Of a stretch of DNA of 62,898 nucleotides, positions 1-62,898 are shown one piece after another. Below the pieces are notes generated by a model, which ran no database searches, was not told the DNA's origin, and saw only the letters and a list, made by a program, of their open reading frames with translations. Origin of the DNA: Actinomycetales bacterium (GTDB lineage: Bacteria > Actinomycetota > Actinomycetes > Actinomycetales > Kineosporiaceae); NCBI GenBank assembly GCA_012719445.1, contig JAAYAH010000119.1, positions 1 to 62,898 on the forward strand, in the 5' to 3' direction. Position numbers and translations under genes: made by a program. Within the stretch, counting starts at the first letter, position 1; each line of letters starts with the position of its first letter.

Positions 1-48
1 ACCTCCGCCGTGACAGGGCGGCGCGCTAACCAACTGCGCTACGGGGCC
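1..48 (-). tRNA. tRNA-Asp (GTC), 3' end cut off by the window edge
   Basis: On the minus strand the sequence begins GGCCCCGTAGCGCAGTTGG, a standard acceptor stem plus D-arm start. It continues into a CCGCC/GGCGG anticodon stem around the loop CTGTCAC, giving anticodon GTC (Asp). The variable loop, T-arm and 3' acceptor strand lie beyond the left edge, so only the 5' two thirds are present. It sits about 30 bp downstream of tRNA-Glu on the same strand, a common actinobacterial pair probably processed from one transcript. Confidence 0.93.
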
Positions 49-79
49 TTGCTGTGCAAGACCTGATCCTTTCGGATCG

Positions 80-152
80 TGTCCCCAACGGGATTCGAAC
101 CCGTGCTGCCGCCTTGAAAGGGCGGAGTCCTAGGCCGCTAGACGATGGGGAC
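80..152 (-). tRNA. tRNA-Glu (TTC)
   Basis: Full cloverleaf on the minus strand: acceptor GTCCCCA pairs with TGGGGAC, the anticodon stem CCGCC/GGCGG encloses CTTTCAA (anticodon TTC, Glu), and the T-arm carries GGTTCGAATCC. The discriminator base is A at position 80 and CCA is not encoded. It precedes tRNA-Asp in the direction of transcription, so the two are likely co-transcribed. Confidence 0.96.
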
Positions 153-244
153 GCCGCGACGCCCCACAGACGCCCGTGACCCGTCGAGGACCACGCCAGC
201 ATAGGGGGTCGGTGGCCGATCCTCCAAAGTGGTTCCCCGACTGA

Positions 245-330
245 CGCGGTGGTGACGGTGGCGTGGTGACGGCGGGGCGGTGCCGGTGGTGACGGTGGTG
301 ACGGCGGAGGTGGTGTCGGTGGTGACGGGA
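245..330. repeat. GGTGGTGACGG low-complexity repeat upstream of metallopeptidase
   Basis: The 11-mer GGTGGTGACGG and close variants recur about six times in this 86-bp stretch, between tRNA-Glu and the start of the zincin-like gene. No convincing reading frame is present. The repeat could be slippage-derived; it leaves the ribosome-binding site of the next gene intact. Confidence 0.6.
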
Positions 331-392
331 GCGGCAGAGCGAGGTGGCACGAGGATGGTGACGACGGGCAGCCGGGTGACGAGGATGGTCAC

Positions 393-746
393 GTGACCGT
401 CGAGATGTCGCGTGAGGAGTTCGAGGACGCCGTCGCGAGCGCCCTCGACGAGGTCCCGCCGGAGTTGTCCCGCCTGATGGACAACGTGGTGATCCTGGTG
501 GAGGACGAGCCGCCGGACGGCGACGACCTGTTCGGCATCTACGAGGGCACTCCGCTGACGGAACGCGACAGCTGGTGGGCTGCGGGGTCGTTGCCTGACC
601 GGATCACCATCTTCCGCGGCCCGACCCTCCGGGCCTGTGATTCCGTCGACGATGTGATCGACGAGGTCGCCGTGACCGTCGTCCACGAGATCGCCCACCA
701 CTTCGGGATCGACGACGACCGGCTCCACGAGCTGGGGTGGGGCTGA
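393..746 (+). CDS. Minimal zincin-like metallopeptidase (PF06262-type)
   Basis: A 117-residue acidic protein ending in a zinc-protease motif: HEIAH at residues 98-102, followed by a short tail HFGIDDDRLHELGW. This layout (about 110-130 residues, HExxH close to the C-terminus, an acidic third zinc ligand downstream) is typical of the small predicted metallopeptidase family found in most actinobacteria. No signal peptide or membrane segment is visible, so it is cytosolic. The substrate is unknown. The GTG start at 393 follows a GAGGAT motif; an ATG at 405 is an alternative. It stands alone and converges on the membrane protein gene ending at 1039. Confidence 0.88.
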   Translation: MTVEMSREEFEDAVASALDEVPPELSRLMDNVVILVEDEPPDGDDLFGIYEGTPLTERDSWWAAGSLPDRITIFRGPTLRACDSVDDVIDEVAVTVVHEIAHHFGIDDDRLHELGWG

Positions 747-790
747 GGGCGTTCCGAACCGTCGGGTCGAGGCTGTGATCGCTGGGCCGC

Positions 791-870
791 CGCCGTGACC
801 GAGGGGGTCCCGCCGTGACCGAGGGATGCCGCCGTCACTGAGAGGTTCCGCCGTGACCGCTGGGAGTCCG
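791..870. repeat. 20-bp tandem repeat in convergent intergenic region
   Basis: About four units with a period of 19-20 bp begin CGCCGTGACCGAGG near positions 791, 811, 830 and 849. The array lies between the converging metallopeptidase and DUF2157-like genes. The rest of the gap (747-1038) shows no reading frame or RNA signature that I can support. Confidence 0.75.
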
Positions 871-1038
871 CCGCGGTCAGGGCCCGGGGGAGGGGTCGCC
901 GGCCCGATCTCCGGCGTACGCACCGCCCCGACCCGGCGTCCTGGCAGCCGGTGACCCGTCGCCTCCCCCCGCCTCAGGGAGAGCACGGAGGACCGTGTCC
1001 AGGGCCGAGGCCCCCCGCCAGGGCCCCGGACACGGGGT

Positions 1039-2421
1039 TCAGGGACGAGCGGCGGTGTGTTCCGCCGCGTCCGGTCGGTCCGCGGCATCGTGCGCCCGGT
1101 CGTCGTCCGTGGCCTGCTTGAGCCGGAGCCCCAGCACGCTCGCGCCGACGATCGACAGACCGACGACCATCAGTGCCCCGGAGGCACCGAGGGCTCCCCT
1201 GGTGTAGGTCGTGACCGCCTCCGGGATCGTCATCGCGAGGGTGACCACTCCGACGACGAGGACGGCGACGTACCGGGTGGCGACGTAGCCCACCAGGCAT
1301 GCCGCGCTGACGGCTCCGAGGGTGGCGAAGCCGATCCATTCCAGATCCTTGAGGTTGGTCAGGATCTGCCCGCCGGCGAAGCCCAGGACGCCGGCCGTGA
1401 ACAGCCCCAGCGCCCGCTCGTCGAGGACCCGGAGCAGGATGAGCGCCAGCCAGCCGACCGCCGTGACGAGCATCGTGATGCCGGGGACCAGGGCATACGC
1501 TCGCTCGGTCTCCGGCCACTGCATCACGGCGTCGACGGTGGCCTGCGACGACGAGACCGCAGCCAGCACCATCGCGACGTGGAGCACGGGCCCCCGACAG
1601 GTCGCGTAGCTCAGCCCCCAGGCCACGAGGGCTGTCGCGGAGACCCACGAGAACTCGAAGTCCCCGTCCGTGGGGATGCCGGCGATCAGGCCGATCAGTC
1701 CGCCGGCGACCAGCAGCAGCGCAGCCACGAGACGCCGTCTCGGAGTCGTCCCGTCGGTCTCCCGTGCTGTCCACCCGCCCGACGTCTGCCGCGCGATGAG
1801 GACGGCGGCTCCGAGCAACAGGGCGGCGGGGACGGCGAGGACGGCGAGCCGCCCGACGGTGGTCAGGTCCTCCCACCGGCTGCTGGCGAGGATCGCGACG
1901 GCAGCCGTGACGAAGGCCGCGCCGACGTAGCCGCCGACCTCGGCGAGCAGCGCCGTCCAGGAGAATCTCCCCGAGTGGCCCACGACTCCGGGGGGAGAGG
2001 CCGGGACGGGACCGGCTGCGAGCGTGTCACCCGGGCGGGTGGCGACGACCGCGCCCGTGGTCGTGGTGCCGGGCAGCAGCCCGGCCAGTTCGCGTCCGAC
2101 GGCGCCGGCCTGCTCGGCGGTGAGGGTCCCGGCGGACACCAGGCGGGCGAGGGCGTCCGCCACCGGCTCAGGGACGGCGACAGTCGGTTCAGAGCCGGAG
2201 ACAGCCGGGTCAGGGTCGGAGACGACGGGGTCAGAGTTGGCAGCGACCGGGTCGGGCTCGGAGACAGCCGGTTCGGAGCCGGAGGTCACCGGGGTCGGGG
2301 CGGGCGCGGTCGTGGGCGTGGGCGTTGCCGCGGAAGACGGATCCCCGGGCGCTCCGGTAGCGCTCTCGCCGGGGGATCCGGGTTCGGGGCTCCGTGCCCC
2401 CAACTCGGGATCGGTGGGCAT
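1039..2421 (-). CDS. DUF2157-like multi-pass membrane protein
   Basis: A 460-residue protein. Residues 1-95 are a soluble Pro/Ser/Asp-rich tail with repeated PDPV/SEP elements. This is followed by a short helical segment (VADALARLVSAGTLTAEQ) and about ten hydrophobic helices, ending in a charged C-terminal tail. A soluble helical region before many transmembrane helices resembles DUF2157-type membrane proteins of unknown function. The ATG at 2421 is chosen because GAGAAGGA lies seven bases upstream; longer upstream reading has no ribosome site. No catalytic motif is evident. The long proline-rich N-terminus looks like a cytosolic linker or interaction tail. Confidence 0.72.
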   Translation of the reverse strand: MPTDPELGARSPEPGSPGESATGAPGDPSSAATPTPTTAPAPTPVTSGSEPAVSEPDPVAANSDPVVSDPDPAVSGSEPTVAVPEPVADALARLVSAGTLTAEQAGAVGRELAGLLPGTTTTGAVVATRPGDTLAAGPVPASPPGVVGHSGRFSWTALLAEVGGYVGAAFVTAAVAILASSRWEDLTTVGRLAVLAVPAALLLGAAVLIARQTSGGWTARETDGTTPRRRLVAALLLVAGGLIGLIAGIPTDGDFEFSWVSATALVAWGLSYATCRGPVLHVAMVLAAVSSSQATVDAVMQWPETERAYALVPGITMLVTAVGWLALILLRVLDERALGLFTAGVLGFAGGQILTNLKDLEWIGFATLGAVSAACLVGYVATRYVAVLVVGVVTLAMTIPEAVTTYTRGALGASGALMVVGLSIVGASVLGLRLKQATDDDRAHDAADRPDAAEHTAARP

Positions 2422-2593
2422 GACTGCATCCTTCTCTCCCCCCGCGATGCTCTTCGGCGGAAGCCACGGTCGACGGTCCGACGTGGACGGCAACCGTCCA
2501 TGCTGGAACGGTAGGGGGGCATCGGATCCGTCGCCTGAGCACGACTACGCAGTCTCGGCGGATCCCGCACCGGGGAGCCCGTCCCGGACGATC

Positions 2594-2662
2594 GCAGCGG
2601 GTTCCGGTCCCCGGGCGCAGTGGGTTCCGGTCCCCGACCGCAGCGGGTTCCGGTCCCCGGGC
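2594..2662. repeat. Three 23-bp tandem repeats in a divergent intergenic region
   Basis: Three head-to-tail 23-bp units begin at 2594, 2617 and 2640, each with core GGGTTCCGGTCCCCG and only a few substitutions. They lie in the 350-bp gap between the divergent DUF2157-like and PNPOx-like genes. The core GGTTCCGGTCCCC is not a known operator to me. The gap holds nothing else I can assign. Confidence 0.85.
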
Positions 2663-2772
2663 GGAGTCCCTGTCGGTCCTGCTCAGGCCGCGCTCCCACG
2701 CTCATTCGCGAGGACCTATGACCCGTTCTGCCGCATCGGACCTGATGGCACGCTGCCCGGATGGAGGAGGCC

Positions 2773-3213
2773 ATGACCAGCCGTGAACCGATGGCGAGCG
2801 ACGGCGAGGTGCTCGACGAGAGCACGTCCTGGAGCCTGCTCGCCCAGGCGCAGGTGGGCCGGTTGGCGGTCTGCGCCCCGGGCGACATCGACATCTTCCC
2901 GCTGAACTACGTCGTCGACGACGGGACGATCGTGTTCCGCACGGCCGAGGGCACGAAGCTCGTCGAGGTGGTGATGACCGGCCGGATCGCCTTCGAGGCC
3001 GACGGGGTGGACGCCGAGGCGGGCCAGGCATGGAGCGTCGTGGTCAAGGGGTACGCGAGGGTGCTGGAGCGGTTCGACGACATCTACCGGGTGGCGGACC
3101 TCCCGCTCGTGCCCTGGAACGCCGGGCCCAAGGAGCGGTTCGTGCGGATCACGCCGGAACAGGTCACCGGGCGCCGGTTCCGGGTGCCACCGCCGTCCTC
3201 CGGGCGGTCGTAG
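2773..3213 (+). CDS. Pyridoxamine 5'-phosphate oxidase-fold flavin/F420-binding protein
   Basis: A 146-residue protein of the split-barrel PNPOx family. It has the early motif GRLAVCAPGDIDIFPLNYVV, then FRTAEGTKL, then VVVKGYARVLE, as in actinobacterial one-domain members that bind FMN or F420. These typically reduce or sense small molecules; the substrate here cannot be read from sequence. The ATG at 2773 follows GGAGGAGG at a short spacing. The upstream ATG at 2761 is less likely because it precedes that ribosome site. The gene is monocistronic and is followed by a duplicated non-coding segment. Confidence 0.87.
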   Translation: MTSREPMASDGEVLDESTSWSLLAQAQVGRLAVCAPGDIDIFPLNYVVDDGTIVFRTAEGTKLVEVVMTGRIAFEADGVDAEAGQAWSVVVKGYARVLERFDDIYRVADLPLVPWNAGPKERFVRITPEQVTGRRFRVPPPSSGRS

Positions 3214-3214
3214 T

Positions 3215-3307
3215 CCTCCTCCGGTCCCTCATCCGAGCGGCGAGGTCCGCACTCGCCGGAGTGGTCGCGGCCCTCCTCCGTTCCCGCGTCCGAGCAGTGA
3301 CATCCGC
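3215..3307. repeat. Imperfect 36-bp duplication just after the PNPOx-like stop
   Basis: Two copies, 3215-3250 and 3272-3307, share CCTCCTCCG at the start and TCCGAGC in the middle, with about three quarters identity. They begin two bases after the stop codon of the preceding gene. The stop itself is preceded by a related CGTCCTCCGGGCGGTCG, so the duplication appears to involve the gene's 3' end. Confidence 0.55.
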
Positions 3308-3487
3308 GCCCGGTGGTGCCCCGTCCGACCGGTTGAGTGAGCACGCCATCGCCTTCGGTGATTCCGGACTGCTCGCCCTCAGGGGTGATATCGAGGCATG
3401 CTTGGGCGTCGTGGTCTTTTCGTGTCACGGGGGAGCGCAGGCCTCGTGGCCGGCAGATCGGCACCATCCGGGTCCGGGAGGAGGGAC

Positions 3488-6400
3488 GTGACCGTGTTCC
3501 GCAGCGCTCGGGAGGAGGACGTCACGCCCGAATCCATCCCCGCCGCGTGGATCACGGGGATCGTCGAGGCGCAGCACCGGATCCGGGACGCCGGGGTCCA
3601 CCAGGGTCTCCTGCTCGACACCCTCGTCTCCTCCGCCTCCGGTCTCGTCGACGCCCCGACCCGGGTCGCCCTGCTCGAGGGGGACACCCTCGTCTGCCGT
3701 GCCGCCAGTTGGGACGTGCGTGAGCACATCGGCGTCCCGGTGCCGAGGGACGGCACGATCTGCGGTGCCGCCCTCGACACCGGCCTGCCGGTACGGGTGC
3801 GGGACCTGGTGAGCCTCCCCCCGGGCGATCCCGGGTCCGGCTGCCGCGCGACGGGTCGGTCGGTCCTGGTCGTCCCGCTGGTCCACGAGGGCGAGTCGTC
3901 GGGGGTCATCGTCCTCAGCGCCGACCAGCCGGACTGGTTCGGTGCCGCGGACGAGGAGGCCGTCGTGATGCTCGCGGCGACGGCGGCGACGGCGCTCGCG
4001 GGGATCCGCAGCCGACCGGGTGAGGACGGGCCGCGCGCGGTCGAGAACGGCACCACCCGGGCCGAGGACCCGTCACCCCGGGTCCGCCCGTCGGCCGCGG
4101 ATGCCTTCGGCGTCGGCCCGAACGCGCGGTCCGTGCCCAGTCAGCCCGGTTTCGTCGCCGATCCCCAGACGCTCCAGCAGGCGCATCGGTCCGGTCAGCC
4201 CCAAGCCGGTCAGCCCCAGCACCAGCCCGGGCAGCCCCAGCCCGATCACCTCTCCGCGGCCCAACCGCCGGCGCGCAGGACGGCCTACCACCCGGGGTCG
4301 TCGCCGCAGGGCAATCAGCCGCCGCCGGACCACCGGTCGCATGCGGACTCGTCGCCCGCCACCCGGCCGACCACTCTCCAGGCGTCCCTGCCCTGCCAGG
4401 CCACCTCGTCGGCGTCGACCCGTCCGGCCTCCGCCCGCTCGGCGTCCGTCTCCCCGGAGTCCACCCGCTCGGCGTCCGACTCGTCGTTCCCCGCTCTTCC
4501 GGCGACCAGTCCGCCGGTCTCCGACCCGCCGACCCCGGCCACGGCGGCCCTGTCCGCGCCGGTCCTGGTCCCGCCGTCGGGGTTCTCCCCACCCACCGAG
4601 CCCGTCGCCGTGCCGCCGACCGCCACGGCCTCTTCCCTGCCGCCGACCCAGGCGATCCCACTGGGCATGCCGGGGCCCGTCGGGCTCGGCATGTGGGAGT
4701 GGCACGCGGCGACCGGGGAGATGACCTGGTCCGAGCCCGTCGGCGAGACCCTCGGCCTGGCCACCGGCCAGCACGTCGACCTCGACCTGCTGCGGTCCCT
4801 GCTCCAGCACGGGGACGTCGCCCGGCTGGAGGAGGCGACGGACCGGATCCTCGCCGGTGGGCGCGTCTCGGGCTCCTGGCGCGTCGTCCGCCCCGACGGC
4901 GTCGTGCGGTACGTCTACGCGTGGAGCGAGGCCAGGCGCTCGAACACCGGCGTGGTGACCGGGGCGTGGGGTGCGCTCGTCGACGTCACCGAACGGGAGC
5001 AGGACGCCGCGGCGGTGCGCAGCAGCCTGGCCGGGCTCCGGGCCGCCCAGGAGCTCACCGGTCTCGGGACCTGGGAGTGGCAGCCGGACACCGGCGGGAT
5101 GGCCTGGTCACCGGAGATGTACCGGCTCGTCGGCCTGGACCCCGGCGACGTCGAGCCGACCCTGGAGACCTGGCACCGGTTCGTCCACCCCGAGGACCTG
5201 GACCGGGTCCGGCGGCTCGACGTCCTCGCGGCCGACCGGGACGGCGGCACCATGGAGACCTTCCGGATCGTCGGGGCCGACGGCGTCCAGCGGCACGCCC
5301 AGTCGTGGTCGATCGTCGTCGGGGCGGACGAGGACGGCCCGCGGGCGGTGTGCGGCGCGACCGTCGACGTCACCCGTCAGGTGCACGACCGGCAACTGCT
5401 GGAGCGGCTCTCCGCGACCGACGCCATCACCGGGCTGGCCAACCGGCTCGCCTTCGACCGCCGGATGCAGGAGCTGCTGTCCGACCCCACCCGGGACGTC
5501 GCGGTCCTGCTGCTCGACCTCGACCGGTTCAAGATGGTCAACGACAGCCTCGGTCACTCGGTGGGGGACCGGCTGCTCGTCGAGGTGGCGCGTCGGCTGG
5601 ACGAGGTCGTGCCCGAGGGCAGTCTCACCGCCCGGATGGGTGGGGACGAGTTCGTCATCGTCCCGCGTCCGGGGCTCGGCTGGCTGCAGGTGCGCCGGCT
5701 CGCCCAGTCCATCGTGGACTCGCTGCGGGTGCCCTACGTGCTGCCCGAGTCGGGGGAGATGCTGGTCTGTCCCGCCAGCGTCGGCGTCACCTCGACGTTC
5801 GGGCGGGAGGTCGGCGTCACCGACCTGCTCCGCGAGGCCGACCTGGCCCTCTACCGCGCCAAGGACTCCGGCCGGGACCGCTACGTGGTCTTCGACGACG
5901 TGCTGCGGGCGAGGGCGCAGTCGCGGCACCGGGCCGAGCGCCAGCTGCGCCAGGCGCTGGAGCAGAACCGGCTGGCCCTGCAGTACCAGCCCATCGTCGA
6001 CTTCAACAACGGCCGGATCGTCGGCGCCGAGGCGCTGGTCCGGCTGCGCGAGGAGGTGGGCGACCGGCTCCTCGGGCCGGACGAGTTCATCGACGTCGCC
6101 GAGGACACCGGGCTGGTCGTCGAGGTCGACTGCTGGGTCATCGACACCGCGATCGCCCAGGTGATCCGCTGGGGTGAGGCGCTGGCCCCCGGCGAGCGGG
6201 GACCCTGGCTGGCGATCAACGTGTCGGCCCGGTCCATGGAGCACCCGCGGGTGATCCGGCGGATCCTCGACGCCGTCAAGCAGGGTCGGGTGCCCCGGCA
6301 CCGGATCAAGATCGAGCTGACCGAGCACAGCTTCCTCGGAGCCCTCCCGGGCGGCGAGTCCTCGCTGCGGCAGCTCCTCGGCTCCGGGATCCCGGTCGGC

Positions 6401-6688
6401 ATCGACGACTTCGGCACCGGCTACTCGGCCCTGGCCTACCTGCAGCGGTTCGAGTTGGACTTCATGAAGATCGACAGGTCCTTCGTCGCCGCGGTGGGTC
6501 AGGAGGAGCGCGCCGATGCGGTGGTCACCGCCATCGTCGACCTCGCCCACGCCCACGGGATGCGGGTCACGGCCGAGGGAGTCGAGACACCGCGTCAGGC
6601 GAGGAGGCTGCGTGAGATCGGGTGCGACTTCGCCCAGGGGTACCACTTCGGCCGGCCCGGCGAGCCGGCCCGAATCCTGCGCGGATGA
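3488..6688 (+). CDS. GAF-PAS-PAS-GGDEF-EAL c-di-GMP synthase/phosphodiesterase
   Basis: A 1066-residue cytosolic protein. Order: GAF domain (about 20-180), Pro/Ser/Gln-rich linker of about 200 residues (190-395), two PAS domains with PAC-like ends (about 400-630), GGDEF and EAL. The cyclase signature GGDEF is intact (about 717-721), but the usual upstream RxxD inhibitory site is absent. The phosphodiesterase half keeps EAL (about 846), ELTEH, DDFGTGY (about 972) and AEGVET, so both activities are plausible. The GTG at 3488 is preferred because GGGAGGAGGG lies just upstream; an in-frame start at 3398 would place that site inside the coding region. It lies 93 bp before a SpoIIE-type phosphatase and may share its transcript. 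Confidence 0.93.
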   Translation: MTVFRSAREEDVTPESIPAAWITGIVEAQHRIRDAGVHQGLLLDTLVSSASGLVDAPTRVALLEGDTLVCRAASWDVREHIGVPVPRDGTICGAALDTGLPVRVRDLVSLPPGDPGSGCRATGRSVLVVPLVHEGESSGVIVLSADQPDWFGAADEEAVVMLAATAATALAGIRSRPGEDGPRAVENGTTRAEDPSPRVRPSAADAFGVGPNARSVPSQPGFVADPQTLQQAHRSGQPQAGQPQHQPGQPQPDHLSAAQPPARRTAYHPGSSPQGNQPPPDHRSHADSSPATRPTTLQASLPCQATSSASTRPASARSASVSPESTRSASDSSFPALPATSPPVSDPPTPATAALSAPVLVPPSGFSPPTEPVAVPPTATASSLPPTQAIPLGMPGPVGLGMWEWHAATGEMTWSEPVGETLGLATGQHVDLDLLRSLLQHGDVARLEEATDRILAGGRVSGSWRVVRPDGVVRYVYAWSEARRSNTGVVTGAWGALVDVTEREQDAAAVRSSLAGLRAAQELTGLGTWEWQPDTGGMAWSPEMYRLVGLDPGDVEPTLETWHRFVHPEDLDRVRRLDVLAADRDGGTMETFRIVGADGVQRHAQSWSIVVGADEDGPRAVCGATVDVTRQVHDRQLLERLSATDAITGLANRLAFDRRMQELLSDPTRDVAVLLLDLDRFKMVNDSLGHSVGDRLLVEVARRLDEVVPEGSLTARMGGDEFVIVPRPGLGWLQVRRLAQSIVDSLRVPYVLPESGEMLVCPASVGVTSTFGREVGVTDLLREADLALYRAKDSGRDRYVVFDDVLRARAQSRHRAERQLRQALEQNRLALQYQPIVDFNNGRIVGAEALVRLREEVGDRLLGPDEFIDVAEDTGLVVEVDCWVIDTAIAQVIRWGEALAPGERGPWLAINVSARSMEHPRVIRRILDAVKQGRVPRHRIKIELTEHSFLGALPGGESSLRQLLGSGIPVGIDDFGTGYSALAYLQRFELDFMKIDRSFVAAVGQEERADAVVTAIVDLAHAHGMRVTAEGVETPRQARRLREIGCDFAQGYHFGRPGEPARILRG

Positions 6689-6781
6689 GCGCATCGGGTG
6701 GCTCGTGACCATGTGGTCACAGGGAGTGGATACGGTGGAGCACGCTGACCTCCGACGGACGGGGGCAGCCGGAGGATCCTG

Positions 6782-8731
6782 ATGTCCATCTCCGTGTTCC
6801 TCGGAGCGGTGCTCCTGGTCGGTGCCCTGGGGTACCTCGGCCTCGCCGCATTCGTCTGGCGGCACCGGCAGGCGGGTGGCGGGTTCGCGCTGGTCGCGAC
6901 GTTGCTCGCGGTCGGCGTGTGGTCCATCTGCTACGCCCTCGAGCTGAGCAGCCGCACCGTGGACGCCGCCCGGCTGTGGTCCGGGGTCAAGTACCTGGGC
7001 ATCGTCGCGCTGGGGCCCGCGCTCTGGGCCTTCGTCCTGCGGTACACAGGTCGCGGGTCCCTCCCCCGCTGGGCGCTCGTGCTGCTGCTGGTCGAGCCGG
7101 TCGCGGTCCTCGTCGTCCTCGCCGTCCCCGCGACGCACGACCTCCTGCACTACTACCCGACCCGCCCGGGGGAACTGCGGCTGCTCGGCGGCAACCCGAT
7201 CCCGGAGATCGGTCCCCTCTTCTGGCCGCACGCCGTCTACACCTATGCCGTACTGCTCGGGGCCGTCGGCCTGCTCGTCTTCCGCCTCGCCCAGGTCGCG
7301 GTGCCGTACCGGCGGTCCGGGTTCGTCCTGATCCTGGTCGCGCTGCTGCCGTTCGCCGGCAACCTCCTCTACAACGCCGAGATCGCCTGGCCGGTGCGGG
7401 TCGACCCGACCCCCTTCCTCTTCAGTCTCACCATGGCCGTCCTGGTCTGGGGGTTCTTCCGGCTGCGGCTGCTCGACCTGCTCCCGGTCGCCAGGAGCGT
7501 CGTGGTGGACCGGCTGGCGGACGGCGTGGTGGTGGTGGACGCCTACCGCCGGTTCGTCGACGCCAACGAGGCGGCGGAGCGGCTGCTCGGCGTGCGCCGG
7601 GCCGACCTCGTCGGGCTCACCCTCGGCGAGCTCGCCCCGGCCGTCGACGCGGTCCTCGACGGGCACGAGCCCACCCTGACCTCGCGGGCGGAGGTGGTCC
7701 TCGACATCCCCGACCTCGATCCGGACGGCGGGGCGGTCGACGGCCCCGAGGGGACGGCGACCGGAGGTCGTCTCGGCCGTCTCGGTCGCCGGTCCGGCGG
7801 TCGGTCCGGCACGGTTCCCCGGCGCACCCGGCGGGCGGACGTCGCCGTCTCGGTGACCAGCATCACCGACGTCGTCGGGCGCAACACCGCCCAGGTCCTG
7901 GTGCTGCGGGACGTCTCGGAGCGCAAGCGGACCGAGCGCCGGGTACGGGAGCTCCTCGAGGAGCAGACCCGGCTCGCGGACACCCTGCAGCTGAGCCTGC
8001 GGCCGAGGACCCTGATGGAGGTGTCCGGGGCGGTCCTGGCCGGGCGTTCCGTGCCGGGAGGGCCGGGCGGTCAGGTCAGCGGCGACTTCTACGACGTGCA
8101 CGCGGCGGCGGACGGCCGCTGGGCCTTCGTCCTCGGCGACGTGTCCGGCAAGGGGGTCAGGGCGGCCGTCGTGACGTCGATGGCCCGGTACACGGTGCGC
8201 ACCCTCAGCGCCCAGGGGTGGACGTCGCCCTCGGTCCTGTCCCAGCTCAACCTGGCCCTCGCCACGACGGACGACCTGGAACGGTTCTGCACGGTGGCCT
8301 ACGCCCAGGTCGAGTCACGCCCCGAGGGCGGCCTGAGGGCGTACCTGGTCCTCGGCGGCCATCCGGCCCCCCTGGTGCGCCGCGGGGACGGGCTCGTCGA
8401 GCCGGTCGGCGTCCCGGGGACCGTTCTCGGAACGTTGTCCGAGATGGAGGTCGAGGTGGAGGAGGTCGTCGTGGACCTCGCTCCGGGGGAGATCCTGCTG
8501 GCCTACACCGACGGGGTCACCGAGGCCAGGGCGGGCAGCGAGCTCTTCGGCGAGGAGCGGCTGGTCGAGGTGCTGCGGCGGGCCGGGCCGGGTGCCGACG
8601 ACGTCGCGGACGCGGTGATGGCGGCCGTCGAGGTCTTCTCCATCGACCGGGACGACGTCGCGGTCCTCGTCGTCCAGGCAGACCCCGCCGGAGCGGAGCA
8701 GGCACGGCAGGGGAAAGACCCTGACGGGTGA
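6782..8731 (+). CDS. 7TM-PAS-SpoIIE-type PP2C protein phosphatase
   Basis: A 649-residue membrane phosphatase. Residues 1-235 form seven hydrophobic helices like the histidine-kinase N-terminal 7TM sensor. A PAS domain follows (about 245-375), interrupted by a Gly/Arg-rich insert. A short coiled-coil (RRVRELLEEQTRLADTLQ) leads into a SpoIIE/PPM catalytic domain (about 410-640). Metal-binding acidic motifs are present: GDFYD (about 432), GDVSGKG, YTDGVTEA (about 573) and DRDDVAVL (about 622). It should dephosphorylate a Ser/Thr-phosphorylated partner, classically an anti-anti-sigma factor, in response to a membrane or extracellular cue. The ATG follows GGAGGATCCTG. No STAS or sigma gene is adjacent. 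Confidence 0.93.
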   Translation: MSISVFLGAVLLVGALGYLGLAAFVWRHRQAGGGFALVATLLAVGVWSICYALELSSRTVDAARLWSGVKYLGIVALGPALWAFVLRYTGRGSLPRWALVLLLVEPVAVLVVLAVPATHDLLHYYPTRPGELRLLGGNPIPEIGPLFWPHAVYTYAVLLGAVGLLVFRLAQVAVPYRRSGFVLILVALLPFAGNLLYNAEIAWPVRVDPTPFLFSLTMAVLVWGFFRLRLLDLLPVARSVVVDRLADGVVVVDAYRRFVDANEAAERLLGVRRADLVGLTLGELAPAVDAVLDGHEPTLTSRAEVVLDIPDLDPDGGAVDGPEGTATGGRLGRLGRRSGGRSGTVPRRTRRADVAVSVTSITDVVGRNTAQVLVLRDVSERKRTERRVRELLEEQTRLADTLQLSLRPRTLMEVSGAVLAGRSVPGGPGGQVSGDFYDVHAAADGRWAFVLGDVSGKGVRAAVVTSMARYTVRTLSAQGWTSPSVLSQLNLALATTDDLERFCTVAYAQVESRPEGGLRAYLVLGGHPAPLVRRGDGLVEPVGVPGTVLGTLSEMEVEVEEVVVDLAPGEILLAYTDGVTEARAGSELFGEERLVEVLRRAGPGADDVADAVMAAVEVFSIDRDDVAVLVVQADPAGAEQARQGKDPDG

Positions 8732-8778
8732 GTTCGCGGGCGGGCGAGGGGAACCTTCGTGACTCCGATCTCCACCCA

Positions 8779-8800
8779 GGTGAACGGCAGGTGAAGCGCG
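8779..8800. promoter_or_regulatory. PHO-box-like direct repeat upstream of pit
   Basis: Two adjacent 11-bp units read on the minus strand as CTTCACCTGCC and GTTCACCTGGG. This matches the GTTCACC-N4 direct-repeat pattern bound by PhoP in Streptomyces. The flanking 8801-8811 holds a degenerate third unit (5 of 7 core matches). The site is about 85-110 bp before the phosphate transporter start, so PhoP control of that gene is a natural inference. Confidence 0.62.
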
Positions 8801-8889
8801 GGCGACCTCGTGATGTCCGCTTGCGGAAGGATTCTCGGAACGGGGACAAATAGGACCACGGCTCCGGGATAAGGCGCTTGCATGTGCCC

Positions 8890-10128
8890 ATGGCGGAGAC
8901 TCTGCTGCTCGTGCTGGTCGTCGTGATGGCCCTGGCGTTCGACTTCACCAACGGCTTCCACGACACCGCGAACGCGATGGCGGCCTCGGTCGCCTCGGGG
9001 GCGCTCAAGCCGCGGGTCGCCGTCCTGCTGTCCGCCGCGCTGAACGTCGTCGGCGCCTTCCTCTCCCTCTCCGTCGCCGCGACCATCGCCAAGGGGATCG
9101 TGGAGGCGGGGTCCATCACCCTGGTCACGGTGATGGCCGGGCTCATCGGTGCCATCCTGTGGAACCTGCTGACCTGGCTGTTCGGCATCCCCTCGAGCTC
9201 GTCGCACGCGCTCATCGGCGGGGTCGTCGGGGCGACCCTGGTGGCGGCGGGCACCGGGGCGATCGTCGTCGAGGGCCTGATCCGGAAGGTGCTGCTGCCG
9301 GCCGTGCTCGCCCCGGTCGTCGCCCTCGTCATCGCCACGTCGGTCGCGGCCGTCGTGGTCCGGGTCACCCGGTGGAGGTCGGGCCGGTCCTCGGGCCGTG
9401 CCCTCCGGGTCGGCCAGGTGGGGGCGGCCTCCCTGGTGAGTCTCGCGCACGGCACCAACGACGCCCAGAAGACCATGGGCATCATCACGCTCGCGCTGAT
9501 CACGCACGGTTCGCTGTCCGCCGACGGCAAGACTCCCGGCTGGGTCATCGTCTCCTGCGCTATGGCGATGGGGCTCGGCACCGCCATGGGCGGTTGGCGG
9601 ATCATGCGAACCCTCGGCAAGGGCCTCACCGAGCTCGGTCCGCCGCAGGGATTCTCCGCGGACTGCACCACCTCGACGGTCGTCCTGCTCTCCTCCCACT
9701 TCGGCTTCCCGCTCTCGACCACCCACGTGGTGACCGGCTCGGTGCTGGGCACCGGCTGCGGCACCCGGGTGGCCGGGCAGCGCACCCCGCTGCGCTGGTC
9801 CGTTGCCGGCCGGATGGTGGTGGCCTGGGGGGTCACCCTCCCGGCGGCCGGGGCCATCGCGGCCATGGCCTGGCTGCTCTTCTCGCTCGTCGGCGGTTCC
9901 GCGGGTGCGCTCATGGTGTTCGGGCTCACGGTGGCCGCAGCCGGCGGCATCTGGCTGCTGTCCCGCAGGTCGCGGGTACACGCGGGGAACGTCACCGAGG
10001 AGTGGACCGGGCCGGTCGCGGTCCCGGTCGCGGCCCCGACGTACCTCCCCGGCCTGCCCGACGCCGTCACCATGGCGTCCCCGGAGGAGCAGCGCGCCGT
10101 GCCCTCGGCGCCCGTGGCCGTCGCCTGA
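8890..10128 (+). CDS. pit: PiT-family inorganic phosphate transporter
   Basis: A 412-residue integral membrane protein with the two family signatures: FDFTNGFHDTANAMA near the N-terminus and SLAHGTNDAQKTMG in the middle, plus SSSSHALIGG and STTHVVTGS, the paired inverted-repeat motifs of PiT carriers. It imports phosphate, usually as a metal-phosphate complex with H+ or Na+. The ATG at 8890 gives the family's usual N-terminus; GTG 8884 and TTG 8878 are in frame, and AAGG at 8871-8874 would suit the GTG better. No DUF47 partner is adjacent. A PHO-box-like repeat lies upstream. Confidence 0.93.
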   Translation: MAETLLLVLVVVMALAFDFTNGFHDTANAMAASVASGALKPRVAVLLSAALNVVGAFLSLSVAATIAKGIVEAGSITLVTVMAGLIGAILWNLLTWLFGIPSSSSHALIGGVVGATLVAAGTGAIVVEGLIRKVLLPAVLAPVVALVIATSVAAVVVRVTRWRSGRSSGRALRVGQVGAASLVSLAHGTNDAQKTMGIITLALITHGSLSADGKTPGWVIVSCAMAMGLGTAMGGWRIMRTLGKGLTELGPPQGFSADCTTSTVVLLSSHFGFPLSTTHVVTGSVLGTGCGTRVAGQRTPLRWSVAGRMVVAWGVTLPAAGAIAAMAWLLFSLVGGSAGALMVFGLTVAAAGGIWLLSRRSRVHAGNVTEEWTGPVAVPVAAPTYLPGLPDAVTMASPEEQRAVPSAPVAVA

Positions 10129-10139
10129 CCGCCCGCCGG

Positions 10140-10250
10140 GGGGAGCCCGCCACCCGCAGGGAGGAGCCGGTCGCCCGCCGGCGAGGGGAGCCCGCCGCTC
10201 GCAGGGAGGAGCTGGTCGCCCGCCCGCGAGGGGAGCTAGTCGCTGGCCAG
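10140..10250. repeat. 45-bp tandem repeat matching the 3' end of ssuC
   Basis: Two full 45-bp units (10140-10184, 10185-10229) and a partial third start with GGGGAGC. The partial third unit is the end of the converging permease gene: GGAGCTGGTCGCCCGCC in unit two corresponds to GGAGCTAGTCGCTGGCC, which carries the permease stop codon (minus strand, 10236-10238). The array fills the space between pit and ssuC. Confidence 0.78.
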
Positions 10251-11120
10251 CCCGCGGCGTGACCGCATCCGCCGCGCCGACGCCGTGAAGGCGGTGTCGG
10301 CGAGCATGCCGACGACCAGGATCACCAGCATGTAGGCGATGAGCTGCGGGGCGTTGCCGAACTCCTGGCTGAACGACAGCCGGGACCCGACGGAGGGCCG
10401 CGACGCGACGATCACCAGGAGCTCACCCGCCATCAGGCTGCGCCAGGCGAACGCCCAGCCCTGGTTGAGCCCGGCGACGTAGGACGGCAGCGCCGCCGGC
10501 AGCACGACGTACCGGTACAGCCGCCAGCCGCCCGCTCCGAGCACCGCCCCGAGCCGGGTGAAGGCCGGGGGGACGTGGTCGATGCCGGACAGGATGCCGT
10601 TGGCGATGCTCGGGGCGGCCCCGAGCACGACGACGAAGGTGATCGCGGTCTCCGAGATCCCGAACAGCAGGATGGCCAGCGGGAACCAGGTGATCGACGG
10701 CATCGTCTGCAGGCCGGTGATCAGCGAACCGACGCCAGCCCTCAGCACCCGGGAACGGGCGACCGCGATCCCGAGGACCGTTCCGACGGTCGCGGCGAAC
10801 AGGAACCCCACGGCGGCCCGGCGCAGCGTGGTGACCAGGGCCGGCCAGAACTTGGGGTCCACCAGGACCAGGTCCCACAGCTCCCGCGCGACCGTCGGCG
10901 GTCCGGGCAGGGCGTAGGGGGGGCGCCACCCCGTCAGCACCACGAGCTGCCACGCGGTGATGAAGAGGGTGATCGCCAGCAGCTTCGGCCAGGTCGCCCG
11001 CCAGACGCTCCGGAGGGGCGTGCCGACGCTGCGCCGTGCCGTGCCCGCCGGGTCGACCGCCACCGGGTCGACCACCGCCAGGTCAGCCGTCCCCCCGGTC
11101 GCCGTGGCGTCATCCCCCAC
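10236..11120 (-). CDS. ssuC: Sulfonate/taurine-type ABC transporter permease
   Basis: A 294-residue permease with about six membrane helices and the BPD_transp_1 EAA-like region (VLGAAPSIANGILSGIDHV...GAGGWRLYRYVVLPAALP) typical of SsuC/TauC proteins. It forms the channel with the upstream ATPase. Start choice: GTG 11120 has GAGGAGG nine bases upstream. GTG 11129 and ATG 11113, the latter forming an ATGA overlap with the ATPase stop, are alternatives. Coding regions overlap by about 10 bp, so translation is coupled. Confidence 0.88.
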   Translation of the reverse strand: MGDDATATGGTADLAVVDPVAVDPAGTARRSVGTPLRSVWRATWPKLLAITLFITAWQLVVLTGWRPPYALPGPPTVARELWDLVLVDPKFWPALVTTLRRAAVGFLFAATVGTVLGIAVARSRVLRAGVGSLITGLQTMPSITWFPLAILLFGISETAITFVVVLGAAPSIANGILSGIDHVPPAFTRLGAVLGAGGWRLYRYVVLPAALPSYVAGLNQGWAFAWRSLMAGELLVIVASRPSVGSRLSFSQEFGNAPQLIAYMLVILVVGMLADTAFTASARRMRSRRGLASD

Positions 11121-11949
11121 GGCGGGCACCCTCCTCGCGCAGTTCGGCGGTCAGCTCCGCCGCCAGCTCCGCGACCCCGGCGGAGTCGAGCCGCCTGGGT
11201 CGCGGCAGCTCGATCGGGCGGGAGGTGACGATCCGACCGGGGGAGGAGCCCATGAGCACCACCCGGTCCCCGAGCCGGACCGCCTCGCGCACGTTGTGGG
11301 TGACGAAGAGGACGGTGAGCCCGGCCTCCGCCCATACCCGTTCGATCTCGTCGTGCATCCGGTCCCGCGTCATCGCGTCCAGGGCTCCCAGCGGCTCGTC
11401 CATGAGGACGACGGGGGCGTCCTGGGCCAGCACCCTGGCCAGGGCGACCCGCTGGCGCATCCCGCCGGACAACTCGTGCGGGCGGCGGTCGGCGTGACTG
11501 CCGAGCCGGACCCGCTCCAGCAGGGAACGGGTCAGGTCACCGCGTTCGCCCCGGGGGACGCCGCGCAGCCGCAGCGCGAGCGCCACGTTCTGGGCCGCGG
11601 TGAGCCACGGCAGCAGGGTCGCGTCCTGGAACATGAAGGCGGTCTTCCCGCCGGTTCCGACCGTCCCCGAGGTCGGCCGGTCGAGCCCGGCGACGAGGGA
11701 GAGCATGGTGCTCTTGCCGCATCCGGAGGGCCCCACGACGGCGAGGAACTCGCCCGGGGCGACCCGGAGATCGACGTCGGCCAGCACGGTCGTCGCCGAC
11801 GCTCCCCTGCCGAACACCTTGGTCACACCGTCGAGGCGCACCTCACCGCGGGCGAGGGTGGCAGGGCTAGGAGCCGTCGAGCCGGGAGCGGTCGGATCGG
11901 GAGCGGTCGGGCCGGGAGCCGACGGGCGGAAGGGGATGGTCAGGGTCAC
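11110..11949 (-). CDS. ssuB: Sulfonate/taurine-type ABC transporter ATP-binding protein
   Basis: A 279-residue ABC ATPase with Walker [11 protein letters not shown]-loop FQDATLLPW, signature LSGGMRQR, Walker B VVLMDEP and H-loop VTHN. The short spacing and DATLLPW are typical of the nitrate/sulfonate/taurine subfamily. The GTG start lies after GGAGGTGACCCC and overlaps the binding-protein stop as GTGA. Residues 9-30 form an unusual Pro/Thr/Ala repeat encoded by 15-bp DNA repeats, a probable expansion in the N-terminal tail. Order in the operon is binding protein, ATPase, permease. Confidence 0.92.
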
Positions 11950-13073
11950 GGGGTCACCTCCGGGAGGTCACGTGCGCGGAGCGCCCGGTTGAGCGGGTCG
12001 AGGTCCCACAGACCGGCGAGGTCGTCTGCCGGCAGGTCCTCCAGCAGCCCGACGGCGTGGGCGTGTTCGGCGGAGCGGATGAGCGTCGCGGGGAGCGGAT
12101 CGGCGAGGAAGGTGAGGTTGTCCCATGCCCGGTCGACCACGGCCGGGTCGAGGTCCTGACCGGTCAGCGTCCGGAGCTGGGCGACGACGTCGGCCTTGGC
12201 TCTCGCCGGGTCATCGGCGAGGAGCCGGAGCGCGTCGAGGTGGGCCTCGAGGAAGGCGGCGACCCGGTCGGGGTGCTCGTCGAGGAAGGCGGTCCGGACG
12301 ATCACGTTGGTGGTGACGAACCTCCCGCCGTCCCACAGGGAACGCTCGTCGACGAGCACCCTGGCCCCCCGGTCGACGAACTGGGTCGCGTAGGGCTCGG
12401 GCACCCACGCGCCGTCGATGTGGCCGGAGACGAACGCCTGCAGGGCCGCGGCGTTGCGCTGGGGCACGATCCGCACGTCGCCGCCGCCCTCGGTGTCGGC
12501 CCGCATCCCGTTCCGGGACAGCCAGTTGCGCAGGGCGACGTCCTGGGTGTTGCCCAACTGGGGGGTGGCAAGGGTCCGTCCGCGGAGGTCGCCCGGGTCG
12601 TCGAGCTCCCGCCGCACCACGAGCGAGGCGCCGCCGGAGGTCGCCCCGGCGATGACCCGGATCGCCGCGCCACCGGACTGGACGTAGGCGGTGATGGTGG
12701 GGTTCGGGCCGAGGTAGGCGATGTCGAGCGAGCCGCTGAAGACCGCCTGGATGACGCCGGGACCGGCGGCGAAGGACTGGGTGGTGACTCCGGGGCCGAG
12801 CCGGTCGCGCAGGTAGCCCTCCCTCTCGGCCACCAGGGCCGGGGCGTGGGTGAGGGTGGGGAAGTACCCGATCCGCACGACGCCGACCCCACCGGTTCCG
12901 TCCGGCCCTCCCGCGGCGGCACCGCCACAGGCCGCCAGCAGCCCCGTCACCAGAACCCCGGCCGTCAGCATCGCCCTCGTCCGCGCCATATCGGTCGCCC
13001 GCGGCGTCGAGGTCGCGGACTCGACCGCGGCGCGCGCCGCCGTCCGGGGGATTCCTCTCCAGGTGCTGACCAC
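11946..13073 (-). CDS. ssuA: Sulfonate/aliphatic-sulfonate-type ABC substrate-binding lipoprotein
   Basis: A 375-residue protein. A hydrophobic segment ends in lipobox LLAAC, followed by a two-lobed binding protein: [20 protein letters not shown], then [32 protein letters not shown] and [12 protein letters not shown], all classic SsuA/TauA motifs. It captures a sulfonate-type ligand for the SsuBC pair. The GTG at 13073 has GGAAGG nine bases upstream but gives a long pre-signal region; ATG 12989 gives a more typical signal length with a weak ribosome site. An AT-richer stretch with repeated TCGATA at 13110-13140 is the likely promoter region. Confidence 0.88.
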
Positions 13074-13183
13074 GGGGTGTCGCCTTCCGTCGAAGGGTGA
13101 TCGACCGTCCGTCGATACCCTTATTCTCGATAAACAAAGTAGACAATGCGTCGAGGGATCGCCATCCGGGCCGTGCCGGCCGC

Positions 13184-13239
13184 GGGCGGTGGGCAGGGGC
13201 GTGGGCGGTGGGCAGGGGCGTGGGCGGTGGACTGGGGTG
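13184..13239. repeat. 19-bp tandem repeat between ssuA and the SpoIIE fusion gene
   Basis: Two perfect 19-bp units (13184-13202, 13203-13221), GGGCGGTGGGCAGGGGCGT, and a partial third. They are G-rich on the plus strand and lie between divergent genes, so they cannot be transcription terminators of either. Local G-quadruplex formation is possible. Confidence 0.8.
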
Positions 13240-13329
13240 AGGGCGGCGAGCCGGTCGCCCTGCATGCGCATGCAAGGAGTAATTGTCCGGTGACATGATG
13301 GCGTCACACTCTCGCCGGGGGAGGCGGAT

Positions 13330-15852
13330 GTGAGGGCGGACGCCGTGCACGGTCAGGACAGCGTGCTGGCGCGCGCGGCCGCCGTCCTCGACGCCGTCCT
13401 CGGCCACTTCGGGACCGCCGTCATCGTGATCGACGATGGGTACACGATCAGGCACTGGAACGCCCAGGCCGAGCGGATCCTCGGCGTACCGGCCGGGGAT
13501 GCCGTCGGCAGCGACATCGTCGACCGAGGCCTCCCGGGTGACGAGGGGTTCCCGGACCGCGAACGGGTGTCCCGGCTGCACCGGGCGCGGCACTGGGTGG
13601 GCAGGGCCCTTGCCGGTGAGTCGGTGTCCCGGACCGCCACCATCCCCGCTCCCGGCGGCGGGGTCCACTCGGTGACCGTCACCGCCACCCCGGTGCGGGA
13701 CGACGAAACGGGCACCCTCCTCGGCGCGGTGATCACCACCAGCGAGGCGGGGGAGCCGTTCGGGCTGACCAGCTCGTCCGCGCTGCTCGAGGCCCTGGTC
13801 GACCAATCCCCGGTCGGCGTCGGGATCTACGACGAGCGGGGCCGCTACCTTCGCGCCAACAGCGCGCTCGAGCGGATCACGGGGCGGCCGGCGCACCGGA
13901 TGGCCGGCCACACCGCGGCCTACGTCATGCGGGGTCCGGTCGGGGTCGCCGCGACCCGGTGCGTGCGGGAGGTCATCGCCACCGGGGTCCCGATGGTCGG
14001 GACCGAGCTCGTGGGGGCTGTCGGCTCGGACCCGGAGGAGCGGGCCTTCCACTGCTCCTACTACCGGCTGACCGCGGGGGACGGGCGCCCGGTCGGTGCC
14101 GCATCCATGATCTCCGAGGTGACGGAGGCGCGCAGGACCGGGATCGCCCTGCGGCGCGCCAACGAGCGCCTGGAGCTCCTCGGTGCGGCGACGAGGGCGC
14201 TCACGGAGTCGCTCGACCTGGACAGGACCCTGACCCGGTTCGCCGAGCTCGTGGTCCCCCGGTTCGCGGACCACTGCATCGTCGATCTCGTCGCCCCGGA
14301 CGGGCGGCTGCGCCGCAGCGCGCTGCGCCACACCCCGGGACTCCTCGCCGACGAGGAGCAGGAGCCGTGGACGCCGGTGGGCGAGGAGGTCGACTATCCG
14401 GCGGCACACCCGGTGTCCCGGATGCTGGTGACCGGGACCGCCCGGGTGGACCAGGGCGCCCCCCAGTCGCTGGACTACGAGGCGATCGCTCCCACCGACC
14501 GCTCGGCCGCGTTCGCCCGCAGGGTGGGGCTGACCTCGGCGCTCACCCTGCCGCTGCGGGCACGGGGACAGCTGGTCGGGGTCGCCTCCCTCGTGGCCTC
14601 GGTCAGCGGCAGGTCCTTCGGGGAGGACGACCTGGCCCTCGCCGTCCAGCTGGCCGACAGGGCGGCCGTCGCCATCGACAACGCCCTGCTCTTCCGACGC
14701 CAGCGGGAGGTCTCCCTCACCCTCCAGCACAGCCTGCTGCCCAAGCGGCTGCCGGACGTCCCCGGGCTCACCGTCGCCGCCCGGTACCTCGCCACGACCG
14801 AGGGTGAGGAGGTCGGCGGGGACTGGTACGACCTGCTGCCGATGCCGACGGGCCGGGTGGCGGTCGTCGTCGGGGACGTCATGGGCCGTGGTGTCGCCGC
14901 CGCCGCGCTGATGGGCCAGGTGCGCACCGCGCTGCGGGCCTACGCCGCCCAGGACCTGCCCCCGGCCGAGGTCCTCGGTCACGCCGACGAGCTGGTCAGC
15001 GGCCTGGCCGACGACATCATCGTCACCTGCGTCTACGGCGTGTACGACCCGAGGGAGGAGCAGTTGGTGCTGGCCAACGCCGGGCACGTCCCGCCGCTGC
15101 TCCTCGACCTGGTCCCCGGACCCCGGGCGGGTGACCGAGCGGACGACGGTGCCCCGGTGGCGGCGCGGACGGTGTCCCGGGTCGACGCCTGCGGCCCGCC
15201 GCTGGGGGCCGCCATGCACGACCCCTACCACCACGTCACGGTCGACCTGCCGGCGGATCGGATGCTGGCCCTCTACACCGACGGGCTCGTGGAGACCCGT
15301 GACGTCGACCTGGACGTGGGCATCGACAGCCTGGCCCGTGAGCTCCGCCGCGTCGACGACGACCTCGACGCCGCCTGCGACTCGGTGCTCGCCCGGATCC
15401 AGCCGGCGGGGGCCGACGACACCGCCCTGCTGCTGCTGCGCCCGGAGTGCTCCACCCGTCCCCGGGTCGCCACCCGGGTGCTGGACCCGGTGCCGCGCGA
15501 GGTCCGTGACTGTCGCCGGTTCGTCGTCACCACGATGGGCAGCTGGGGCGAGGGCGAGGAGCTCACCGAGATCACCGAGCTCCTGGCCAGCGAACTGGTG
15601 ACCAACTCGGTCCGGCACGCCAGGACGTCCGTCGCGCTCACCCTGTCCCACGGCGCCGACGGGGTCGTCGTCGAGGTCAAGGACCTCGGCGGGGCCACCC
15701 CTCGGCATCGGGCAGCCGCCGTCGACGACGAGGGGGGCCGGGGGCTCATGCTCGTCGCCGCGCTGTCCTCGAGCTGGGGCACCCGGGTCCTCCCCGACGG
15801 CGGCAAGGCCGTGTGGTGCCGGCTCTCCCGTCCGCTGGGACCCGGCCGGTAG
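13330..15852 (+). CDS. PAS-PAS-GAF-SpoIIE phosphatase fused to an RsbW-like HATPase
   Basis: An 840-residue cytosolic protein. Order: PAS (about 15-140), PAS (about 150-275), GAF (about 285-455), SpoIIE/PP2C (about 480-705) and a HATPase_c_2 domain (about 715-838). Phosphatase motifs: GGDWYD (about 495), VGDVMGRG, YTDGLVE (about 648), ADDTALLLL. Kinase-like motifs: SELVTNSVRHA (N-box, about 754) and DEGGRGLMLV (G-box, about 800), as in anti-sigma Ser kinases. Such fusions carry both the phosphatase and the kinase of a partner-switching cycle. The GTG start follows GGGGAGG. It is a paralogue of the gene ending at 20510. Confidence 0.94.
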   Translation: MRADAVHGQDSVLARAAAVLDAVLGHFGTAVIVIDDGYTIRHWNAQAERILGVPAGDAVGSDIVDRGLPGDEGFPDRERVSRLHRARHWVGRALAGESVSRTATIPAPGGGVHSVTVTATPVRDDETGTLLGAVITTSEAGEPFGLTSSSALLEALVDQSPVGVGIYDERGRYLRANSALERITGRPAHRMAGHTAAYVMRGPVGVAATRCVREVIATGVPMVGTELVGAVGSDPEERAFHCSYYRLTAGDGRPVGAASMISEVTEARRTGIALRRANERLELLGAATRALTESLDLDRTLTRFAELVVPRFADHCIVDLVAPDGRLRRSALRHTPGLLADEEQEPWTPVGEEVDYPAAHPVSRMLVTGTARVDQGAPQSLDYEAIAPTDRSAAFARRVGLTSALTLPLRARGQLVGVASLVASVSGRSFGEDDLALAVQLADRAAVAIDNALLFRRQREVSLTLQHSLLPKRLPDVPGLTVAARYLATTEGEEVGGDWYDLLPMPTGRVAVVVGDVMGRGVAAAALMGQVRTALRAYAAQDLPPAEVLGHADELVSGLADDIIVTCVYGVYDPREEQLVLANAGHVPPLLLDLVPGPRAGDRADDGAPVAARTVSRVDACGPPLGAAMHDPYHHVTVDLPADRMLALYTDGLVETRDVDLDVGIDSLARELRRVDDDLDAACDSVLARIQPAGADDTALLLLRPECSTRPRVATRVLDPVPREVRDCRRFVVTTMGSWGEGEELTEITELLASELVTNSVRHARTSVALTLSHGADGVVVEVKDLGGATPRHRAAAVDDEGGRGLMLVAALSSSWGTRVLPDGGKAVWCRLSRPLGPGR

Positions 15853-15906
15853 GCCTGCGCAGGGTCGAGGAGGAACCGGTAGGGCCTGCGCAGGGTCGAG
15901 GGGGAA
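15846..15906. repeat. 30-bp direct repeat containing the stop codon of the preceding gene
   Basis: Unit one (15846-15875) starts with CCGGTAG, the last codon and stop of the phosphatase gene. Unit two (15876-15906) repeats it as CCGGTAG and continues identically with the palindrome CCTGCGCAGG. The duplicated palindromes might act as weak terminators. Confidence 0.8.
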
Positions 15907-16005
15907 ACGGTCCTCGATGCCCCCACCAGGCGTATTAGCACAGACAGTTGTCATTCCGTAACATCGTGTGAAGGATCCGACGTGGGGTCATCGGCTGGAG
16001 GGCGG

Positions 16006-18780
16006 ATGCCACGAGGAAGTCTTCGACTCGGCCGTCGGCTGACGGTTCTGCCGACGGTCGGCGCGGTCCTGATCACCGGGCTGGTGGCGCTGCGGGTGCC
16101 GCCCCGCGGCGGTGTCGACCTCCTCCCTGCCGCCCTGCTGCTGGTCGCCCTGTTCCTGGTGGGCCTGATCCAGGTGGCGAGGGCGGGGGAGCGCGCCGAG
16201 GACCCGCTCCCTGCGCCCTCGCCGCCGGCGGAGAGGCCGGGGAGGTCTCCCGAGCCGGCGGGCCGGCGGGACGAGACGGTGGACCGGCAGGCCGGTGCGC
16301 AGCGGTGGGTGCCCCTCGCTCTCGGGGTCGTCCCGGTGCTTCTGGTCGTCGACGTCGCCGTGGAGCTGTCGGGGGCGTGGTATCCGATCGGGGTGCTCCG
16401 GCAGGTCGCGGGGGTCCTGCTCGTGGTCGGCACGCTCGGGCACGTCCGCTCCTCCGCGGTGCGGGACCGGGCCTCGACGCTGGACGCGATGACCGTCGCC
16501 ATGTCGGCCGGCGTCCTCACCTGGGCCGTGCTCGACTGCTCCACCGCCGCGGCGACCCTCGAGACGAGCCTGTCCGTCGTCGTCACCTCGACGACGGCCT
16601 TCCTCGCCCTCGGCACCGCCCTCCGGCTGCTCCTGCTGCCCCAGCGACAGCCCGCCGTGGTGGCGGCGCTGGCAACGGCGCTGGCCTCGCTGCTGGCGGC
16701 CGACCTCGTCGACGCCCTGGCCGGGACGTCACCGCCCGGACCGGTGGTGCCGGCCTGCCTGCTGTCCCTGCTGGCCGCCGGCTGCACCGGGGTCGCACTC
16801 ACCCACCCCGGGTTCGAGGACCTCGCCGTTCCCGACCCGCGCCCCGGCTCCCTCCGGCTCCGCGGGGTCTCCCTCGTGGTCGCGGGGCTGGTGCCGACCT
16901 TCCTGCTCGGCGGGCAGGCGTTCCTCGGCTGGCACCTCGAGGTCCCCTTCGTCCTCGTCGGCTGGGGACTGCTGCTGACCCTCACCGCGGCGCGCATCTC
17001 CCACCTCAGCGGCGAGATCGGGGAGGCCCGCGCCCGGCACCGGGCCGACGTCCGCTTCCACGCCGCCTTCGACCACGCCATGGTCGGCATGGCCCTCGTC
17101 GCCGGGGGTGAGCTGGAGCAGGGCCGGGTGGTCGAGGTGAACCAGCGGCTGTGCGACATGCTGGGACGTCGCGCGTCCGACCTCGTCGGTCACCAGGTGA
17201 CAGCCCTCGTGACCGAGGACTCCTACGCCGACCTGCGGGCGGCGCTGGACGCCCTGCACGAGTCGGGTCAGGTACCCCTCGCCGGTGACCGGCAGCTCAG
17301 GGCGACCGAGGGCCGGCTGGTGTGGGCGCGGCTCGGCCTCGCCGCGGCCTCGGTCTCCGGCGACCGGTACGCGGTGCTCCAGGTCGAGGACGTCAGCGAC
17401 GGCCGGCTGGTCCGCCAGCGGCTGCAGTACCAGGCCACCCACGACCCGCTGACCGGGCTGGCGAACCGGGTGCTGCTTGCCGACCGGCTGGGGCACGCCC
17501 TCGCCCGGCGCAACCGGCGTGGTGTCCTCGCCCTGTTGGCGATGGACCTCGACCGCTTCAAACAGGTCAACGACGCGTACGGGCACGCGATGGGCGACCA
17601 GCTGCTCCGTGTGGTGGCGCACCGGCTGACCGCGGCGGTACGCCCGGAGGACACCGTCGCCCGGCTGGGCGGTGACGAGTTCGTCGTCCTGCTGGAGGAC
17701 CTCGACGACGCGACGGAGGCGACGGCGGTGGCCGACCGCATCTCCCATGCCCTCGCCGCCGAGATCGAGCTGGATGCGGCGGAGGTGACGATCGCGGTCA
17801 GCATCGGGATCGCCGTCGCTGGCCAGGAGGACTCCGCGACGTCCCTGCTGCGCAACGCGGACACGGCGATGTACCACGCCAAGGAGAACGGGCGGTCCCG
17901 GTGCGAGCGCTACGACGAGCGGATGCGTGAGCTCACCGCCCACCGGGAGCGCACGGAGGAGATGCTCAGGGACTGCCTCGCGGAGGACCGCCTGCAGCTC
18001 GCCGTGCAGCCCGTCGTCGATCTCGGCACCGGGGCCGTCGCCGGGTACGAGGCCCTGATCCGCTGCGAGCGGCCCGCCGGCGGGCTGCTGTCCCCCGGGG
18101 AGTTCCTCCGGGTGGCCGAGGAGTCCGGGCTCATCGTCCCGATCGGCGACTGGGTGATCCGGACCGCTCTGGATCACCTCGCCGGGTGGGACGGAACGGC
18201 GGACGGCGTCCCGACGGTGGCCGTGAACCTGTCCGCCCGGCAGCTGCTCGCCCCCGACTTCGCCGAGCGGGTGATCGCGGCGCTGGAGGAGTCGGGGGTC
18301 GCGGCGTCCCGGCTCTGCCTGGAGATCGGGGAGAACACCTTCCTGGAGACCGTCGACCGGGTCGGCCTGCCGCTGCGTCGGCTGCGCGACCTCGGCGTCG
18401 TCGTCGCCCTCGACGACTTCGGCACCGGGTACTCCTCGCTGGCGCACCTGCGCCACCTGCCGGTGGACATGCTGAAGATCGACCGGTCCTTCGTCGCCGG
18501 CCTGCTCAACCGGGTCGCCGACGCCAACGTCGTCCGTGGTCTGATCGGGTTCGCCCACGCCCTCGGGCTGCGCACCGTGGCGGAGGGGGTCGAGACCGAG
18601 CGGCAGCGCAGGGCGCTGGTGGAGTTCGGGTGCGATCTCGGACAGGGCTACCTGCTCGGATCCCCGTTCCTCCTCGGCGGGTCCTCCGGGGGCCGGGCCT
18701 CCCGGGCGGTCCGGGTCCGCGAGTCGGAGCCCGCGTTGGTCGGCCCTCTCCTGTCTTCTGCCTCACATGACAATATGTAG
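16006..18780 (+). CDS. Multi-pass membrane PAS-GGDEF-EAL c-di-GMP enzyme
   Basis: A 924-residue protein. About ten hydrophobic helices fill residues 10-330, with a Pro-rich charged loop after the second. A PAS domain (about 345-470), GGDEF (signature about 554) and EAL (about 681) follow. The cyclase has an intact inhibitory site: RPED precedes GGDEF by the canonical spacing. The phosphodiesterase keeps EAL, DDFGTGY (about 802) and AEGVET, but the usual E-L-T-E reads EIGEN. It probably makes and/or degrades c-di-GMP under membrane-signal control. ATG 16006 follows GGAGGG; GTG 15982, with AAGGA upstream, is an alternative. Confidence 0.92.
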   Translation: MPRGSLRLGRRLTVLPTVGAVLITGLVALRVPPRGGVDLLPAALLLVALFLVGLIQVARAGERAEDPLPAPSPPAERPGRSPEPAGRRDETVDRQAGAQRWVPLALGVVPVLLVVDVAVELSGAWYPIGVLRQVAGVLLVVGTLGHVRSSAVRDRASTLDAMTVAMSAGVLTWAVLDCSTAAATLETSLSVVVTSTTAFLALGTALRLLLLPQRQPAVVAALATALASLLAADLVDALAGTSPPGPVVPACLLSLLAAGCTGVALTHPGFEDLAVPDPRPGSLRLRGVSLVVAGLVPTFLLGGQAFLGWHLEVPFVLVGWGLLLTLTAARISHLSGEIGEARARHRADVRFHAAFDHAMVGMALVAGGELEQGRVVEVNQRLCDMLGRRASDLVGHQVTALVTEDSYADLRAALDALHESGQVPLAGDRQLRATEGRLVWARLGLAAASVSGDRYAVLQVEDVSDGRLVRQRLQYQATHDPLTGLANRVLLADRLGHALARRNRRGVLALLAMDLDRFKQVNDAYGHAMGDQLLRVVAHRLTAAVRPEDTVARLGGDEFVVLLEDLDDATEATAVADRISHALAAEIELDAAEVTIAVSIGIAVAGQEDSATSLLRNADTAMYHAKENGRSRCERYDERMRELTAHRERTEEMLRDCLAEDRLQLAVQPVVDLGTGAVAGYEALIRCERPAGGLLSPGEFLRVAEESGLIVPIGDWVIRTALDHLAGWDGTADGVPTVAVNLSARQLLAPDFAERVIAALEESGVAASRLCLEIGENTFLETVDRVGLPLRRLRDLGVVVALDDFGTGYSSLAHLRHLPVDMLKIDRSFVAGLLNRVADANVVRGLIGFAHALGLRTVAEGVETERQRRALVEFGCDLGQGYLLGSPFLLGGSSGGRASRAVRVRESEPALVGPLLSSASHDNM

Positions 18781-18930
18781 TCAATCAATTACGCACGATG
18801 AATCCCTCATGGGCTCCGAACACATACTGTTGAGCACTGATAAGCAACCCGTGACTGACCTGCAAAAACACCGAAAGTAAACGCTTTCAGGGGCTTGCCT
18901 CACGACGGCGAAGCCGCCAAGGTCGGACAC
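18781..18930 (+). promoter_or_regulatory. AT-richer leader of the lytic transglycosylase gene
   Basis: This 150-bp gap is markedly AT-richer than its neighbours, consistent with promoter and 5' leader. It contains a small hairpin, GAAAG (18873-18877) against CTTTC (18884-18888) with a six-base loop, and a tight CGGC-GAA-GCCG stem at 18906-18916. I looked for the c-di-AMP (ydaO) riboswitch that often precedes actinobacterial cell-wall hydrolases and do not see its conserved motifs. Confidence 0.4.
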
Positions 18931-20316
18931 ATGTCTCCCGCCGTCGCTGCCAACCGCTCCGGGGCGAGGCGACTCTGGGACACCGACCCCTTCCTCCTGC
19001 TGGACTGGGACGCGCCCGACTGGGACGGCGCGCAGCCGGCCGGGTCCGGGTGGTCCGACGCCGAGCTCTTCGGGACGAGCACCACCGCTCCCGCGTGGGA
19101 GCCGCAGACCACGGAGTTCGACTGGACGGGCGTCGAGCGGGCGACGTGGAACACCGCAGAGCGCGCCGTCCTCGACGGCAGCGACGCAGTGTTCACCCCC
19201 TCCGTGTCGCTGCCCTCGGCCGCGCCCGGCCCGGAGGCCGCCTGGGACTCCACTCCGGAGTGGCTCGTCCCGGACTGGACGGCGCCCCCTGAGGCCCCGG
19301 TACGCGCCCGGCACGCCAACCCACCGGCCCCGGCGACGGGCGACCTGCCCGGCACCGGCTCCACCAGGACCTCCGTGCCACTGCCCCGGCGGCGGGACCT
19401 GCGGGCTGCGGAGCGGGCTGAGGCCGCGGCTCTCGCCCGCGACCGTGCCGAGGCCCTCCCGGAGACCGACGACCTCGACGGCACCACCACGCTGCCGGCC
19501 CCGATCCGCGGCCTCGACGAGGCACCGGCCCGCAGCCTCGACGACGAGCTCGGCGGGACGATCTCCCTGCCCCGCCGCCGCGACCTGCGGACGTCGCCGG
19601 AGGCCCCGGCCCGCGCGCCGCGGAAGCGGCGTCGCCTGGCCTCCGCGACCCTCGGCTCGGTCGCCGCCCGCGTCGCCGTGCTCACCGTGCTCGGCTCGGT
19701 CGGGGCGGCCACGGTCACCGGCAACTACCCCGACTTCCTGTCCTTCCGCGGCGACATCGCCGGTGCGAGGACCCCCGGCTACACCCTCCCCGACCCGGGC
19801 ACCGTCCCCGCGGCCTACCTGGCCGCCCAGGCCGACTACACCGAGCGGCGCGGGGCCATCAACGCCGAGCTCGCCGTCGAGGACAAGACCTCCGTCGCGC
19901 TGACCCTGGCCAAGAAGCTCTCCGCCCAGCGCGAGGCGGCCAGGATCGAGGCGGCCGAGAAGGCCGCGGCCAAGGCCAGGGCCGAGGCGATGGCCCGCGC
20001 GGTCCGCGAGGCCAGGAGCAACCCCCGGGCCGTCGGCAAGCTGATGGCGGCCGACCGCGGGTGGACCGGCAGCCAGTGGACCTGCCTGAACAGCCTGTGG
20101 ACCCGGGAGAGCAACTGGAACTACCAGGCCAGCAACCCCTCCTCCGGGGCATACGGCATCCCGCAGTCGCTGCCCGGCAGCAAGATGGCCAGCGCGGGCT
20201 CCGACTGGCAGACCAACCCGATCACCCAGATCGAGTGGGGGCTGGACTACATCGCCGGCCGCTACGGGACCCCGTGCGGGGCCTGGGCGCACAGCGAGGA
20301 CGTCGGCTGGTACTGA
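18931..20316 (+). CDS. Membrane-anchored lytic transglycosylase (SLT-like domain)
   Basis: A 461-residue protein. Residues 1-240 are a hydrophilic, Trp/Asp/Pro-rich region with the element LPRRRDLR occurring twice. One membrane segment follows at about 250-270, then an Ala/Lys-rich helical stalk, then a C-terminal SLT-like domain (about 375-461) with WTRESNWN, in which Glu is the probable catalytic acid, SSGAYGIPQ and the terminal DVGWY. It should cleave or remodel peptidoglycan outside the membrane, with the N-terminus inside. The start is the ATG at 18931 with AAGG eight bases upstream. The N-terminal half looks like a cytosolic interaction platform. Confidence 0.87.
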   Translation: MSPAVAANRSGARRLWDTDPFLLLDWDAPDWDGAQPAGSGWSDAELFGTSTTAPAWEPQTTEFDWTGVERATWNTAERAVLDGSDAVFTPSVSLPSAAPGPEAAWDSTPEWLVPDWTAPPEAPVRARHANPPAPATGDLPGTGSTRTSVPLPRRRDLRAAERAEAAALARDRAEALPETDDLDGTTTLPAPIRGLDEAPARSLDDELGGTISLPRRRDLRTSPEAPARAPRKRRRLASATLGSVAARVAVLTVLGSVGAATVTGNYPDFLSFRGDIAGARTPGYTLPDPGTVPAAYLAAQADYTERRGAINAELAVEDKTSVALTLAKKLSAQREAARIEAAEKAAAKARAEAMARAVREARSNPRAVGKLMAADRGWTGSQWTCLNSLWTRESNWNYQASNPSSGAYGIPQSLPGSKMASAGSDWQTNPITQIEWGLDYIAGRYGTPCGAWAHSEDVGWY

Positions 20317-20509
20317 GCCGACCGGCCGGCCGTCGCCCGGCCCTGCGGTCTTCCTCTGCCGGCGCCTGACGTCGACATCGCGCACACCGGTACGACGCCG
20401 GGACGCCGGTCCCCGTTCCCGAGGCCGCCGGTCGTCAGGTCAGCGTTGCCGGGTCACGACCCGAGTTCACCGACCCGAGGCCACCGGTCGCCGGGGATCC
20501 CGGGCGGGG

Positions 20510-23257
20510 TCAGTCCTGGTGCACGTGCCGCCGACGCCTGGTCCGGGAGCTGGGAAGCTCACCGAGGGCGGCCTCGGTCTCGGCGGTGGTGAGGTCGAGA
20601 ACCCGTTCCACCCGCGTACCGTCGCGAGGGGTGAGCAGGTCCTGCTCCGCCGTGACCGGTCGGGCGAGCGGCGTGACGGGCCCGGTGGTCGGTGACACCG
20701 GCGGGGCAGCGGGTACCGGGGCGGGACTGGGAGCGTCCAGCCTGAGCCAGACCACCTTGCCGGTCTCGGTGGAGCGCGACCCCCACGAGCTCGCCAGCTC
20801 CTGGACCAGGACCAGCCCGCGGCCGCCCTCGTCGTCCGGGCTGGCGTGCCGCAGTCTCGGCGGCCGGGTGTCGTCGTCCTCCACCTCGATCCACACCGAG
20901 GTCTCCCCCCTGCGGATCTGGATCTCCACGTCGGCCCGGGAGTGGCGCACGGCGTTCGTCACCAGCTCCGAGACGAGCAGGGTCGCCGTCGACGCGAGCT
21001 CGTCGCCACCGGGGACCGTCAGCAGGCCCCACCGGTCCAGTGCCTCGGTGACCACGGTCCGCGCCCTGCTCACCGACTCGGCCTCGGCCGGCAGCGTGAC
21101 CCGGACGATCCAGGCCTCCTTGACGGCCGTGGCGTGCAGGAGCAGCAGCGCGACGTCGTCGTCGAAGCTCGCGCCGTCCGGATCGCCGTCGAGGGTGCCG
21201 GACGGCGCCGCGGCGAGGGCGGCGTCGCACCGCTCGTCGAGGGTGCCCCGTGCCGCCCACATCCGACCGGCGAGAGCGGAGATCGTGTAGTCGAGGTCGG
21301 CTCCCGGCTGCTCGACCAGGCCGTCGGTGTAGAGGGCGAGCGTCGCGCCGGCCGGCATCGGGACGTCGGTCTGCCGGAACTCCACCCCGCCGACGCCGAG
21401 CGGGACGGCGAGCGCCTCGGTGATCAGACGCCACCCGTCGGGCAGCAGCAGGATCGGGGGCACGTGGCCGGCGTTCGCCAGGGTGATCACCCCGCGGGCC
21501 GGGTCGTAGACGGAGTAGACGCAGGTGACCAACTGCTCCCCGCTCAGCCCGACGACGATGTGGTCGAGGCGGGCGAGCAGCTCCGCAGGCGGTGGGTCGG
21601 CCAGGGCGAGGGTCCGCACCGCCGTGCGGAGCTGGCCCATGACGGCGGCGGCCCGCAGCCCACGGCCCATGACGTCGCCGACCACCGCGGCGACCCGCCC
21701 GCCCGGCAGCTCGAACGCCTCGATCCAGTCCCCGCCGACCTCCGTGCCGTCCATGCCCGGCACGTATCGCCAGGCGGTCTCCACGCCCTCCAGGGCGGGC
21801 AGGGTCTCCGGGAGCAGGCTGCGCTGCAGGGCGACCGCCGCGGAGCGCTGGCGCTCGTAGGACATGGCGTTGGCCAATGCCACCGCGCCGCGGGAGATGA
21901 GCTCCTGGGCGAGCCGGACGTCGCTGGTGTCGTAGCGTCGGCCGCTGGCCGAGGTGAGCAGCCACACCGCCCCGATCGGGCGCCCGGCCACGACCATGGG
22001 CGCGACGATGCCGCCGACGACGCCGAGGGCCGAGGTGAGACCGGGGTCGGGTCCCTTGGGCCCGTCCGAGGTCTCGACGGACAGGTCCCGCAGCAGGGTG
22101 ACGGAGCCCTTCTCGGCCGCCCGGCGCATGGGGTGGTCCGGTTCGTAGTCGGGGAAGCTGCCGACGGGTCGTTGCAGGCGCGGGGCGACCATCAGGCCGG
22201 GGGCGTGCCGGACGGCGGCCCTGCGCAGCCGGTCCCCGGGTTCGCGCAGGTCGATGAAGATGTGGTCGGCGAGGTTGGGCACCAGCAGGCTGCACAGGTG
22301 GTCGAGGGTCACCACCGGGTCGAGGGAGGCGCCGAGCACCTCGCTGGCCCGACTGGTGAGCGCCAGCCGGGCGGTGGCGCTGGCCTGCTCCCGCTCCAGC
22401 CGCCGCTGCCGGGTCACCTCGATGACCAGGCAGCCCGCGCCGACCGGCTGGTCGAGGTCGTCGTGGAGCCGGACGAAGGAGGTGAGGAAGACGCGCTCCG
22501 GCCCCGGCGCCGTCCCCGGCACGGTGTTGAGCTCCAGGTCCTGGACCGGGCGGCCGGTGAGCAGCACGTGCAGGACGGCGGCGTGTGCCCTGGCTCCGAG
22601 CTGCGGGGCGACCTCCTGGACGGTCCGGCCGACGTGATCCTCGGGCTGCAGGCCGTTCATGGCGGCGAGGACCGAGTTGACCCGGGTGAACCGGCCCTCC
22701 AGGTCGAAGACGCCCATCCCCACCGGAGCCGAGGAGAAGAGCGCGCCGAGCAGGCTCGCCGTCTGGCCGCGTTCCTCCCCCGACGTCGCGTCGAAGGCGA
22801 CGCCGACCGCCGCGACGACGCTGCCGTCGGCGTCGCGCACCGGTTCGGCCTGCCAGGCCAGCGGCCGGACGGCTCCGTCGGAGGTCACGTCGGGCAGGAC
22901 CCCGCGGAACCGGCGGCCGGTGGAGACGGTGGCCAGGACCTCGCGGAAGCCCGGGTCGGTCTCCTCCACAGCGGGCCCGGCGCGATGCTGGGCCTGCGTC
23001 CGGCGACCGGACCGTCCGGACGGCTCGGTGCGGACCGGCGGGACCTCCTCCCGCTGCTCGCCGTTGAGCCGGCGACGGGCCGTATTGGCGATCACGGTCG
23101 TGCCGTCGAGGTTCACCACCTGCACGGCGACGGGGAGGGCGTCGAGGACGGCCCGGACCACCGGGTCGGAGAGCGACGAGAGGACTCCGGGCGCAGCCGG
23201 GGTCGGCCCCGTCACGTCACCGGAGGGGTCGCCGAGGGAATGCGACCGGGTCGCCAC
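20510..23257 (-). CDS. PAS-PAS-GAF-SpoIIE phosphatase fused to an RsbW-like HATPase (second paralogue)
   Basis: A 915-residue cytosolic protein with the same domain order as the 13330 gene: two PAS regions (about 25-290), GAF (about 300-470), SpoIIE/PP2C (about 490-715), HATPase_c_2 (about 730-840) and a Pro-rich charged tail of about 75 residues. Motifs: GGDWIE (about 507, where family members usually have GGDWY/FD), VGDVMGRG, YTDGLVE, DDDVALLLL, SELVTNAVRHS and DEGGRGLVLV. The GTG start follows AGGG. The changed GGDW-I-E is the position that usually supplies a metal-binding Asp, so activity may be altered. Confidence 0.93.
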   Translation of the reverse strand: MATRSHSLGDPSGDVTGPTPAAPGVLSSLSDPVVRAVLDALPVAVQVVNLDGTTVIANTARRRLNGEQREEVPPVRTEPSGRSGRRTQAQHRAGPAVEETDPGFREVLATVSTGRRFRGVLPDVTSDGAVRPLAWQAEPVRDADGSVVAAVGVAFDATSGEERGQTASLLGALFSSAPVGMGVFDLEGRFTRVNSVLAAMNGLQPEDHVGRTVQEVAPQLGARAHAAVLHVLLTGRPVQDLELNTVPGTAPGPERVFLTSFVRLHDDLDQPVGAGCLVIEVTRQRRLEREQASATARLALTSRASEVLGASLDPVVTLDHLCSLLVPNLADHIFIDLREPGDRLRRAAVRHAPGLMVAPRLQRPVGSFPDYEPDHPMRRAAEKGSVTLLRDLSVETSDGPKGPDPGLTSALGVVGGIVAPMVVAGRPIGAVWLLTSASGRRYDTSDVRLAQELISRGAVALANAMSYERQRSAAVALQRSLLPETLPALEGVETAWRYVPGMDGTEVGGDWIEAFELPGGRVAAVVGDVMGRGLRAAAVMGQLRTAVRTLALADPPPAELLARLDHIVVGLSGEQLVTCVYSVYDPARGVITLANAGHVPPILLLPDGWRLITEALAVPLGVGGVEFRQTDVPMPAGATLALYTDGLVEQPGADLDYTISALAGRMWAARGTLDERCDAALAAAPSGTLDGDPDGASFDDDVALLLLHATAVKEAWIVRVTLPAEAESVSRARTVVTEALDRWGLLTVPGGDELASTATLLVSELVTNAVRHSRADVEIQIRRGETSVWIEVEDDDTRPPRLRHASPDDEGGRGLVLVQELASSWGSRSTETGKVVWLRLDAPSPAPVPAAPPVSPTTGPVTPLARPVTAEQDLLTPRDGTRVERVLDLTTAETEAALGELPSSRTRRRRHVHQD

Positions 23258-23481
23258 ACGCCGACCCTAATGGCGTTTCCCGCGATCCGCGCCGGTCGTC
23301 GGGCCAAAAACGCCCGGGAGGAGGCCTGCGGGACTCTCGTCCTGACCGTTCAGGGCGTCCTTGGACGAAAGATGGGCATCGTGGAACGGTCTGCGGCGGC
23401 GTGACCGCCCGTCCTCCGTCATGCTGGGCGTGCCGGACGACGGTGACTCCGGGTGAGATTCTGGTACGGGAGGTGATCTGC

Positions 23482-23979
23482 GTGCGGGTGCTCGTCGCGA
23501 CGGCCAGCCGACACGGATCGACGGGTGAGGTCGCCCTGGCCATGGGGCAGGCGCTGCGGGCGCGCGGACTCGCCGCCGACGTCTGTGCCGTGGACGAGGT
23601 CGTCTCCGTCGACGACTACCGGGCTGTGGTCCTCGGCAGCGCCGTCTACCACGGCCGGTGGATCCCCGCCGCGGTCTCCTTCGCCGAGGCCCATGCCGAC
23701 GCGCTGGCCGGGGTGCCGGTCTGGCTGTTCTCCAGCGGTCCGGTGGGCGACCCGAACCTGCACACCGCACCCGCCGACGCCGAGGCCGTCACCCGCCTGC
23801 TCGGTGCCCGCGAGCACCGGACGTTCGCCGGCCGGCTCGGCAAGCAGGACCTCGACGAGGAGGAGCGGGCCGGGGTGACCTCCATCCAGCGCGAGGAGGT
23901 CGACTACCGGGACTGGGCAGCGGTGCGCCGCTGGGCGGCCGGCATCGCCGACACCGTGCTGGGCGAGGCCGCGGGGTGA
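23482..23979 (+). CDS. Flavodoxin-domain protein (HemG-like)
   Basis: A 165-residue flavodoxin fold: the FMN phosphate loop is ATASRHGSTGEVA at the N-terminus, followed by VVLGSAVYHGRW and VWLFSSGPVG. These motifs match the flavodoxin-domain family annotated as menaquinone-dependent protoporphyrinogen oxidase-like or general FMN redox proteins. No heme-pathway neighbours are present, so the electron partner is unknown. The start is GTG 23482, five bases after GGAGGTGA; the longer frame back to 23401 has no ribosome site. Confidence 0.87.
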   Translation: MRVLVATASRHGSTGEVALAMGQALRARGLAADVCAVDEVVSVDDYRAVVLGSAVYHGRWIPAAVSFAEAHADALAGVPVWLFSSGPVGDPNLHTAPADAEAVTRLLGAREHRTFAGRLGKQDLDEEERAGVTSIQREEVDYRDWAAVRRWAAGIADTVLGEAAG

Positions 23980-24208
23980 TCCCTCCGGGCACCGGGTGTC
24001 GGATCGACAACCGTGCCGACGACCGATCCGGCGGGTAGATCCCCGATACTGGTGTCCTCGATCCGGGCGTTCCGGGTGCCACACGGCGCAGGCCACGCGA
24101 TGCCCACCAGACCGAAGGTCAACTGCTCTGCGAATGGTTCGATCCGGCTACCGTCCGCGGCTGCCCGCAGTCGCGTCGGCGTAGCCCCAGCGCCCGATGG
24201 AGACCCCC

Positions 24209-26767
24209 GTGTCCGTGTCCCCGATCGATCTCGTCGACGCCTCGGAGCCGGAGGCCCTCGAACCCGTGCTCCTGGCCCGGCTGGCAGCGCTCGACCTCGA
24301 ACAGAAGGTCAGACTCCTCACCGGAGCCGACGCCTGGAGCACCTGCGCGGAACCGGCGGCAGGGCTCGCCCGGATGGTGCTCTCCGACGGCCCGGTCGGG
24401 GTCAGGGGGCGGAACTGGGACGAGCGGGACACCTCCGTCAACATCCCCTCACCGACGGCGCTCGCGGCGTCCTGGGACGAGGACCTGGTCGAGCGGCTCG
24501 GCCTGATCCTCGCCGCCGAGGCTCGCCGCAAGGACGTCGCGGTGCTGCTGGCGCCGACGGTCAACCTGCACCGCTCCCCCTACGCGGGCAGGCACTTCGA
24601 GTGCCTCAGCGAGGACCCCCTGCTCAGCGGCCGGATCGCCGCCGCGTACGTGCGCGGGGTCCAGGCGGGCGGGGTCGCGGCGACAGCGAAGCACTTCGTC
24701 GCCAACGACTCCGAGACCGAGCGCTTCCGGCTCGACGCCCGGCTCGACGAGCGCACCCTGCGCGAGCTCTACCTGCCCCCGTTCGAGGCGATGGTCCGCG
24801 GTGCGGGGGTCTGGGCGGTGATGGCCGCCTACACCGGGCTCAACGGCACCACCATGACCGAGCATCCGGCCCTGCGCGAGATCCTCGCCCGGGAGTGGGG
24901 GTTCGACGGGGTCGTCATGTCCGACTGGCTCGCGGTGCGGAGCACCGAGCCCGCGGCCGGTGCCGCCCTCGACCTCGTCATGCCGGGGCCGGACGGGCCG
25001 TGGGGCGAGGCCCTGGTCGAGGCGGTGCGCTCCGGGCGGGTGAGTGAGGCGACCGTCGACGAGAAGGTGCTCCGGCTGCTGCGGCTGGCGGCGAGGGTCG
25101 GCGCCCTGGACGGCGTCGCCCCCGCGGTCCCCGAGCCGCCGCCGGTCGACGCCGACGCGGTCCCGGGCGAGCTGCGGGCCGCGGCGGCCGCGGGGTTCGT
25201 CCTGGTCCGTAACGAGGCGGTGCTCCCGCTCGACCGCGACGGTCTCGGTAGCGTCGCGGTGCTGGGGCCGAACGCCGTCGACGCCAGGACCCTCGGCGGC
25301 GGCAGCGCCCTGGTGTTCCCGCCCTACACGGTCTCCCCGCTGGCCGGGCTGCGGGCCGCGCTCGGTGACGACGTCGAGGTCCGGCACGCCGTCGGGGCCG
25401 GCCTGCGCTCCCGGATGCCCGTCGCGACCGCCGCCACGGTCAGCGACCCGGTGTCGGGGGAGCCGGGCCTGCTGGTGCGGCTGCTCGGCGGCGACGGCGG
25501 GTCGGTGCTGCACGAGGAGCTGCGCGGCAACGGCCAGTTCGTCTGGTCCGGGTCGTTCGGGCACGGCATCGCCCCGGGGGCGGTCGACCTGATCGAGGTG
25601 CGCTACCGGCTGCGGGCACCCGTCGCCGGCGACTACGAGCTGGGCTGCTCCGGGCTCGGGTACTACCGGCTCACCGCGGGCGAGACGGTGCTGGTCAACG
25701 AGTACCTGGTGCAGCCGGAGGACCAGGACCTGGTGGACGTGTTCACCAACCCGCCGTACGGCGGGGGCACGCTCCGGCTGGCGGAGGGCGAGGAGGTCGA
25801 CGTCACCCTCGTGCACACCGTGCAGAAGGACCCGGACGGCGCGGGGTTCCGGCTCGTCGTCGTCCCCCCGGCGCCGGACCCCGACGAGGAGATGGACGCC
25901 GCCGTCGCGCTCGCCGCGGAGAGCGATGTCGCGGTGGTGGTCGTCGGCACCACCGAGGAGGTGGAGAGCGAGGGGTTCGACCGGGTCTCGCTCGCCCTGC
26001 CCGGCCGCCAGGACGAGCTGGTGCGCCGGGTCGCCGCGGTGAACCCGCGCACGGTGGTCGTGGTCAACGCGGGCGCCCCGGTGCTCATGCCGTGGCTGGG
26101 CGACGTCCAGGCGGTGCTGCTCACCTGGTTCCCCGGCCAGGAGTTCGGCAACGCCCTCGCCGACGTGCTGCTCGGGATCCGGGAGCCGGGCGGGAGGCTG
26201 CCGACCACCTGGCCGGTCGACGAGAAGGCGCCGCTGCCCGGCGTGCGACCGCGGGAGGGGGTCCTGGAGTACACGGAGGGCCTGCACGTCGGTCATCGCC
26301 GGTTCCTGCGGGAGGGGATCGAACCCGCCTTCTGGTTCGGGCACGGCCTGGGCTACACGACCTGGGCGTACCTGGACGCCGAGTGCCACGGTGCCGGGGC
26401 AGGGGGCGCACCGGGTGACGGCGGGGCGGTCGCCGGCTGCCGGGCCGGTGAGGACGTGGTCGTGCGGGCGGCGGTCCGCAACACCGGCGAGCGGTCCGGG
26501 CGCGAGGTGATCCAGGTGTACGCCTCCCGCCCCGAGAGCGCTGTCGAGCGGCCGGAACGCTGGCTGGTCGGTCACACGGCCGTCGAGGCAGGCCCCGGCG
26601 AGGCCAGGGTGGTCGAGATCCGGGTGCCGGCGTGGACCCTGGGGCACTGGGACGTCGCCACCCACGGCTGGGTCGTCGAGCCCGGCGGGTTCCGGCTGGC
26701 CGTCGCCCGGTCCGCCGGTGACCGGGGCATCTCCCTCGCCGTCGAGGTCCTCGCCGACCCCGCCTGA
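24209..26767 (+). CDS. bglB: GH3 beta-glucosidase with PA14 and Fn3-like domains
   Basis: An 852-residue glycoside hydrolase family 3 enzyme without a signal peptide, so probably intracellular. The TIM-barrel domain has LLTGADAWST, LAPTVNLHRSP, AKHFVANDSE and the nucleophile motif VVMSDW (Asp at about 240). A PA14-type insert (about 390-540) splits the second alpha/beta domain, and a Fn3-like domain ends the protein. This is the layout of cytosolic beta-glucosidases that hydrolyse imported oligosaccharides or glycosides. GTG 24209 has GGAG six bases upstream; ATG 24197 is four codons longer without a ribosome site. No sugar transporter is adjacent; an alpha-glucoside-type importer lies 30 kb away. 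Confidence 0.92.
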   Translation: MSVSPIDLVDASEPEALEPVLLARLAALDLEQKVRLLTGADAWSTCAEPAAGLARMVLSDGPVGVRGRNWDERDTSVNIPSPTALAASWDEDLVERLGLILAAEARRKDVAVLLAPTVNLHRSPYAGRHFECLSEDPLLSGRIAAAYVRGVQAGGVAATAKHFVANDSETERFRLDARLDERTLRELYLPPFEAMVRGAGVWAVMAAYTGLNGTTMTEHPALREILAREWGFDGVVMSDWLAVRSTEPAAGAALDLVMPGPDGPWGEALVEAVRSGRVSEATVDEKVLRLLRLAARVGALDGVAPAVPEPPPVDADAVPGELRAAAAAGFVLVRNEAVLPLDRDGLGSVAVLGPNAVDARTLGGGSALVFPPYTVSPLAGLRAALGDDVEVRHAVGAGLRSRMPVATAATVSDPVSGEPGLLVRLLGGDGGSVLHEELRGNGQFVWSGSFGHGIAPGAVDLIEVRYRLRAPVAGDYELGCSGLGYYRLTAGETVLVNEYLVQPEDQDLVDVFTNPPYGGGTLRLAEGEEVDVTLVHTVQKDPDGAGFRLVVVPPAPDPDEEMDAAVALAAESDVAVVVVGTTEEVESEGFDRVSLALPGRQDELVRRVAAVNPRTVVVVNAGAPVLMPWLGDVQAVLLTWFPGQEFGNALADVLLGIREPGGRLPTTWPVDEKAPLPGVRPREGVLEYTEGLHVGHRRFLREGIEPAFWFGHGLGYTTWAYLDAECHGAGAGGAPGDGGAVAGCRAGEDVVVRAAVRNTGERSGREVIQVYASRPESAVERPERWLVGHTAVEAGPGEARVVEIRVPAWTLGHWDVATHGWVVEPGGFRLAVARSAGDRGISLAVEVLADPA

Positions 26768-26855
26768 CCGGTCGCGTCCCTGGCGCCGCCCGGGCCGACG
26801 GCCGGACAATCGGATTCGTGCAATCTTCCACTGGTTACCCGGATAGGGTGAACAC

Positions 26856-27464
26856 GTGTATCCCGTGACGAAGCGGGGCGAGCGGGTCATCCTTCGGGAG
26901 ATCTCGGTTGCCGACGTCGACGCCGTCAAGTCGGTCTGCTGTCATCCCTCGGTCATCCGGAACCTCGGCTTCGCCCCGAGAGGCCGCGACGAGGCGAGCG
27001 CCGTCGTCGCCAGGGCCATCGCCTCCGCCCGGCGGGTGCCCCGGACCGAGTACCTGCTCCTCGTCGTGCTCGAGGACCGCGACGAGGCCGTCGGGGTGAT
27101 GCGGCTGACCCTCGATCTCGACTGCGGCGCGGAGTTCGGCGTCGCCGTCGACCCACCGCACAGCGCCCAGATCTGGGGCGCCGTCCGGGAGGGCGGCGCG
27201 TACCAGGAGCACGGCCGCGAGGGGACGCGGCTGCTCCTGGCCCTCGGCTTCGACGACCTGGGCCTGCACCGGCTCTGGGGTGCGGAGGGGCTCGACTCCG
27301 CGACGCCGGAGCGGCCGGTGCTCCACGCCGGGATGGGCAGGGAGCGGATCATCCGGGACCACGTCTTCACCAGGGGCGGCTGGCGGGACACCGCCGTGTA
27401 CTCGATCCTCCGGCAGGAGTGGGAGCTGGTCCGGGCACGGGAGAACGGCGTCGTCCGGCTGTAG
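26856..27464 (+). CDS. GNAT-family N-acetyltransferase
   Basis: A 202-residue protein of the RimJ/RimL-like GNAT group. The N-terminus reads GERVILREISVADVDAV, the acceptor-side strands follow, and a C-terminal LGLHRLWG precedes a Tyr-containing end (FTRGGWRDTAVYSIL). The acetyl-CoA loop region (about 95-130) contains an acidic segment and is not a clean QxxGxG/A, so the annotation rests on overall pattern. Substrate unknown. The GTG start follows AGGGTGA. Monocistronic, between the GH3 and aldo/keto reductase genes. Confidence 0.78.
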   Translation: MYPVTKRGERVILREISVADVDAVKSVCCHPSVIRNLGFAPRGRDEASAVVARAIASARRVPRTEYLLLVVLEDRDEAVGVMRLTLDLDCGAEFGVAVDPPHSAQIWGAVREGGAYQEHGREGTRLLLALGFDDLGLHRLWGAEGLDSATPERPVLHAGMGRERIIRDHVFTRGGWRDTAVYSILRQEWELVRARENGVVRL

Positions 27465-27595
27465 GGCCGGGTCCCGGAACTCCTTGACTTCGCGTGCGCT
27501 CTAATCCCTAACGTCGTCCCCGTCGGCCCTCGGAGCCGAGCGCCGGACCACGGTCCGGTGCCGGGCCGGGGGACTCACCACGGGAGGGAACAGCG

Positions 27596-28582
27596 ATGGA
27601 GACCAGGAGCCTCGGCGTGCTCGGCCCGGTGAGCGCGCTCGCGCTGGGCGGCGGCGGGATCGGTGCGGTGTGGGGCGAGACGACCCGGGAGGAGGGCGTC
27701 GCCACCCTCCGCGAGGCTCTCGACCTGGGGATCACGGTGCTCGACGCCGCGCCCGGCTACAACGTGTGCGAGGCGCTGATCGGCGAGGCGTTCGCGGGCC
27801 GGCTGCCCGAGGGCACGCTCGTCACCACCAAGTGCGGCATCGGCAACGTCGGGCCGGGAGGCCTCTACGACCGGCTCAGGGAGTCGCTCACCCGCAGCCT
27901 CGCGGCCATGCGGCTCGACGCCGTCGACCTGTTCTTCCTGCACAACCCGGTCACCCCGGCCCTGCCACTGGCCGTCGACGAGCAGCGCGTGCTGACGCAC
28001 TGGCACACCGGCTGGAAGGTCCTCACCGAGGAGGTCGTCCCGGCCTTCGAGCGCCTGGTCGCCGAGGGCCTCACCCGGCACTGGGGCCTCACCGGCGTCG
28101 ACGTGCCCCGGGCGATCATCGACGCCGTGGGCAGGGAGCCGCGGCCGGCCGCGATCCAGGCGGTGACGAACCTGCTCGACAGCGCCGGCGGCCTCACCGA
28201 CGAGCCCACCGACGCCCACCCGCGCGAGGTCATCGCCGCGGCCGGGCGGAACGGGGTCGGCGTCATGGGCATCCGGGCGGTCCAGGCCGGTGCGCTCACC
28301 GCCGGCTTCGACCGGGAGCTGCCGTCCGGCCACCGCGATCTCGCCGACTTCGACCGCGCGTCGGGGTTCCGGGACCTGTGTGCGCGGTGGGGTGAGGACC
28401 CGGCCCTGGTCGCCCACCGGTACGCCCTCGGGATGGCGGGGGTGGACACCCTCGTGCTCGGGGTGAAGAACCGCCGCGAGCTGCGCGCGGTGGTCGACGC
28501 CTGCGCTGCGGGTCCGCTGGAGCCGGAACGCGTCGCGGCCGTCGACGCGTCGGTGACGCCCTCGGGCGGCTCGGGCGGCTGA
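27596..28582 (+). CDS. Aldo/keto reductase
   Basis: A 328-residue NAD(P)H-dependent oxidoreductase with the AKR catalytic set: Asp and Tyr in VLDAAPGYN, Lys in VTTKCGIG and His in FFLHNP. The C-terminal cofactor region includes VDTLVLGVKNRREL. It should reduce carbonyl groups, but the substrate cannot be deduced. The ATG follows GGGAGGG. It converges on the CsoR-like gene with a 2-bp gap between stop codons. Confidence 0.9.
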   Translation: METRSLGVLGPVSALALGGGGIGAVWGETTREEGVATLREALDLGITVLDAAPGYNVCEALIGEAFAGRLPEGTLVTTKCGIGNVGPGGLYDRLRESLTRSLAAMRLDAVDLFFLHNPVTPALPLAVDEQRVLTHWHTGWKVLTEEVVPAFERLVAEGLTRHWGLTGVDVPRAIIDAVGREPRPAAIQAVTNLLDSAGGLTDEPTDAHPREVIAAAGRNGVGVMGIRAVQAGALTAGFDRELPSGHRDLADFDRASGFRDLCARWGEDPALVAHRYALGMAGVDTLVLGVKNRRELRAVVDACAAGPLEPERVAAVDASVTPSGGSGG

Positions 28583-28584
28583 GA

Positions 28585-28896
<312 letters not shown>

Positions 28897-28937
28897 TCAG
28901 CGTACCTCCCGGGGTATTGATGCCGGGCCGGGGATGC

Positions 28938-29717
28938 TCAGGCGGCCGGTCGGGACAGCCCGACGAGCCGGTGGTCGGCGGTGAACAGCCGGCCGACGAG
29001 GCCGAGGGCGACCACCGCCGTCGTGGTGGCGACCGAGCCGAGGACGACGAACATCACCACGGCCTGGACGAGCACGGCGTCCATCGGGTCGACCCCGGCC
29101 AGGATGAGTCCGGTCATCGCCCCGGGGAGGAACACCAGCCCCACCGCCCGGGTGGCCTCGATCTGCGGGACCAGTGCCAGGCGCACCGCCGCCGCGAGGT
29201 ACGGCCGGGCGGCCTGCCGGGAGGTGAGCCCCAGTGCCAGCCGGGCCTCCACCTCGTCGCGCTGGTCCCGGAGCTGCTCGACGATCCGCCTGCCTGCCTG
29301 CACCGTCGCGCTCATCGCGTTGCCGACCATGAGCCCGGCCAGCGGCACGAGGGTCCGGCCGGTGAGCGGGAACACCCGGAGTCCGAACAGCACCCCGAGG
29401 GTGATCACGGCGGACGCGGCGAAGGCGGCGGTGGCCAGCGGGACGACGCCGGGGATCTCCGGTGCCCTACGCCGGACGACGACGCCCGCGTAGCCGGTCA
29501 TCGCCGTCACCCAGAGCCAGGACAGCACCAGCGGCCGGTCCGGGGCGATGACCAGGGCGAGCGCCCAGCCCACCAGCAGCAGCTGCGCGATGGCCCTGGC
29601 CGCTGCCCACAGCAGCGAGCGCTCGAGCCGCAGGCCGAGCAGCGCCGAGACCCCGACCGCGACGGCGACCAGCGTCAGCGACGCGCCCAGCCCGGCCCAG
29701 GTGACGTCCCCGGTCAC
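28938..29717 (-). CDS. fetB: FetB-like (UPF0014) ABC transporter permease
   Basis: A 259-residue integral membrane protein with six to seven hydrophobic helices and the UPF0014 signature region PLAGLMVGNAMSATVQAG, plus LPGAMTGLILAG. E. coli FetAB is implicated in iron export and peroxide resistance; the metal here is an inference. The GTG start overlaps the ATPase stop as GTGA, so the two are translationally coupled. Confidence 0.9.
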   Translation of the reverse strand: MTGDVTWAGLGASLTLVAVAVGVSALLGLRLERSLLWAAARAIAQLLLVGWALALVIAPDRPLVLSWLWVTAMTGYAGVVVRRRAPEIPGVVPLATAAFAASAVITLGVLFGLRVFPLTGRTLVPLAGLMVGNAMSATVQAGRRIVEQLRDQRDEVEARLALGLTSRQAARPYLAAAVRLALVPQIEATRAVGLVFLPGAMTGLILAGVDPMDAVLVQAVVMFVVLGSVATTTAVVALGLVGRLFTADHRLVGLSRPAA

Positions 29718-30433
29718 CGCGATCCCGCCGGGTCGCCGGTGAACAGCGTCATGGCCTCGGGCCGGTCCGACAGTCCCTCGGTCGGCCCGGCGTGGACGAG
29801 CCGGCCGTCGACGAGGACGAGGACCCGTTTGGAGACCCGACGCACCTGGTCGAGGTCGTGGGTCACCCAGAGCGCGGTGAGCCCGTCGGCCACGAGCTCG
29901 CCCACCAGCCGCTCGAAGACCGCCCGCTGGCCCGCGTCAAGCGCCGAGGTCGGCTCGTCGAGCAGGAGCAGCTCCGGCTCGGTGACCAGGGTGCGGGCCA
30001 GGCACATCCGCTGCGCCTCGCCCCCGGAGAGCTCCGCGGCGGGCCGGTCGAGGAACGACGCGTCCAGGCCGACCCGGCGCAGCGTCTCGGCGAGGACGTC
30101 GTCCCTGCCGCCGGACAGGGCGACGAGGAGGTTGTCCCGCACCGTGCCGCCGAAGGGGGTCGGCCGCTGGAAGACCATGCCGGCCCGCCGGCGCAGGGCC
30201 GGTGACCCGAGCGTCGCGGCGTCGTCACCGCGGAAGCGCACCGTTCCCGTCGTCGGGACGTCGAGCCGGTTCACCAGCCGCAGCAGGGTCGTCTTGCCTG
30301 CCCCCGAGGGCCCGACCACCGCCGTGACCAGCCCGGGCGCGATCCCGACGGACACGTCCCGCAACGCCCACCGGTCACCCCGGCGCACCCCGACCTCCGA
30401 GAAGGACACGATCGGTGTCAGCGGAGTCACCAC
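29714..30433 (-). CDS. fetA: FetA-like ABC transporter ATP-binding protein
   Basis: A 239-residue ABC ATPase: Walker A GPSGAGKTT, Q-loop FQRPTPFGGTV, signature LSGGEAQR, Walker B LLLLDEPTSALD and H-loop WVTHD. Length and partner match FetA. The start is uncertain: GTG 30433 or 30430 matches the family N-terminus but has no clear ribosome site, so a leaderless transcript is possible. An upstream GTG at 30484 would add 17 residues. Confidence 0.87.
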   Translation of the reverse strand: MVTPLTPIVSFSEVGVRRGDRWALRDVSVGIAPGLVTAVVGPSGAGKTTLLRLVNRLDVPTTGTVRFRGDDAATLGSPALRRRAGMVFQRPTPFGGTVRDNLLVALSGGRDDVLAETLRRVGLDASFLDRPAAELSGGEAQRMCLARTLVTEPELLLLDEPTSALDAGQRAVFERLVGELVADGLTALWVTHDLDQVRRVSKRVLVLVDGRLVHAGPTEGLSDRPEAMTLFTGDPAGSR

Positions 30434-30621
30434 TCGGTAAGGATGCCGTACCCGGATGCCGGGTACCCACACCACGGTCCGCACGTCCCCCGGCGCAACG
30501 GTCGATGTGCCGGCCGACGCCCCGTTCGTACCGGGGGAGGGGCGGGGGCGTGCCGCTCAGGTTCGTGGGCTACGGTGCGGTGCCTCGTGTCCTCTGACTT
30601 CCTCACCCCCAGAAGGTCGCC

Positions 30622-31662
30622 GTGACTCCTCAACGCCGGCAGCTCGCCGTTCTCGTCGCCGTCCTGGTCGCCGCCGTGATCGTGGTCGCGCTGGTGCTGG
30701 TCCTGCCCGGTGACGGCGACTCCTCGCCCAAGGCCTCACCCACGACCACCTCGGCCACCTCGGCGCAGCCGACGCCGACGCCGACGCCGTCGCCGACGGT
30801 GAAGGCGGAGCTGGTGTCCTCCATGGACGTCAAGGTCTCCGGGGACTTCGGTAAGAAGCCGAAGCTCACCGTCCCGGACGACGATCCGTCGAAGAAGCTG
30901 CTGCTGCAGATCGTCTCCGAGGGCGACGGCCCGGCGGTGGTCGCGGGGCAGACGACCGTCCTGGACTACCTGGGTCAGACCTGGAAGCCCAAGAAGGGCA
31001 AGGCCAACGTCTTCGACAACTCCTTCGACCGGAAGACCCCGTCGGTGTTCGTCGCGGGCAGTCCCGACCTCATCGCGGGCTGGAACGCGGCGGTCGTCGG
31101 TCTCAAGGTCGGCAGCCGCGCGCTGGTGAGCATCCCGCCGAAGTTCGGCTACGGGGCGAAGAAGGAGGAGGGCAAGGAGCTGTCCGGGGAGACCCTGCTC
31201 TTCGTCATCGACATCCATGCGGCCTACGCCCCGGACGCCACGGCCGACGGCGCCGAGGTGGCCCCGACCGTCGAGGGCCTGCCAGAAGTCGAGTCGAAGT
31301 CCGGTCAGAAGCCGAAGATCACCTCGATCGAGGGTGCGTCGGCCGACGGGGACAAGCCGAGGTCGGGCCTGCTGATCGAGGGCACCGGCGAGAAGATCGA
31401 CCCGGCGCGGAAGCTGGTCTTCCAGGTCGTGGAGACCAAGCCGGGCTCGACGGAGATCTCCGGGGACACCTGGACCCAGGGCGGTCCCCAGGTCGTGGAC
31501 GCCAGCCAGATCCTGCAGATGGCCAAGGCCCTGATCGGGCAGCGGGTCGGCAGCCGCGCCGTCGTCGTGGTGATGCCGCCGAGCCAGGAGGCCACCGGCA
31601 CGACCCCGACGAGCCCGTCCGGTCCCGTCTCCCTTGTCGTCGACATCATCGGCCAGGTCTGA
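30622..31662 (+). CDS. Membrane-anchored FKBP-type peptidyl-prolyl isomerase, tandem domain
   Basis: A 346-residue protein. An N-terminal membrane anchor or uncleaved signal (about 7-29) leads to a Thr/Pro/Ser-rich linker. A first FKBP domain (about 85-195) has VLDYLGQTW, DNSFDRKTPSVF, LIAGWNAAVVGLKVGSRALV and PKFGYG. A second, divergent FKBP-like domain (about 240-345) has IGQRVGSRAVVVVMPP but lacks the FGYG strand. It should catalyse proline isomerisation of exported proteins on the outer face of the membrane. The GTG start follows AAGGTCGCC. It converges on fadD across a strong bidirectional hairpin. Confidence 0.9.
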   Translation: MTPQRRQLAVLVAVLVAAVIVVALVLVLPGDGDSSPKASPTTTSATSAQPTPTPTPSPTVKAELVSSMDVKVSGDFGKKPKLTVPDDDPSKKLLLQIVSEGDGPAVVAGQTTVLDYLGQTWKPKKGKANVFDNSFDRKTPSVFVAGSPDLIAGWNAAVVGLKVGSRALVSIPPKFGYGAKKEEGKELSGETLLFVIDIHAAYAPDATADGAEVAPTVEGLPEVESKSGQKPKITSIEGASADGDKPRSGLLIEGTGEKIDPARKLVFQVVETKPGSTEISGDTWTQGGPQVVDASQILQMAKALIGQRVGSRAVVVVMPPSQEATGTTPTSPSGPVSLVVDIIGQV

Positions 31663-31694
31663 TCCCCGGACCCACCAGGATCGCCACGGTCACG

Positions 31695-31732
31695 CGGCGG
31701 CGGTCCGCTGCCCGGTCAGCGGACCGCCGCCG
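31695..31732. terminator. 16-bp perfect hairpin, bidirectional terminator overlapping the fadD stop
   Basis: The arms CGGCGGCGGTCCGCTG (31695-31710) and CAGCGGACCGCCGCCG (31717-31732) pair perfectly around a six-base loop. No U-tract is present. The element lies between converging genes and its right arm contains the fadD stop (31716-31718) and last codons. That fits a terminator serving both strands. Confidence 0.82.
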
Positions 31733-33428
31733 GTGTCGTTCCGAGCAGCGTCGCCCTGACCTCGCGGCGCAGCACTTTCCCGATCATGGATCTGGGCAGC
31801 TCGGCGACGGCCACGACCTCGCGCGGGACCTTGTAGCCGGCCAGGTAGGTGCGGCAGTGGGCGCGGACCCGGTCCTCGTTCAGGCTCGCCCCCTCGGCCA
31901 GGACGACCGCGGCGGTCACCCGCTCGCCGCCGTCCGGTCTCGGCAGCCCGACGACCGCGGCGTCCGCGATCCCGTCCAGCCGGCGCAGCACGTCCTCGAC
32001 CTCCGACGGGTAGACGTTGAACCCGCCGGTGATGATCAGCTCCTTGAGCCGGTCGACGATCCGCACGCAGCCGTCCTCGTCCGCGATCACGATGTCCCCC
32101 GTCCGCAGCCAGCCCCCCGGCAGCAGCACCGCCGCGGTCTCCTCCGGCTGGTTCCAGTACCCGTCGAAGACCTGCGGTCCGCGGACGAGCAGCTCACCCG
32201 GGTCGCCCGGCGGGCGGTCGACGGTCGGGTCGTCGGGGTCGACGATCCGCATGACGGTCGACGGGAACGGGACGCCGACCGTGCCGGGACGGCGGGCCGG
32301 GGAGATCGGGTTGCCGAGGACGACGGGGGAGGCCTCCGTCATCCCGTACCCCTCCACGAGCAGCCCGCCGGTGACCTCCTCCCACAGGGCGACGGTCGCC
32401 GGTGGCAGCGACATGGCGCCGGAGATCGCGTAGCGGATCGAGCGCAGGTCGACCCCCCGCTCCCGTGCCGCCGTGGCGAGCTGCTCGTACACCGGCGGCA
32501 CGCCCGGCAGGAAGGTCGCCGGGCGGCGGCGGGCCGCGGAGAGCACCGCGTCGACGTCGAAGCGGGGGAAGAGCACCAGGGTGGCGGCGATGCTCACCGT
32601 GAACGACAGGCACAGGGTCAGCCCGTAGGAGTGGAACAGCGGCAGGACGCCGTAGACGGTCTCCTCGCCGTCGACGAGCCCGGGCAGCCAGGCCCGGCCC
32701 TGCACCGCGTTCACCCGGAGGTTGCGGTGGCTGAGCACGGCGCCCTTCGGGGGCCCGGTCGTCCCGCCGGTGTACTGCAGTGCCGCGACGTCGTCCGGCC
32801 CCGGGCGGGGCACGTCGGGGTCGAGCCGCGGCGCGGCGCCGACCAGCCGCTCCCAGCTCAGGGTGCCCGCGGGCACCGGACCGGTCATCGAGGCCCTGAG
32901 CGACCGGGCACGCGGCACGGGCAGCCGCAGCGCCCACCGGGACCTCCGGGGGAGGGCCGCGGTCAGGTTCACCGCCACGACGGTGCGCAGGGCGCCGGCC
33001 CCACCGGCCTCGACGACGGCGGGAACCGCCCGGTCCCAGCAGACGGCGACCTCGGCCCCGTGGTCGGCGAACTGCTGCGCGAACTCGGCGGCGGTGGACA
33101 GCGGGTTGTGCTCCACCACGATCGCCCCGAGCCGGAGCACCGCGTAGAAGGCCACGACGTGCTGCGGGCAGTTGGGCAGCACCAGCGCCACCCGGTCCCC
33201 TGGCCGGACCCCCAGCTCGCGCAGGGCGTGCGCGGCCCGGGCGACGCCGTCCTCCAGCTCGGCGTAGCTGGTGGCGGCGCCGAAGAAGTCGAGCGCCACC
33301 CGGTCCCCGAACCGTGCCGCCGCCACCTCCAGCGGGGTGTACAGCGACTCGGTGGGCAGGTCGACGTCGGCGGGCACGCCGTCGGCGTAGTGCGCCAGCC
33401 ACGGGCGGGGCATCGGGTCCGTCGTCAC
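31716..33428 (-). CDS. fadD: Long-chain fatty acid-CoA ligase
   Basis: A 570-residue AMP-forming enzyme of the ANL superfamily. It has AMP motif YTGGTTGPPKGA (about 217), VLPLFHSYGL, GYGMTEASP (about 362), TGD before the hinge, RLKELIITGGFNVYPSEVE (about 465-485) and the C-terminal lysine motif IGKVLRRE (about 553). It activates fatty acids to acyl-CoA for beta-oxidation or lipid synthesis. The GTG at 33428 starts 22 bp from a perfect palindrome, the likely operator of a TetR-type fatty-acid regulator not encoded here. Confidence 0.92.
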   Translation of the reverse strand: MTTDPMPRPWLAHYADGVPADVDLPTESLYTPLEVAAARFGDRVALDFFGAATSYAELEDGVARAAHALRELGVRPGDRVALVLPNCPQHVVAFYAVLRLGAIVVEHNPLSTAAEFAQQFADHGAEVAVCWDRAVPAVVEAGGAGALRTVVAVNLTAALPRRSRWALRLPVPRARSLRASMTGPVPAGTLSWERLVGAAPRLDPDVPRPGPDDVAALQYTGGTTGPPKGAVLSHRNLRVNAVQGRAWLPGLVDGEETVYGVLPLFHSYGLTLCLSFTVSIAATLVLFPRFDVDAVLSAARRRPATFLPGVPPVYEQLATAARERGVDLRSIRYAISGAMSLPPATVALWEEVTGGLLVEGYGMTEASPVVLGNPISPARRPGTVGVPFPSTVMRIVDPDDPTVDRPPGDPGELLVRGPQVFDGYWNQPEETAAVLLPGGWLRTGDIVIADEDGCVRIVDRLKELIITGGFNVYPSEVEDVLRRLDGIADAAVVGLPRPDGGERVTAAVVLAEGASLNEDRVRAHCRTYLAGYKVPREVVAVAELPRSMIGKVLRREVRATLLGTTPAAVR

Positions 33429-33450
33429 GGGAGGACATCCTTACGGATCA

Positions 33451-33474
33451 GTAACCTACGCAGAGGTAGGTTAC
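33451..33474. promoter_or_regulatory. Perfect 9-bp inverted repeat, probable operator of fadD
   Basis: GTAACCTAC (33451-33459) and GTAGGTTAC (33466-33474) are exact reverse complements separated by six bases. The element begins 22 bp upstream of the fadD start and is AT-rich relative to its surroundings. Size, symmetry and location suit a TetR-family repressor dimer. Confidence 0.75.
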
Positions 33475-33561
33475 CCGTCGCGGTCCCGCTCCGGCTCGTC
33501 CGACCGGGTGACGGTCGACGGCGTGGCCGGGACGCCGTCGGCAGCCCGGGGTGGTGCCCGG

Positions 33562-34809
33562 TCAGCCGATCCCGGTGCCGAGGAGGCTGCCGACGCCGTA
33601 GGTGACCGCAGCCGCGAGCCCGCCGACGACCAGCTGACGCAGCCCGGTGCGCACCATGGAGCGCCCGTTGAGCAGACCGATCCCGGCACCGACGGCGACC
33701 ATGGTCACGGCGGCGAGGGCGACCGCCGTGAGCAGGGCGGCGGTGCCGCCGCCGACGGCGTACGGCAGCACGACGACCACGGCGCCCAGCGCGAAGGCCA
33801 GCAGGCTGGACGCCGCGGCTCCCCACGGCGACCCCAGGGCGTCCGGGTCCAGCCCCAGCTCCTCGCGGGTCAGGGTGTCCAGGGCGACCCGGGGGTCGGA
33901 CATGATCCGCTCGGCGATCTCCCGGGCCTGCTCCGCGGCCAGGCCCTTCGCCCGGTACAGCAGCACGAGCTCCTCGAGCTCCTCCTCGGGAGACTCCTCC
34001 AACTCGGCCGCCTCCAGGGCGATCTCCCGCTCGAACATCTCCCGCTGGCCCGCCATGGACACGTACTCGCCCGCCGCCATCGAGAACGCCCCGGCCAGCA
34101 GACCGGAGACCCCGGCCAGCAGCACGGTCGACCGGGACGCCCCGGATCCGGCGAAGCCCATCACCAGCGCGGTGTTGGAGACCAGCCCGTCGCTCACCCC
34201 GAAGATCGCCGCCCGGACGGCTCCCGAGCGGTCCCCCCGGTGCCAGCGCTCCCGCCGCCCGATGACCTCCCTCGGGTCGCCGACCGGCCCGGGGGCTGTG
34301 GAGCCGTCCCGCAGGGCCGCGAGGGTCCTGGCGTGCCCCCGCTCGTCGTCGGCCATCCCCGGGGCGGCGTCCGGGTCGGCGTCGTAGACCCCGGCGTCGG
34401 TCCGCTCCGCCCGCTCGACCAGCGGCAGCACGGCGGCGGCGGAGAACCGCCTGGCCGTGGCGGCGAGCAGCCGGGTCCGCAGCCCGGGGCGGTCGGGCTC
34501 CGGCACCGGAAGGCCGGCCTCGAGCAGCCGGGACTCCCAGTGCGCCGCGTGCCGCCGTTCGACCTCGGCGAGCTCGCGGAGGATCGCCGCCCGCTCGCCG
34601 GTCTCCGCGGTCGCCAGCGCGTCGTACAGGGTGGCGGCCTCGCGCTCTCCCGTCAGCAGCCGACGCCACCGGGCGGCCGCGGCGGGGTCCGGGATCTCCG
34701 CGGCGGCGGGCTCCCGGGGCTCGGCCGTGGTGCCGTCAGGGGGCTCGGCCGCGGCGTCGTCCCCGGCAACGGTCCCGGGGGAGGGGATGCCACCTGGGGG
34801 ATGGATCAT
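33562..34809 (-). CDS. Ferritin-like/VIT1 iron-manganese transporter
   Basis: A 415-residue fusion. An N-terminal ferritin-like rubrerythrin domain (about 40-180) carries the ExxH-type motifs AEVERRHAAHWE and DDERGHAR. A VIT1/CCC1 transporter domain (about 195-415) has GVSDGLVSNTALVMG and AAGEYVSMAGQREM plus five hydrophobic helices. This is the membrane-bound ferritin-like class that moves Fe2+ or Mn2+ across the membrane. The ATG follows GGAGGCAGC. It lies on the same strand as fadD but is separated from it by the palindromic operator, so it is probably an independent unit. Confidence 0.9.
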   Translation of the reverse strand: MIHPPGGIPSPGTVAGDDAAAEPPDGTTAEPREPAAAEIPDPAAAARWRRLLTGEREAATLYDALATAETGERAAILRELAEVERRHAAHWESRLLEAGLPVPEPDRPGLRTRLLAATARRFSAAAVLPLVERAERTDAGVYDADPDAAPGMADDERGHARTLAALRDGSTAPGPVGDPREVIGRRERWHRGDRSGAVRAAIFGVSDGLVSNTALVMGFAGSGASRSTVLLAGVSGLLAGAFSMAAGEYVSMAGQREMFEREIALEAAELEESPEEELEELVLLYRAKGLAAEQAREIAERIMSDPRVALDTLTREELGLDPDALGSPWGAAASSLLAFALGAVVVVLPYAVGGGTAALLTAVALAAVTMVAVGAGIGLLNGRSMVRTGLRQLVVGGLAAAVTYGVGSLLGTGIG

Positions 34810-35002
34810 GCTGCCTCCGTTCGCCCGGCCCCGTCTCCGCGGCCTCCCCGGTCCCCGCGCCACGCCGGGACCGTGCCGGTCGTCCGCTGCGCCCGGTCCG
34901 TACCGGTTCCACCGGTCGGCGCCGCGGTGACCCGTTCGGGTCCCTATGCTGCGACGGCAGGCCGGGTACCGCCACCGGGCGGTGGTCGAGGAGGGAGGGC
35001 CG

Positions 35003-36955
35003 GTGGATCCGCTGGACACCCTCTGCGAGGCGGTCCGCACCACCCCCGTTCCCGGAGCACCGCCGTCCATCTCCCGGGAGTCGGCCGCCGTCGGGCTCGC
35101 CTTCCTCGACACCGCGCTGCGGCAGAACCACGTCCGGCGGCTGACCGAGCGGCTGGAGCTCGTCGAGCACCGGCTGGCCAGGCGCACCACGGAGCTCGAC
35201 ATCAGCCTCGGGCTGCTCGACGCGGAGCAGCGCGACGCCGCCGAGCTGTTCCGGACCATGCGCAACCACGACCCGGACGGCGCGGGACGGCAGGGTGCCG
35301 AGCTGCTCTGGGTGCCGGTGGCGCGGGTCGCCCAGGAGTGGGAGGCGCCCATCGCGGTGGTGTCGGCCGAGGGGGCCCGGCTGCCGCGGCTCACCCAGTA
35401 CGAGACCTCCCGGCTGCTCGCCGCGGGGCTGTACCAGCTGCTCAAGGGCATCCTGTCCAGCCTGCCCGAGTCGGCGGAGCGCTCCGACCTCTCCCGGCTG
35501 CTCTACAGCGAGGACGAGTCGCGGTGGCTGCTGCAGAGCGCCCTGTCGACCCTGCTCGCCGAGCGGCACAAGCCGAGGACCACTCACCCCCGGCCGGGCA
35601 CGGACCGGCACGGGGCGCGCCACCGGGAGCTCCTGCTCGGCGTCCTCGACCGGCACGCCCCCGAGCTCGACACCTACCGCGAACTGCTCGGGGTGGCGCT
35701 GCACGACAACCTCCTCGTCGTCGGGCTGGACGGGCGGCGCGACGAGCACCTGCTCAGCTACGACTCCCCGCCGCTGGTCGGGCGGGGGCACCCGATCGGC
35801 CCGGCCGGGGTGCTGCGCTGGCTGCGGCGCAGCGGCTCGTACTACCGGGTCGACTACCGCACCGCCGTCCCGGCGAACCTGCGCGCCTACCACCTGGTCG
35901 CGGAGACCGAGGGGTCCGTCGAGATCGCCCGGATGCACCTGGTGACCAGCGCGGACGTCCCGCGGGTGCGAGGGCTGGGGGAGGACCTGCTGGCGCTGGC
36001 CGCCCGGCTCGAGGCGACCCAGGCCGCCGAGGGCGGCGGCCGCGCGGGCGGGCGGCGGGTCCTGGAGTGGGAACTGCAGACGGTCCTGCGCACCCTCGCC
36101 GAGGTGGTCCGCTCCCGCCGCTGGGAGGCCGACCAGGCGGGGATCACCTTCGTCGAGGACCCGTTCCCCGTCTCCGGAGCCCTGGCCTGGGCCGGTGCCC
36201 CCGAGCAGGCGGACGCCCGGGGGTCGCTGCTGGACCAGCCGGAGGTCGGCCCGGGGGCGCTGCGCGCGGCCGCGGCGGAGCTGGAGGAGCTGGAGCTGAG
36301 GTCGGACCTCTCCCTGGCCAGCGACCCGGAGAGCAACCGCGCCCACGTGTACTGGCGCAGGTCCGGCGCGCCCTCGGCCACCGGACGGCGGGTGGGGATC
36401 CGGGTCACCGCGGTGCTGCGGGACTCGGTCCACTCCAGGGCCGACTCGATCATCGGCTACCTGCTGGCCCTGATGGGCATCACCTACCTGGTCGCGGCGA
36501 TGCTCACCGGCAGCCCGTGGCCGTTCGGGGTGTTCCCCGGCCGCAGGGCGGGGGACAACGCGGACGCCGTGGTGGCCGTGCTGCTCCTGGTGCCCGGGTT
36601 CATCTACACCCGGCTGGACCTGCCTCCCCCGCGGTCCATCGCGGCCCGGGTCCACCTGCTCACCCGCGGCGTCGCCGACCTCGCCATCGGCATCATGATC
36701 GTCATTGCGGCGACGGTGGCGATCCGGCCGGAGTCGCGGCTGCTCGTGACGATCCTCGAGGTCGCAGCGGGCCTGCAGGTCACGGCGCTGCTGGTACTGC
36801 TCGCCCAACGGCGGGGCGGGTTCGGCCAGGTGCCGGTACCGGCCTCGGTCCCGCGCTGGGCGAGGCTCGGCGCCGCCCGCGTCGGCAGGACCCGGCCGGA
36901 CGCCGACTTCACCGCGGCCTGGACGGACGGCGACGGGGTGAGGGCCGATGGCTGA
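35003..36955 (+). CDS. Unknown protein with soluble N-terminal region and four C-terminal membrane helices
   Basis: A 650-residue protein that I do not recognise. An early amphipathic, probably coiled-coil region (RLTERLELVEHRLARRTTEL) is followed by about 400 soluble residues with alpha/beta character. Four membrane helices then lie at about 480-600, with a Pro-rich pair between helices two and three (LPPPRS), and a charged tail. No Walker, kinase or protease motif is visible. The GTG at 35003 is chosen for its strong GAGGGAGGG site; ATG 34946 is upstream without one. The stop overlaps the start of the next gene by 8 bp, so the two products are very probably made together and interact. Confidence 0.78.
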   Translation: MDPLDTLCEAVRTTPVPGAPPSISRESAAVGLAFLDTALRQNHVRRLTERLELVEHRLARRTTELDISLGLLDAEQRDAAELFRTMRNHDPDGAGRQGAELLWVPVARVAQEWEAPIAVVSAEGARLPRLTQYETSRLLAAGLYQLLKGILSSLPESAERSDLSRLLYSEDESRWLLQSALSTLLAERHKPRTTHPRPGTDRHGARHRELLLGVLDRHAPELDTYRELLGVALHDNLLVVGLDGRRDEHLLSYDSPPLVGRGHPIGPAGVLRWLRRSGSYYRVDYRTAVPANLRAYHLVAETEGSVEIARMHLVTSADVPRVRGLGEDLLALAARLEATQAAEGGGRAGGRRVLEWELQTVLRTLAEVVRSRRWEADQAGITFVEDPFPVSGALAWAGAPEQADARGSLLDQPEVGPGALRAAAAELEELELRSDLSLASDPESNRAHVYWRRSGAPSATGRRVGIRVTAVLRDSVHSRADSIIGYLLALMGITYLVAAMLTGSPWPFGVFPGRRAGDNADAVVAVLLLVPGFIYTRLDLPPPRSIAARVHLLTRGVADLAIGIMIVIAATVAIRPESRLLVTILEVAAGLQVTALLVLLAQRRGGFGQVPVPASVPRWARLGAARVGRTRPDADFTAAWTDGDGVRADG

Positions 36956-38582
36956 GAGCATCGGGGAGTCCTCGGCCAGGGCACTGGCCGACCTCGCCCG
37001 GGCCGGGTACGCGATCCAGCGCGAGCCGTTCACCCAGGTCAACTTCGAGGTCCACCACGCCCCCGACCGCCGGGGCTACCTCAGGGAACAGGTGCGGAGC
37101 TGGCTGGACTCCGACGCCGCCGGCTCACGGCCGACCCCCCAGGAGACGGTGAGCTCCAGCGCCTACGGGACCGGCCTGCTCGTCGCCACCCGCCGGGGCG
37201 TCCTCGAACCGGAGATGTCCGCCCGGCACCAGGGCAGCAGCGCCCCGGTCCGGGTCAGGGTGGTGCAGCGCAGGGACGTGCGGGTCTTCGTCGGGTCCGC
37301 CCGGCCGAACCCGACCTTCGGTCACCGCGCGGCCGGCACCCTCGAAGGCATGATCAGCATCGACGAGCGTCAGGTGCCGGTCACCCACCGGCACGCGCTC
37401 GCCGTCCGGGAGGTGCTGCGCGCCGTCTCCTCCCTGGCCGCCGAGGTGGCCGGGGCCCCGCTGGTCTCGCTGCAGTCGCCGGTCCAGCTGCCCCAGCGGA
37501 GACCGGGCTCCGCGCCGTCGGAACGTTCGGAGAGCTGGGGGTTCCCGGCCTCGGTCGCCGTCCGGTTCGCCATGGCGCTGCCCCGCCCGCACGCGGAGCT
37601 GCGGCTGCGGCTGGCCGACGAGCTCACCGCGTTCTGCCGGGTGCACGGCTACGGCCTCTGGCTGACCGACACCCGGCTCGGCCACCGCTCGGGCAACTGG
37701 TTCCCGGTGCTGGAGCACACCTCCGAGCGCCCGGACGGGCGGGAGGGGCCGTCCCGGCGGGACGGGGACGGCGCCCCCGGCCGGAGGGAGGCGGTCCGGG
37801 CCTGCCTGCCGGTCACCCTCGTCGGTCCGGCCCGGGTGGGCACCGCCAGCGCGGTGCTGCGCTACCTGACCCGCTGCGAGGGCGTCGGCGTCCTAGGCTG
37901 CTCGGTGACCACCCTCGACGACCTGGCCTTCGTGCACCTGCTGCTGACCGGGCGGCGCGGTCGGGACGAGGCCGCCGGGCGGCTGCGGGAGCCCGACCGG
38001 CGCTCCGACGTGGGCACCGACCTGTTGCTGGCCCTTCCGGCCTGCGTCGAGGCGGTGACCGGCCGGCCGGCCGGGGTACCGGGCACGCCGGGGGACGGCG
38101 CGGTGCGGGAGGCCCTCGCCCGACTGCGCCGGGTGGCAGGCGACTACCAGGCGCTCGTCGGGCCGGCGCTCGCCGTCGAGGCCGCCCCGGCGACGCCACG
38201 ACGTCCGGTCTGGGTGTCCTGGCAGGTCGAGGGCGGCAACCCGGGGGTCGCCGGGCCGCTCGACGCGCTGATGAACGCCTTCGAGGCCGCAGGGGTCGGC
38301 GAGGGCAGGACCGCGACCGGGGCGACGGACGGCCCCAACGTCGAGTACCTGGTCTGCCGGGAGGTCGGCAGCTCCGTCGTCCGGGCGAAGGGGAAGCTGT
38401 CGCTGCCGGAGGAGTTCGTCACCGTCGCGGGCACCCCGCTGGAGGCGGCCCCGACGAAGCTGTGCGTGCAACTCGAGGACGTGTGGCGGGCGGCGATGCG
38501 CCCGACCGCCGACCGGCCGGGGCGGGCCGACGTCGCCGTGGCCTGGCGAGAGTACTGGCTGGCCCACGCCAGGTCGTCGTGA
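36948..38582 (+). CDS. Unknown soluble protein, partner of the upstream membrane protein
   Basis: A 544-residue soluble protein of unknown family. Sections I can describe: a helical N-terminus, a beta-rich block with RVRVVQRRDVRVFVGSARPN (about 105-125), a helical block with LRLRLADELTAFCRVHGYGLWL (about 210-235), a linker rich in Arg/Asp/Gly, VGTASAVLRYLTRCEGVGVL (about 285-305) and a C-terminal section with REYWLAHA. No membrane helix or catalytic signature is evident. ATG 36948 overlaps the preceding stop by 8 bp. High third-position GC shows real coding. Function unknown. Confidence 0.76.
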   Translation: MAESIGESSARALADLARAGYAIQREPFTQVNFEVHHAPDRRGYLREQVRSWLDSDAAGSRPTPQETVSSSAYGTGLLVATRRGVLEPEMSARHQGSSAPVRVRVVQRRDVRVFVGSARPNPTFGHRAAGTLEGMISIDERQVPVTHRHALAVREVLRAVSSLAAEVAGAPLVSLQSPVQLPQRRPGSAPSERSESWGFPASVAVRFAMALPRPHAELRLRLADELTAFCRVHGYGLWLTDTRLGHRSGNWFPVLEHTSERPDGREGPSRRDGDGAPGRREAVRACLPVTLVGPARVGTASAVLRYLTRCEGVGVLGCSVTTLDDLAFVHLLLTGRRGRDEAAGRLREPDRRSDVGTDLLLALPACVEAVTGRPAGVPGTPGDGAVREALARLRRVAGDYQALVGPALAVEAAPATPRRPVWVSWQVEGGNPGVAGPLDALMNAFEAAGVGEGRTATGATDGPNVEYLVCREVGSSVVRAKGKLSLPEEFVTVAGTPLEAAPTKLCVQLEDVWRAAMRPTADRPGRADVAVAWREYWLAHARSS

Positions 38583-38650
38583 CCAGGGCTCGTCGCGACC
38601 AGAGACCGTCGTGACAGGGCTCGTCGTGACAGGGCTCGTCGTGACCAGGG
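38574..38650. repeat. Tandem copies of a gene 3' end (TCGTCGTGA units)
   Basis: The last codons and stop of the preceding gene, TCGTCGTGA (38574-38582), recur with CCAGGG/CAGGGC spacers four more times before the stop of the converging MFS gene at 38651. Units are about 14-17 bp. The array consists almost wholly of stop-containing copies. Confidence 0.85.
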
Positions 38651-39931
38651 TCAGTGTGACGGCCCGTTCCCCGGCGTCGGGAAGTGGGCCAGCCGGGCGA
38701 AGAGGGAGATGACGCCGGTGGCGATGACCACGACGAGCAGACCGGACCGCAGGCTGGTGGCGTCGGAGATCTCCCCGACCAGCCACGGCCCGGCGAAGAA
38801 GGCCGGCCAGGCCGCGATGGTGAGGGTCGCGATCGCCTGACCGGACGGGATGCCCGGCTGGTTGCCGGCGGCGCCGTAGACGGTCGGGGTCACGCAGGAC
38901 AGGCCGAGCGCGACGAGGGCGAACCCGACGAAGGCCGCGGCCGGGGTCCCGACGGCGAGGCCTGCGGTCAGGCCGAGCCCGCCCAGCAGCGGGATCGTGC
39001 GGAGGAAGCGCGCGTGCCCCAGCCACTGCAGGGCCCGGTCGCCCACCAGCCTGCCCGCGAGCTGGGACGCCGTGATGCAGGAGAAGATCAGCGCCCCGGC
39101 GGCCGCCCCGGCGCCGAGGGTCTCGTTGACGTAGATGCCGGCCCAGCCGGAGACGATGCCCTCGCCGATGGCGGAGCTGAACCCGAGCACCGCGAGCAGG
39201 CCCAGTTGCGCGGTGAAGACCGGCCCGGCCCTGACCCCTGCCGGGACCGGCTCGTCCGCGGGGAGCCAGCGCGTTGTCAGCCCGAGGGCGAGCACCAGGA
39301 CCACGTTGGTCGCCAGCAGTTGGGGGCCCGGAGCGATCCCGAGCCGGGCGGCCAGGGTCCCCAGCAGGCCGCCGACGAGGGCGCCGAGGCTCCAGCCGGC
39401 GTGGAAGTTGCTCATGATCGGCCGGGCGTAGGCGCGCTCGACGACCACCCCCGCGCTGTTGGCCGCCGGCTGCAGGGCGCTCGCCGACATGCTCCACGCG
39501 ATCATGGCGATGACCAGGAGGAGGGGTTCCGGGGCGAAGGCCATCGACGGTCCGATGCCCGCGCAGAGCAGCATGGTGATCCGGCTCATCCGCCGTGCCC
39601 CGACCCGACTGATGATCGCCGTCGACAGCAGCATGACCGCCAGCGACCCCAGCGCGCTCACCGTGCCGAGCCGTCCCCAGACCGCGTCGCCCAGCTCCAG
39701 CCGGGTCTTCACGTCGGGCACCCGGGACAGCCAGCTCCCGACCATGATCCCGAAGGTGACGAAGACCGTCAGGACGGCGAGCCGGCTCCGTCGGGGCGGA
39801 TCCTCGACGTCGTGCCGGCCTCCGGTGGAGGGCGGATCCTCGACGTCGTGCCGGTCGCCGGTGTCCGTACCGGGATCGGCCGACCGCTCGTGGGATGCTG
39901 CGGACGCGTCGGATCGGGGTGCGAGGGCCAC
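38651..39931 (-). CDS. MFS transporter (YbjJ-like)
   Basis: A 426-residue protein with about twelve membrane helices. It contains SWLSRVPDVKTRLELGDAVW at the first loop, GARRMSRI in the A-loop and SNFHAGWSLGALVGGLLG, the latter characteristic of YbjJ-like MFS members. Substrate unknown. The first 45 residues are hydrophilic and contain a duplicated RHDVEDPP encoded by a DNA direct repeat (about 39797-39820 and 39831-39855). GTG 39931 is the best available start but has no clear ribosome site, so the start is uncertain. Confidence 0.83.
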   Translation of the reverse strand: MALAPRSDASAASHERSADPGTDTGDRHDVEDPPSTGGRHDVEDPPRRSRLAVLTVFVTFGIMVGSWLSRVPDVKTRLELGDAVWGRLGTVSALGSLAVMLLSTAIISRVGARRMSRITMLLCAGIGPSMAFAPEPLLLVIAMIAWSMSASALQPAANSAGVVVERAYARPIMSNFHAGWSLGALVGGLLGTLAARLGIAPGPQLLATNVVLVLALGLTTRWLPADEPVPAGVRAGPVFTAQLGLLAVLGFSSAIGEGIVSGWAGIYVNETLGAGAAAGALIFSCITASQLAGRLVGDRALQWLGHARFLRTIPLLGGLGLTAGLAVGTPAAAFVGFALVALGLSCVTPTVYGAAGNQPGIPSGQAIATLTIAAWPAFFAGPWLVGEISDATSLRSGLLVVVIATGVISLFARLAHFPTPGNGPSH

Positions 39932-40039
39932 GGGACAGTCACGGTACGCGGACGACGGGCCGGTCCGCGGCGGGACCCGCTCAGCGGACCGACACCGGTT
40001 GCGGATCACAGGCGTGCGGAGCACGGGGAAGGGGTGCCG

Positions 40040-40912
40040 GTGTCCGGGTGGACGGTGCTGACCGAGGAGCGGTTCGTGCTCGGCGAGGGGCTGCGCTGGA
40101 CGGGCGCCGGAGGAGGCGACGTTCCCGCGGTGGTCATGGTCGACATCCCCAGCGGCCGGTTGCTGTCCCTCGATCCGGACCGGGCGGGGAGGCCGCGGAC
40201 GCTGGCCCGGCTCGACGTCCCGCTGGGCGCGGTCGCGCCGGTCGCGGGCGGCTCCGGCTGGGTCGCCGCGGCCGGGACGGGGATCGCCCTGCTCTCCGCG
40301 GACGGCGCTCTCACCTGGCTCGACCGGCCCGAGGACGCCGCGGCCGGGCCGATGCGGATGAACGACGGCGTCTGCGACCCCGCCGGGCGGTTCTGGGCCG
40401 GTTCGATGGCCGTGGACGCCGCCCCGGGAGCCGGCAGCCTGTACCGGGTGGACCCCGACGGCGGGGTGCGCCGGGTCCTCGACGGGCTCGGCACCCCCAA
40501 CGGCCCCGCCTTCAGCCACGACGGCACCACCATGTACCTCGCCGACAGCGGGCGGCAGATCGTGGACGTCTTCGACGTCGACCCGTCCACCGGGGACCTC
40601 GGCCGGCGCAGGCGCTTCGCCGAGCTCGACCGCGGGCTCCCCGACGGCATGATCGTCGACGACGAGGGTCACCTGTGGGCTGCGGTCTGGGACGCCGGCC
40701 AGGTGCACCGCTACTCCCCGGACGGCGAACGGGTCCTCGTGCTCGACGTCCCGGCCCGTCGGCCGACCAGCGTCTGCCTCGTCGCCGGCCACCGGCTGCT
40801 GGTCAGCAGCGCCACGGAGGGCCTCGGGGAGCCGGGGGCGCAGGACGGGCGGGTCCTGGCCCGGGAGGTCGGTGTCGGCGCACCCCCGGCACGGTCCTTC
40901 GCGCTGGGCTGA
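40040..40912 (+). CDS. SMP-30/gluconolactonase/LRE-family hydrolase
   Basis: A 290-residue six-bladed beta-propeller. The metal-binding Glu is in VLGEGLRW near the N-terminus, with Asn in MRMNDGVCDPAGRFWAGS and GTPNGPAFS, and Asp in MYLADSG, the usual calcium/zinc ligands. The family hydrolyses sugar lactones or related esters. GTG 40040 lies six bases after GAAGGG; GTG 40034 is also in frame. It is divergent from the MFS gene (108-bp gap), suggesting a linked uptake/catabolism pair. Confidence 0.9.
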   Translation: MSGWTVLTEERFVLGEGLRWTGAGGGDVPAVVMVDIPSGRLLSLDPDRAGRPRTLARLDVPLGAVAPVAGGSGWVAAAGTGIALLSADGALTWLDRPEDAAAGPMRMNDGVCDPAGRFWAGSMAVDAAPGAGSLYRVDPDGGVRRVLDGLGTPNGPAFSHDGTTMYLADSGRQIVDVFDVDPSTGDLGRRRRFAELDRGLPDGMIVDDEGHLWAAVWDAGQVHRYSPDGERVLVLDVPARRPTSVCLVAGHRLLVSSATEGLGEPGAQDGRVLAREVGVGAPPARSFALG

Positions 40913-41032
40913 GAACACCCTCCCGGGGACGAGCTGAGCAGCCGACCGGGAGACCCGACCCCCTCCGACGTGGTATTGAGTGCGTGCGCCACGGCGCGGC
41001 ATGCCCAGCGAGGAGGAGGAGGTGGGTCCGAC

Positions 41033-41647
41033 GTGACACCACCGGAGACCACCGGCCCGACGGCGGGCTCGCCCGCGACCACCGGCGGGCAGCCGGCCGC
41101 GCCCCGCCAGGCCCCGGACGGCGGCACCCCCGCCCCGCAGCCGCCGCCGGCCGAGGCCGCAGCCACCCCCGAGGACCTCCTCGTGACCTGGCACCACGGG
41201 ATCCGGGTGCTCCAGGTCGCCCACGGCCTGGCCTCGGAACGGCAGGCCCGGCTCACCCGGACCACCGAGGTGCTCATGGCGGCGCTCACGGCGGCCGTCG
41301 GCACGGCGATCCTGCTCTCGGACGTGAGCCCGATGAGCACCCTGCTGCGCAACAGCGCGGCGGGCCTCGCCCTGCTCGCCGCGGTGATCGGGGTGGTGCG
41401 GATCGCGTTCGACTACCCGGAGACGGCCCTGCAGCACCGGCAGGCGTCGCTGCGGTACGCGCACCTGCGCCGCGAGGTGGAGACCGTGCTCGGCAGCGGC
41501 ACCGTCATCGGCCAGCAGCAGGTCGCGACCCTGCGCACCGCCTGGTCCGGGGTCGAGCAGCAGGCACCCGGGGTCAGCGCGAGGCTGCGGGCACGGGCGG
41601 TGCGGGACATCGAGCGCGCCGAGGCCGACCGCGGGTCGGTCGACTGA
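41033..41647 (+). CDS. SLATT-like two-transmembrane protein (copy 1)
   Basis: A 204-residue protein. A Pro/Thr/Gly-rich N-terminus (about 1-45) leads to WHHGIRVLQVAHGLASERQARLTR, then two membrane helices (about 85-125), then DYPETALQHRQASLRYAHLRRE and a charged helical C-terminus. The two helices followed by the HRQA...Y..LRRE region match the SLATT superfamily (SMODS/SLOG-associating 2TM effectors). It is clearly paralogous to the protein at 49252. GTG 41033 follows GGAGGAGGTG. Confidence 0.78.
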   Translation: MTPPETTGPTAGSPATTGGQPAAPRQAPDGGTPAPQPPPAEAAATPEDLLVTWHHGIRVLQVAHGLASERQARLTRTTEVLMAALTAAVGTAILLSDVSPMSTLLRNSAAGLALLAAVIGVVRIAFDYPETALQHRQASLRYAHLRREVETVLGSGTVIGQQQVATLRTAWSGVEQQAPGVSARLRARAVRDIERAEADRGSVD

Positions 41648-41724
41648 GTCCCTGAGCACGTCGGTCGGCCGTGCCCCCTGAGCACCTCGGTCGACCGAGC
41701 CCCTGAGCACGCCGGTCGACCGAC
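41639..41724. repeat. 25-26-bp tandem repeat derived from the SLATT gene end
   Basis: The coding end TCGGTCGACTGAG is followed by three CCCTGAGCAC blocks (starting 41650, 41676, 41701). Each is joined to a near-copy of the gene end, such as TCGGTCGACCGAG. The array runs to the 3' side of the converging phosphatase gene. Confidence 0.82.
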
Positions 41725-41743
41725 GGATGCTCCGGTCGCCGGT

Positions 41744-43171
41744 TCAGGACGCGGGCTCCGCGGGTACGTGCAGGGCGAGCAGGGCCAGGTCGTCCCGGAT
41801 GTCCTGGGCCTGCTCGAGCACCCCCTCGGCGATGGTGTCGACGAGCTCCTGCGCCCCGTGCGCCGGTGCCCGGGCGAACAGCGCGTGCACGGCGTCGATG
41901 CCCAACTGCCTGCCCCTCGGCACGGTCGCCTCGGTGATCCCGTCGGTGTAGAGCAGCAGGGTCTCCCCGGCGTCCAGCCACACCTCGGCCTGGCCGACCT
42001 CGATCCGGGGCAGCAGCCCGAGCAGGGTTCCCCGCACCGGTACCGGGGTCACCGTGCCGTCGCGGCGGCGGACCAGCGGCGGCAGGTGCCCCCCGGTGGC
42101 CACCCGCAGCCGGACGCCGCCGTTCACGCGGGTCAGCCGGGCCACCACGACCGTGGTGAAGGTCTCGTCCCGCTCCCCGGTGTCCAGCACGACGTTGACC
42201 CGCCGGAGGGCGTCCTCGGGGTCGGTGTCGTCCAGGAGCAGGGCGCGCAGGGTGTGCCGGACCGCGGTGCCGACCGCGGCGGCTGCGGGACCCTTTCCGC
42301 ACACATCCCCGAGCACCAGCCACCAGTGCTCGCCGCTGCGGAAGGCGTCGTAGAAGTCGCCACCCACGTCGAGGCCCGCGGTCCAGGGGCGGTAGTGGGT
42401 GCCGATCTCCAGCCCGGGGATGTCCGGCACGTCGGGCGGCTGCAGGCTGCGTTGCAGCACCCTGGCCACCCGGTCCCGCTCGGTGTAGAGGCGGGCCTTC
42501 TCGGTCGCGGAACCGGCGCGCCGTCCCAGCTCGGTCGCCAGCGCGGCGTCCTCGACCGTGAACCGCCTGCTCCCGCAGCGCAGCAGGGTCAGCGCGCCGA
42601 TCCCGACGCCGTTCGCGACCAGGGGGACGACGACCACCGAGCGGGGGTCCAGCCGGGCGAGCACGTCCCGCAGCCGGGGGTCGTCCACCCCGGTGACGAG
42701 TCGTTCGGCGTCCAGCTCCTCGCTGACCAGGGTCTCCAGGCTCCGCACCGCCTCGAGCACCCGCTCGGCGGTCTGCCGGGGCCGGAGCAGCCGGTCGGCC
42801 TCGGCGGCGATCTCCGCGTGCTCGGGGTCCCGGTGGGTGATCAGCTCGCGGCACAGGCCCGAGCGGTCCTGGAGATCGACCAGGCACCAGTCGGCGAAGT
42901 CCTCGACGACGAGGTCGGCGACGTGCCGGAGCAGGACGTCGACGTCGAGGGGGGAGATGAGCAGCCGGGACAGTCGGGCCAGCAGCAGCAGCCGCCGATG
43001 GGACGCCTCGGCCTCCTCCCGGGCCCGCAGCTCCGCCTGCTCGGCAGCCCGCAACGCGCGCTCGAACCCCGCCGGGGTGAGGTCGATCACCGTGTTGCCG
43101 CCGGTGTCCCCGCCCCGGCAGTCCGCACGGCTCGCCGTGCCCCTCGCTGTCGGCAGGCCGTGGATGGTCAC
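41744..43171 (-). CDS. GAF-SpoIIE-type PP2C protein phosphatase
   Basis: A 475-residue cytosolic phosphatase. An N-terminal coiled coil (about 35-60) is followed by GAF (about 60-240) and SpoIIE/PP2C (about 250-475) with GGDFYD (about 271), LGDVCGKG, YTDGITEA (about 407) and RDDLALLAL (about 460), all metal ligands intact. Unlike the two large paralogues it has no kinase domain. The start is uncertain: GTG 43171 has a weak site and GTG 43090 is in frame. It likely feeds a partner-switching cascade whose other members are elsewhere. Confidence 0.9.
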   Translation of the reverse strand: MTIHGLPTARGTASRADCRGGDTGGNTVIDLTPAGFERALRAAEQAELRAREEAEASHRRLLLLARLSRLLISPLDVDVLLRHVADLVVEDFADWCLVDLQDRSGLCRELITHRDPEHAEIAAEADRLLRPRQTAERVLEAVRSLETLVSEELDAERLVTGVDDPRLRDVLARLDPRSVVVVPLVANGVGIGALTLLRCGSRRFTVEDAALATELGRRAGSATEKARLYTERDRVARVLQRSLQPPDVPDIPGLEIGTHYRPWTAGLDVGGDFYDAFRSGEHWWLVLGDVCGKGPAAAAVGTAVRHTLRALLLDDTDPEDALRRVNVVLDTGERDETFTTVVVARLTRVNGGVRLRVATGGHLPPLVRRRDGTVTPVPVRGTLLGLLPRIEVGQAEVWLDAGETLLLYTDGITEATVPRGRQLGIDAVHALFARAPAHGAQELVDTIAEGVLEQAQDIRDDLALLALHVPAEPAS

Positions 43172-43321
43172 GGGTCCATCGTGCCCCACGGCCGTGAGCC
43201 GTCCGGGTGACCGTCCCCCGAACGGTCCCGTACAGCGTCCGGCCGGGGGTGCCGACAACGCGATCAGGCGCCGGACCCCCTTCCCGGTGCCGCGGACCGC
43301 GGAGGGCGGCGTGGATCGGCC

Positions 43322-45277
43322 ATGACTCCCCACGGCAGGCGTACCTGGGCCTGGCTGACCTCGGCGGCCCTCGTCGGCTCCGGGCTGCTCGCCGTGCTCG
43401 GTGTGGCCGCGAGGGCGGCGGACCCCTCGGCGGAGACCTACCGGCGGCCGGCGGACGGCGTCTATCACCTGGAGGGGTTCGGCTACGGCCACGGCCGGGG
43501 GATGAGCCAGTGGGGTGCCCGTGGCGCGGCCTCCCTCGGGGTCGGGTACCAGGAGATCCTGCGGACCTACTACCCGGGGACCGTCCCCGGCGCGCAGCCG
43601 TCCCGGTCGCTGCGGGTACGGCTGACCGGCGACGACGGCGTGCTCGAGGTGCTCCCCGACGTCGCGGCCGGGCTCCGGGTCGCGGTGGGCGACGCGGACG
43701 ACGCCGGGGGCGGCGCGGTCCTGCCGGAGCGGCTCGGCTCCTGCGGGGTGACCAGGTGGCGGATCGAGGCGGTGGAGCCGGGGCTGCGGCTGGAGGGCCG
43801 GGTCTGCGGGACCTGGATCCCGCAGCCGGTGGACGGCCGGCTCACCGTCTCCGGCCCGGTCACCTTCGCCACGGACGCGGGCCGGGTGCGGGTGGTGCTG
43901 GGCGAGGACCTGGTGCGCACCTACCGGGGGACGGTGGGGGTCGCGGTGGACGCCGTCGGGATCGCCCGCACGGTCAACACCGTGGAGCTCGAGGACTACC
44001 TGCGCTCCGTCGTGCCCGCCGAGATGCCCGCCGGCTGGCCGCCGGACGCGCTGCGGGCCCAGACCGTGGCATCACGGACCTACGCCGTCTTCGACGCCGC
44101 GACGCCCGGCTCCATCTCGGACACCTGCGACTCCACCAGCTGCCAGGTCTACCGGGGGGTCGCGGACCATCACCCGGACGGGACGCTGCGGGCACGCCAC
44201 GAGTGGGACGGCACCGACGAGGCCGTCGCCGCGACGGCCGGGGAGATCCTCACCTACCGGGGCAGGCCGGCGTTCACCCAGTTCAGCGCCGCCAACGGCG
44301 GCCGCTCGGTCGCCCACCCCGACCACCCGTACCTGCCGGAGCGGGACGATCCGTGGGACGCCGTCGTCGCCAACCCCGCCACCGCCTGGACCAGGGACGT
44401 CACCGTCGAGCGGCTGGAGGCCTCCTGGCCGGCGATCGGGCGCCTCGAGGAGTTGCGGGTGCGGTCGCGGTCCTCCGGCGGGACCTGGGGCGGCCGGGTG
44501 GACTCGGTCCGGCTGGAGGGCAGCCGGGGCGGCGTCACCCTCACCGGGGGAGCGTTCCGCACCGAGCTCGGGTTGAGGTCGGCCTGGTGGCATCCGCGAT
44601 CCGACTCCGGCGACACCGGGTCCACCGGGTCCACGACGACCACCGCGACCACCTCGGACGGTCCGACCGGGCCGGACGTCCGTCGCCCGGGCAGCACCCC
44701 GCCCACCTTCGACGCGCGCCTCGTCCAGCCGTGGGACGCGGAGCCCTCGCTGCAGGTCATGCAGCGGATCCGGGCGGGCTCCTCGGCCGCCGTCGCGGTG
44801 TCGGGACTCTCCGCGGGGACGGTCGCCGAGGTCCAGATGCTGCCGCACTCCGCGCGGTCGTGGCAGGACGCCGTCCGGGTCGTCGCCGGCCGGGACGGCA
44901 GGGCCCAGGGGAAGATCACCGTGCGGACCACCTCCTACCTGCGGGTCGTCGCGGGCGGGACGGTCTCGGATCCGGTCAAGGTGGCCGCGACGGTCCGGCC
45001 GACGCTCACCGCCACCAGCCACCGGAGGGGCAGGGTCCTGGTGACGATCCGGCTGACGCCGAACCTGGCCGGCGTCCCGGTCCAGGTGTTCCGGGTCGGT
45101 GACGGCGGCGCCCGCACGCTGGTCGCGACGGTCCGCACGCCGCGCGGCCACGGGAGGGCCGGGACGACGCTGCGGGGCCAGCGCTCCGGCGCGAGGATCC
45201 GGTTGGTCGCGGTGCCGCTCGTGGGACCGCAGCGCCGGGGCGTCGACTCGACGGTCGTCCCGATCCGGGTGCGGTAG
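43322..45277 (+). CDS. Secreted SpoIID/LytB-domain protein
   Basis: A 651-residue exported protein. The signal peptide ends near ARAADPS, and a SpoIID/LytB domain runs from about 60 to 420. It includes GYGHGRGMSQWGA, VELEDYLRSVVPAEMPAGWP (catalytic Glu in PAEMP, about 233) and AQTVASRTYA. A Thr/Ser-rich linker and a beta-rich C-terminal domain (about 460-650) with Ig-like character follow. SpoIID enzymes are lytic transglycosylases acting on glycan strands; in actinomycetes homologues are exported wall proteins. The ATG at 43322 has only a weak ribosome site. Confidence 0.9.
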   Translation: MTPHGRRTWAWLTSAALVGSGLLAVLGVAARAADPSAETYRRPADGVYHLEGFGYGHGRGMSQWGARGAASLGVGYQEILRTYYPGTVPGAQPSRSLRVRLTGDDGVLEVLPDVAAGLRVAVGDADDAGGGAVLPERLGSCGVTRWRIEAVEPGLRLEGRVCGTWIPQPVDGRLTVSGPVTFATDAGRVRVVLGEDLVRTYRGTVGVAVDAVGIARTVNTVELEDYLRSVVPAEMPAGWPPDALRAQTVASRTYAVFDAATPGSISDTCDSTSCQVYRGVADHHPDGTLRARHEWDGTDEAVAATAGEILTYRGRPAFTQFSAANGGRSVAHPDHPYLPERDDPWDAVVANPATAWTRDVTVERLEASWPAIGRLEELRVRSRSSGGTWGGRVDSVRLEGSRGGVTLTGGAFRTELGLRSAWWHPRSDSGDTGSTGSTTTTATTSDGPTGPDVRRPGSTPPTFDARLVQPWDAEPSLQVMQRIRAGSSAAVAVSGLSAGTVAEVQMLPHSARSWQDAVRVVAGRDGRAQGKITVRTTSYLRVVAGGTVSDPVKVAATVRPTLTATSHRRGRVLVTIRLTPNLAGVPVQVFRVGDGGARTLVATVRTPRGHGRAGTTLRGQRSGARIRLVAVPLVGPQRRGVDSTVVPIRVR

Positions 45278-45445
45278 CGAACCCGGGCCGTTCCGTCGCT
45301 GATCGTGACCTCAGGCTCTCGATCCGTGACTTCCTGAGATGGTCGGGCGAGACCCCCTGGTCAGACCTCGTTCCGAGCGGTACGTTCCCGAGCGGTCGTC
45401 ACGTGTCCGTGCCGCCCGCCGAGCGGCCCGTGGAACGGAGCAACC

Positions 45446-47989
45446 ATGGTCGTCGTCCTGGTGCTCGCGCACCTCTACGGCGTCGTTCAGTTACTGGTCC
45501 TCGCCTCAGCGGCGCGGACGGTGCGCTGGCGGGTGCTCCTGCTGTCGGTCGCGACCGGCGCCTACCTCGCCGCCCCGCTGGCGGTGATGCTGCAGTTGGT
45601 GTGGACGAGGGGCCTGTCCGTGCTCACCGGCCGGGACCTGGCCGAGGTCACCAGGGCGGCCGCCCAGGGGATCGGCCCGATCACCGAGGCACTCGCCGTC
45701 ATGCTCCCCGTGGTGCTGCTCGGCCTGCTGGCACGGGTCAGGAGGCAGTGGAGCGCGACAGACCTGGTGCTCGTCGGCGCAGCCGTCGGCTCCGGGTTCG
45801 CCCTCGCCGTGAACCTGCTCCGCTGGGCAGGGCTCGCCGACCAGGCCGCTCCCGATCCCGGCGGCGGCTGGCTCCTGCCCGCGGGGGTGCGGGTGCCCGG
45901 TCTCGGCGAGGCGTTGCTGTCGCTGCTGCCCGCCGGTGTGGAGACCGGTGCCGCGGGACTGGCAGGGGGCGGCACCAACCTGCACCTGGTCTGGGGAGCC
46001 GTGGCCGGGCTCGGGGTCGCCCTGCTCAGCCCGGAACGGGAACGCCGCCTCCGCGTGGTCGGCGGGGTTCTCCTCGTCCTCGTGGTTGCGGATCACGTGG
46101 ACCACGCCCTCGACCTGCTCCGGGCCGACGGCGGGTTCGTGACGACGATCCTGTGGCCGCTCGGCGTGCTCCGGCACCTCAGCCCGCTGGTCGGGGCCGC
46201 TGCGGTGCTCACCGCCGTGGCCATGGACGTCCACGCCGTGCGCCGGGTGAGGTCACGGGCGCCCGAGATCCTCCTGGACTGTGAGTGCGAGGTCGCGGAC
46301 ACCGGCGAGGCCGGCGTCCGGCCGCCGCTGCGGCGCCTCCTCGCCCTGGCCAGGCTGGGCGCCCGATCGCTGCCGTGGTCGGCGTGCTGGCTGTCCGGCT
46401 TCCTGCGGTTGCGCCGGGTGTTCCTGGTGACCGTGGACCGGGCGCACCGCGGCGAGGGCGACGAGGCGAGACCCCGGTCGGCGCACCGGGCCGCAGGGGA
46501 GGTCGCCGGCCTGCAGGAGGACGTCCTGGCGTTGCACCAGGCCACCGAGGGCGTCCACGGCCTGGTGACCAGGGCGGACGCCCAGGCCCTGCGGTCGAGG
46601 GCCAGGAGCGAGGGGGCGAACGGCCTGGGCGACGGGGTCGATCCCCCGGACGACGGAGCGAACCCCGGCCCGGTGCGGCGGCTGCTGACCCTGGTACCTG
46701 GTCTTCGACCGGGACAGGCGGGGGACTGGCGACCGGAGGGCCGGCAGGCGTGGGCGGGGCTGACCCTGTGGTGCGCCGTCCTGCTGCCTGTGGTGATCTA
46801 CCTCCTGCTCGGCGGTACGGCGACCTTCGCCGGGGCGCAGGGCGCCGTGACCTCGACCGCCGGCTTCTTCCTGACCTGGCTGCTCGCGATCGCCGCCGCG
46901 GTGTGGACCGGCTGGTGCACCTTCCGCGGGGTGCGGGTCCTCCGCACCGCGCTGCGGCACCCCTACGCCGAGATCGGGGCGCTCACCGAGCTGCAGCTCG
47001 GCGTCGGGGCAGGCGGGGTCGTGGTGACCCTCGGCTGCCTGCTGTGCTCGATCGGCGGCGGCGGGGCGGCCGGAACCCTCCCCGAGGGGTCGACCATCCT
47101 GTCCGGGATCCCACTGGCGACCTGTCTGGTGCTGGCGATGGCGTCGGTGCTGTTCTTCCCGCCCTCGACGCTGGTCGAGCTGGCCGGTCCCGGCAGTGCC
47201 CTCGTGGTCATGGACGCGTCGAGCTCGTCCCGGCCGGAGTTCATCGCCTCGGCGGCGCTGGGGACGGCGGGTCTCGCCCTGCGCGAGGCGACCGGGGTCG
47301 GGGTGCCGAGAACGGGGCGGGTCGCCCGCCGCGAGGCCCAGGACGGCGGCGGGAGCCGGCTGGTGCTGCCCCGGTCGGTGCAGGAGGCGTTGGAGCGGTC
47401 CAACCGGGTGGGGGCCTCGGCGCGGAGGATCGGCGCCATGGCGGTGGTCACCCCCGAGGGCAAGCCCGTTCCCGGTCCGGCGCAGATCATCGTCTTCGAC
47501 GAGACCTACCCGGACAGCGGGGTCTTCCACGGGCACGTGCGGGGCGTCGACGCCCTCGGCATCAGCATGCGTTCCGCCCTGGAGACCGCGGGGATCCCCG
47601 GCTCCGTCGAGGCCAGGTACGAGGACCCGCCCCCGGCGCGGGCCGTGGACGTGATCACCGAGCTGAACCGGCTCACGCTGGGGCCGGAGGTCGCGAAGCT
47701 GCTGGTCGGTGCAGCCTTCCACGACCCGGACCGGGTCGCGGTGCAGAAGGTGTGCCTGAAGCTGCTGGAGGGGGCGAACATGGCCCTGTGCGGGGTCGCC
47801 GCCACCTGCCTCGGCCACCTGGCCCGGATCCACGGCACCGTCGACCTCGGCCGGGTGGTGCCTGCCCTGCGGAAGCTGACCGCCAATCCCGTCGTCGCCG
47901 CGGCGGCCCTCGACGCCCTCAACGACATCGAGCGCTTCGTGACCGACCACCCGGCGGGCGCCACCGCAGGGGTGGAGCCCGGCGCCTGA
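45446..47989 (+). CDS. PrsW-like pseudoprotease fused to a HEAT-like immunity-type domain
   Basis: An 847-residue membrane protein. The N-terminal part (about 1-270) aligns by eye to the PrsW glutamic protease fold: GPITEALAVMLP where PrsW has xEExxKxxP, GFALAVNLL where PrsW has FAxxEN, then His in NLHLVWG and DHVDHAL. The second Glu, the Lys and the third Glu of the protease are replaced, so proteolysis is unlikely. A charged cytosolic region (270-440) and three or more further helices follow. The end (about 740-835) is a HEAT-like repeat with CGVAATCLGHLARIHG, as in immunity proteins of polymorphic toxins. The ATG follows GGAGCAACC. I infer a signalling or immunity role only loosely. Confidence 0.75.
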   Translation: MVVVLVLAHLYGVVQLLVLASAARTVRWRVLLLSVATGAYLAAPLAVMLQLVWTRGLSVLTGRDLAEVTRAAAQGIGPITEALAVMLPVVLLGLLARVRRQWSATDLVLVGAAVGSGFALAVNLLRWAGLADQAAPDPGGGWLLPAGVRVPGLGEALLSLLPAGVETGAAGLAGGGTNLHLVWGAVAGLGVALLSPERERRLRVVGGVLLVLVVADHVDHALDLLRADGGFVTTILWPLGVLRHLSPLVGAAAVLTAVAMDVHAVRRVRSRAPEILLDCECEVADTGEAGVRPPLRRLLALARLGARSLPWSACWLSGFLRLRRVFLVTVDRAHRGEGDEARPRSAHRAAGEVAGLQEDVLALHQATEGVHGLVTRADAQALRSRARSEGANGLGDGVDPPDDGANPGPVRRLLTLVPGLRPGQAGDWRPEGRQAWAGLTLWCAVLLPVVIYLLLGGTATFAGAQGAVTSTAGFFLTWLLAIAAAVWTGWCTFRGVRVLRTALRHPYAEIGALTELQLGVGAGGVVVTLGCLLCSIGGGGAAGTLPEGSTILSGIPLATCLVLAMASVLFFPPSTLVELAGPGSALVVMDASSSSRPEFIASAALGTAGLALREATGVGVPRTGRVARREAQDGGGSRLVLPRSVQEALERSNRVGASARRIGAMAVVTPEGKPVPGPAQIIVFDETYPDSGVFHGHVRGVDALGISMRSALETAGIPGSVEARYEDPPPARAVDVITELNRLTLGPEVAKLLVGAAFHDPDRVAVQKVCLKLLEGANMALCGVAATCLGHLARIHGTVDLGRVVPALRKLTANPVVAAAALDALNDIERFVTDHPAGATAGVEPGA

Positions 47990-48075
47990 CGCCACCCCCT
48001 GCACCCCCCGCACCCCTCACCCCCACCACCCCCCGCACCCCCGACCTCGCCCCCCCACCACCTGCTCACTCCCGA
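47990..48075. repeat. C-rich tract (G-rich on the minus strand)
   Basis: The 86 bases after the PrsW-like stop consist almost only of C runs separated by A/T/G. The minus strand therefore carries at least eight G runs of three to seven with short loops, well able to form G-quadruplexes. It lies between converging genes and may act in termination. Confidence 0.7.
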
Positions 48076-48157
48076 CCCGCTACGACCGACGCGACGCTCG
48101 CCCCGCACGCGTCGCCGTCGGTCGGCGGACCGCCGCTACATGCGGACCGGTCGCGAC

Positions 48158-48229
48158 CCGGATCGGTTGATACAGCGCGCTCCGGATCGGTCGGCACGGC
48201 GCGATCCGGAGCGGTCAGAACAGGGAGTA
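48158..48229. repeat. Three 24-bp repeats, the last covering the DUF6636 gene end
   Basis: Units starting at 48158, 48182 and 48206 share CCGGATCGGT or CCGGAGCGGT and end in a GCGCG/GGGAG block. The third unit overlaps the last codons and stop (minus strand, 48215-48217) of the DUF6636 gene, so the other two look like extra copies of that gene's 3' end. Confidence 0.82.
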
Positions 48230-48826
48230 CTTCTCCCGGGACACCGAGAACCCGTGGCCGGTCGCGGAGTTCGTGCAGGTGATGCCGCTGTTCGCGCTGA
48301 CGCAGGTGATCGTCTTCAGCTTCACGCCCTGCCCGTACTCGAGGACGGGAGCGTCCTGGGCGTTCACCGCGGCGTCACTGACACATTCGAAACCGGCCTT
48401 CGCATCCAGGGTCAGCGCCTGTCCCCAGTCGAACTCGCAGTCGGTGGGCTTCGCCGGGGCCTTCCAGGTCTTCTGGCTGATGTCGCACCGTGCCCCGACC
48501 GGCATCTCCGTGTCGACGGTGGAGACGGCGCACGCGATGTTCCTGCTGGGGCTGAAGAACTCGACGAGGGACTTCTTCCCGGTGTGGTCCGTCACGGACA
48601 CCTGCGGTGAGCCGTCGGTCGTGGTGGTCGTGACCGTGGGGTCCCTGTCCGGAGCCGCCGCCGAGGTCATGCCGGCAGTCGTCGTGGACTCTGACGCCGT
48701 GGTCGGGTTGTCGGAAGAGCTGCAGCCCGTCAGCAGCGCGAGCAGCGCCGCGGCCGCGAGAACGAGACCGGTCGGTGCCTGCCGGCGGGTTCCCGCCGGG
48801 ATCCGGGTGGTGGTTCGGGTGAGCAT
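48215..48826 (-). CDS. DUF6636-type lipoprotein
   Basis: A 203-residue exported lipoprotein. Its signal peptide ends in lipobox LLTGC, followed by a Ser/Thr-rich linker. The conserved C-terminal domain (about 90-203) has SPSRNIACAVS, GARCDIS, DCEFDWGQAL, LEYGQGVK, GITCTNSATGHGFSVSRE and the terminal YSLF. The Cys spacing and GHGF-SR-Y ending match DUF6636 proteins of actinobacteria, whose function is unknown. The ATG follows AGGAGAACC. It is divergent from the second SLATT gene. Confidence 0.85.
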   Translation of the reverse strand: MLTRTTTRIPAGTRRQAPTGLVLAAAALLALLTGCSSSDNPTTASESTTTAGMTSAAAPDRDPTVTTTTTDGSPQVSVTDHTGKKSLVEFFSPSRNIACAVSTVDTEMPVGARCDISQKTWKAPAKPTDCEFDWGQALTLDAKAGFECVSDAAVNAQDAPVLEYGQGVKLKTITCVSANSGITCTNSATGHGFSVSREKYSLF

Positions 48827-49030
48827 GGTTCTCCTCGCTCGTGGTCGTTCGGGTGTCCCCACGGCACCGGTCTGCTGCGGGTCGCCCTCCGATCGTCCGA
48901 CTCCGGTCGTCCGGCGTGGCCACCCGCGGGTGCCGCACCTCCTCCGACGCCCGCACGCGCCACGAGGTTGTCGCCCGGAGCGCCCACTTTGTGGCCCGAT
49001 CGCCGTGGCGGGCACCGGCGCACGGCTCCG

Positions 49031-49112
49031 AAGCCCCGACGGGAGCCCCGGCGAGAACCCTGAGCCCGGTGAGAGCCCCGACGCGAGCCCCGACGCGAGC
49101 CCCGACGAGGCC
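49031..49112. repeat. GAGCCCCGACGC repeats in the DUF6636/SLATT divergent gap
   Basis: Within the 425-bp gap 48827-49251, the 12-mer GAGCCCCGACGC and close variants occur about six times. Apart from likely promoter sequence near 49190-49240 (an AT-softer patch with CACACTTCAC), I see no other element in this gap. Confidence 0.6.
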
Positions 49113-49251
49113 GGTCAGTCGGCCGGTACCCGCGTACAGGGGACGAATGCGGCGTTCTCGTCAACCGGGTCGACGGCCGGGGGACGGGTGCGGCACACTT
49201 CACCGCGCAGCGGGGTGCGTGTGAACGATCGTCACGAGGAAGGGCGAACCG

Positions 49252-49770
49252 GTGGCCAGTTCTGCATCCCAGCGCGGTGAGACTCCCCTGCTGGGCACGT
49301 GGCTCGACGGGGTGAGGATCCTGCACATCGCGCACGGGATCGCCGCCGACCGCTACGCCAAGGTGACCCGGGTGGTCGGCGTGCTCGTCGCCGTGACCGC
49401 GGCGGTGGTCGGGACCGTGGTGATCGTCGCTGCGTACAAGGGCGTCACCGACCGGGTGCTCTACGCCGTCGCCGGGCTGAGTCTGTTCGTCGCCGTGCTG
49501 GGGATCGCGCAGACCGTGCTGAACTTCCCCGAGCTGACGTCCACGCACCGGCAGGCCTTCGTCCAGTACGGCGTGCTGCGCCGCCAGCTGGAGATCCAGG
49601 CCGCGGGTGACCGGGGCGGCCGGGCCGGCAACGCCGAGCTGGAGAAGGCCAACGACACCTGGAGCGAGATCGAGGAGTCCTCGCCCCGGGTCGGTCGCCT
49701 GCTCCGCTTCACCGCTCGCCGCGAGCTCGTCCGCGCCGCTCGCCGCGCCGAGGCCAAGGACGAGGACTGA
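49252..49770 (+). CDS. SLATT-like two-transmembrane protein (copy 2)
   Basis: A 172-residue protein: WLDGVRILHIAHGIAADRYAKVTR, two membrane helices (about 45-95), then FPELTSTHRQAFVQYGVLRR, an acidic helix and a basic C-terminal helix. The pattern is the same as the protein at 41033 without its proline-rich N-terminus, so they are paralogues. SLATT proteins elsewhere act as membrane effectors of nucleotide-signalling defence systems, but no CD-NTase or SLOG gene is nearby. The GTG start has GAAGGG seven bases upstream. Confidence 0.8.
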   Translation: MASSASQRGETPLLGTWLDGVRILHIAHGIAADRYAKVTRVVGVLVAVTAAVVGTVVIVAAYKGVTDRVLYAVAGLSLFVAVLGIAQTVLNFPELTSTHRQAFVQYGVLRRQLEIQAAGDRGGRAGNAELEKANDTWSEIEESSPRVGRLLRFTARRELVRAARRAEAKDED

Positions 49771-50171
49771 CCCTCTCCCGCGCGGGTCGCTCGTGCGGGT
49801 CTCTTGCGACCGTCGCTGATCCATGGCTTGATGCGGGCTGCGTTGTGCCCGAGGCGGATCAGGACGCGTCTGCTTGGGGGATGGCGGACTGCTGCATGGC
49901 ACTGTGCCAAGAGCGATTAGGGTAGGCCTCGACACGACAGCTTGGTACTGCCCTGACCCGCCTGGCAGGCGTATTCTGGGCGGATCGAGCGGTCTGTAAT
50001 GCCTCCTAACTACCGCATGCTGTGTGTAAGCTTCCCATCGGCCACATAGCAGATTGAATGGATTGATCTGACGTGAGACAGGACGGTCACGGGTTGTCGT
50101 CCCCCCCGGTCGCGACGACTGGACCCGGCTGCCCGGGCGACCCTCGGGCGAGGGGCGGCTGGTCCTCACCG
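49771..50171. other. AT-softer intergenic region before the XRE locus
   Basis: About 400 bp without a gene. Base composition drops in GC from about 49890 on. The decamer CTCCTAACTA (50003-50012) and octamer ACATAGCA (50044-50051) recur at 53333-53342 and 53349-53356. No promoter with both good -35 and -10 could be fixed. An in-frame GTG at 50073 could be a leaderless start for the small ORF that follows. Confidence 0.4.
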
Positions 50172-50420
50172 GTGTCCATCCGGGCGACGATCTCCACCGG
50201 GGCCGTCAAGGCCCGGGATTCCGGTGCCGATGCGCAGAAGGCGGCGGAGTTCTCTCTTCGTACGTCGGCATTCGGAGTCGAGTGGCCGGGGGCGCTGGCG
50301 GAAAGGCTGCCGGCACCCGGACAGGGTGGGGGGATCGTGGTACGGGACGCCCATGGGGCAGTCGCACGACAGCGTGAGGTGCGTGTCACCGCTGGGGACC
50401 TCCTGGAGGTGCGGTCATGA
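50172..50420 (+). CDS. Small unknown protein translationally coupled to the XRE regulator
   Basis: An 82-residue reading frame from GTG 50172 (or 115 codons from GTG 50073) whose TGA overlaps the XRE start as ATGA. That overlap is the main reason to believe it is expressed. The centre reads AAEFSLRTSAFGVEWPGALA and the end REVRVTAGDLLEV. No known family is recognised and it is not DUF397. Third-position GC is lower than in neighbouring genes, consistent with acquired DNA. A weak ribosome site leaves the start open. Confidence 0.45.
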   Translation: MSIRATISTGAVKARDSGADAQKAAEFSLRTSAFGVEWPGALAERLPAPGQGGGIVVRDAHGAVARQREVRVTAGDLLEVRS

Positions 50421-51325
50421 CGGCCAAGGGTTCCGCCAGGCTGGGCACTGATCCCATGGCCCAGCGCAGGCGGCTGCGGCAGGAGCTGAAGAGACTGCGC
50501 ACCGAGGCCGGGATGACCCAGCGCGAGGTGGCCCAGGCGCTGGACTGGTCCCCCTCCAAGGTGATCCGGATCGAGAACGGATCGGTGGCCGTGGCCACCA
50601 CCGACCTCCGGGCGCTGCTCATGCTGTTCGAGATGAAGGACAAGCGCCACGAGCAGGAGCTCGTGGAGATGGCCAGGGCATCGAAGAAGCAGCCGTGGGC
50701 CCAGTTCAGGGACGTCTACTCGCACGAGGCCATCCAGTACTTCGCCTACGAGGCCTCGGCCAGCATCATCCGCGAGTACAGCAACTCGTGGGTTCCCGGC
50801 CTGCTGCAGACCGAGGAGTACGCGACCGCTCTGTTGAGTGGTGTCTGGTCGCCCGAGGAGAAGGTGGTGTCGCGCAAGGTCGAGTTCCGGATGGAGCGTC
50901 AGGAGGAGCTGCTCGACCGTGAGCAGCCTCCCGAGATGTTCTTCATCATGGACGAGGCCGTGCTGCGGCAGGGGGTGGGCGGGCCAAGGACCATGCGTCG
51001 CCAGCTCGAGCGGCTCGCCGAGCTCGCCAAGCGGCCGGAGATCACGATCCAGATCCTTCCGTTCGGATCCGGCGCCCACTTCGGGATGCGGGGTCCGTTC
51101 ATCTACCTGGAGTTCCCCAGCGAAGGCGACGACGACGTCCTGTTCCTGGAGAACCAGCTCGGTGACCAGGTCTCCAGGGACGACACCGAGATCACCACCC
51201 AGTTCCTCCAGGCCTTCTGGGACATGGAGGAGAAGGCGTCCCCGACCGGGGCCCTGGGCGCGTACCTCGACAAGGCGCTCGCCTCGCTGTCCGAGGGGAA
51301 CGAGACGAGCGAGACGACGACATGA
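50417..51325 (+). CDS. XRE-family regulator with DUF5753 (WhiJ/Scr1-like)
   Basis: A 302-residue protein. The helix-turn-helix at about 22-70 reads LRTEAGMTQREVAQALDWSPSKVIRIENG, followed by a DUF5753 domain (about 105-285) with WVPGLLQTEEYA, RMERQEELL and ITIQILPFGSGAHFGMRG. The group is paired with DUF397 proteins in Streptomyces, where such pairs affect development and antibiotic production. ATG 50417 follows GGAGGTG at a five-base spacing and overlaps the preceding ORF. A DUF397 gene lies 241 bp downstream behind a palindrome that could be its operator. Confidence 0.92.
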   Translation: MTAKGSARLGTDPMAQRRRLRQELKRLRTEAGMTQREVAQALDWSPSKVIRIENGSVAVATTDLRALLMLFEMKDKRHEQELVEMARASKKQPWAQFRDVYSHEAIQYFAYEASASIIREYSNSWVPGLLQTEEYATALLSGVWSPEEKVVSRKVEFRMERQEELLDREQPPEMFFIMDEAVLRQGVGGPRTMRRQLERLAELAKRPEITIQILPFGSGAHFGMRGPFIYLEFPSEGDDDVLFLENQLGDQVSRDDTEITTQFLQAFWDMEEKASPTGALGAYLDKALASLSEGNETSETTT

Positions 51326-51400
51326 CGGTCGGACGAGTGACCCGAGACGACGGAAGGTCGAGCGGAAGGGACAACTGATAAGCCCCGGGTCCGTGGAGAG

Positions 51401-51429
51401 GCGATACCTCCCTCCGAGCGAGGTATCGC
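51401..51429. promoter_or_regulatory. Perfect 10-bp inverted repeat between the XRE and DUF397 genes
   Basis: GCGATACCTC (51401-51410) and GAGGTATCGC (51420-51429) are exact reverse complements with a nine-base loop. A TACACT hexamer suited to a -10 box lies at 51469-51474, 93 bp before the DUF397 start, so the palindrome could be an operator for the XRE protein or a terminator of its transcript. It lacks a U-tract. Confidence 0.6.
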
Positions 51430-51566
51430 AATCTTGTGCTGCTCTAGCCTCGGTGAGCCGATTCTGGCTACACTCAAGCAACACTCACAACGGACAAAGC
51501 GGGTACTCGGGACGATCGGACATCGTTGTCACCGTGCTGCGTCCACTGGTCTGCCGCGGGAGTGCT

Positions 51567-51812
51567 ATGTCCGAGCCAGAGGGTATGAACGCAATGTGGC
51601 ACAAGAGCACTCACTCTGCGTCGGGTGGGTGCGTCGAGGTGCGGATCGTGGACCGGAAGATCCAGGTCAGGGACTCGAAGGACCCACAGGGGCCGGTCCT
51701 CAACTTCTCCGTCGTCGAGTGGACGGCCTTCCTCGGCGGTGTGCGGGACGGCGAGTTCGATCTCTCGCCGGCGCAGCGGGGTGGGGGATTCGCGGAGCCG
51801 CTGCCGCGCTGA
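51567..51812 (+). CDS. DUF397-domain protein
   Basis: An 81-residue protein with the complete DUF397 pattern: MWHKSTHSASGGCVEV, VQVRDSKDP-like segment (IQVRDSKDPQGPVLNFS) and VEWTAFLGGVRDGEFD. DUF397 proteins act with XRE-DUF5753 regulators, probably as direct binding partners that switch them off. ATG 51567 follows GGGAG; ATG 51585 is a second choice. The pairing with the upstream regulator is typical. Confidence 0.93.
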   Translation: MSEPEGMNAMWHKSTHSASGGCVEVRIVDRKIQVRDSKDPQGPVLNFSVVEWTAFLGGVRDGEFDLSPAQRGGGFAEPLPR

Positions 51813-51905
51813 CTGCTCCGGGCACGACAGGTCCTGCGCCCTCGTGCGCGGCGCAGGACCTGGTCGGATCCCGTGGTTCCGTCGGGTCGTCGCGGTGGCT
51901 CCGGA

Positions 51906-52649
51906 TCACGTGGTCGCCGGGGCGTACCTGGTCCGGGTGCGGCGCCGAGTCACCTCGGGGGCAATCGGTGCCGGTGGGTCGGCGATCCCCGGCGCCTCCG
52001 AGCCTCTCGCCGTCGCCGAGGCTCTGATCACCTCCGACGACCGCGCTCCTCGGGGCGGACCCGCGGCTCGGGGCGGCTCGACCGCCTGTCGGTCCTCCCT
52101 CCGGATGATGTCCAGGGTGACGAGGTGGGGACGACCGGGGTGACCGACGACGTGGACCGTCCTCGCCCAGCAGGCGGTACGGAACAGGTCCAGCGCGCCG
52201 TGGAAGTCGTCGGTCGTCGTCCCCGTCGGGAGCAGCAACGTGACCCGCTCACCGCCGGCCGTGGTCCTGGTCAGCAGCACGGCCGGGGGGAAGCCGTTCC
52301 GGGAGTGGATCCGGGCCTCGTCGCAGGCTGCCCGCACCCGGTGCGGGGTGGCCAACCGGAAGGCGACCCTGATCGTGAACCGACGCAGCGGCCCGACCGT
52401 CGTGACCAGGGCGAGGGCTGCGCCGACGAGCAGCGCCGCCCCCGCGGTTCCCCAGGCACGCCACGACCCGGCGAGCACGGCGAGCACGGCGACGGTCAGC
52501 GTCGTCTCGTACCGCCAGCGCCAGACCAGGGTCGGCGCCGTCGGCCGGTGGGTCGGACGCAGGCGGGCGGCGTCCAGGACCACGTTCCCCTCCTGACGGA
52601 TCCGGGCATCGCCCACCGTGCGACGCGGCCCCACCCGCGCCCTGGTCAT
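51906..52649 (-). CDS. Two-TM protein resembling actinomycete integrative-element cargo
   Basis: A 247-residue protein. A basic N-terminus is followed by WRWRYETTLTVAVLAVLAG, two membrane helices (about 40-85) and a cytosolic domain with HRVRAACDEARIHSRNGFPP, GERVTLLLPTGTTTDDF and HLVTLDIIRRED, then a Pro/Arg-rich tail. From memory, the layout and the motifs HRxRxxCxxAxIxSR...GERV...LVxLDxIRR are typical of proteins encoded beside FtsK-like transfer genes in actinomycete integrative conjugative elements. No FtsK/Tra, Rep or integrase is present here, so this is a fragment or a relocated module. The ATG overlaps the upstream stop as ATGA. Confidence 0.72.
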   Translation of the reverse strand: MTRARVGPRRTVGDARIRQEGNVVLDAARLRPTHRPTAPTLVWRWRYETTLTVAVLAVLAGSWRAWGTAGAALLVGAALALVTTVGPLRRFTIRVAFRLATPHRVRAACDEARIHSRNGFPPAVLLTRTTAGGERVTLLLPTGTTTDDFHGALDLFRTACWARTVHVVGHPGRPHLVTLDIIRREDRQAVEPPRAAGPPRGARSSEVIRASATARGSEAPGIADPPAPIAPEVTRRRTRTRYAPATT

Positions 52650-53107
52650 GAGACGTTCGCCCCTTGACCGGGTCGGCTCCACCGGATCGTCGCGTCGGTG
52701 TCGGCCGGGCACGACGTCCAGTGGGGCCGAGGGCTCAGGCAGCGCGGGCAGGCGTTGACCCCGTCCGCCACGGTCGGCGCCGCGGCGGGGACGCCGAACC
52801 GCGGGTCCCGGTAGAGCCGACCGCCCCATCCGGTCGGGGTCACCTCCCACCCGTCAGGCTCCGTCGCCTCGTTCCCGGCGAGCAGCCGGAGGGTGAGGCG
52901 CTCGGCGAGGAGGCGGAACCGGTGCAGGAACCGCCGGCCGGGGCGGCCGGTCGGCGGATGTCCTGCCCGTCCCAGCCCGGTCGCCGGACCAGCACCCCGC
53001 AGGGGGATGTCGGGCGGCGAGGTGGCCTGCCAGGAGCGCGAAACCGGGTGATCGGCGCGGATTCCGGACCCTCGCCCCCGAGGTGGTACGCGAGTACTGT
53101 TGGACAT
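52646..53107 (-). CDS. Unknown small protein, operon partner of the two-TM protein
   Basis: A 153-residue basic protein. It has a Gly/Arg-rich N-terminus, HRFRLLAERLTLRLLAG in the middle, WEVTPTGWGGRLYRDPRFG, and a C-terminal CPRC...HWTSCP pair that could bind zinc. Start ATG 53107 lies eight bases after AAGGGA. It is followed by the two-TM gene with an ATGA overlap, so the pair is co-translated. I cannot assign a family with confidence. Confidence 0.68.
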   Translation of the reverse strand: MSNSTRVPPRGRGSGIRADHPVSRSWQATSPPDIPLRGAGPATGLGRAGHPPTGRPGRRFLHRFRLLAERLTLRLLAGNEATEPDGWEVTPTGWGGRLYRDPRFGVPAAAPTVADGVNACPRCLSPRPHWTSCPADTDATIRWSRPGQGANVS

Positions 53108-53160
53108 AGTCACAGTCCCTTCGTGAGTAGCTGACACCAGTCCGTCGGGCCGTGGCGTTC

Positions 53161-53190
53161 CTTGGACCGGCGTTGCCGCGCCGGTCCAAG
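53161..53190. promoter_or_regulatory. Perfect 12-bp inverted repeat upstream of the two-gene minus operon
   Basis: CTTGGACCGGCG (53161-53172) and CGCCGGTCCAAG (53179-53190) are exact reverse complements with a six-base loop. The element lies 54-83 bp upstream of the small unknown gene. It could be an operator or a leader attenuator; no U-tract follows on either strand. Confidence 0.7.
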
Positions 53191-53290
53191 AGCGTTTGGG
53201 CACCTGAGCCTGTCAAACGCTGCCGGTGAGAGCCTGGCCGCGCGGGTCGCACCGCGGCTCAGCTCCGATCAGATCTCCGTCGTGCCGTCC

Positions 53291-53328
53291 CCGGATGCAG
53301 ATGGCGAGGTCCATCCAGGAGCATCCGG
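53291..53328. other. Two-tier stem-loop in the 53.1-53.6 kb gap
   Basis: The outer arms CCGGATGC (53291-53298) and GCATCCGG (53321-53328) enclose an inner stem GATGG/CCATC (53300-53304, 53311-53315) with loop CGAGGT. Immediately to the right (53333-53356) is an AT-rich patch with CTCCTAACTA and ACATAGCA. The remainder of the 550-bp gap to 53656 has no supportable gene. Confidence 0.5.
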
Positions 53329-53656
53329 TTCGCTCCTAACTATATGCTACATAGCACGATGAGACCAGACTTATCGACCACCGACGTTGCGAACCCGGCG
53401 AAATGGCGCACCGGGACGTAAAGGTGCAGGTCAGGACCCTTGGCACTGTGGTGTTCAGCGCACGGATAGCTTTCGACAGTCCACCGTACAATCTGCAAGC
53501 TGGCAGATCGACGCTCTCGGACTGCTCGGTGGGGTGTCGACAGGTCCCATCCCGGTGACGTGCCTCCGCGTGGCGTCGCTCCCGGCGTGATCGACTGCGG
53601 AGCACCGCTGCCGTCGGGGCCGGTCAACCGGCCAGGTCGACCGGTCGGATCGACTG

Positions 53657-54880
53657 TCAGGTGGCCAGGTCGATCTGGTGCACGGTGCCTGCGGCGCCGT
53701 CCTCGGACAGCCAGATCCCGCTGCTGCGCAGCAGGCCGCGGGTCTCCCCGCCGACCGAGAACTCGAACGGGGTGGCCACGTTCGTCAACCCGATCGCGCC
53801 GACCCCGGCCTCGGCGAGAGAGGCCAGCGGCCCGGACGCCGCCGACCACAGGCTCAGCCTCGCGTACACCGCGTCCGCCTCGTCGATCCAGCCGTTCCCG
53901 TCGTCGTCGAAGGCGGCGAGCTCGGCGAAGCCGTCACCGCTGGCGGGACCGAACAGCTCGCTGCCGTCGTCGACCCGTCCGTTGCCGTTGCGGTCGAGGG
54001 CGAGGAAGGCGCTTCCGGGACCGACGAACGACACGGTCTCCGCGGCACCGTCACCGTCGAGATCGACGTCCACCGTCTCCGCCGACAGTGACGGCGCCCT
54101 GCCCGTGCTCAGCACCAGGGGATCGGTGACCTGGGGTCGGGCGGCGTCCCCGGCGAGGATCCGGGTCTCGGTCGTCTCCACCGACTCCCGGTGCAGCCCC
54201 AGGTCGACGTCGATGTCGAGCTGCCGGCCGTCCGCGGTCGTCACCCGGGCCTCGGCCGTGAACGTCGTGTCCTCCCGCTCGACCGTGGTCTCGGTACGGC
54301 GGTAGTCCATGCCCCAGCCGACCCCTCCGTCCGGTGCCTGCGTCCGTCCGTCTCCGGCGACGGGGGGTTGCCGGACCTCGACGGCCGCCCCTGCGTCCTG
54401 GGTCGTCCGCAGGTCGGAGGGGTCGAGGACCTGGACCTCCCGACCGGTGAGTCGCTCGATGAGGGAGATGAGGATGCCGAGCTTGCCGGTGGTGACGAGA
54501 TCCTCCTGGGCGTCGGCCGCCCGCCGGGAGTGACCCGAGTGGCCGGGCGGGACGTGGAGCCGCGGCTCGTGGACCGGGGCCGACGGTGCCGGGGTCCGGA
54601 CCCGGGACGCCGGTGCTGCCGGGACGGCGGGGATCGCCGGGGTCGCGGGTGAGCCCGTGCCCCGGGCCGGAACCGCCGGGATCGCCGGGACGGCCGGGGC
54701 GGCGGGTCGGGCGCCGGTGGTGGAACCCACGGACCCCGCCTGCGCTGTCGAACCCGCCGGGGGCGTCGATCCCGTCGCTGCCTGCCGGCCCGACCAGAGC
54801 CGGAGCTGTTCGACCCGGGTCTGCTCGACCGTCCGGGCGTGAGTCGCGGTGAGGGCGACCTGGGAGCTGCGGATGATCAT
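53657..54880 (-). CDS. EF-hand/VCBS-like calcium-binding protein
   Basis: A 407-residue protein without a signal peptide. It begins MIIRSSQVALTATH, then has a Pro/Ala/Val-rich low-complexity stretch with repeated PAIPAVPA (about 40-90). A helical segment (GILISLIERLTGREVQVLD) and a beta-rich centre follow. Calcium-type loops are DVDLDGDGAAE, LDRNGNGRVDDGSELFG and FDDDGNGWIDEADAVY (about 285-350). The C-terminal block ending in GTVHQIDLAT is conserved in a bacterial family of unknown function with the same ELFG...DGFAELA...DGNGWIDE core. The ATG follows GGAGGAACG. Confidence 0.82.
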   Translation of the reverse strand: MIIRSSQVALTATHARTVEQTRVEQLRLWSGRQAATGSTPPAGSTAQAGSVGSTTGARPAAPAVPAIPAVPARGTGSPATPAIPAVPAAPASRVRTPAPSAPVHEPRLHVPPGHSGHSRRAADAQEDLVTTGKLGILISLIERLTGREVQVLDPSDLRTTQDAGAAVEVRQPPVAGDGRTQAPDGGVGWGMDYRRTETTVEREDTTFTAEARVTTADGRQLDIDVDLGLHRESVETTETRILAGDAARPQVTDPLVLSTGRAPSLSAETVDVDLDGDGAAETVSFVGPGSAFLALDRNGNGRVDDGSELFGPASGDGFAELAAFDDDGNGWIDEADAVYARLSLWSAASGPLASLAEAGVGAIGLTNVATPFEFSVGGETRGLLRSSGIWLSEDGAAGTVHQIDLAT

Positions 54881-54971
54881 CGTTCCTCCGACCGTGGAGG
54901 CGTGGGACCCGTCCCTGGGTAGGAGGCCAGTCGGCGTCGCGACGTCGCTGTTGAGACGAGGGGCCCGCTCG

Positions 54972-55007
54972 CACCCTGGTGGCGGAGCGCGATCCGCCAC
55001 CAGGGTG
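54972..55007. promoter_or_regulatory. Perfect 15-bp inverted repeat in a divergent gap
   Basis: CACCCTGGTGGCGGA (54972-54986) pairs exactly with TCCGCCACCAGGGTG (54993-55007) around GCGCGA. It lies 92 bp upstream of the EF-hand gene and about 400 bp before the sugar-transporter gene, which are divergent, so it is not a simple 3' terminator for either. It could be a leader attenuator, an operator or the end of an unrecognised transcript. Confidence 0.7.
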
Positions 55008-55270
55008 GGGGGATCCCCGGGTCGCTACCGAGGGTCCCTCCCCGCCCCGTTCGGACCGGCGTGCCGGATCGGACGTACTGCGAGAACCCGGACGGACAGG
55101 GTCGTGACGACCGCCCCGGAGGGGGTACGCCGAGCACTCTGGGCGCCGTCGGTCGATCCGGGGCCAGCCGGTCGGCGGAGTGCGGGCGGGGTATCCGCCG
55201 GTCGGAGGTCCGGGGTTCGTCCGGTGACCTGCCGTGATGCACGAGGTGCCGGCAATAGATCAATCTGTGC

Positions 55271-55305
55271 CGATCATGTGATGTGATCAGATCGTTACTG
55301 ATCAG
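55271..55305. promoter_or_regulatory. Cluster of GATCA half-sites upstream of the alpha-glucoside transporter
   Basis: CGATCATG (55271-55278), TGATCAG (55284-55290) and CTGATCAG (55298-55305) are spaced about 14 bp apart in an AT-softer patch about 100 bp before aglE. Repeated palindromic half-sites here suggest a regulator-binding region, probably for a sugar-responsive repressor, which is not encoded nearby. Confidence 0.45.
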
Positions 55306-55402
55306 GAGTAGTTGTCATGTTGCTGGCGATCTGTCCGCGCGATGACATGGCTGGAACGCGGTCGAGCAGCGGAGCTGGACCGCAGCACGAGGGAGGACAG
55401 CC

Positions 55403-56785
55403 ATGCCAAGTGGTGAGCGGTGGCCAGGCGGCGCGTGGTCCCGGCGGGGGACGCTGCGGCACGGGGTCGCGATCGTCGGAGCCCTCGGTGTCGTACTCGC
55501 ACTCACGGGGTGCAACAGCGACTCGGGTGACGGGGGCGGAGGCGGTGAGGTCAAGGCCGGGTGCGAATCGTTCGCCGACTACGGGACCTTCGACGGAGCC
55601 TCGGTGAACGTCTACTCCTCGATCCGCGACATCGAGGCCGAGCGCTTCGAGGAGTCGTTCAAGCAGTTCGAGGACTGCACCGGGATCGACATCGTCTGGG
55701 AGGGCACCGGGGAGTTCGAGGCCCAGCTCCAGGTGCGGGTGGACGGCGGCAACGCGCCGGACATCGCGACGATCCCGCAGCCCGGTCTGCTGAAGACCCT
55801 GGTCGACAAGGGAGCCGTCAAGCCGGCGGCCGAGAAGGTGAAGACCCAGTCCGAGGCGAACTACCCGAAGGACTGGCTGGACTACGGCACCGTTGCCGGG
55901 ACGTTCTACGCCCCGCCGCTCGGCGCCAACGTGAAGTCGTTCGTCTGGTACTCGCCGAAGACGTTCACCGAGAAGGGCTGGCAGATCCCGACGACGTGGG
56001 CCGAGCTGAAGACTCTCAGCGACACCATCGCCGGAACCGGGATCAAGCCCTGGTGCGCCGGGATCGAGTCCGGTGACGCCACCGGCTGGCCGGCGACGGA
56101 CTGGGTCGAGGACCTCGTCCTGCGCACCGCGGGCACCGAGGTCTACGACCAGTGGGTCACCCACGAGGTCCCGTTCAACGCCCCGCAGATCGTCACGGCC
56201 GTCGACGAGGCCGGTTCCATCCTCAAGAACGACAAGTACGTCAACGGCGGCTTCGGCGGCGTCAAGTCCATCGCGACGACGGCGTTCCAGGACGCCGGCC
56301 TGCCCATCCTGGACGGGAAGTGCGCGCTGCACCGGCAGGCGTCCTTCTTCGCCAACCAGTGGCCGGAGGGCACCAAGGTCGCCGAGGACGGCGACGTCTA
56401 CGCCTTCTACCTGCCGGGTCAGGACACCAGCAGCAAGCCGGTCCTCGGCGGCGGGGAGTTCCTCGCGGCGTTCAACGACAAGCCCGAGACCCAGGCCGTC
56501 CAGCTCTACTTCGGGTCGGAGTCGTGGGTGAACGCCAAGGCCAAGATCGGTGACTGGTTCACGGCGAACAACAAGCTGGACGTCGCCAACGTCGCCAACC
56601 CGATCGACAAGCTGTCGGTCCAGCTCCTGCAGGACCCGGAGACGGTCTTCCGGTTCGACGGCTCGGACATGATGCCGGGCGCCGTCGGGGCCGGCTCCTT
56701 CTGGAAGGGCATGACCGACTGGATCACGGGGAAGTCCACCGCGGACACCCTGAAGTACATCGAGGACTCCTGGCCGAAGAGCTGA
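55403..56785 (+). CDS. aglE: Alpha-glucoside-type ABC transporter substrate-binding lipoprotein
   Basis: A 460-residue extracellular binding protein. The signal ends in lipobox LALTGC (Cys at about 37), then a Gly/Asp-rich linker and a family-1 sugar-binding fold: VNVYSSIRDIEAERFEESF, GTGEFEAQLQVRVDGGNAPD, GWPATDWVEDLVLR and GGGEFLAAFN. These motifs match AglE-like binding proteins for alpha-glucosides such as trehalose, maltose or sucrose. The ATG follows GGAGGACAGCC. The permease genes follow after 132 bp. Confidence 0.9.
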   Translation: MPSGERWPGGAWSRRGTLRHGVAIVGALGVVLALTGCNSDSGDGGGGGEVKAGCESFADYGTFDGASVNVYSSIRDIEAERFEESFKQFEDCTGIDIVWEGTGEFEAQLQVRVDGGNAPDIATIPQPGLLKTLVDKGAVKPAAEKVKTQSEANYPKDWLDYGTVAGTFYAPPLGANVKSFVWYSPKTFTEKGWQIPTTWAELKTLSDTIAGTGIKPWCAGIESGDATGWPATDWVEDLVLRTAGTEVYDQWVTHEVPFNAPQIVTAVDEAGSILKNDKYVNGGFGGVKSIATTAFQDAGLPILDGKCALHRQASFFANQWPEGTKVAEDGDVYAFYLPGQDTSSKPVLGGGEFLAAFNDKPETQAVQLYFGSESWVNAKAKIGDWFTANNKLDVANVANPIDKLSVQLLQDPETVFRFDGSDMMPGAVGAGSFWKGMTDWITGKSTADTLKYIEDSWPKS

Positions 56786-56917
56786 CCCGTTCCCGGTGCC
56801 CGGCCCGGCCGACCACGTGCCGGGCCGGGCACCGGACCGAGCGGCTCAGCACGCCGTACGCCTCCTGCCGGCCACGGGACGCGGACGGCTCGTCGTGTCC
56901 TGGCCGGGGAGGTTGCC

Positions 56918-57886
56918 ATGGAGGACTGGCAGCCGAAGCTGCTCCAGCTCGGCTACGGGATCCTCGCCTTCGTCGCGGTCGTCGTCGTCCTCATGTTCGT
57001 CGTGGACAAGGCGCCACGGCGGGGGAAGGAGCGCTACCAGCTCGCCTTCTTCCTCGGTCCGGCCGTCCTGCTCCTCGTCGCCGGACTGATCTGGCCCAGC
57101 ATCCGCACCATCTGGCTGTCCCTGCTCGACGCGCGCAGTGACGAGGTCGTCGGGCTGGAGAACTACCAGTGGATGTTCACCCAGCCGGAGATCCTCACCG
57201 TGCTGCGCAACACCTTCATCTGGGTGCTCATCACCCCGGTGTCGGCGACCGCCATCGGGTTGCTCTACGCCCTGCTCATCGACAAGACCAGGGGAGAGTC
57301 GGTCCAGAAGATCTTCGTCTTCATGCCGATGGCGATCTCCTTCGTCGGCGCGAGCATCATCTGGAAGTTCGTCTACGCCTACCGGCCGGAGGGCAGCGAC
57401 CAGATCGGCCTGCTCAACCAGGTCTGGGTGTCGCTGGGCGGCCAGCCGCAGCAGTGGCTGCTCAACGCCCCGGCCAACACGGTCTTCCTCATCATCGTCA
57501 TGGTCTGGATCCAGGCCGGGTTCGCGATGGTGGTGCTGTCCGCGGCGATCAAGGGGATCCCCACCGAGATCGTCGAGGCGGCGCGCATCGACGGGGTGAA
57601 CCCCTGGCAGATGTTCTGGCGGATCACCCTGCCGTCGATCCGACCGGCGGTGATCGTCGTCTACGTCACCATCTCCATCGGCGTCCTCAAGGTCTTCGAC
57701 ATCGTCAGGACCATGACCGGCGGCAACTACGACACCAGCGTGGTCGCCAACGAGCTCTACACCCAGGCGTTCCGGGCCGGGCAGCCCGGACGGGGCTCGG
57801 CGCTCGCGGTGGTGCTGTTCGTGCTGGTGATCCCGATCGTCGTCTTCCAGGTCCGTCAGCTCCGCAAGCAGCGGGAGGTCCGATGA
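56918..57886 (+). CDS. aglF: Alpha-glucoside-type ABC transporter permease 1
   Basis: A 322-residue permease: an N-terminal helix, then the MalF-type region with LENYQWMFT and the EAA motif EIVEAARIDGVNPWQMFWRITLP, followed by terminal helices. Along with the next gene it forms the membrane channel for the sugar captured by the binding protein. The ATG follows GGGGAGG. The stop overlaps the next start as ATGA. Confidence 0.92.
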   Translation: MEDWQPKLLQLGYGILAFVAVVVVLMFVVDKAPRRGKERYQLAFFLGPAVLLLVAGLIWPSIRTIWLSLLDARSDEVVGLENYQWMFTQPEILTVLRNTFIWVLITPVSATAIGLLYALLIDKTRGESVQKIFVFMPMAISFVGASIIWKFVYAYRPEGSDQIGLLNQVWVSLGGQPQQWLLNAPANTVFLIIVMVWIQAGFAMVVLSAAIKGIPTEIVEAARIDGVNPWQMFWRITLPSIRPAVIVVYVTISIGVLKVFDIVRTMTGGNYDTSVVANELYTQAFRAGQPGRGSALAVVLFVLVIPIVVFQVRQLRKQREVR

Positions 57887-58809
57887 GCGTCAGCGCCGAG
57901 TCCGCGCCGGGGGCGCCCGTCGGGGCGGCGACCGGGTCGCTCACCGCCATGGCCGGCCGGGTGCGGCGTCGCCTGACGTCGCGGGCGGCCAGCGTCGCGG
58001 CGATCGTCATCGCGATGCTGTGGACGATCCCGACCTTCGGCCTGCTCGTCTCCTCGTTCCGGCCGGAGCAGCAGATCAAGACGACGGGGTGGTGGACGTT
58101 CTTCCGCGACCCGCAGATCACCCTGGAGAACTACCGGGAGGTGCTGCTCGAGGGCTCCAACCCGCTGGCCGGGTACTTCCTCAACTCCTTCGTCATCACC
58201 GTTCCCTCGGTGCTGTTCTCGGTGTTCCTCGCCTGCCTCGCCGCCTACGCGCTGTCCTGGATGGAGTGGCGCGGGCGGGACTGGGTGTTCATCGGGATCT
58301 TCGCCCTGCAGATCGTGCCGTTGCAGATGGCCCTGGTCCCGCTGCTGCGGATCTTCGTCGGCTGGGGGCTGGAGGACTTCGAGAAGTACTGGACGGTGTG
58401 GATCGCGCACACCGTCTTCGGATTGCCGCTCGCTGTCTTCCTGCTGCACAACTTCATGTCCGAACTGCCCCGGGAGCTCATCGAGGCGGCCCGGGTCGAC
58501 GGCGCGGACCATGCCCGGATCTTCCGGAGCGTGGCCCTGCCCCTTGTCGTGCCCGCCGTGGCGTCGCTGGCCATCTTCCAGTTCCTGTGGATCTGGAACG
58601 ACCTGCTGGTGGCGTTGATCTTCGCAGGGGGGACGGCGGACGTCGCCCCGCTCACGGTCCGGCTGGCCGAGCTGGCCGGGACCCGGGGGAACGAGTGGCA
58701 GCGGCTGACGGCGGGGGCCTTCGTCTCGATGGTGGTGCCGCTGATCGTGTTCCTGTCGTTGCAGCGGTACTTCGTCCGCGGTCTGCTCGCCGGCGGGCTC
58801 AAGGGGTGA
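57883..58809 (+). CDS. aglG: Alpha-glucoside-type ABC transporter permease 2
   Basis: A 308-residue MalG-type permease with six helices and the EAA loop ELIEAARVDGADHARIFRSVALP. The ATG lies after GGGAGGTCCG and overlaps the stop of permease 1. No ATP-binding gene follows, as in many actinomycete sugar importers that share a common MsiK-type ATPase encoded elsewhere. Confidence 0.92.
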   Translation: MSVSAESAPGAPVGAATGSLTAMAGRVRRRLTSRAASVAAIVIAMLWTIPTFGLLVSSFRPEQQIKTTGWWTFFRDPQITLENYREVLLEGSNPLAGYFLNSFVITVPSVLFSVFLACLAAYALSWMEWRGRDWVFIGIFALQIVPLQMALVPLLRIFVGWGLEDFEKYWTVWIAHTVFGLPLAVFLLHNFMSELPRELIEAARVDGADHARIFRSVALPLVVPAVASLAIFQFLWIWNDLLVALIFAGGTADVAPLTVRLAELAGTRGNEWQRLTAGAFVSMVVPLIVFLSLQRYFVRGLLAGGLKG

Positions 58810-58877
58810 GGCCGGGGGAGGACTCACGGTCCGCCGAGAGCGCTCCCCGTCGGCCTCGTGCCTCGGGTCGGGGCTGT

Positions 58878-59222
58878 TCAGCAGGTGGCGAGCTGGTCGC
58901 CGCTCTTCGCGTTGACCGTGACAGTCGTTCCGCGCTTGGCGAAAAGCTCGTAGGCGCGGAAGGCGGTGCACGCCTCTTTCGCGGGGGCCGTGCTCGCGGT
59001 GTCCGCCGGGTAGTCGGTGGCCACAACGATCTGGTCGCCGTCCCAGGTCGCCTCGGTGACGTGGGGCAGCCACGGGTTCCCGCCGTACCCGGCCCTGACC
59101 CAGACGAGCGGGGCGGGCTTCTGCCTGCTCGGGGTCGCCGCTGGCGACTCGGTGGGCTCGCTGCCGCATCCGGTGAGGACGAGAGCGGTCATGGCCGCGC
59201 TCGCGATGAGGGTTCTCCGCAC
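58878..59222 (-). CDS. Small putative lipoprotein
   Basis: A 114-residue exported protein: the signal peptide ends in lipobox LVLTGC, then a short Ser/Pro/Thr linker and a domain of about 70 residues with VTEATWDGDQIVVATDYP and ACTAFRAYELFAKRG. A C-terminal Cys (ATC) may pair with the Cys in EACTAF. Family unknown. GTG 59222 is preferred for signal length; ATG 59249 is in frame. It is convergent with the sugar transporter operon. Confidence 0.75.
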   Translation of the reverse strand: MRRTLIASAAMTALVLTGCGSEPTESPAATPSRQKPAPLVWVRAGYGGNPWLPHVTEATWDGDQIVVATDYPADTASTAPAKEACTAFRAYELFAKRGTTVTVNAKSGDQLATC

Positions 59223-59410
59223 TGCAGGCTCTCTCTTCTCGAGGATCATCCGTTCGATGTGTCCGGTACCAGGGCTCCCACCCCGCGGGCATCAGTGGAC
59301 CCTACACAGGTCGGACGCACCGCACCACGCCGCCGGAGGAGTGATCGTCGCGGCGGACCGGGCTTCCCGACCCAGTCTGCCGGAGCGGGTCCGGCTGGGA
59401 TGATCGGGCG

Positions 59411-60871
59411 ATGGAGCCGGCTGTGACGGGTCGCGGGCCCTCCCCCGACCGCCCCCTGCTGGCGGCCGCCGTCGCGGGGGAGGCCCGCGGGACGATCGAG
59501 GTCGCCGGACGGCGCACGGGGGCGGCCGAGCTGCTCACCGCCGCCTCGGCCGTCGCCGACCGGATCGCCGGCGCGGCGACCGTCGCCGTGCACGCGACCC
59601 CGACGCCGGAGACGGTGGCTGCGGTGCTCGGCTGCCTGCTGGCGGGGGCCGCGGCCGTTCCCGTGCCCCCCGACGCCGGGCCGGTGGAGCGTGCCCACGT
59701 GCTGCGGGACTCCGCCGCGACGCTGCTGCTCGACCCCGGTGGTGGGGTCGCCCTCCCCGGGGTGCCGGTGGTGCCCGTCGACCTCCGCGCCCGGTCCTCG
59801 ACGTCCTGGCCGGAACAGCCCGCGGCGGGAACCGCCCTGGTGGTCTACACCAGCGGGACGACCGGGCCGCCGAAGGGAGCCGTGCTGTCCCGGGCGGCCC
59901 TCGCGGCGGACCTCGACGCGCTCGCCGCCGCCTGGGCGTGGACCCCCGACGACACCCTCGTGCACGGGCTGCCCCTGTTCCACGTGCACGGGCTGGTGCT
60001 CGGCGTGCTCGGTGCCCTCCGGGTGGGCTCGGCCCTGCGTCACACCGGTCGGCCGGACCCGGCGGCCTACGCCGCGGCGGCCCGGGCGGGAGGGACGCTC
60101 TTCTTCGGGGTCCCGACGGTCTGGTCCCGGCTGGCCGCCGCGCCCTCGACCGCCTCGGCGCTGCGCGGTGCCCGGCTGCTGGTCTCGGGGAGCGCGGCCC
60201 TGCCCGCGCAGGTCTTCGCCCGCGTCGAGGAGCTCACCGGGCACCGGATCGTCGAGCGGTACGGCACCACCGAGACCCTGATCACCGTGAGCGCCCGGGC
60301 GGACGGCGAGCGCCGTCCGGGGCAGGTGGGGACGCCGCTGGACGGTGTCACGACCCGGCTGGTCGCCACGGACGGCACCGGGGCGGACGTTCCCCGCGAC
60401 GGCCGGAGCATGGGCGAGCTGTGGGTCCGCGGGGCGACCCTGTTCGACGGCTACCTCGGCCCCGGGGGACGGGTGCGCCCCGCCGTCGACCCGGACGGGT
60501 GGTACCGGACCGGCGACGTCGCGGTGATCGACCCGGACGGCTGGCACCGGATCGTCGGCCGCGCGTCGACCGACCTGCTCGACTGCGGCGGGTTCCGGAT
60601 CGGCGCGGGTGAGGTGGAGGACGCCGTCCGGGCCCATCCGGCGGTCCGGGAGGTCGCCGTCGTCGGGCTCCCCGACCCCGACCTGGGACAGCGGCCGGTC
60701 GCCTACGTGGTGGCGGACGGCGTCACCGAGGCGGAGCTCGTCGCCTTCGTCGCGGGGACGCTGTCGGTGCACAAGCGGCCGCGGGAGGTGCGGTTCGTCG
60801 ACGCGCTGCCCCGGAACGCGCTCGGCAAGGTGCTGAAGCACGAGTTGGCGGCCGGGACCGCGGGTTCGTGA
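59411..60871 (+). CDS. Malonyl-CoA synthetase-like acyl-CoA synthetase (MatB-type)
   Basis: A 486-residue AMP-forming ligase, short for the family as MatB proteins are. It has P-loop VVYTSGTTGPPKGAVLS (about 145), GLPLFHVHGLVLG, VERYGTTETL (about 285), YRTGDVA, DCGGFRIGAGEVE (about 395) and the catalytic Lys motif RNALGKVLKHE (about 470). The HVHGL and GTTET motifs suit malonate/methylmalonate activation to the CoA ester, but substrate choice is inferred. ATG 59411 has a weak ribosome site. Monocistronic. Confidence 0.87.
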   Translation: MEPAVTGRGPSPDRPLLAAAVAGEARGTIEVAGRRTGAAELLTAASAVADRIAGAATVAVHATPTPETVAAVLGCLLAGAAAVPVPPDAGPVERAHVLRDSAATLLLDPGGGVALPGVPVVPVDLRARSSTSWPEQPAAGTALVVYTSGTTGPPKGAVLSRAALAADLDALAAAWAWTPDDTLVHGLPLFHVHGLVLGVLGALRVGSALRHTGRPDPAAYAAAARAGGTLFFGVPTVWSRLAAAPSTASALRGARLLVSGSAALPAQVFARVEELTGHRIVERYGTTETLITVSARADGERRPGQVGTPLDGVTTRLVATDGTGADVPRDGRSMGELWVRGATLFDGYLGPGGRVRPAVDPDGWYRTGDVAVIDPDGWHRIVGRASTDLLDCGGFRIGAGEVEDAVRAHPAVREVAVVGLPDPDLGQRPVAYVVADGVTEAELVAFVAGTLSVHKRPREVRFVDALPRNALGKVLKHELAAGTAGS

Positions 60872-60940
60872 GCTCCCGGGGGCCGGGACCCGCCCCCACC
60901 CCTCTACGCTCCGTCGACGGCATCGATACGCTCCGCGGTT

Positions 60941-61549
60941 GTGATGAGGTCGAGAGCGGGGGTCGCCTGCGGGTTGCTCCTCCTGGTTCTGGCCGGCGGG
61001 TGTGCCGGGGCCCGGCCCGGTGCCGACGCGGTGTCCGAGTACGCCGTCGGCAGCCGGGGAGCTCCCGGGTCGGCCCCGTCGGCCTCGGCGGCTCCGTCGG
61101 TCGCCGTGGCCTCTGGGGCCTCTGGGGTGTCGGGGACGGCGGCGTCCGGGACGGAGGCGTCGGGGACGGCCGGTCCGGTCGGCGCCACCGAGGCGGCGGC
61201 GCGCGCCCTGGTGAGGGGGGTGGTGTCCACCCTGATCGGGGGCGACTGGGCCGGTTACCGGCGGCTCTGGTCGGCGGGCGACCGGGAGTTGGTCTCGGAG
61301 CCCGACATCGTGCGGTACCTCGCCGCCTGCTCGACGCCCGGTCTCCCGGTCGAGGCGTCGGAGCTGCGGGTGTCCGGCAGCATCGGCGTGGTGCGGCTCG
61401 ACGTCGCCGGGACGGTGGAGACGCACCGGCTGCTGTTCGAGGACGGGCGGTGGCGGTGGCGGATCAGCGACACCGAGCGCCGCCGCCTCGCCAGGGGGGT
61501 CGACACCCTCCTCGCCGAGGGGACGGCGGACGGGACGTGCCGTCCCTGA
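60941..61549 (+). CDS. Putative lipoprotein with Gly/Ser/Ala repeats
   Basis: A 202-residue exported protein: signal peptide with lipobox LAGGC, a low-complexity GTEASGTAG-type linker (about 45-80) and a C-terminal domain of about 120 residues with WAGYRRLWSAGDRELVSEPD and VETHRLLFEDGRWRWRIS, which resembles a small NTF2/SnoaL-like fold. Function unknown. GTG 60941 or ATG 60944 could start it; neither has a strong ribosome site. Confidence 0.78.
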   Translation: MMRSRAGVACGLLLLVLAGGCAGARPGADAVSEYAVGSRGAPGSAPSASAAPSVAVASGASGVSGTAASGTEASGTAGPVGATEAAARALVRGVVSTLIGGDWAGYRRLWSAGDRELVSEPDIVRYLAACSTPGLPVEASELRVSGSIGVVRLDVAGTVETHRLLFEDGRWRWRISDTERRRLARGVDTLLAEGTADGTCRP

Positions 61550-61664
61550 CCGGTCGCGGCGGCACAGTCACCCGTTCGGGCGATGGTCCGACGGCACCGT
61601 CCTGGCCGATTCATCACGGAGGAGGCCCGTCGCCTCCCGGCGGGTGATCGGAGGGGACCACCGG

Positions 61665-62612
61665 ATGACCGCGGCCAAGGCACGCCTGGTGACACGGAGC
61701 GACTTCGACGGTTTGATCTGTGCGGTCCTGCTCCGCACCCTCGATCTGATCGACGACATCACCTTCGTCCACCCCAAGGACGTCCAGGACGGCGTCGTCG
61801 ACGTCACCGAGAACGACATCCTCACCAACCTGCCCTACGTCGCCGAGGCGAAGCTGGTCTTCGACCACCACCACAGCGAGACCCTGCGCAACGAGGGCAT
61901 GGCGGCGAACCACGTGATCGACGCCGACGCGCCCTCGGCGGCACGGGTGGTCTACGAGTACTACGGCGGGGCCGCGGCGTTCCCGAACGTGTCCGACGAG
62001 CTCATGCGGGCCGTGGACCAGGCCGACTCGGCCGCCTACGCGCTCGAGGACATCCTCGCCCCCGAGGGCTGGGCGCTGCTCAACTTCCTCATGGACAGCC
62101 GCACCGGGCTGGGCCGGTTCCGTCACTTCCGGATCTCGAACTACCAGCTGATGATGCAGCTCATCGACGAGGTGCTCCAGCAGGGCTCGGTGGAGGAGAT
62201 CCTGGCGACCCCGGACGTCGCCGAGCGGGTCGAGCTGTTCCACGAGCAGAGCGAGCTGTTCAAGGCGCAGCTGCTGCGGGTCTGCCAGGTGCGGGGCGAC
62301 CTCGTCGTCGTCGACCTCCGCGACGAGGAGACCATCCACGCCGGGAACAGGTTCATGGTCTACGCGCTGTTCCCGCAGTGCCGGGTCTCGGTGCACGTCA
62401 TCTGGGGGAAGCTGAAGCAGAACACGGTGCTCGCGGTGGGCAAGTCCATCCTCGACCGGACGTCGCCGGTGGACATCGGGGCCCTGATGCTGGGGTACGG
62501 GGGCGGCGGCCACCAGAACGCCGGGACCTGCCAGGTCCGGCACGATCAGGCCGAGCGGGTGCTCGACGAGATCGCCGCCGCCGTGAACAGCCACGAAACC
62601 GTGGCGAGTTGA
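61665..62612 (+). CDS. DHH-family phosphoesterase
   Basis: A 315-residue cytosolic phosphoesterase with the DHH catalytic motifs: VTRSDFDGLICA (motif I), FDHHHSE (motif III) and the C-terminal DHHA1-like GYGGGGHQNAGTC. Related enzymes hydrolyse short oligonucleotides, cyclic dinucleotides or polyphosphate. A role in second-messenger turnover is possible but not demonstrated by sequence. ATG 61665 is chosen with GGAGGGG about eight bases upstream; 61644 is seven codons longer. Confidence 0.9.
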   Translation: MTAAKARLVTRSDFDGLICAVLLRTLDLIDDITFVHPKDVQDGVVDVTENDILTNLPYVAEAKLVFDHHHSETLRNEGMAANHVIDADAPSAARVVYEYYGGAAAFPNVSDELMRAVDQADSAAYALEDILAPEGWALLNFLMDSRTGLGRFRHFRISNYQLMMQLIDEVLQQGSVEEILATPDVAERVELFHEQSELFKAQLLRVCQVRGDLVVVDLRDEETIHAGNRFMVYALFPQCRVSVHVIWGKLKQNTVLAVGKSILDRTSPVDIGALMLGYGGGGHQNAGTCQVRHDQAERVLDEIAAAVNSHETVAS

Positions 62613-62644
62613 CAACGATCCGTATCCAGACAATCACTTGATGT

Positions 62645-62670
62645 ACCACTCATTGCGTCGACGGAGTGGT
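62645..62670. terminator. Weak hairpin after the DHH gene
   Basis: ACCACTC (62645-62651) pairs with GAGTGGT (62664-62670) over a 12-base loop, 33 bp after the stop of the DHH gene. It is plausible as a terminator but short and without a T-run. Confidence 0.4.
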
Positions 62671-62743
62671 GTGGAATTCGTCGACGACTTTTGCGGGTGG
62701 GAAGCGTAAGGGCACTCGCGGTCACCGGTCAGGACAGGTGAGT

Positions 62744-62757
62744 CCCCCTCGAGGGGG
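62744..62757. other. 14-bp perfect palindrome CCCCCTCGAGGGGG
   Basis: A self-complementary 14-mer within the unassigned 3' segment. It lies 22 bp before an open frame that runs off the window and may be regulatory. The remainder of 62613-62778 shows no other element I can support. Confidence 0.4.
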
Positions 62758-62778
62758 TGTCCCGACCCGAGAGCCTCG

Positions 62779-62898
62779 ATGATTCACGCCGGTGCGGTGG
62801 GGCTTGATCGGTTCCGGGAGGGGCTGTCGGGGGCGTTACGGCGTGGGGCGGGCGTGAGTGGATGCCCGATGTGCTCGGGTGGGCGCCGGTTCCACGGA
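62779..62898 (+). other. Open frame running off the right edge
   Basis: Forty codons from ATG 62779 remain open to the window end, reading VGLDRFREGLSGALRRGA near the start. Third-position GC is lower than in nearby genes and there is no strong ribosome site. It might be the beginning of a transposase-like or unrelated gene; the data do not allow a call. Confidence 0.2.

Follow-up and report, generated by a model that had tools for sequence, protein, structure and literature searches.

The window, i.e., the whole stretch of 62,898 nucleotides of actinomycete DNA analysed here, contains on its forward strand (to which all coordinates refer) two genes, A (35003..36955) and B (36948..38582), that form an obligately paired two-gene unit. 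Gene A encodes a 650-aa membrane protein and gene B its 544-aa soluble partner, and, as far as sequence comparison can tell, the pair is not described under any family name in the libraries searched. We tentatively propose, with a probability of about 0.38, that the two genes encode a switch on the cytosolic side of the cell membrane, in which A would be a homo-oligomeric channel or pore and B the cytosolic ligand sensor that controls it.

A strictly paired and patchily distributed two-gene unit

Both genes are supported by their open reading frames, their coding pattern and their relatives. Gene A starts with GTG, which is preceded by the purine-rich ribosome-binding site GGAGGGAGGG (34990..34999), and ends with TGA; gene B starts with ATG, and its start shares with the A stop the 8-bp overlap ATGGCTGA (36948..36955). 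The GC content at codon positions 1/2/3 is 0.775/0.520/0.969 in A and 0.767/0.574/0.956 in B, which is the pattern of genes in DNA of 75% GC. The strong coding character of both frames, the ribosome site and the overlap, all claimed in the original prediction, are thus upheld. When two Jiangella genomes were compared, the codon changes in A were mostly synonymous (49 versus 21), and those in B showed only a slight synonymous excess (36 versus 32). A chance overlap or an artefact as the origin of the two frames is ruled out by the coding pattern and by the existence of relatives. Concerning the start of A, an alternative in-frame ATG at 34946 would yield a protein of 669 aa; in the alignment, position 35003 coincides with the protein starts of Kineosporia and A. 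kentuckyensis, and the rows of Jiangella and NBRC 101858 start further upstream than its equivalent.

The relatives are rare and patchy, being found in scattered soil actinomycetes (Kineosporia, Jiangella, Micromonospora and Amycolatopsis). B occurs in 30 copies in 29 of the 80 Amycolatopsis genomes, and the 30 full-length A genes lie in the same 29 genomes, with one fragment elsewhere. The pair is present in 4 of 160 Micromonospora genomes, and relatives were detected in 3 of 394 genomes of the class and in 1 of 296 of the phylum, both counts including the window's own. The class search for A, whose first pass scored at most four candidates per genome and may have missed weak relatives, also returned, besides the three true ones, 17 weak remote rows in 16 genomes (E 0.005-0.95, 35-90 profile positions each); three of them, judged by eye, resemble ABC transporters in two cases and an SbcC-type ATPase in one, and the remote rows were not retained as relatives.

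At each of the 38 B copies examined (30 from Amycolatopsis, the window's own, that of Kineosporia, two from Jiangella and four from Micromonospora), the gene directly upstream on the same strand is A, and a B start codon stands 1 or 5 bases ahead of the A stop in 32 of 39 tabulated loci. Homologues living apart from their partner, the outcome that the original prediction had named as contrary to it, were not found, the sole A without B among the 80 Amycolatopsis genomes being a truncated remnant. Two of the 38 A genes are broken, one by a stop in A. suaedae and the other by an insertion in M. globbae, where the C-terminal part alone of the split A adjoins B; B is still open at both loci.

When 1505 ORFs within 5 kb of the pair in 30 loci were clustered by similarity, no cluster occurred in more than five loci and three spanned two or more genera. 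A third gene shared by more than five of the 30 loci is thus absent, and the unit comprises two genes. The commonest Pfam families among the neighbours are metabolic and regulatory.

Predicted architecture of the two proteins

In the AlphaFold model of A (pLDDT 81, pTM 0.78), the chain forms a beta-sandwich, into which helical segments are inserted, and then four membrane helices. Residues 1-477 (35003..36433) constitute the soluble part, with ten main strands and, at about 122-234 and at about 316-445, the two inserted helical segments; residues 319-378 (35957..36136) hold two long neighbouring helices (319-341 and 348-378). The last strand (463-474) runs directly into TM1 (478-502; 36434..36508), and TM3 (552-574; 36656..36724) and TM4 (578-604; 36734..36814) are the last of the four hydrophobic helices. 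Thus, the large soluble N-terminal part, the coiled coil and the four C-terminal helices that had been predicted all appear in the model. TM2 (520-536; 36560..36610) is the most conserved membrane helix, with 7 of 17 positions invariant in 11 sequences of less than 80% identity, against 0/25, 1/23 and 0/27 in TM1, TM3 and TM4, respectively; it is the core of the conserved motif LLLxPGFxYxRL (527-538).

The alignment of A comprised 25 rows, leaving out the A genes with a stop (A. suaedae) or a split (M. globbae) and that of one locus (L061) whose match ran past its end; a later alignment, with three Micromonospora pairs added, holds 28 A and 31 B rows. None of the 25 rows has an N-terminal hydrophobic segment, and no signal peptide is apparent. 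On average, the TM1-TM2 loop carries 1.4 K/R and 2.2 D/E residues, the TM2-TM3 loop 3.3 and 0.2, and the C-terminal tail 7.5 and 4.1, respectively. From these positive-inside charges, together with the missing signal peptide, we infer that the soluble part of A should be on the cytosolic side.

Structure searches with the A model point to pentameric ligand-gated channels. These account for 48 of the best 50 of 669 Foldseek matches, the best having an E value of 0.076 and a probability of 0.84, with TM-scores not above 0.27. Among the VIA matches listed, 40 of 50 rows are such channels (Z 9.2-11.5), covering the sandwich and the membrane part over 170-281 aligned residues, except for 1oed (pore only), with an rmsd of 5.1-8.8 Å for the full-length channels. 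The other 10 rows are unrelated (seven TRPML channels and three designed bundles) and reach Z 9.2-11.1 through the membrane part alone, so the channel score of A is inflated by its four-helix bundle; in addition, pentameric channels are very numerous in the PDB. Judged from the model, A weakly resembles these channels, and the likeness alone is not significant.

Pentameric channels, such as the bacterial ELIC, GLIC and DeCLIC, like the model of A, join a beta-sandwich of about ten strands directly to four membrane helices, with a conserved second helix, and the invariant P290 of A, at a turn joining two adjacent strands, recalls their Pro loop. However, the soluble part of A is predicted to be cytosolic, whereas their N-terminal domain is extracellular, and A carries large helical insertions that they lack. 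As described in Jaiteh 2016 (PMC4795631), these channels have [F/Y]PxD in the beta6-beta7 loop, a pre-M1 linker arginine salt-bridged to the Pro-loop aspartate, and a proline within M1. The first motif is not found in A: P290 is present in 28/28 rows, but the preceding residue is I/V/M and that at +2 is T/S/N, the turn having been matched to the beta6-beta7 loop by eye from the strand order of the model. The charges of A are reversed with respect to the salt bridge, R/K294 and D474 (just before TM1) both being present in 28/28 rows; position 473 is K/R in 25/28, and position 480, right at the beginning of TM1, is a proline in 25/28 rows, the window's A not being one of them. The channel families PF02931 and PF02932 are absent among the 10 families matched by 25 A proteins at E ≤ 1 and do not match the window's A at E ≤ 10; a genome search with PF02931 was uninformative, giving 0 matches both in 198 genomes of the phylum and in 14 controls. 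That A might represent a branch turned 'inside-out' within the superfamily of pentameric ligand-gated channels, with a cytosolic ligand domain and a charge-swapped Pro-loop/pre-M1 salt bridge (R/K294 and D474), gated by an ACT-type sensor B with no directly bound extracellular agonist, is a long shot.

The AlphaFold model of B (pLDDT 70, pTM 0.78) is a soluble alpha/beta chain. Its hydrophobicity peak in a 19-residue window (1.56 at residue 315; just above 1.5 there in 11 of 31 rows, maximum 1.82) falls within two modelled strands, and therefore the description of B as soluble, already given in the original prediction, was kept. Four domains may be distinguished. Domain 1 (31-118; 37038..37301), whose limits were read from the model secondary structure, carries the conserved VxFEVHHxxxRxGYL where its strand 1 turns into helix 1. 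The limits of the others were set by eye from the model and fold matches, i.e., the ferredoxin-like/ACT-like domain 2 (130-255; 37335..37712), domain 3 (285-404; 37800..38159), with VTLVGPARVG at a strand-helix turn, and domain 4 (418-532; 38199..38543), a complete beta-alpha-beta-beta-alpha-beta unit.

The best Foldseek match of B is an aspartate kinase (E 5.2e-6, probability 1.00); SerB2, with its ACT domains, also reaches a probability of 1.00, and VIA aligns 159 residues with the threonine dehydratase regulatory domain (Z 9.9). ACT domains have a beta-alpha-beta-beta-alpha-beta fold and mostly come in pairs; at the level of the fold, the model of B agrees with this and matches ACT-containing chains, and other ferredoxin-like proteins match too. 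We would describe B as a chain of ACT-like/ferredoxin-like domains, ferredoxin-like being the safer label because the TM-scores over the whole chain are low (the best Foldseek match has 0.24), AcrB pumps (ferredoxin-like) stand just behind that match, microtubule-doublet proteins reach Z 7.8-8.8 in VIA, and two proteins with ACT domains in tandem, 2nyi (Z 7.4) and 1u8s (Z 6.9), stay below the meaningful level of the tool. The same holds for the adenylyl cyclases AC8 (Z 6.2) and human soluble cyclase (Z 5.3), aligned over 220-225 residues.

Tandem ACT regulators (threonine dehydratase, aspartate kinase, GcvR, SerB2 and CASTOR1) share with B the tandem beta-alpha-beta-beta-alpha-beta units and the glycine at the first strand-helix turn, a position of the ACT consensus occupied in B by G43 (31/31 rows; L45, 30/31). 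Unlike them, B would have about four units per protein and its own conserved motifs (HH, GPARxG, DYQ and YLxCR), its partner is a membrane protein, and it has no ACT Pfam match (0 of 28 members at E ≤ 1). Moreover, 67 positions, many of them charged or polar, are invariant among 13 diverse B sequences, which would seem to exceed the need of a plain ACT regulator, so that B may instead be an enzyme.

No family of Pfam, NCBIfam, PADLOC or PHROG scores above cut-off for A or B. By sequence, the PDB yielded nothing for A, B or the A profile, and two chance matches (E 0.72 and 1.1) for the B profile. Several sub-threshold candidates were rejected: a diaminopropionate ammonia-lyase matching over residues 11-55 alone (E 0.033), the SPW repeat (PF03779) for A (11.4 bits against a cut-off of 31.5, in 1 of 25 members), and DUF350, phrog_31917 (E 0.031) and others, which are below cut-off or confined to one to three members. 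The CATRA ternary conflict systems, named in PMC8195603 among caspase-dependent conflict systems, are likewise present in Amycolatopsis, where 2 of 40 genomes match CATRA-C (PF20270). This reading of the pair was dropped, as A and B members match no CATRA model (for PF20270, none of the 28 B members at E ≤ 1) and two CATRA proteins inspected by eye do not resemble its proteins. A viral origin of A was discarded, its best BFVD match reaching only E 0.41. A literature search by text found no paper on the pair. Within these libraries, A and B were thus confirmed to lie outside the characterised families; the further statement that they contain no known domain stands by sequence and gives way on the models, which place B in an ACT-like/ferredoxin-like class and give A its sandwich and four-helix membrane architecture.

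A candidate membrane switch and its alternatives

In the proposed switch, the cytosolic beta-sandwich of a homo-oligomeric A would drive the four-helix membrane part, with TM2 as a lining or coupling helix. B would be a cytosolic ACT-like sensor for a small molecule, either an amino-acid-like metabolite or a nucleotide, and by contacting the soluble part of A it would hold A shut or open it. The tools establish both genes and the strictness of their pairing, the model fold of each protein on its own, and the conservation of TM2; the oligomeric channel, the ligand binding by B and the A-B contact are inferred.

By analogy, the pair could instead be a second-messenger defence module, in which B, as an enzyme with a ferredoxin-like core, would make a nucleotide signal on infection, and A would bind it and open a lethal pore, as do the S-2TMbeta effectors of Panoptes and CBASS. 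According to PMC12657218, Panoptes (OptS/OptE) consists of two genes, one for a soluble signal enzyme and one for an effector in which a beta-barrel is joined to two membrane helices; the A-B pair would share the two-gene logic of Panoptes and CBASS Cap15, a soluble signal protein with a membrane effector whose soluble domain is rich in beta structure. The beta-rich, presumably cytosolic domain beside the membrane helices of A, the patchy spread (29/80 Amycolatopsis and 4/160 Micromonospora genomes), the invariant polar residues of B and the cyclases among its VIA rows would fit. However, A has four C-terminal membrane helices instead of two, the cyclase matches are below the meaningful level, and B, unlike the Panoptes and CBASS enzymes, is no recognised nucleotide polymerase: PADLOC (E ≤ 10) and Pfam revealed in it no nucleotide synthetase or cyclase of CBASS, Pycsar or Panoptes, and the window's A and B have neither a PADLOC match at E ≤ 10 nor one above cut-off in Pfam or NCBIfam. 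A defence island was rejected: the 83 of 169 neighbour ORFs searched with PADLOC matched 45 families, and among the 25 listed, those matched by more than one neighbour are the ABC-type mad3 and mad8, AriA and a desaturase model (2-3 each). Three single ORFs of the 83 have strong matches (PDC-S44, 3e-78; PD-T4-6, 4e-63; mad6, 6e-53). By Pfam, metabolic and regulatory families prevail among the neighbours. Furthermore, B has no match in the plasmid collection and no confirmed relative in 84 viral-contig stretches. Altogether, we consider a defence module rather unlikely.

It is quite improbable that A is a toxic membrane protein which would depolarise the membrane on its own, B being the neutraliser without which A could not be kept. 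The translational overlap, the equal copy number and the fact that every intact A of the 80 Amycolatopsis genomes has its B agree with it, as do the open B genes beside the disrupted A genes of A. suaedae and M. globbae, which would be expected if the loss of A is harmless; but two broken genes are too few to carry weight. Antitoxins are typically small, whereas A and B are both large and B is a long, apparently multi-domain protein with many conserved residues; in addition, the gene of the membrane protein comes first.

An equally improbable reading places the pair outside conflict, A being a transporter or envelope protein under an ACT-type metabolite sensor in housekeeping signalling or transport. 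ACT domains usually regulate amino-acid metabolism and the commonest neighbour families are metabolic, but outside Amycolatopsis the pair is very rare and patchy (3/394 class and 1/296 phylum genomes, the window's own included) and its neighbours are hardly conserved across genera, unlike those of a pathway regulator.

Named records place the A-B unit in four actinomycete genera besides the window's own genome, and since named Amycolatopsis strains carry it, the pair is experimentally accessible. Should A prove to be a channel or pore under a cytosolic ACT-like sensor, the switch would join metabolite sensing to membrane permeability in a combination of which we know no bacterial example. If the channel likeness of A is due to descent, it would bear on the origin of neurotransmitter-gated channels.

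The gene pair and its neighbourhood

Gene A, which encodes the membrane protein of the pair, extends from 35003 to 36955 (+) with a GTG start (650 aa), and gene B, which encodes the soluble partner, from 36948 to 38582 (+) with an ATG start (544 aa). The sequence GGAGGGAGGG can be read upstream of A at 34990-34999, and the two genes overlap by 8 bp (ATGGCTGA). The two frames of the original prediction, with their overlap, are thus confirmed in coordinates, starts and lengths, and their G+C content by codon position (0.775/0.520/0.969 for A and 0.767/0.574/0.956 for B) is that of genes. Among 39 loci tabulated, many of them with several candidate B starts, 32 have a B start codon that precedes the A stop by 1 or 5 bases, giving an overlap of 4 or 8 bp. 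The closest B start lies 4-6 bases past the first base of the A stop codon in four Amycolatopsis loci, and 110 bases ahead of the A stop in two Jiangella loci and in Micromonospora globbae.

No similarity cluster of the 1505 neighbour ORFs (at least 100 aa, no more than 5 kb from the pair, 30 loci) occurs in more than 5 loci, and therefore the unit comprises two genes. Three clusters span at least two genera, one of these being found in three. In the window, the pair is preceded by genes with Pfam matches to, in order, an ABC ATPase, FKBP, an acyl-CoA ligase and VIT1, and followed by MFS, SMP-30, a small protein with no match, SpoIIE/GAF and SpoIID. Pfam and PADLOC scans covered 83 of the 169 neighbour ORFs listed. 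The commonest Pfam families, among 25 of 97 listed, are zinc-type dehydrogenases, TetR, DnaJ, ABC and hydrolases. PADLOC matched 45 families, none of the 25 listed being present in more than three neighbours, with three single strong matches; a consistent defence-island signal was not seen in these ORFs. In the alignment of neighbour ORFs from other genomes (A7), DnaJ domains occur in four ORFs, and one has a match to an SrpI-like shell protein of type 2A encapsulins. The window encodes a small protein with two hydrophobic segments (40970-41647, +), SLATT-like by eye and without a Pfam match (E<=0.001), and an ORF of 847 aa (45446-47989, +) in which several hydrophobic segments can be made out by eye. 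The stretches 50001-52000 and 56001-58000 have a G+C content of 0.67-0.68 vs ~0.74 elsewhere and are possibly foreign DNA.

Pairing and occurrence of A and B

When compared with Pfam, PADLOC, NCBIfam and PHROGs (E<=10), A and B of the window gave sub-threshold matches or none. Sequence searches of the PDB yielded no match for A alone, B alone or an A profile; a B profile gave two chance hits. Pfam scans (E<=1) found four families for 28 B proteins, each matched by a single one of them, and ten families for 25 A proteins, each matched by 1-3 of them; none is common. In addition, each of the 38 B copies examined (30 from Amycolatopsis, the window, Kineosporia, two from Jiangella and four from Micromonospora) is directly preceded by an A gene in the same orientation, a count that takes in two broken A genes. 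Absence from the library families and this constant arrangement both bear out the earlier proposal of a large, tightly coupled and undescribed pair.

The 80 Amycolatopsis genomes contain 30 full-length A genes, which are paired with 30 B genes in the same 29 genomes. Another Amycolatopsis genome (G947) retains only an N-terminal fragment of A (L100:5423-6349), which includes a short inverted piece, and has no B match; this fragment is a decayed remnant. The A gene of A. suaedae (L011:8010-9977) contains one in-frame TAG, which may reflect decay or, indistinguishably, a sequencing error; its B is open, with a flagged TGA at its end. The A gene of M. globbae is interrupted by an insert of ~17.2 kb (L072:8247-19901 and L073:1-5588; 68% GC), and just the C-terminal part of A adjoins B. 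By eye, this insert encodes a predicted large serine recombinase (~520 aa) beside one end, regulator-like ORFs and an ABC transporter, and it looks like an integrative element using gene A as its site. One Amycolatopsis genome, G950, carries two diverged copies of the pair (L068 and L071) ~38 kb apart on the same contig.

Pairwise distances of A and B across 25 loci correlate with r 0.996, as is expected for any two linked genes. The A of the window differs by 59% from that of Kineosporia and by 57-59% from those of other genera; its B differs by 58% from Kineosporia and by 60-64% from the others, being slightly closer to Kineosporia. Judged from these sequences, the pattern would fit transfer or a very old divergence.

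The genome of the window has one A and one B. Counting it, A is present in 2/13 genomes of the family. B was found in 2/297 genomes of the order sample, 3/394 of the class sample (its own and two from a single genus), 1/296 of the phylum sample by profile search (its own only), 29/80 Amycolatopsis genomes (one with two copies) and 4/160 Micromonospora genomes; these samples partly overlap, so the counts are not additive. The named carriers, i.e., Amycolatopsis kentuckyensis, A. suaedae, Amycolatopsis sp. NBRC 101858, Jiangella muralis, Kineosporia sp. A_224 and M. globbae, are six loci among 290 pattern-matched stretches, where a scan with two short motifs gives a lower bound. A plasmid search with B gave no match, and no B relative is encoded in the 84 viral-contig stretches searched.

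Fold and topology of protein A

The A model (pLDDT 81, pTM 0.78; 25 sequences) has ten main strands (44-55, 58-68, 101-110, 235-243, 248-254, 280-290, 295-302, 306-315, 446-452 and 463-474) and two helical insertions, followed by four membrane helices: TM1 (478-502), TM2 (520-536), TM3 (552-574) and TM4 (578-604). Fold comparison with PDB structures by Foldseek gave no match at E<=0.001. Pentameric ligand-gated channels fill rows 1-48 of the best 50 of 669 matches, the best being not significant (E 0.076, probability 0.84). These channels also account for 40 of the 50 VIA rows listed (Z 9.2-11.5), a resemblance to be read with caution given the large rmsd and a PDB very rich in such channels: 39 rows align 170-281 residues with an rmsd of 5.1-8.8 A, starting at 24-49 and ending past 600, and the remaining one (1oed) is the pore alone. 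The other ten rows (TRPML channels, designed bundles) reach Z 9.2-11.1 from the membrane part alone.

An N-terminal hydrophobic segment was looked for in 25 A proteins and found in none; the Kineosporia A has a 19-residue hydrophobic window of 1.61 at 235. Mean K/R vs D/E contents are 1.4/2.2 in the TM1-TM2 loop, 3.3/0.2 in the TM2-TM3 loop and 7.5/4.1 in the tail, and the positive-inside rule predicts that both ends are cytosolic, so that the N-terminal beta-sandwich would face the cytosol, an orientation opposite to that of receptor channels. Among 11 diverse A sequences, 7/17 positions of TM2 are invariant, compared with 0/25 in TM1, 1/23 in TM3 and 0/27 in TM4; such conservation would fit a pore-lining or coupling helix, and another interface as well. 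The TM2 motif LLLxPGFxYxRL is conserved in 28/28 A sequences. According to an excerpt of Jaiteh and colleagues (2016; PMC4795631), [F/Y]PxD defines the pentameric channel family, and it is absent from the 28 A sequences. At its place, A has P290 and R/K294, both in 28/28, with D474 ahead of TM1 also in 28/28. R/K294 and D474 might possibly form a charge-swapped version of the pentameric-channel contact.

Protein B and the standing of the pair

The B model (pLDDT 70, pTM 0.78; 8 sequences) reads as four successive ferredoxin-like units when divided by eye, approximately at 31-118 (incomplete), 130-255, 285-404 and 418-532 (complete). The top Foldseek match is aspartate kinase (E 5.2e-6, probability 1.00, whole-chain TM-score just 0.24), followed by AcrB-type pumps; SerB2 has probability 1.00 and E 1.2e-3. 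By VIA, where 9/994 chains reach Z 8, the threonine dehydratase regulatory domain spans B 128-412 (Z 9.9, 159 residues, 4.0 A), microtubule-doublet proteins (Z 8.4-8.8) are among the best rows, and the tandem-ACT proteins 2nyi (Z 7.4) and 1u8s (Z 6.9) span B 283-535. The strand-helix turn of ACT domains has the consensus DxxGxL, and the turn past strand 1 of B, VxFEVHHxxxRxGYL, in which H36, H37 and G43 are each found in 31/31, is similar to it. With 67 invariant positions, many of them polar, across 13 sequences of <80% identity, B may have an enzymatic role.

A physical A-B complex, pore formation, a ligand and a biological role stand as proposals. What is new here is the strict pairing of the two genes, their rare and patchy occurrence, the fold classes of both proteins, the predicted orientation of A and a testable mechanism.
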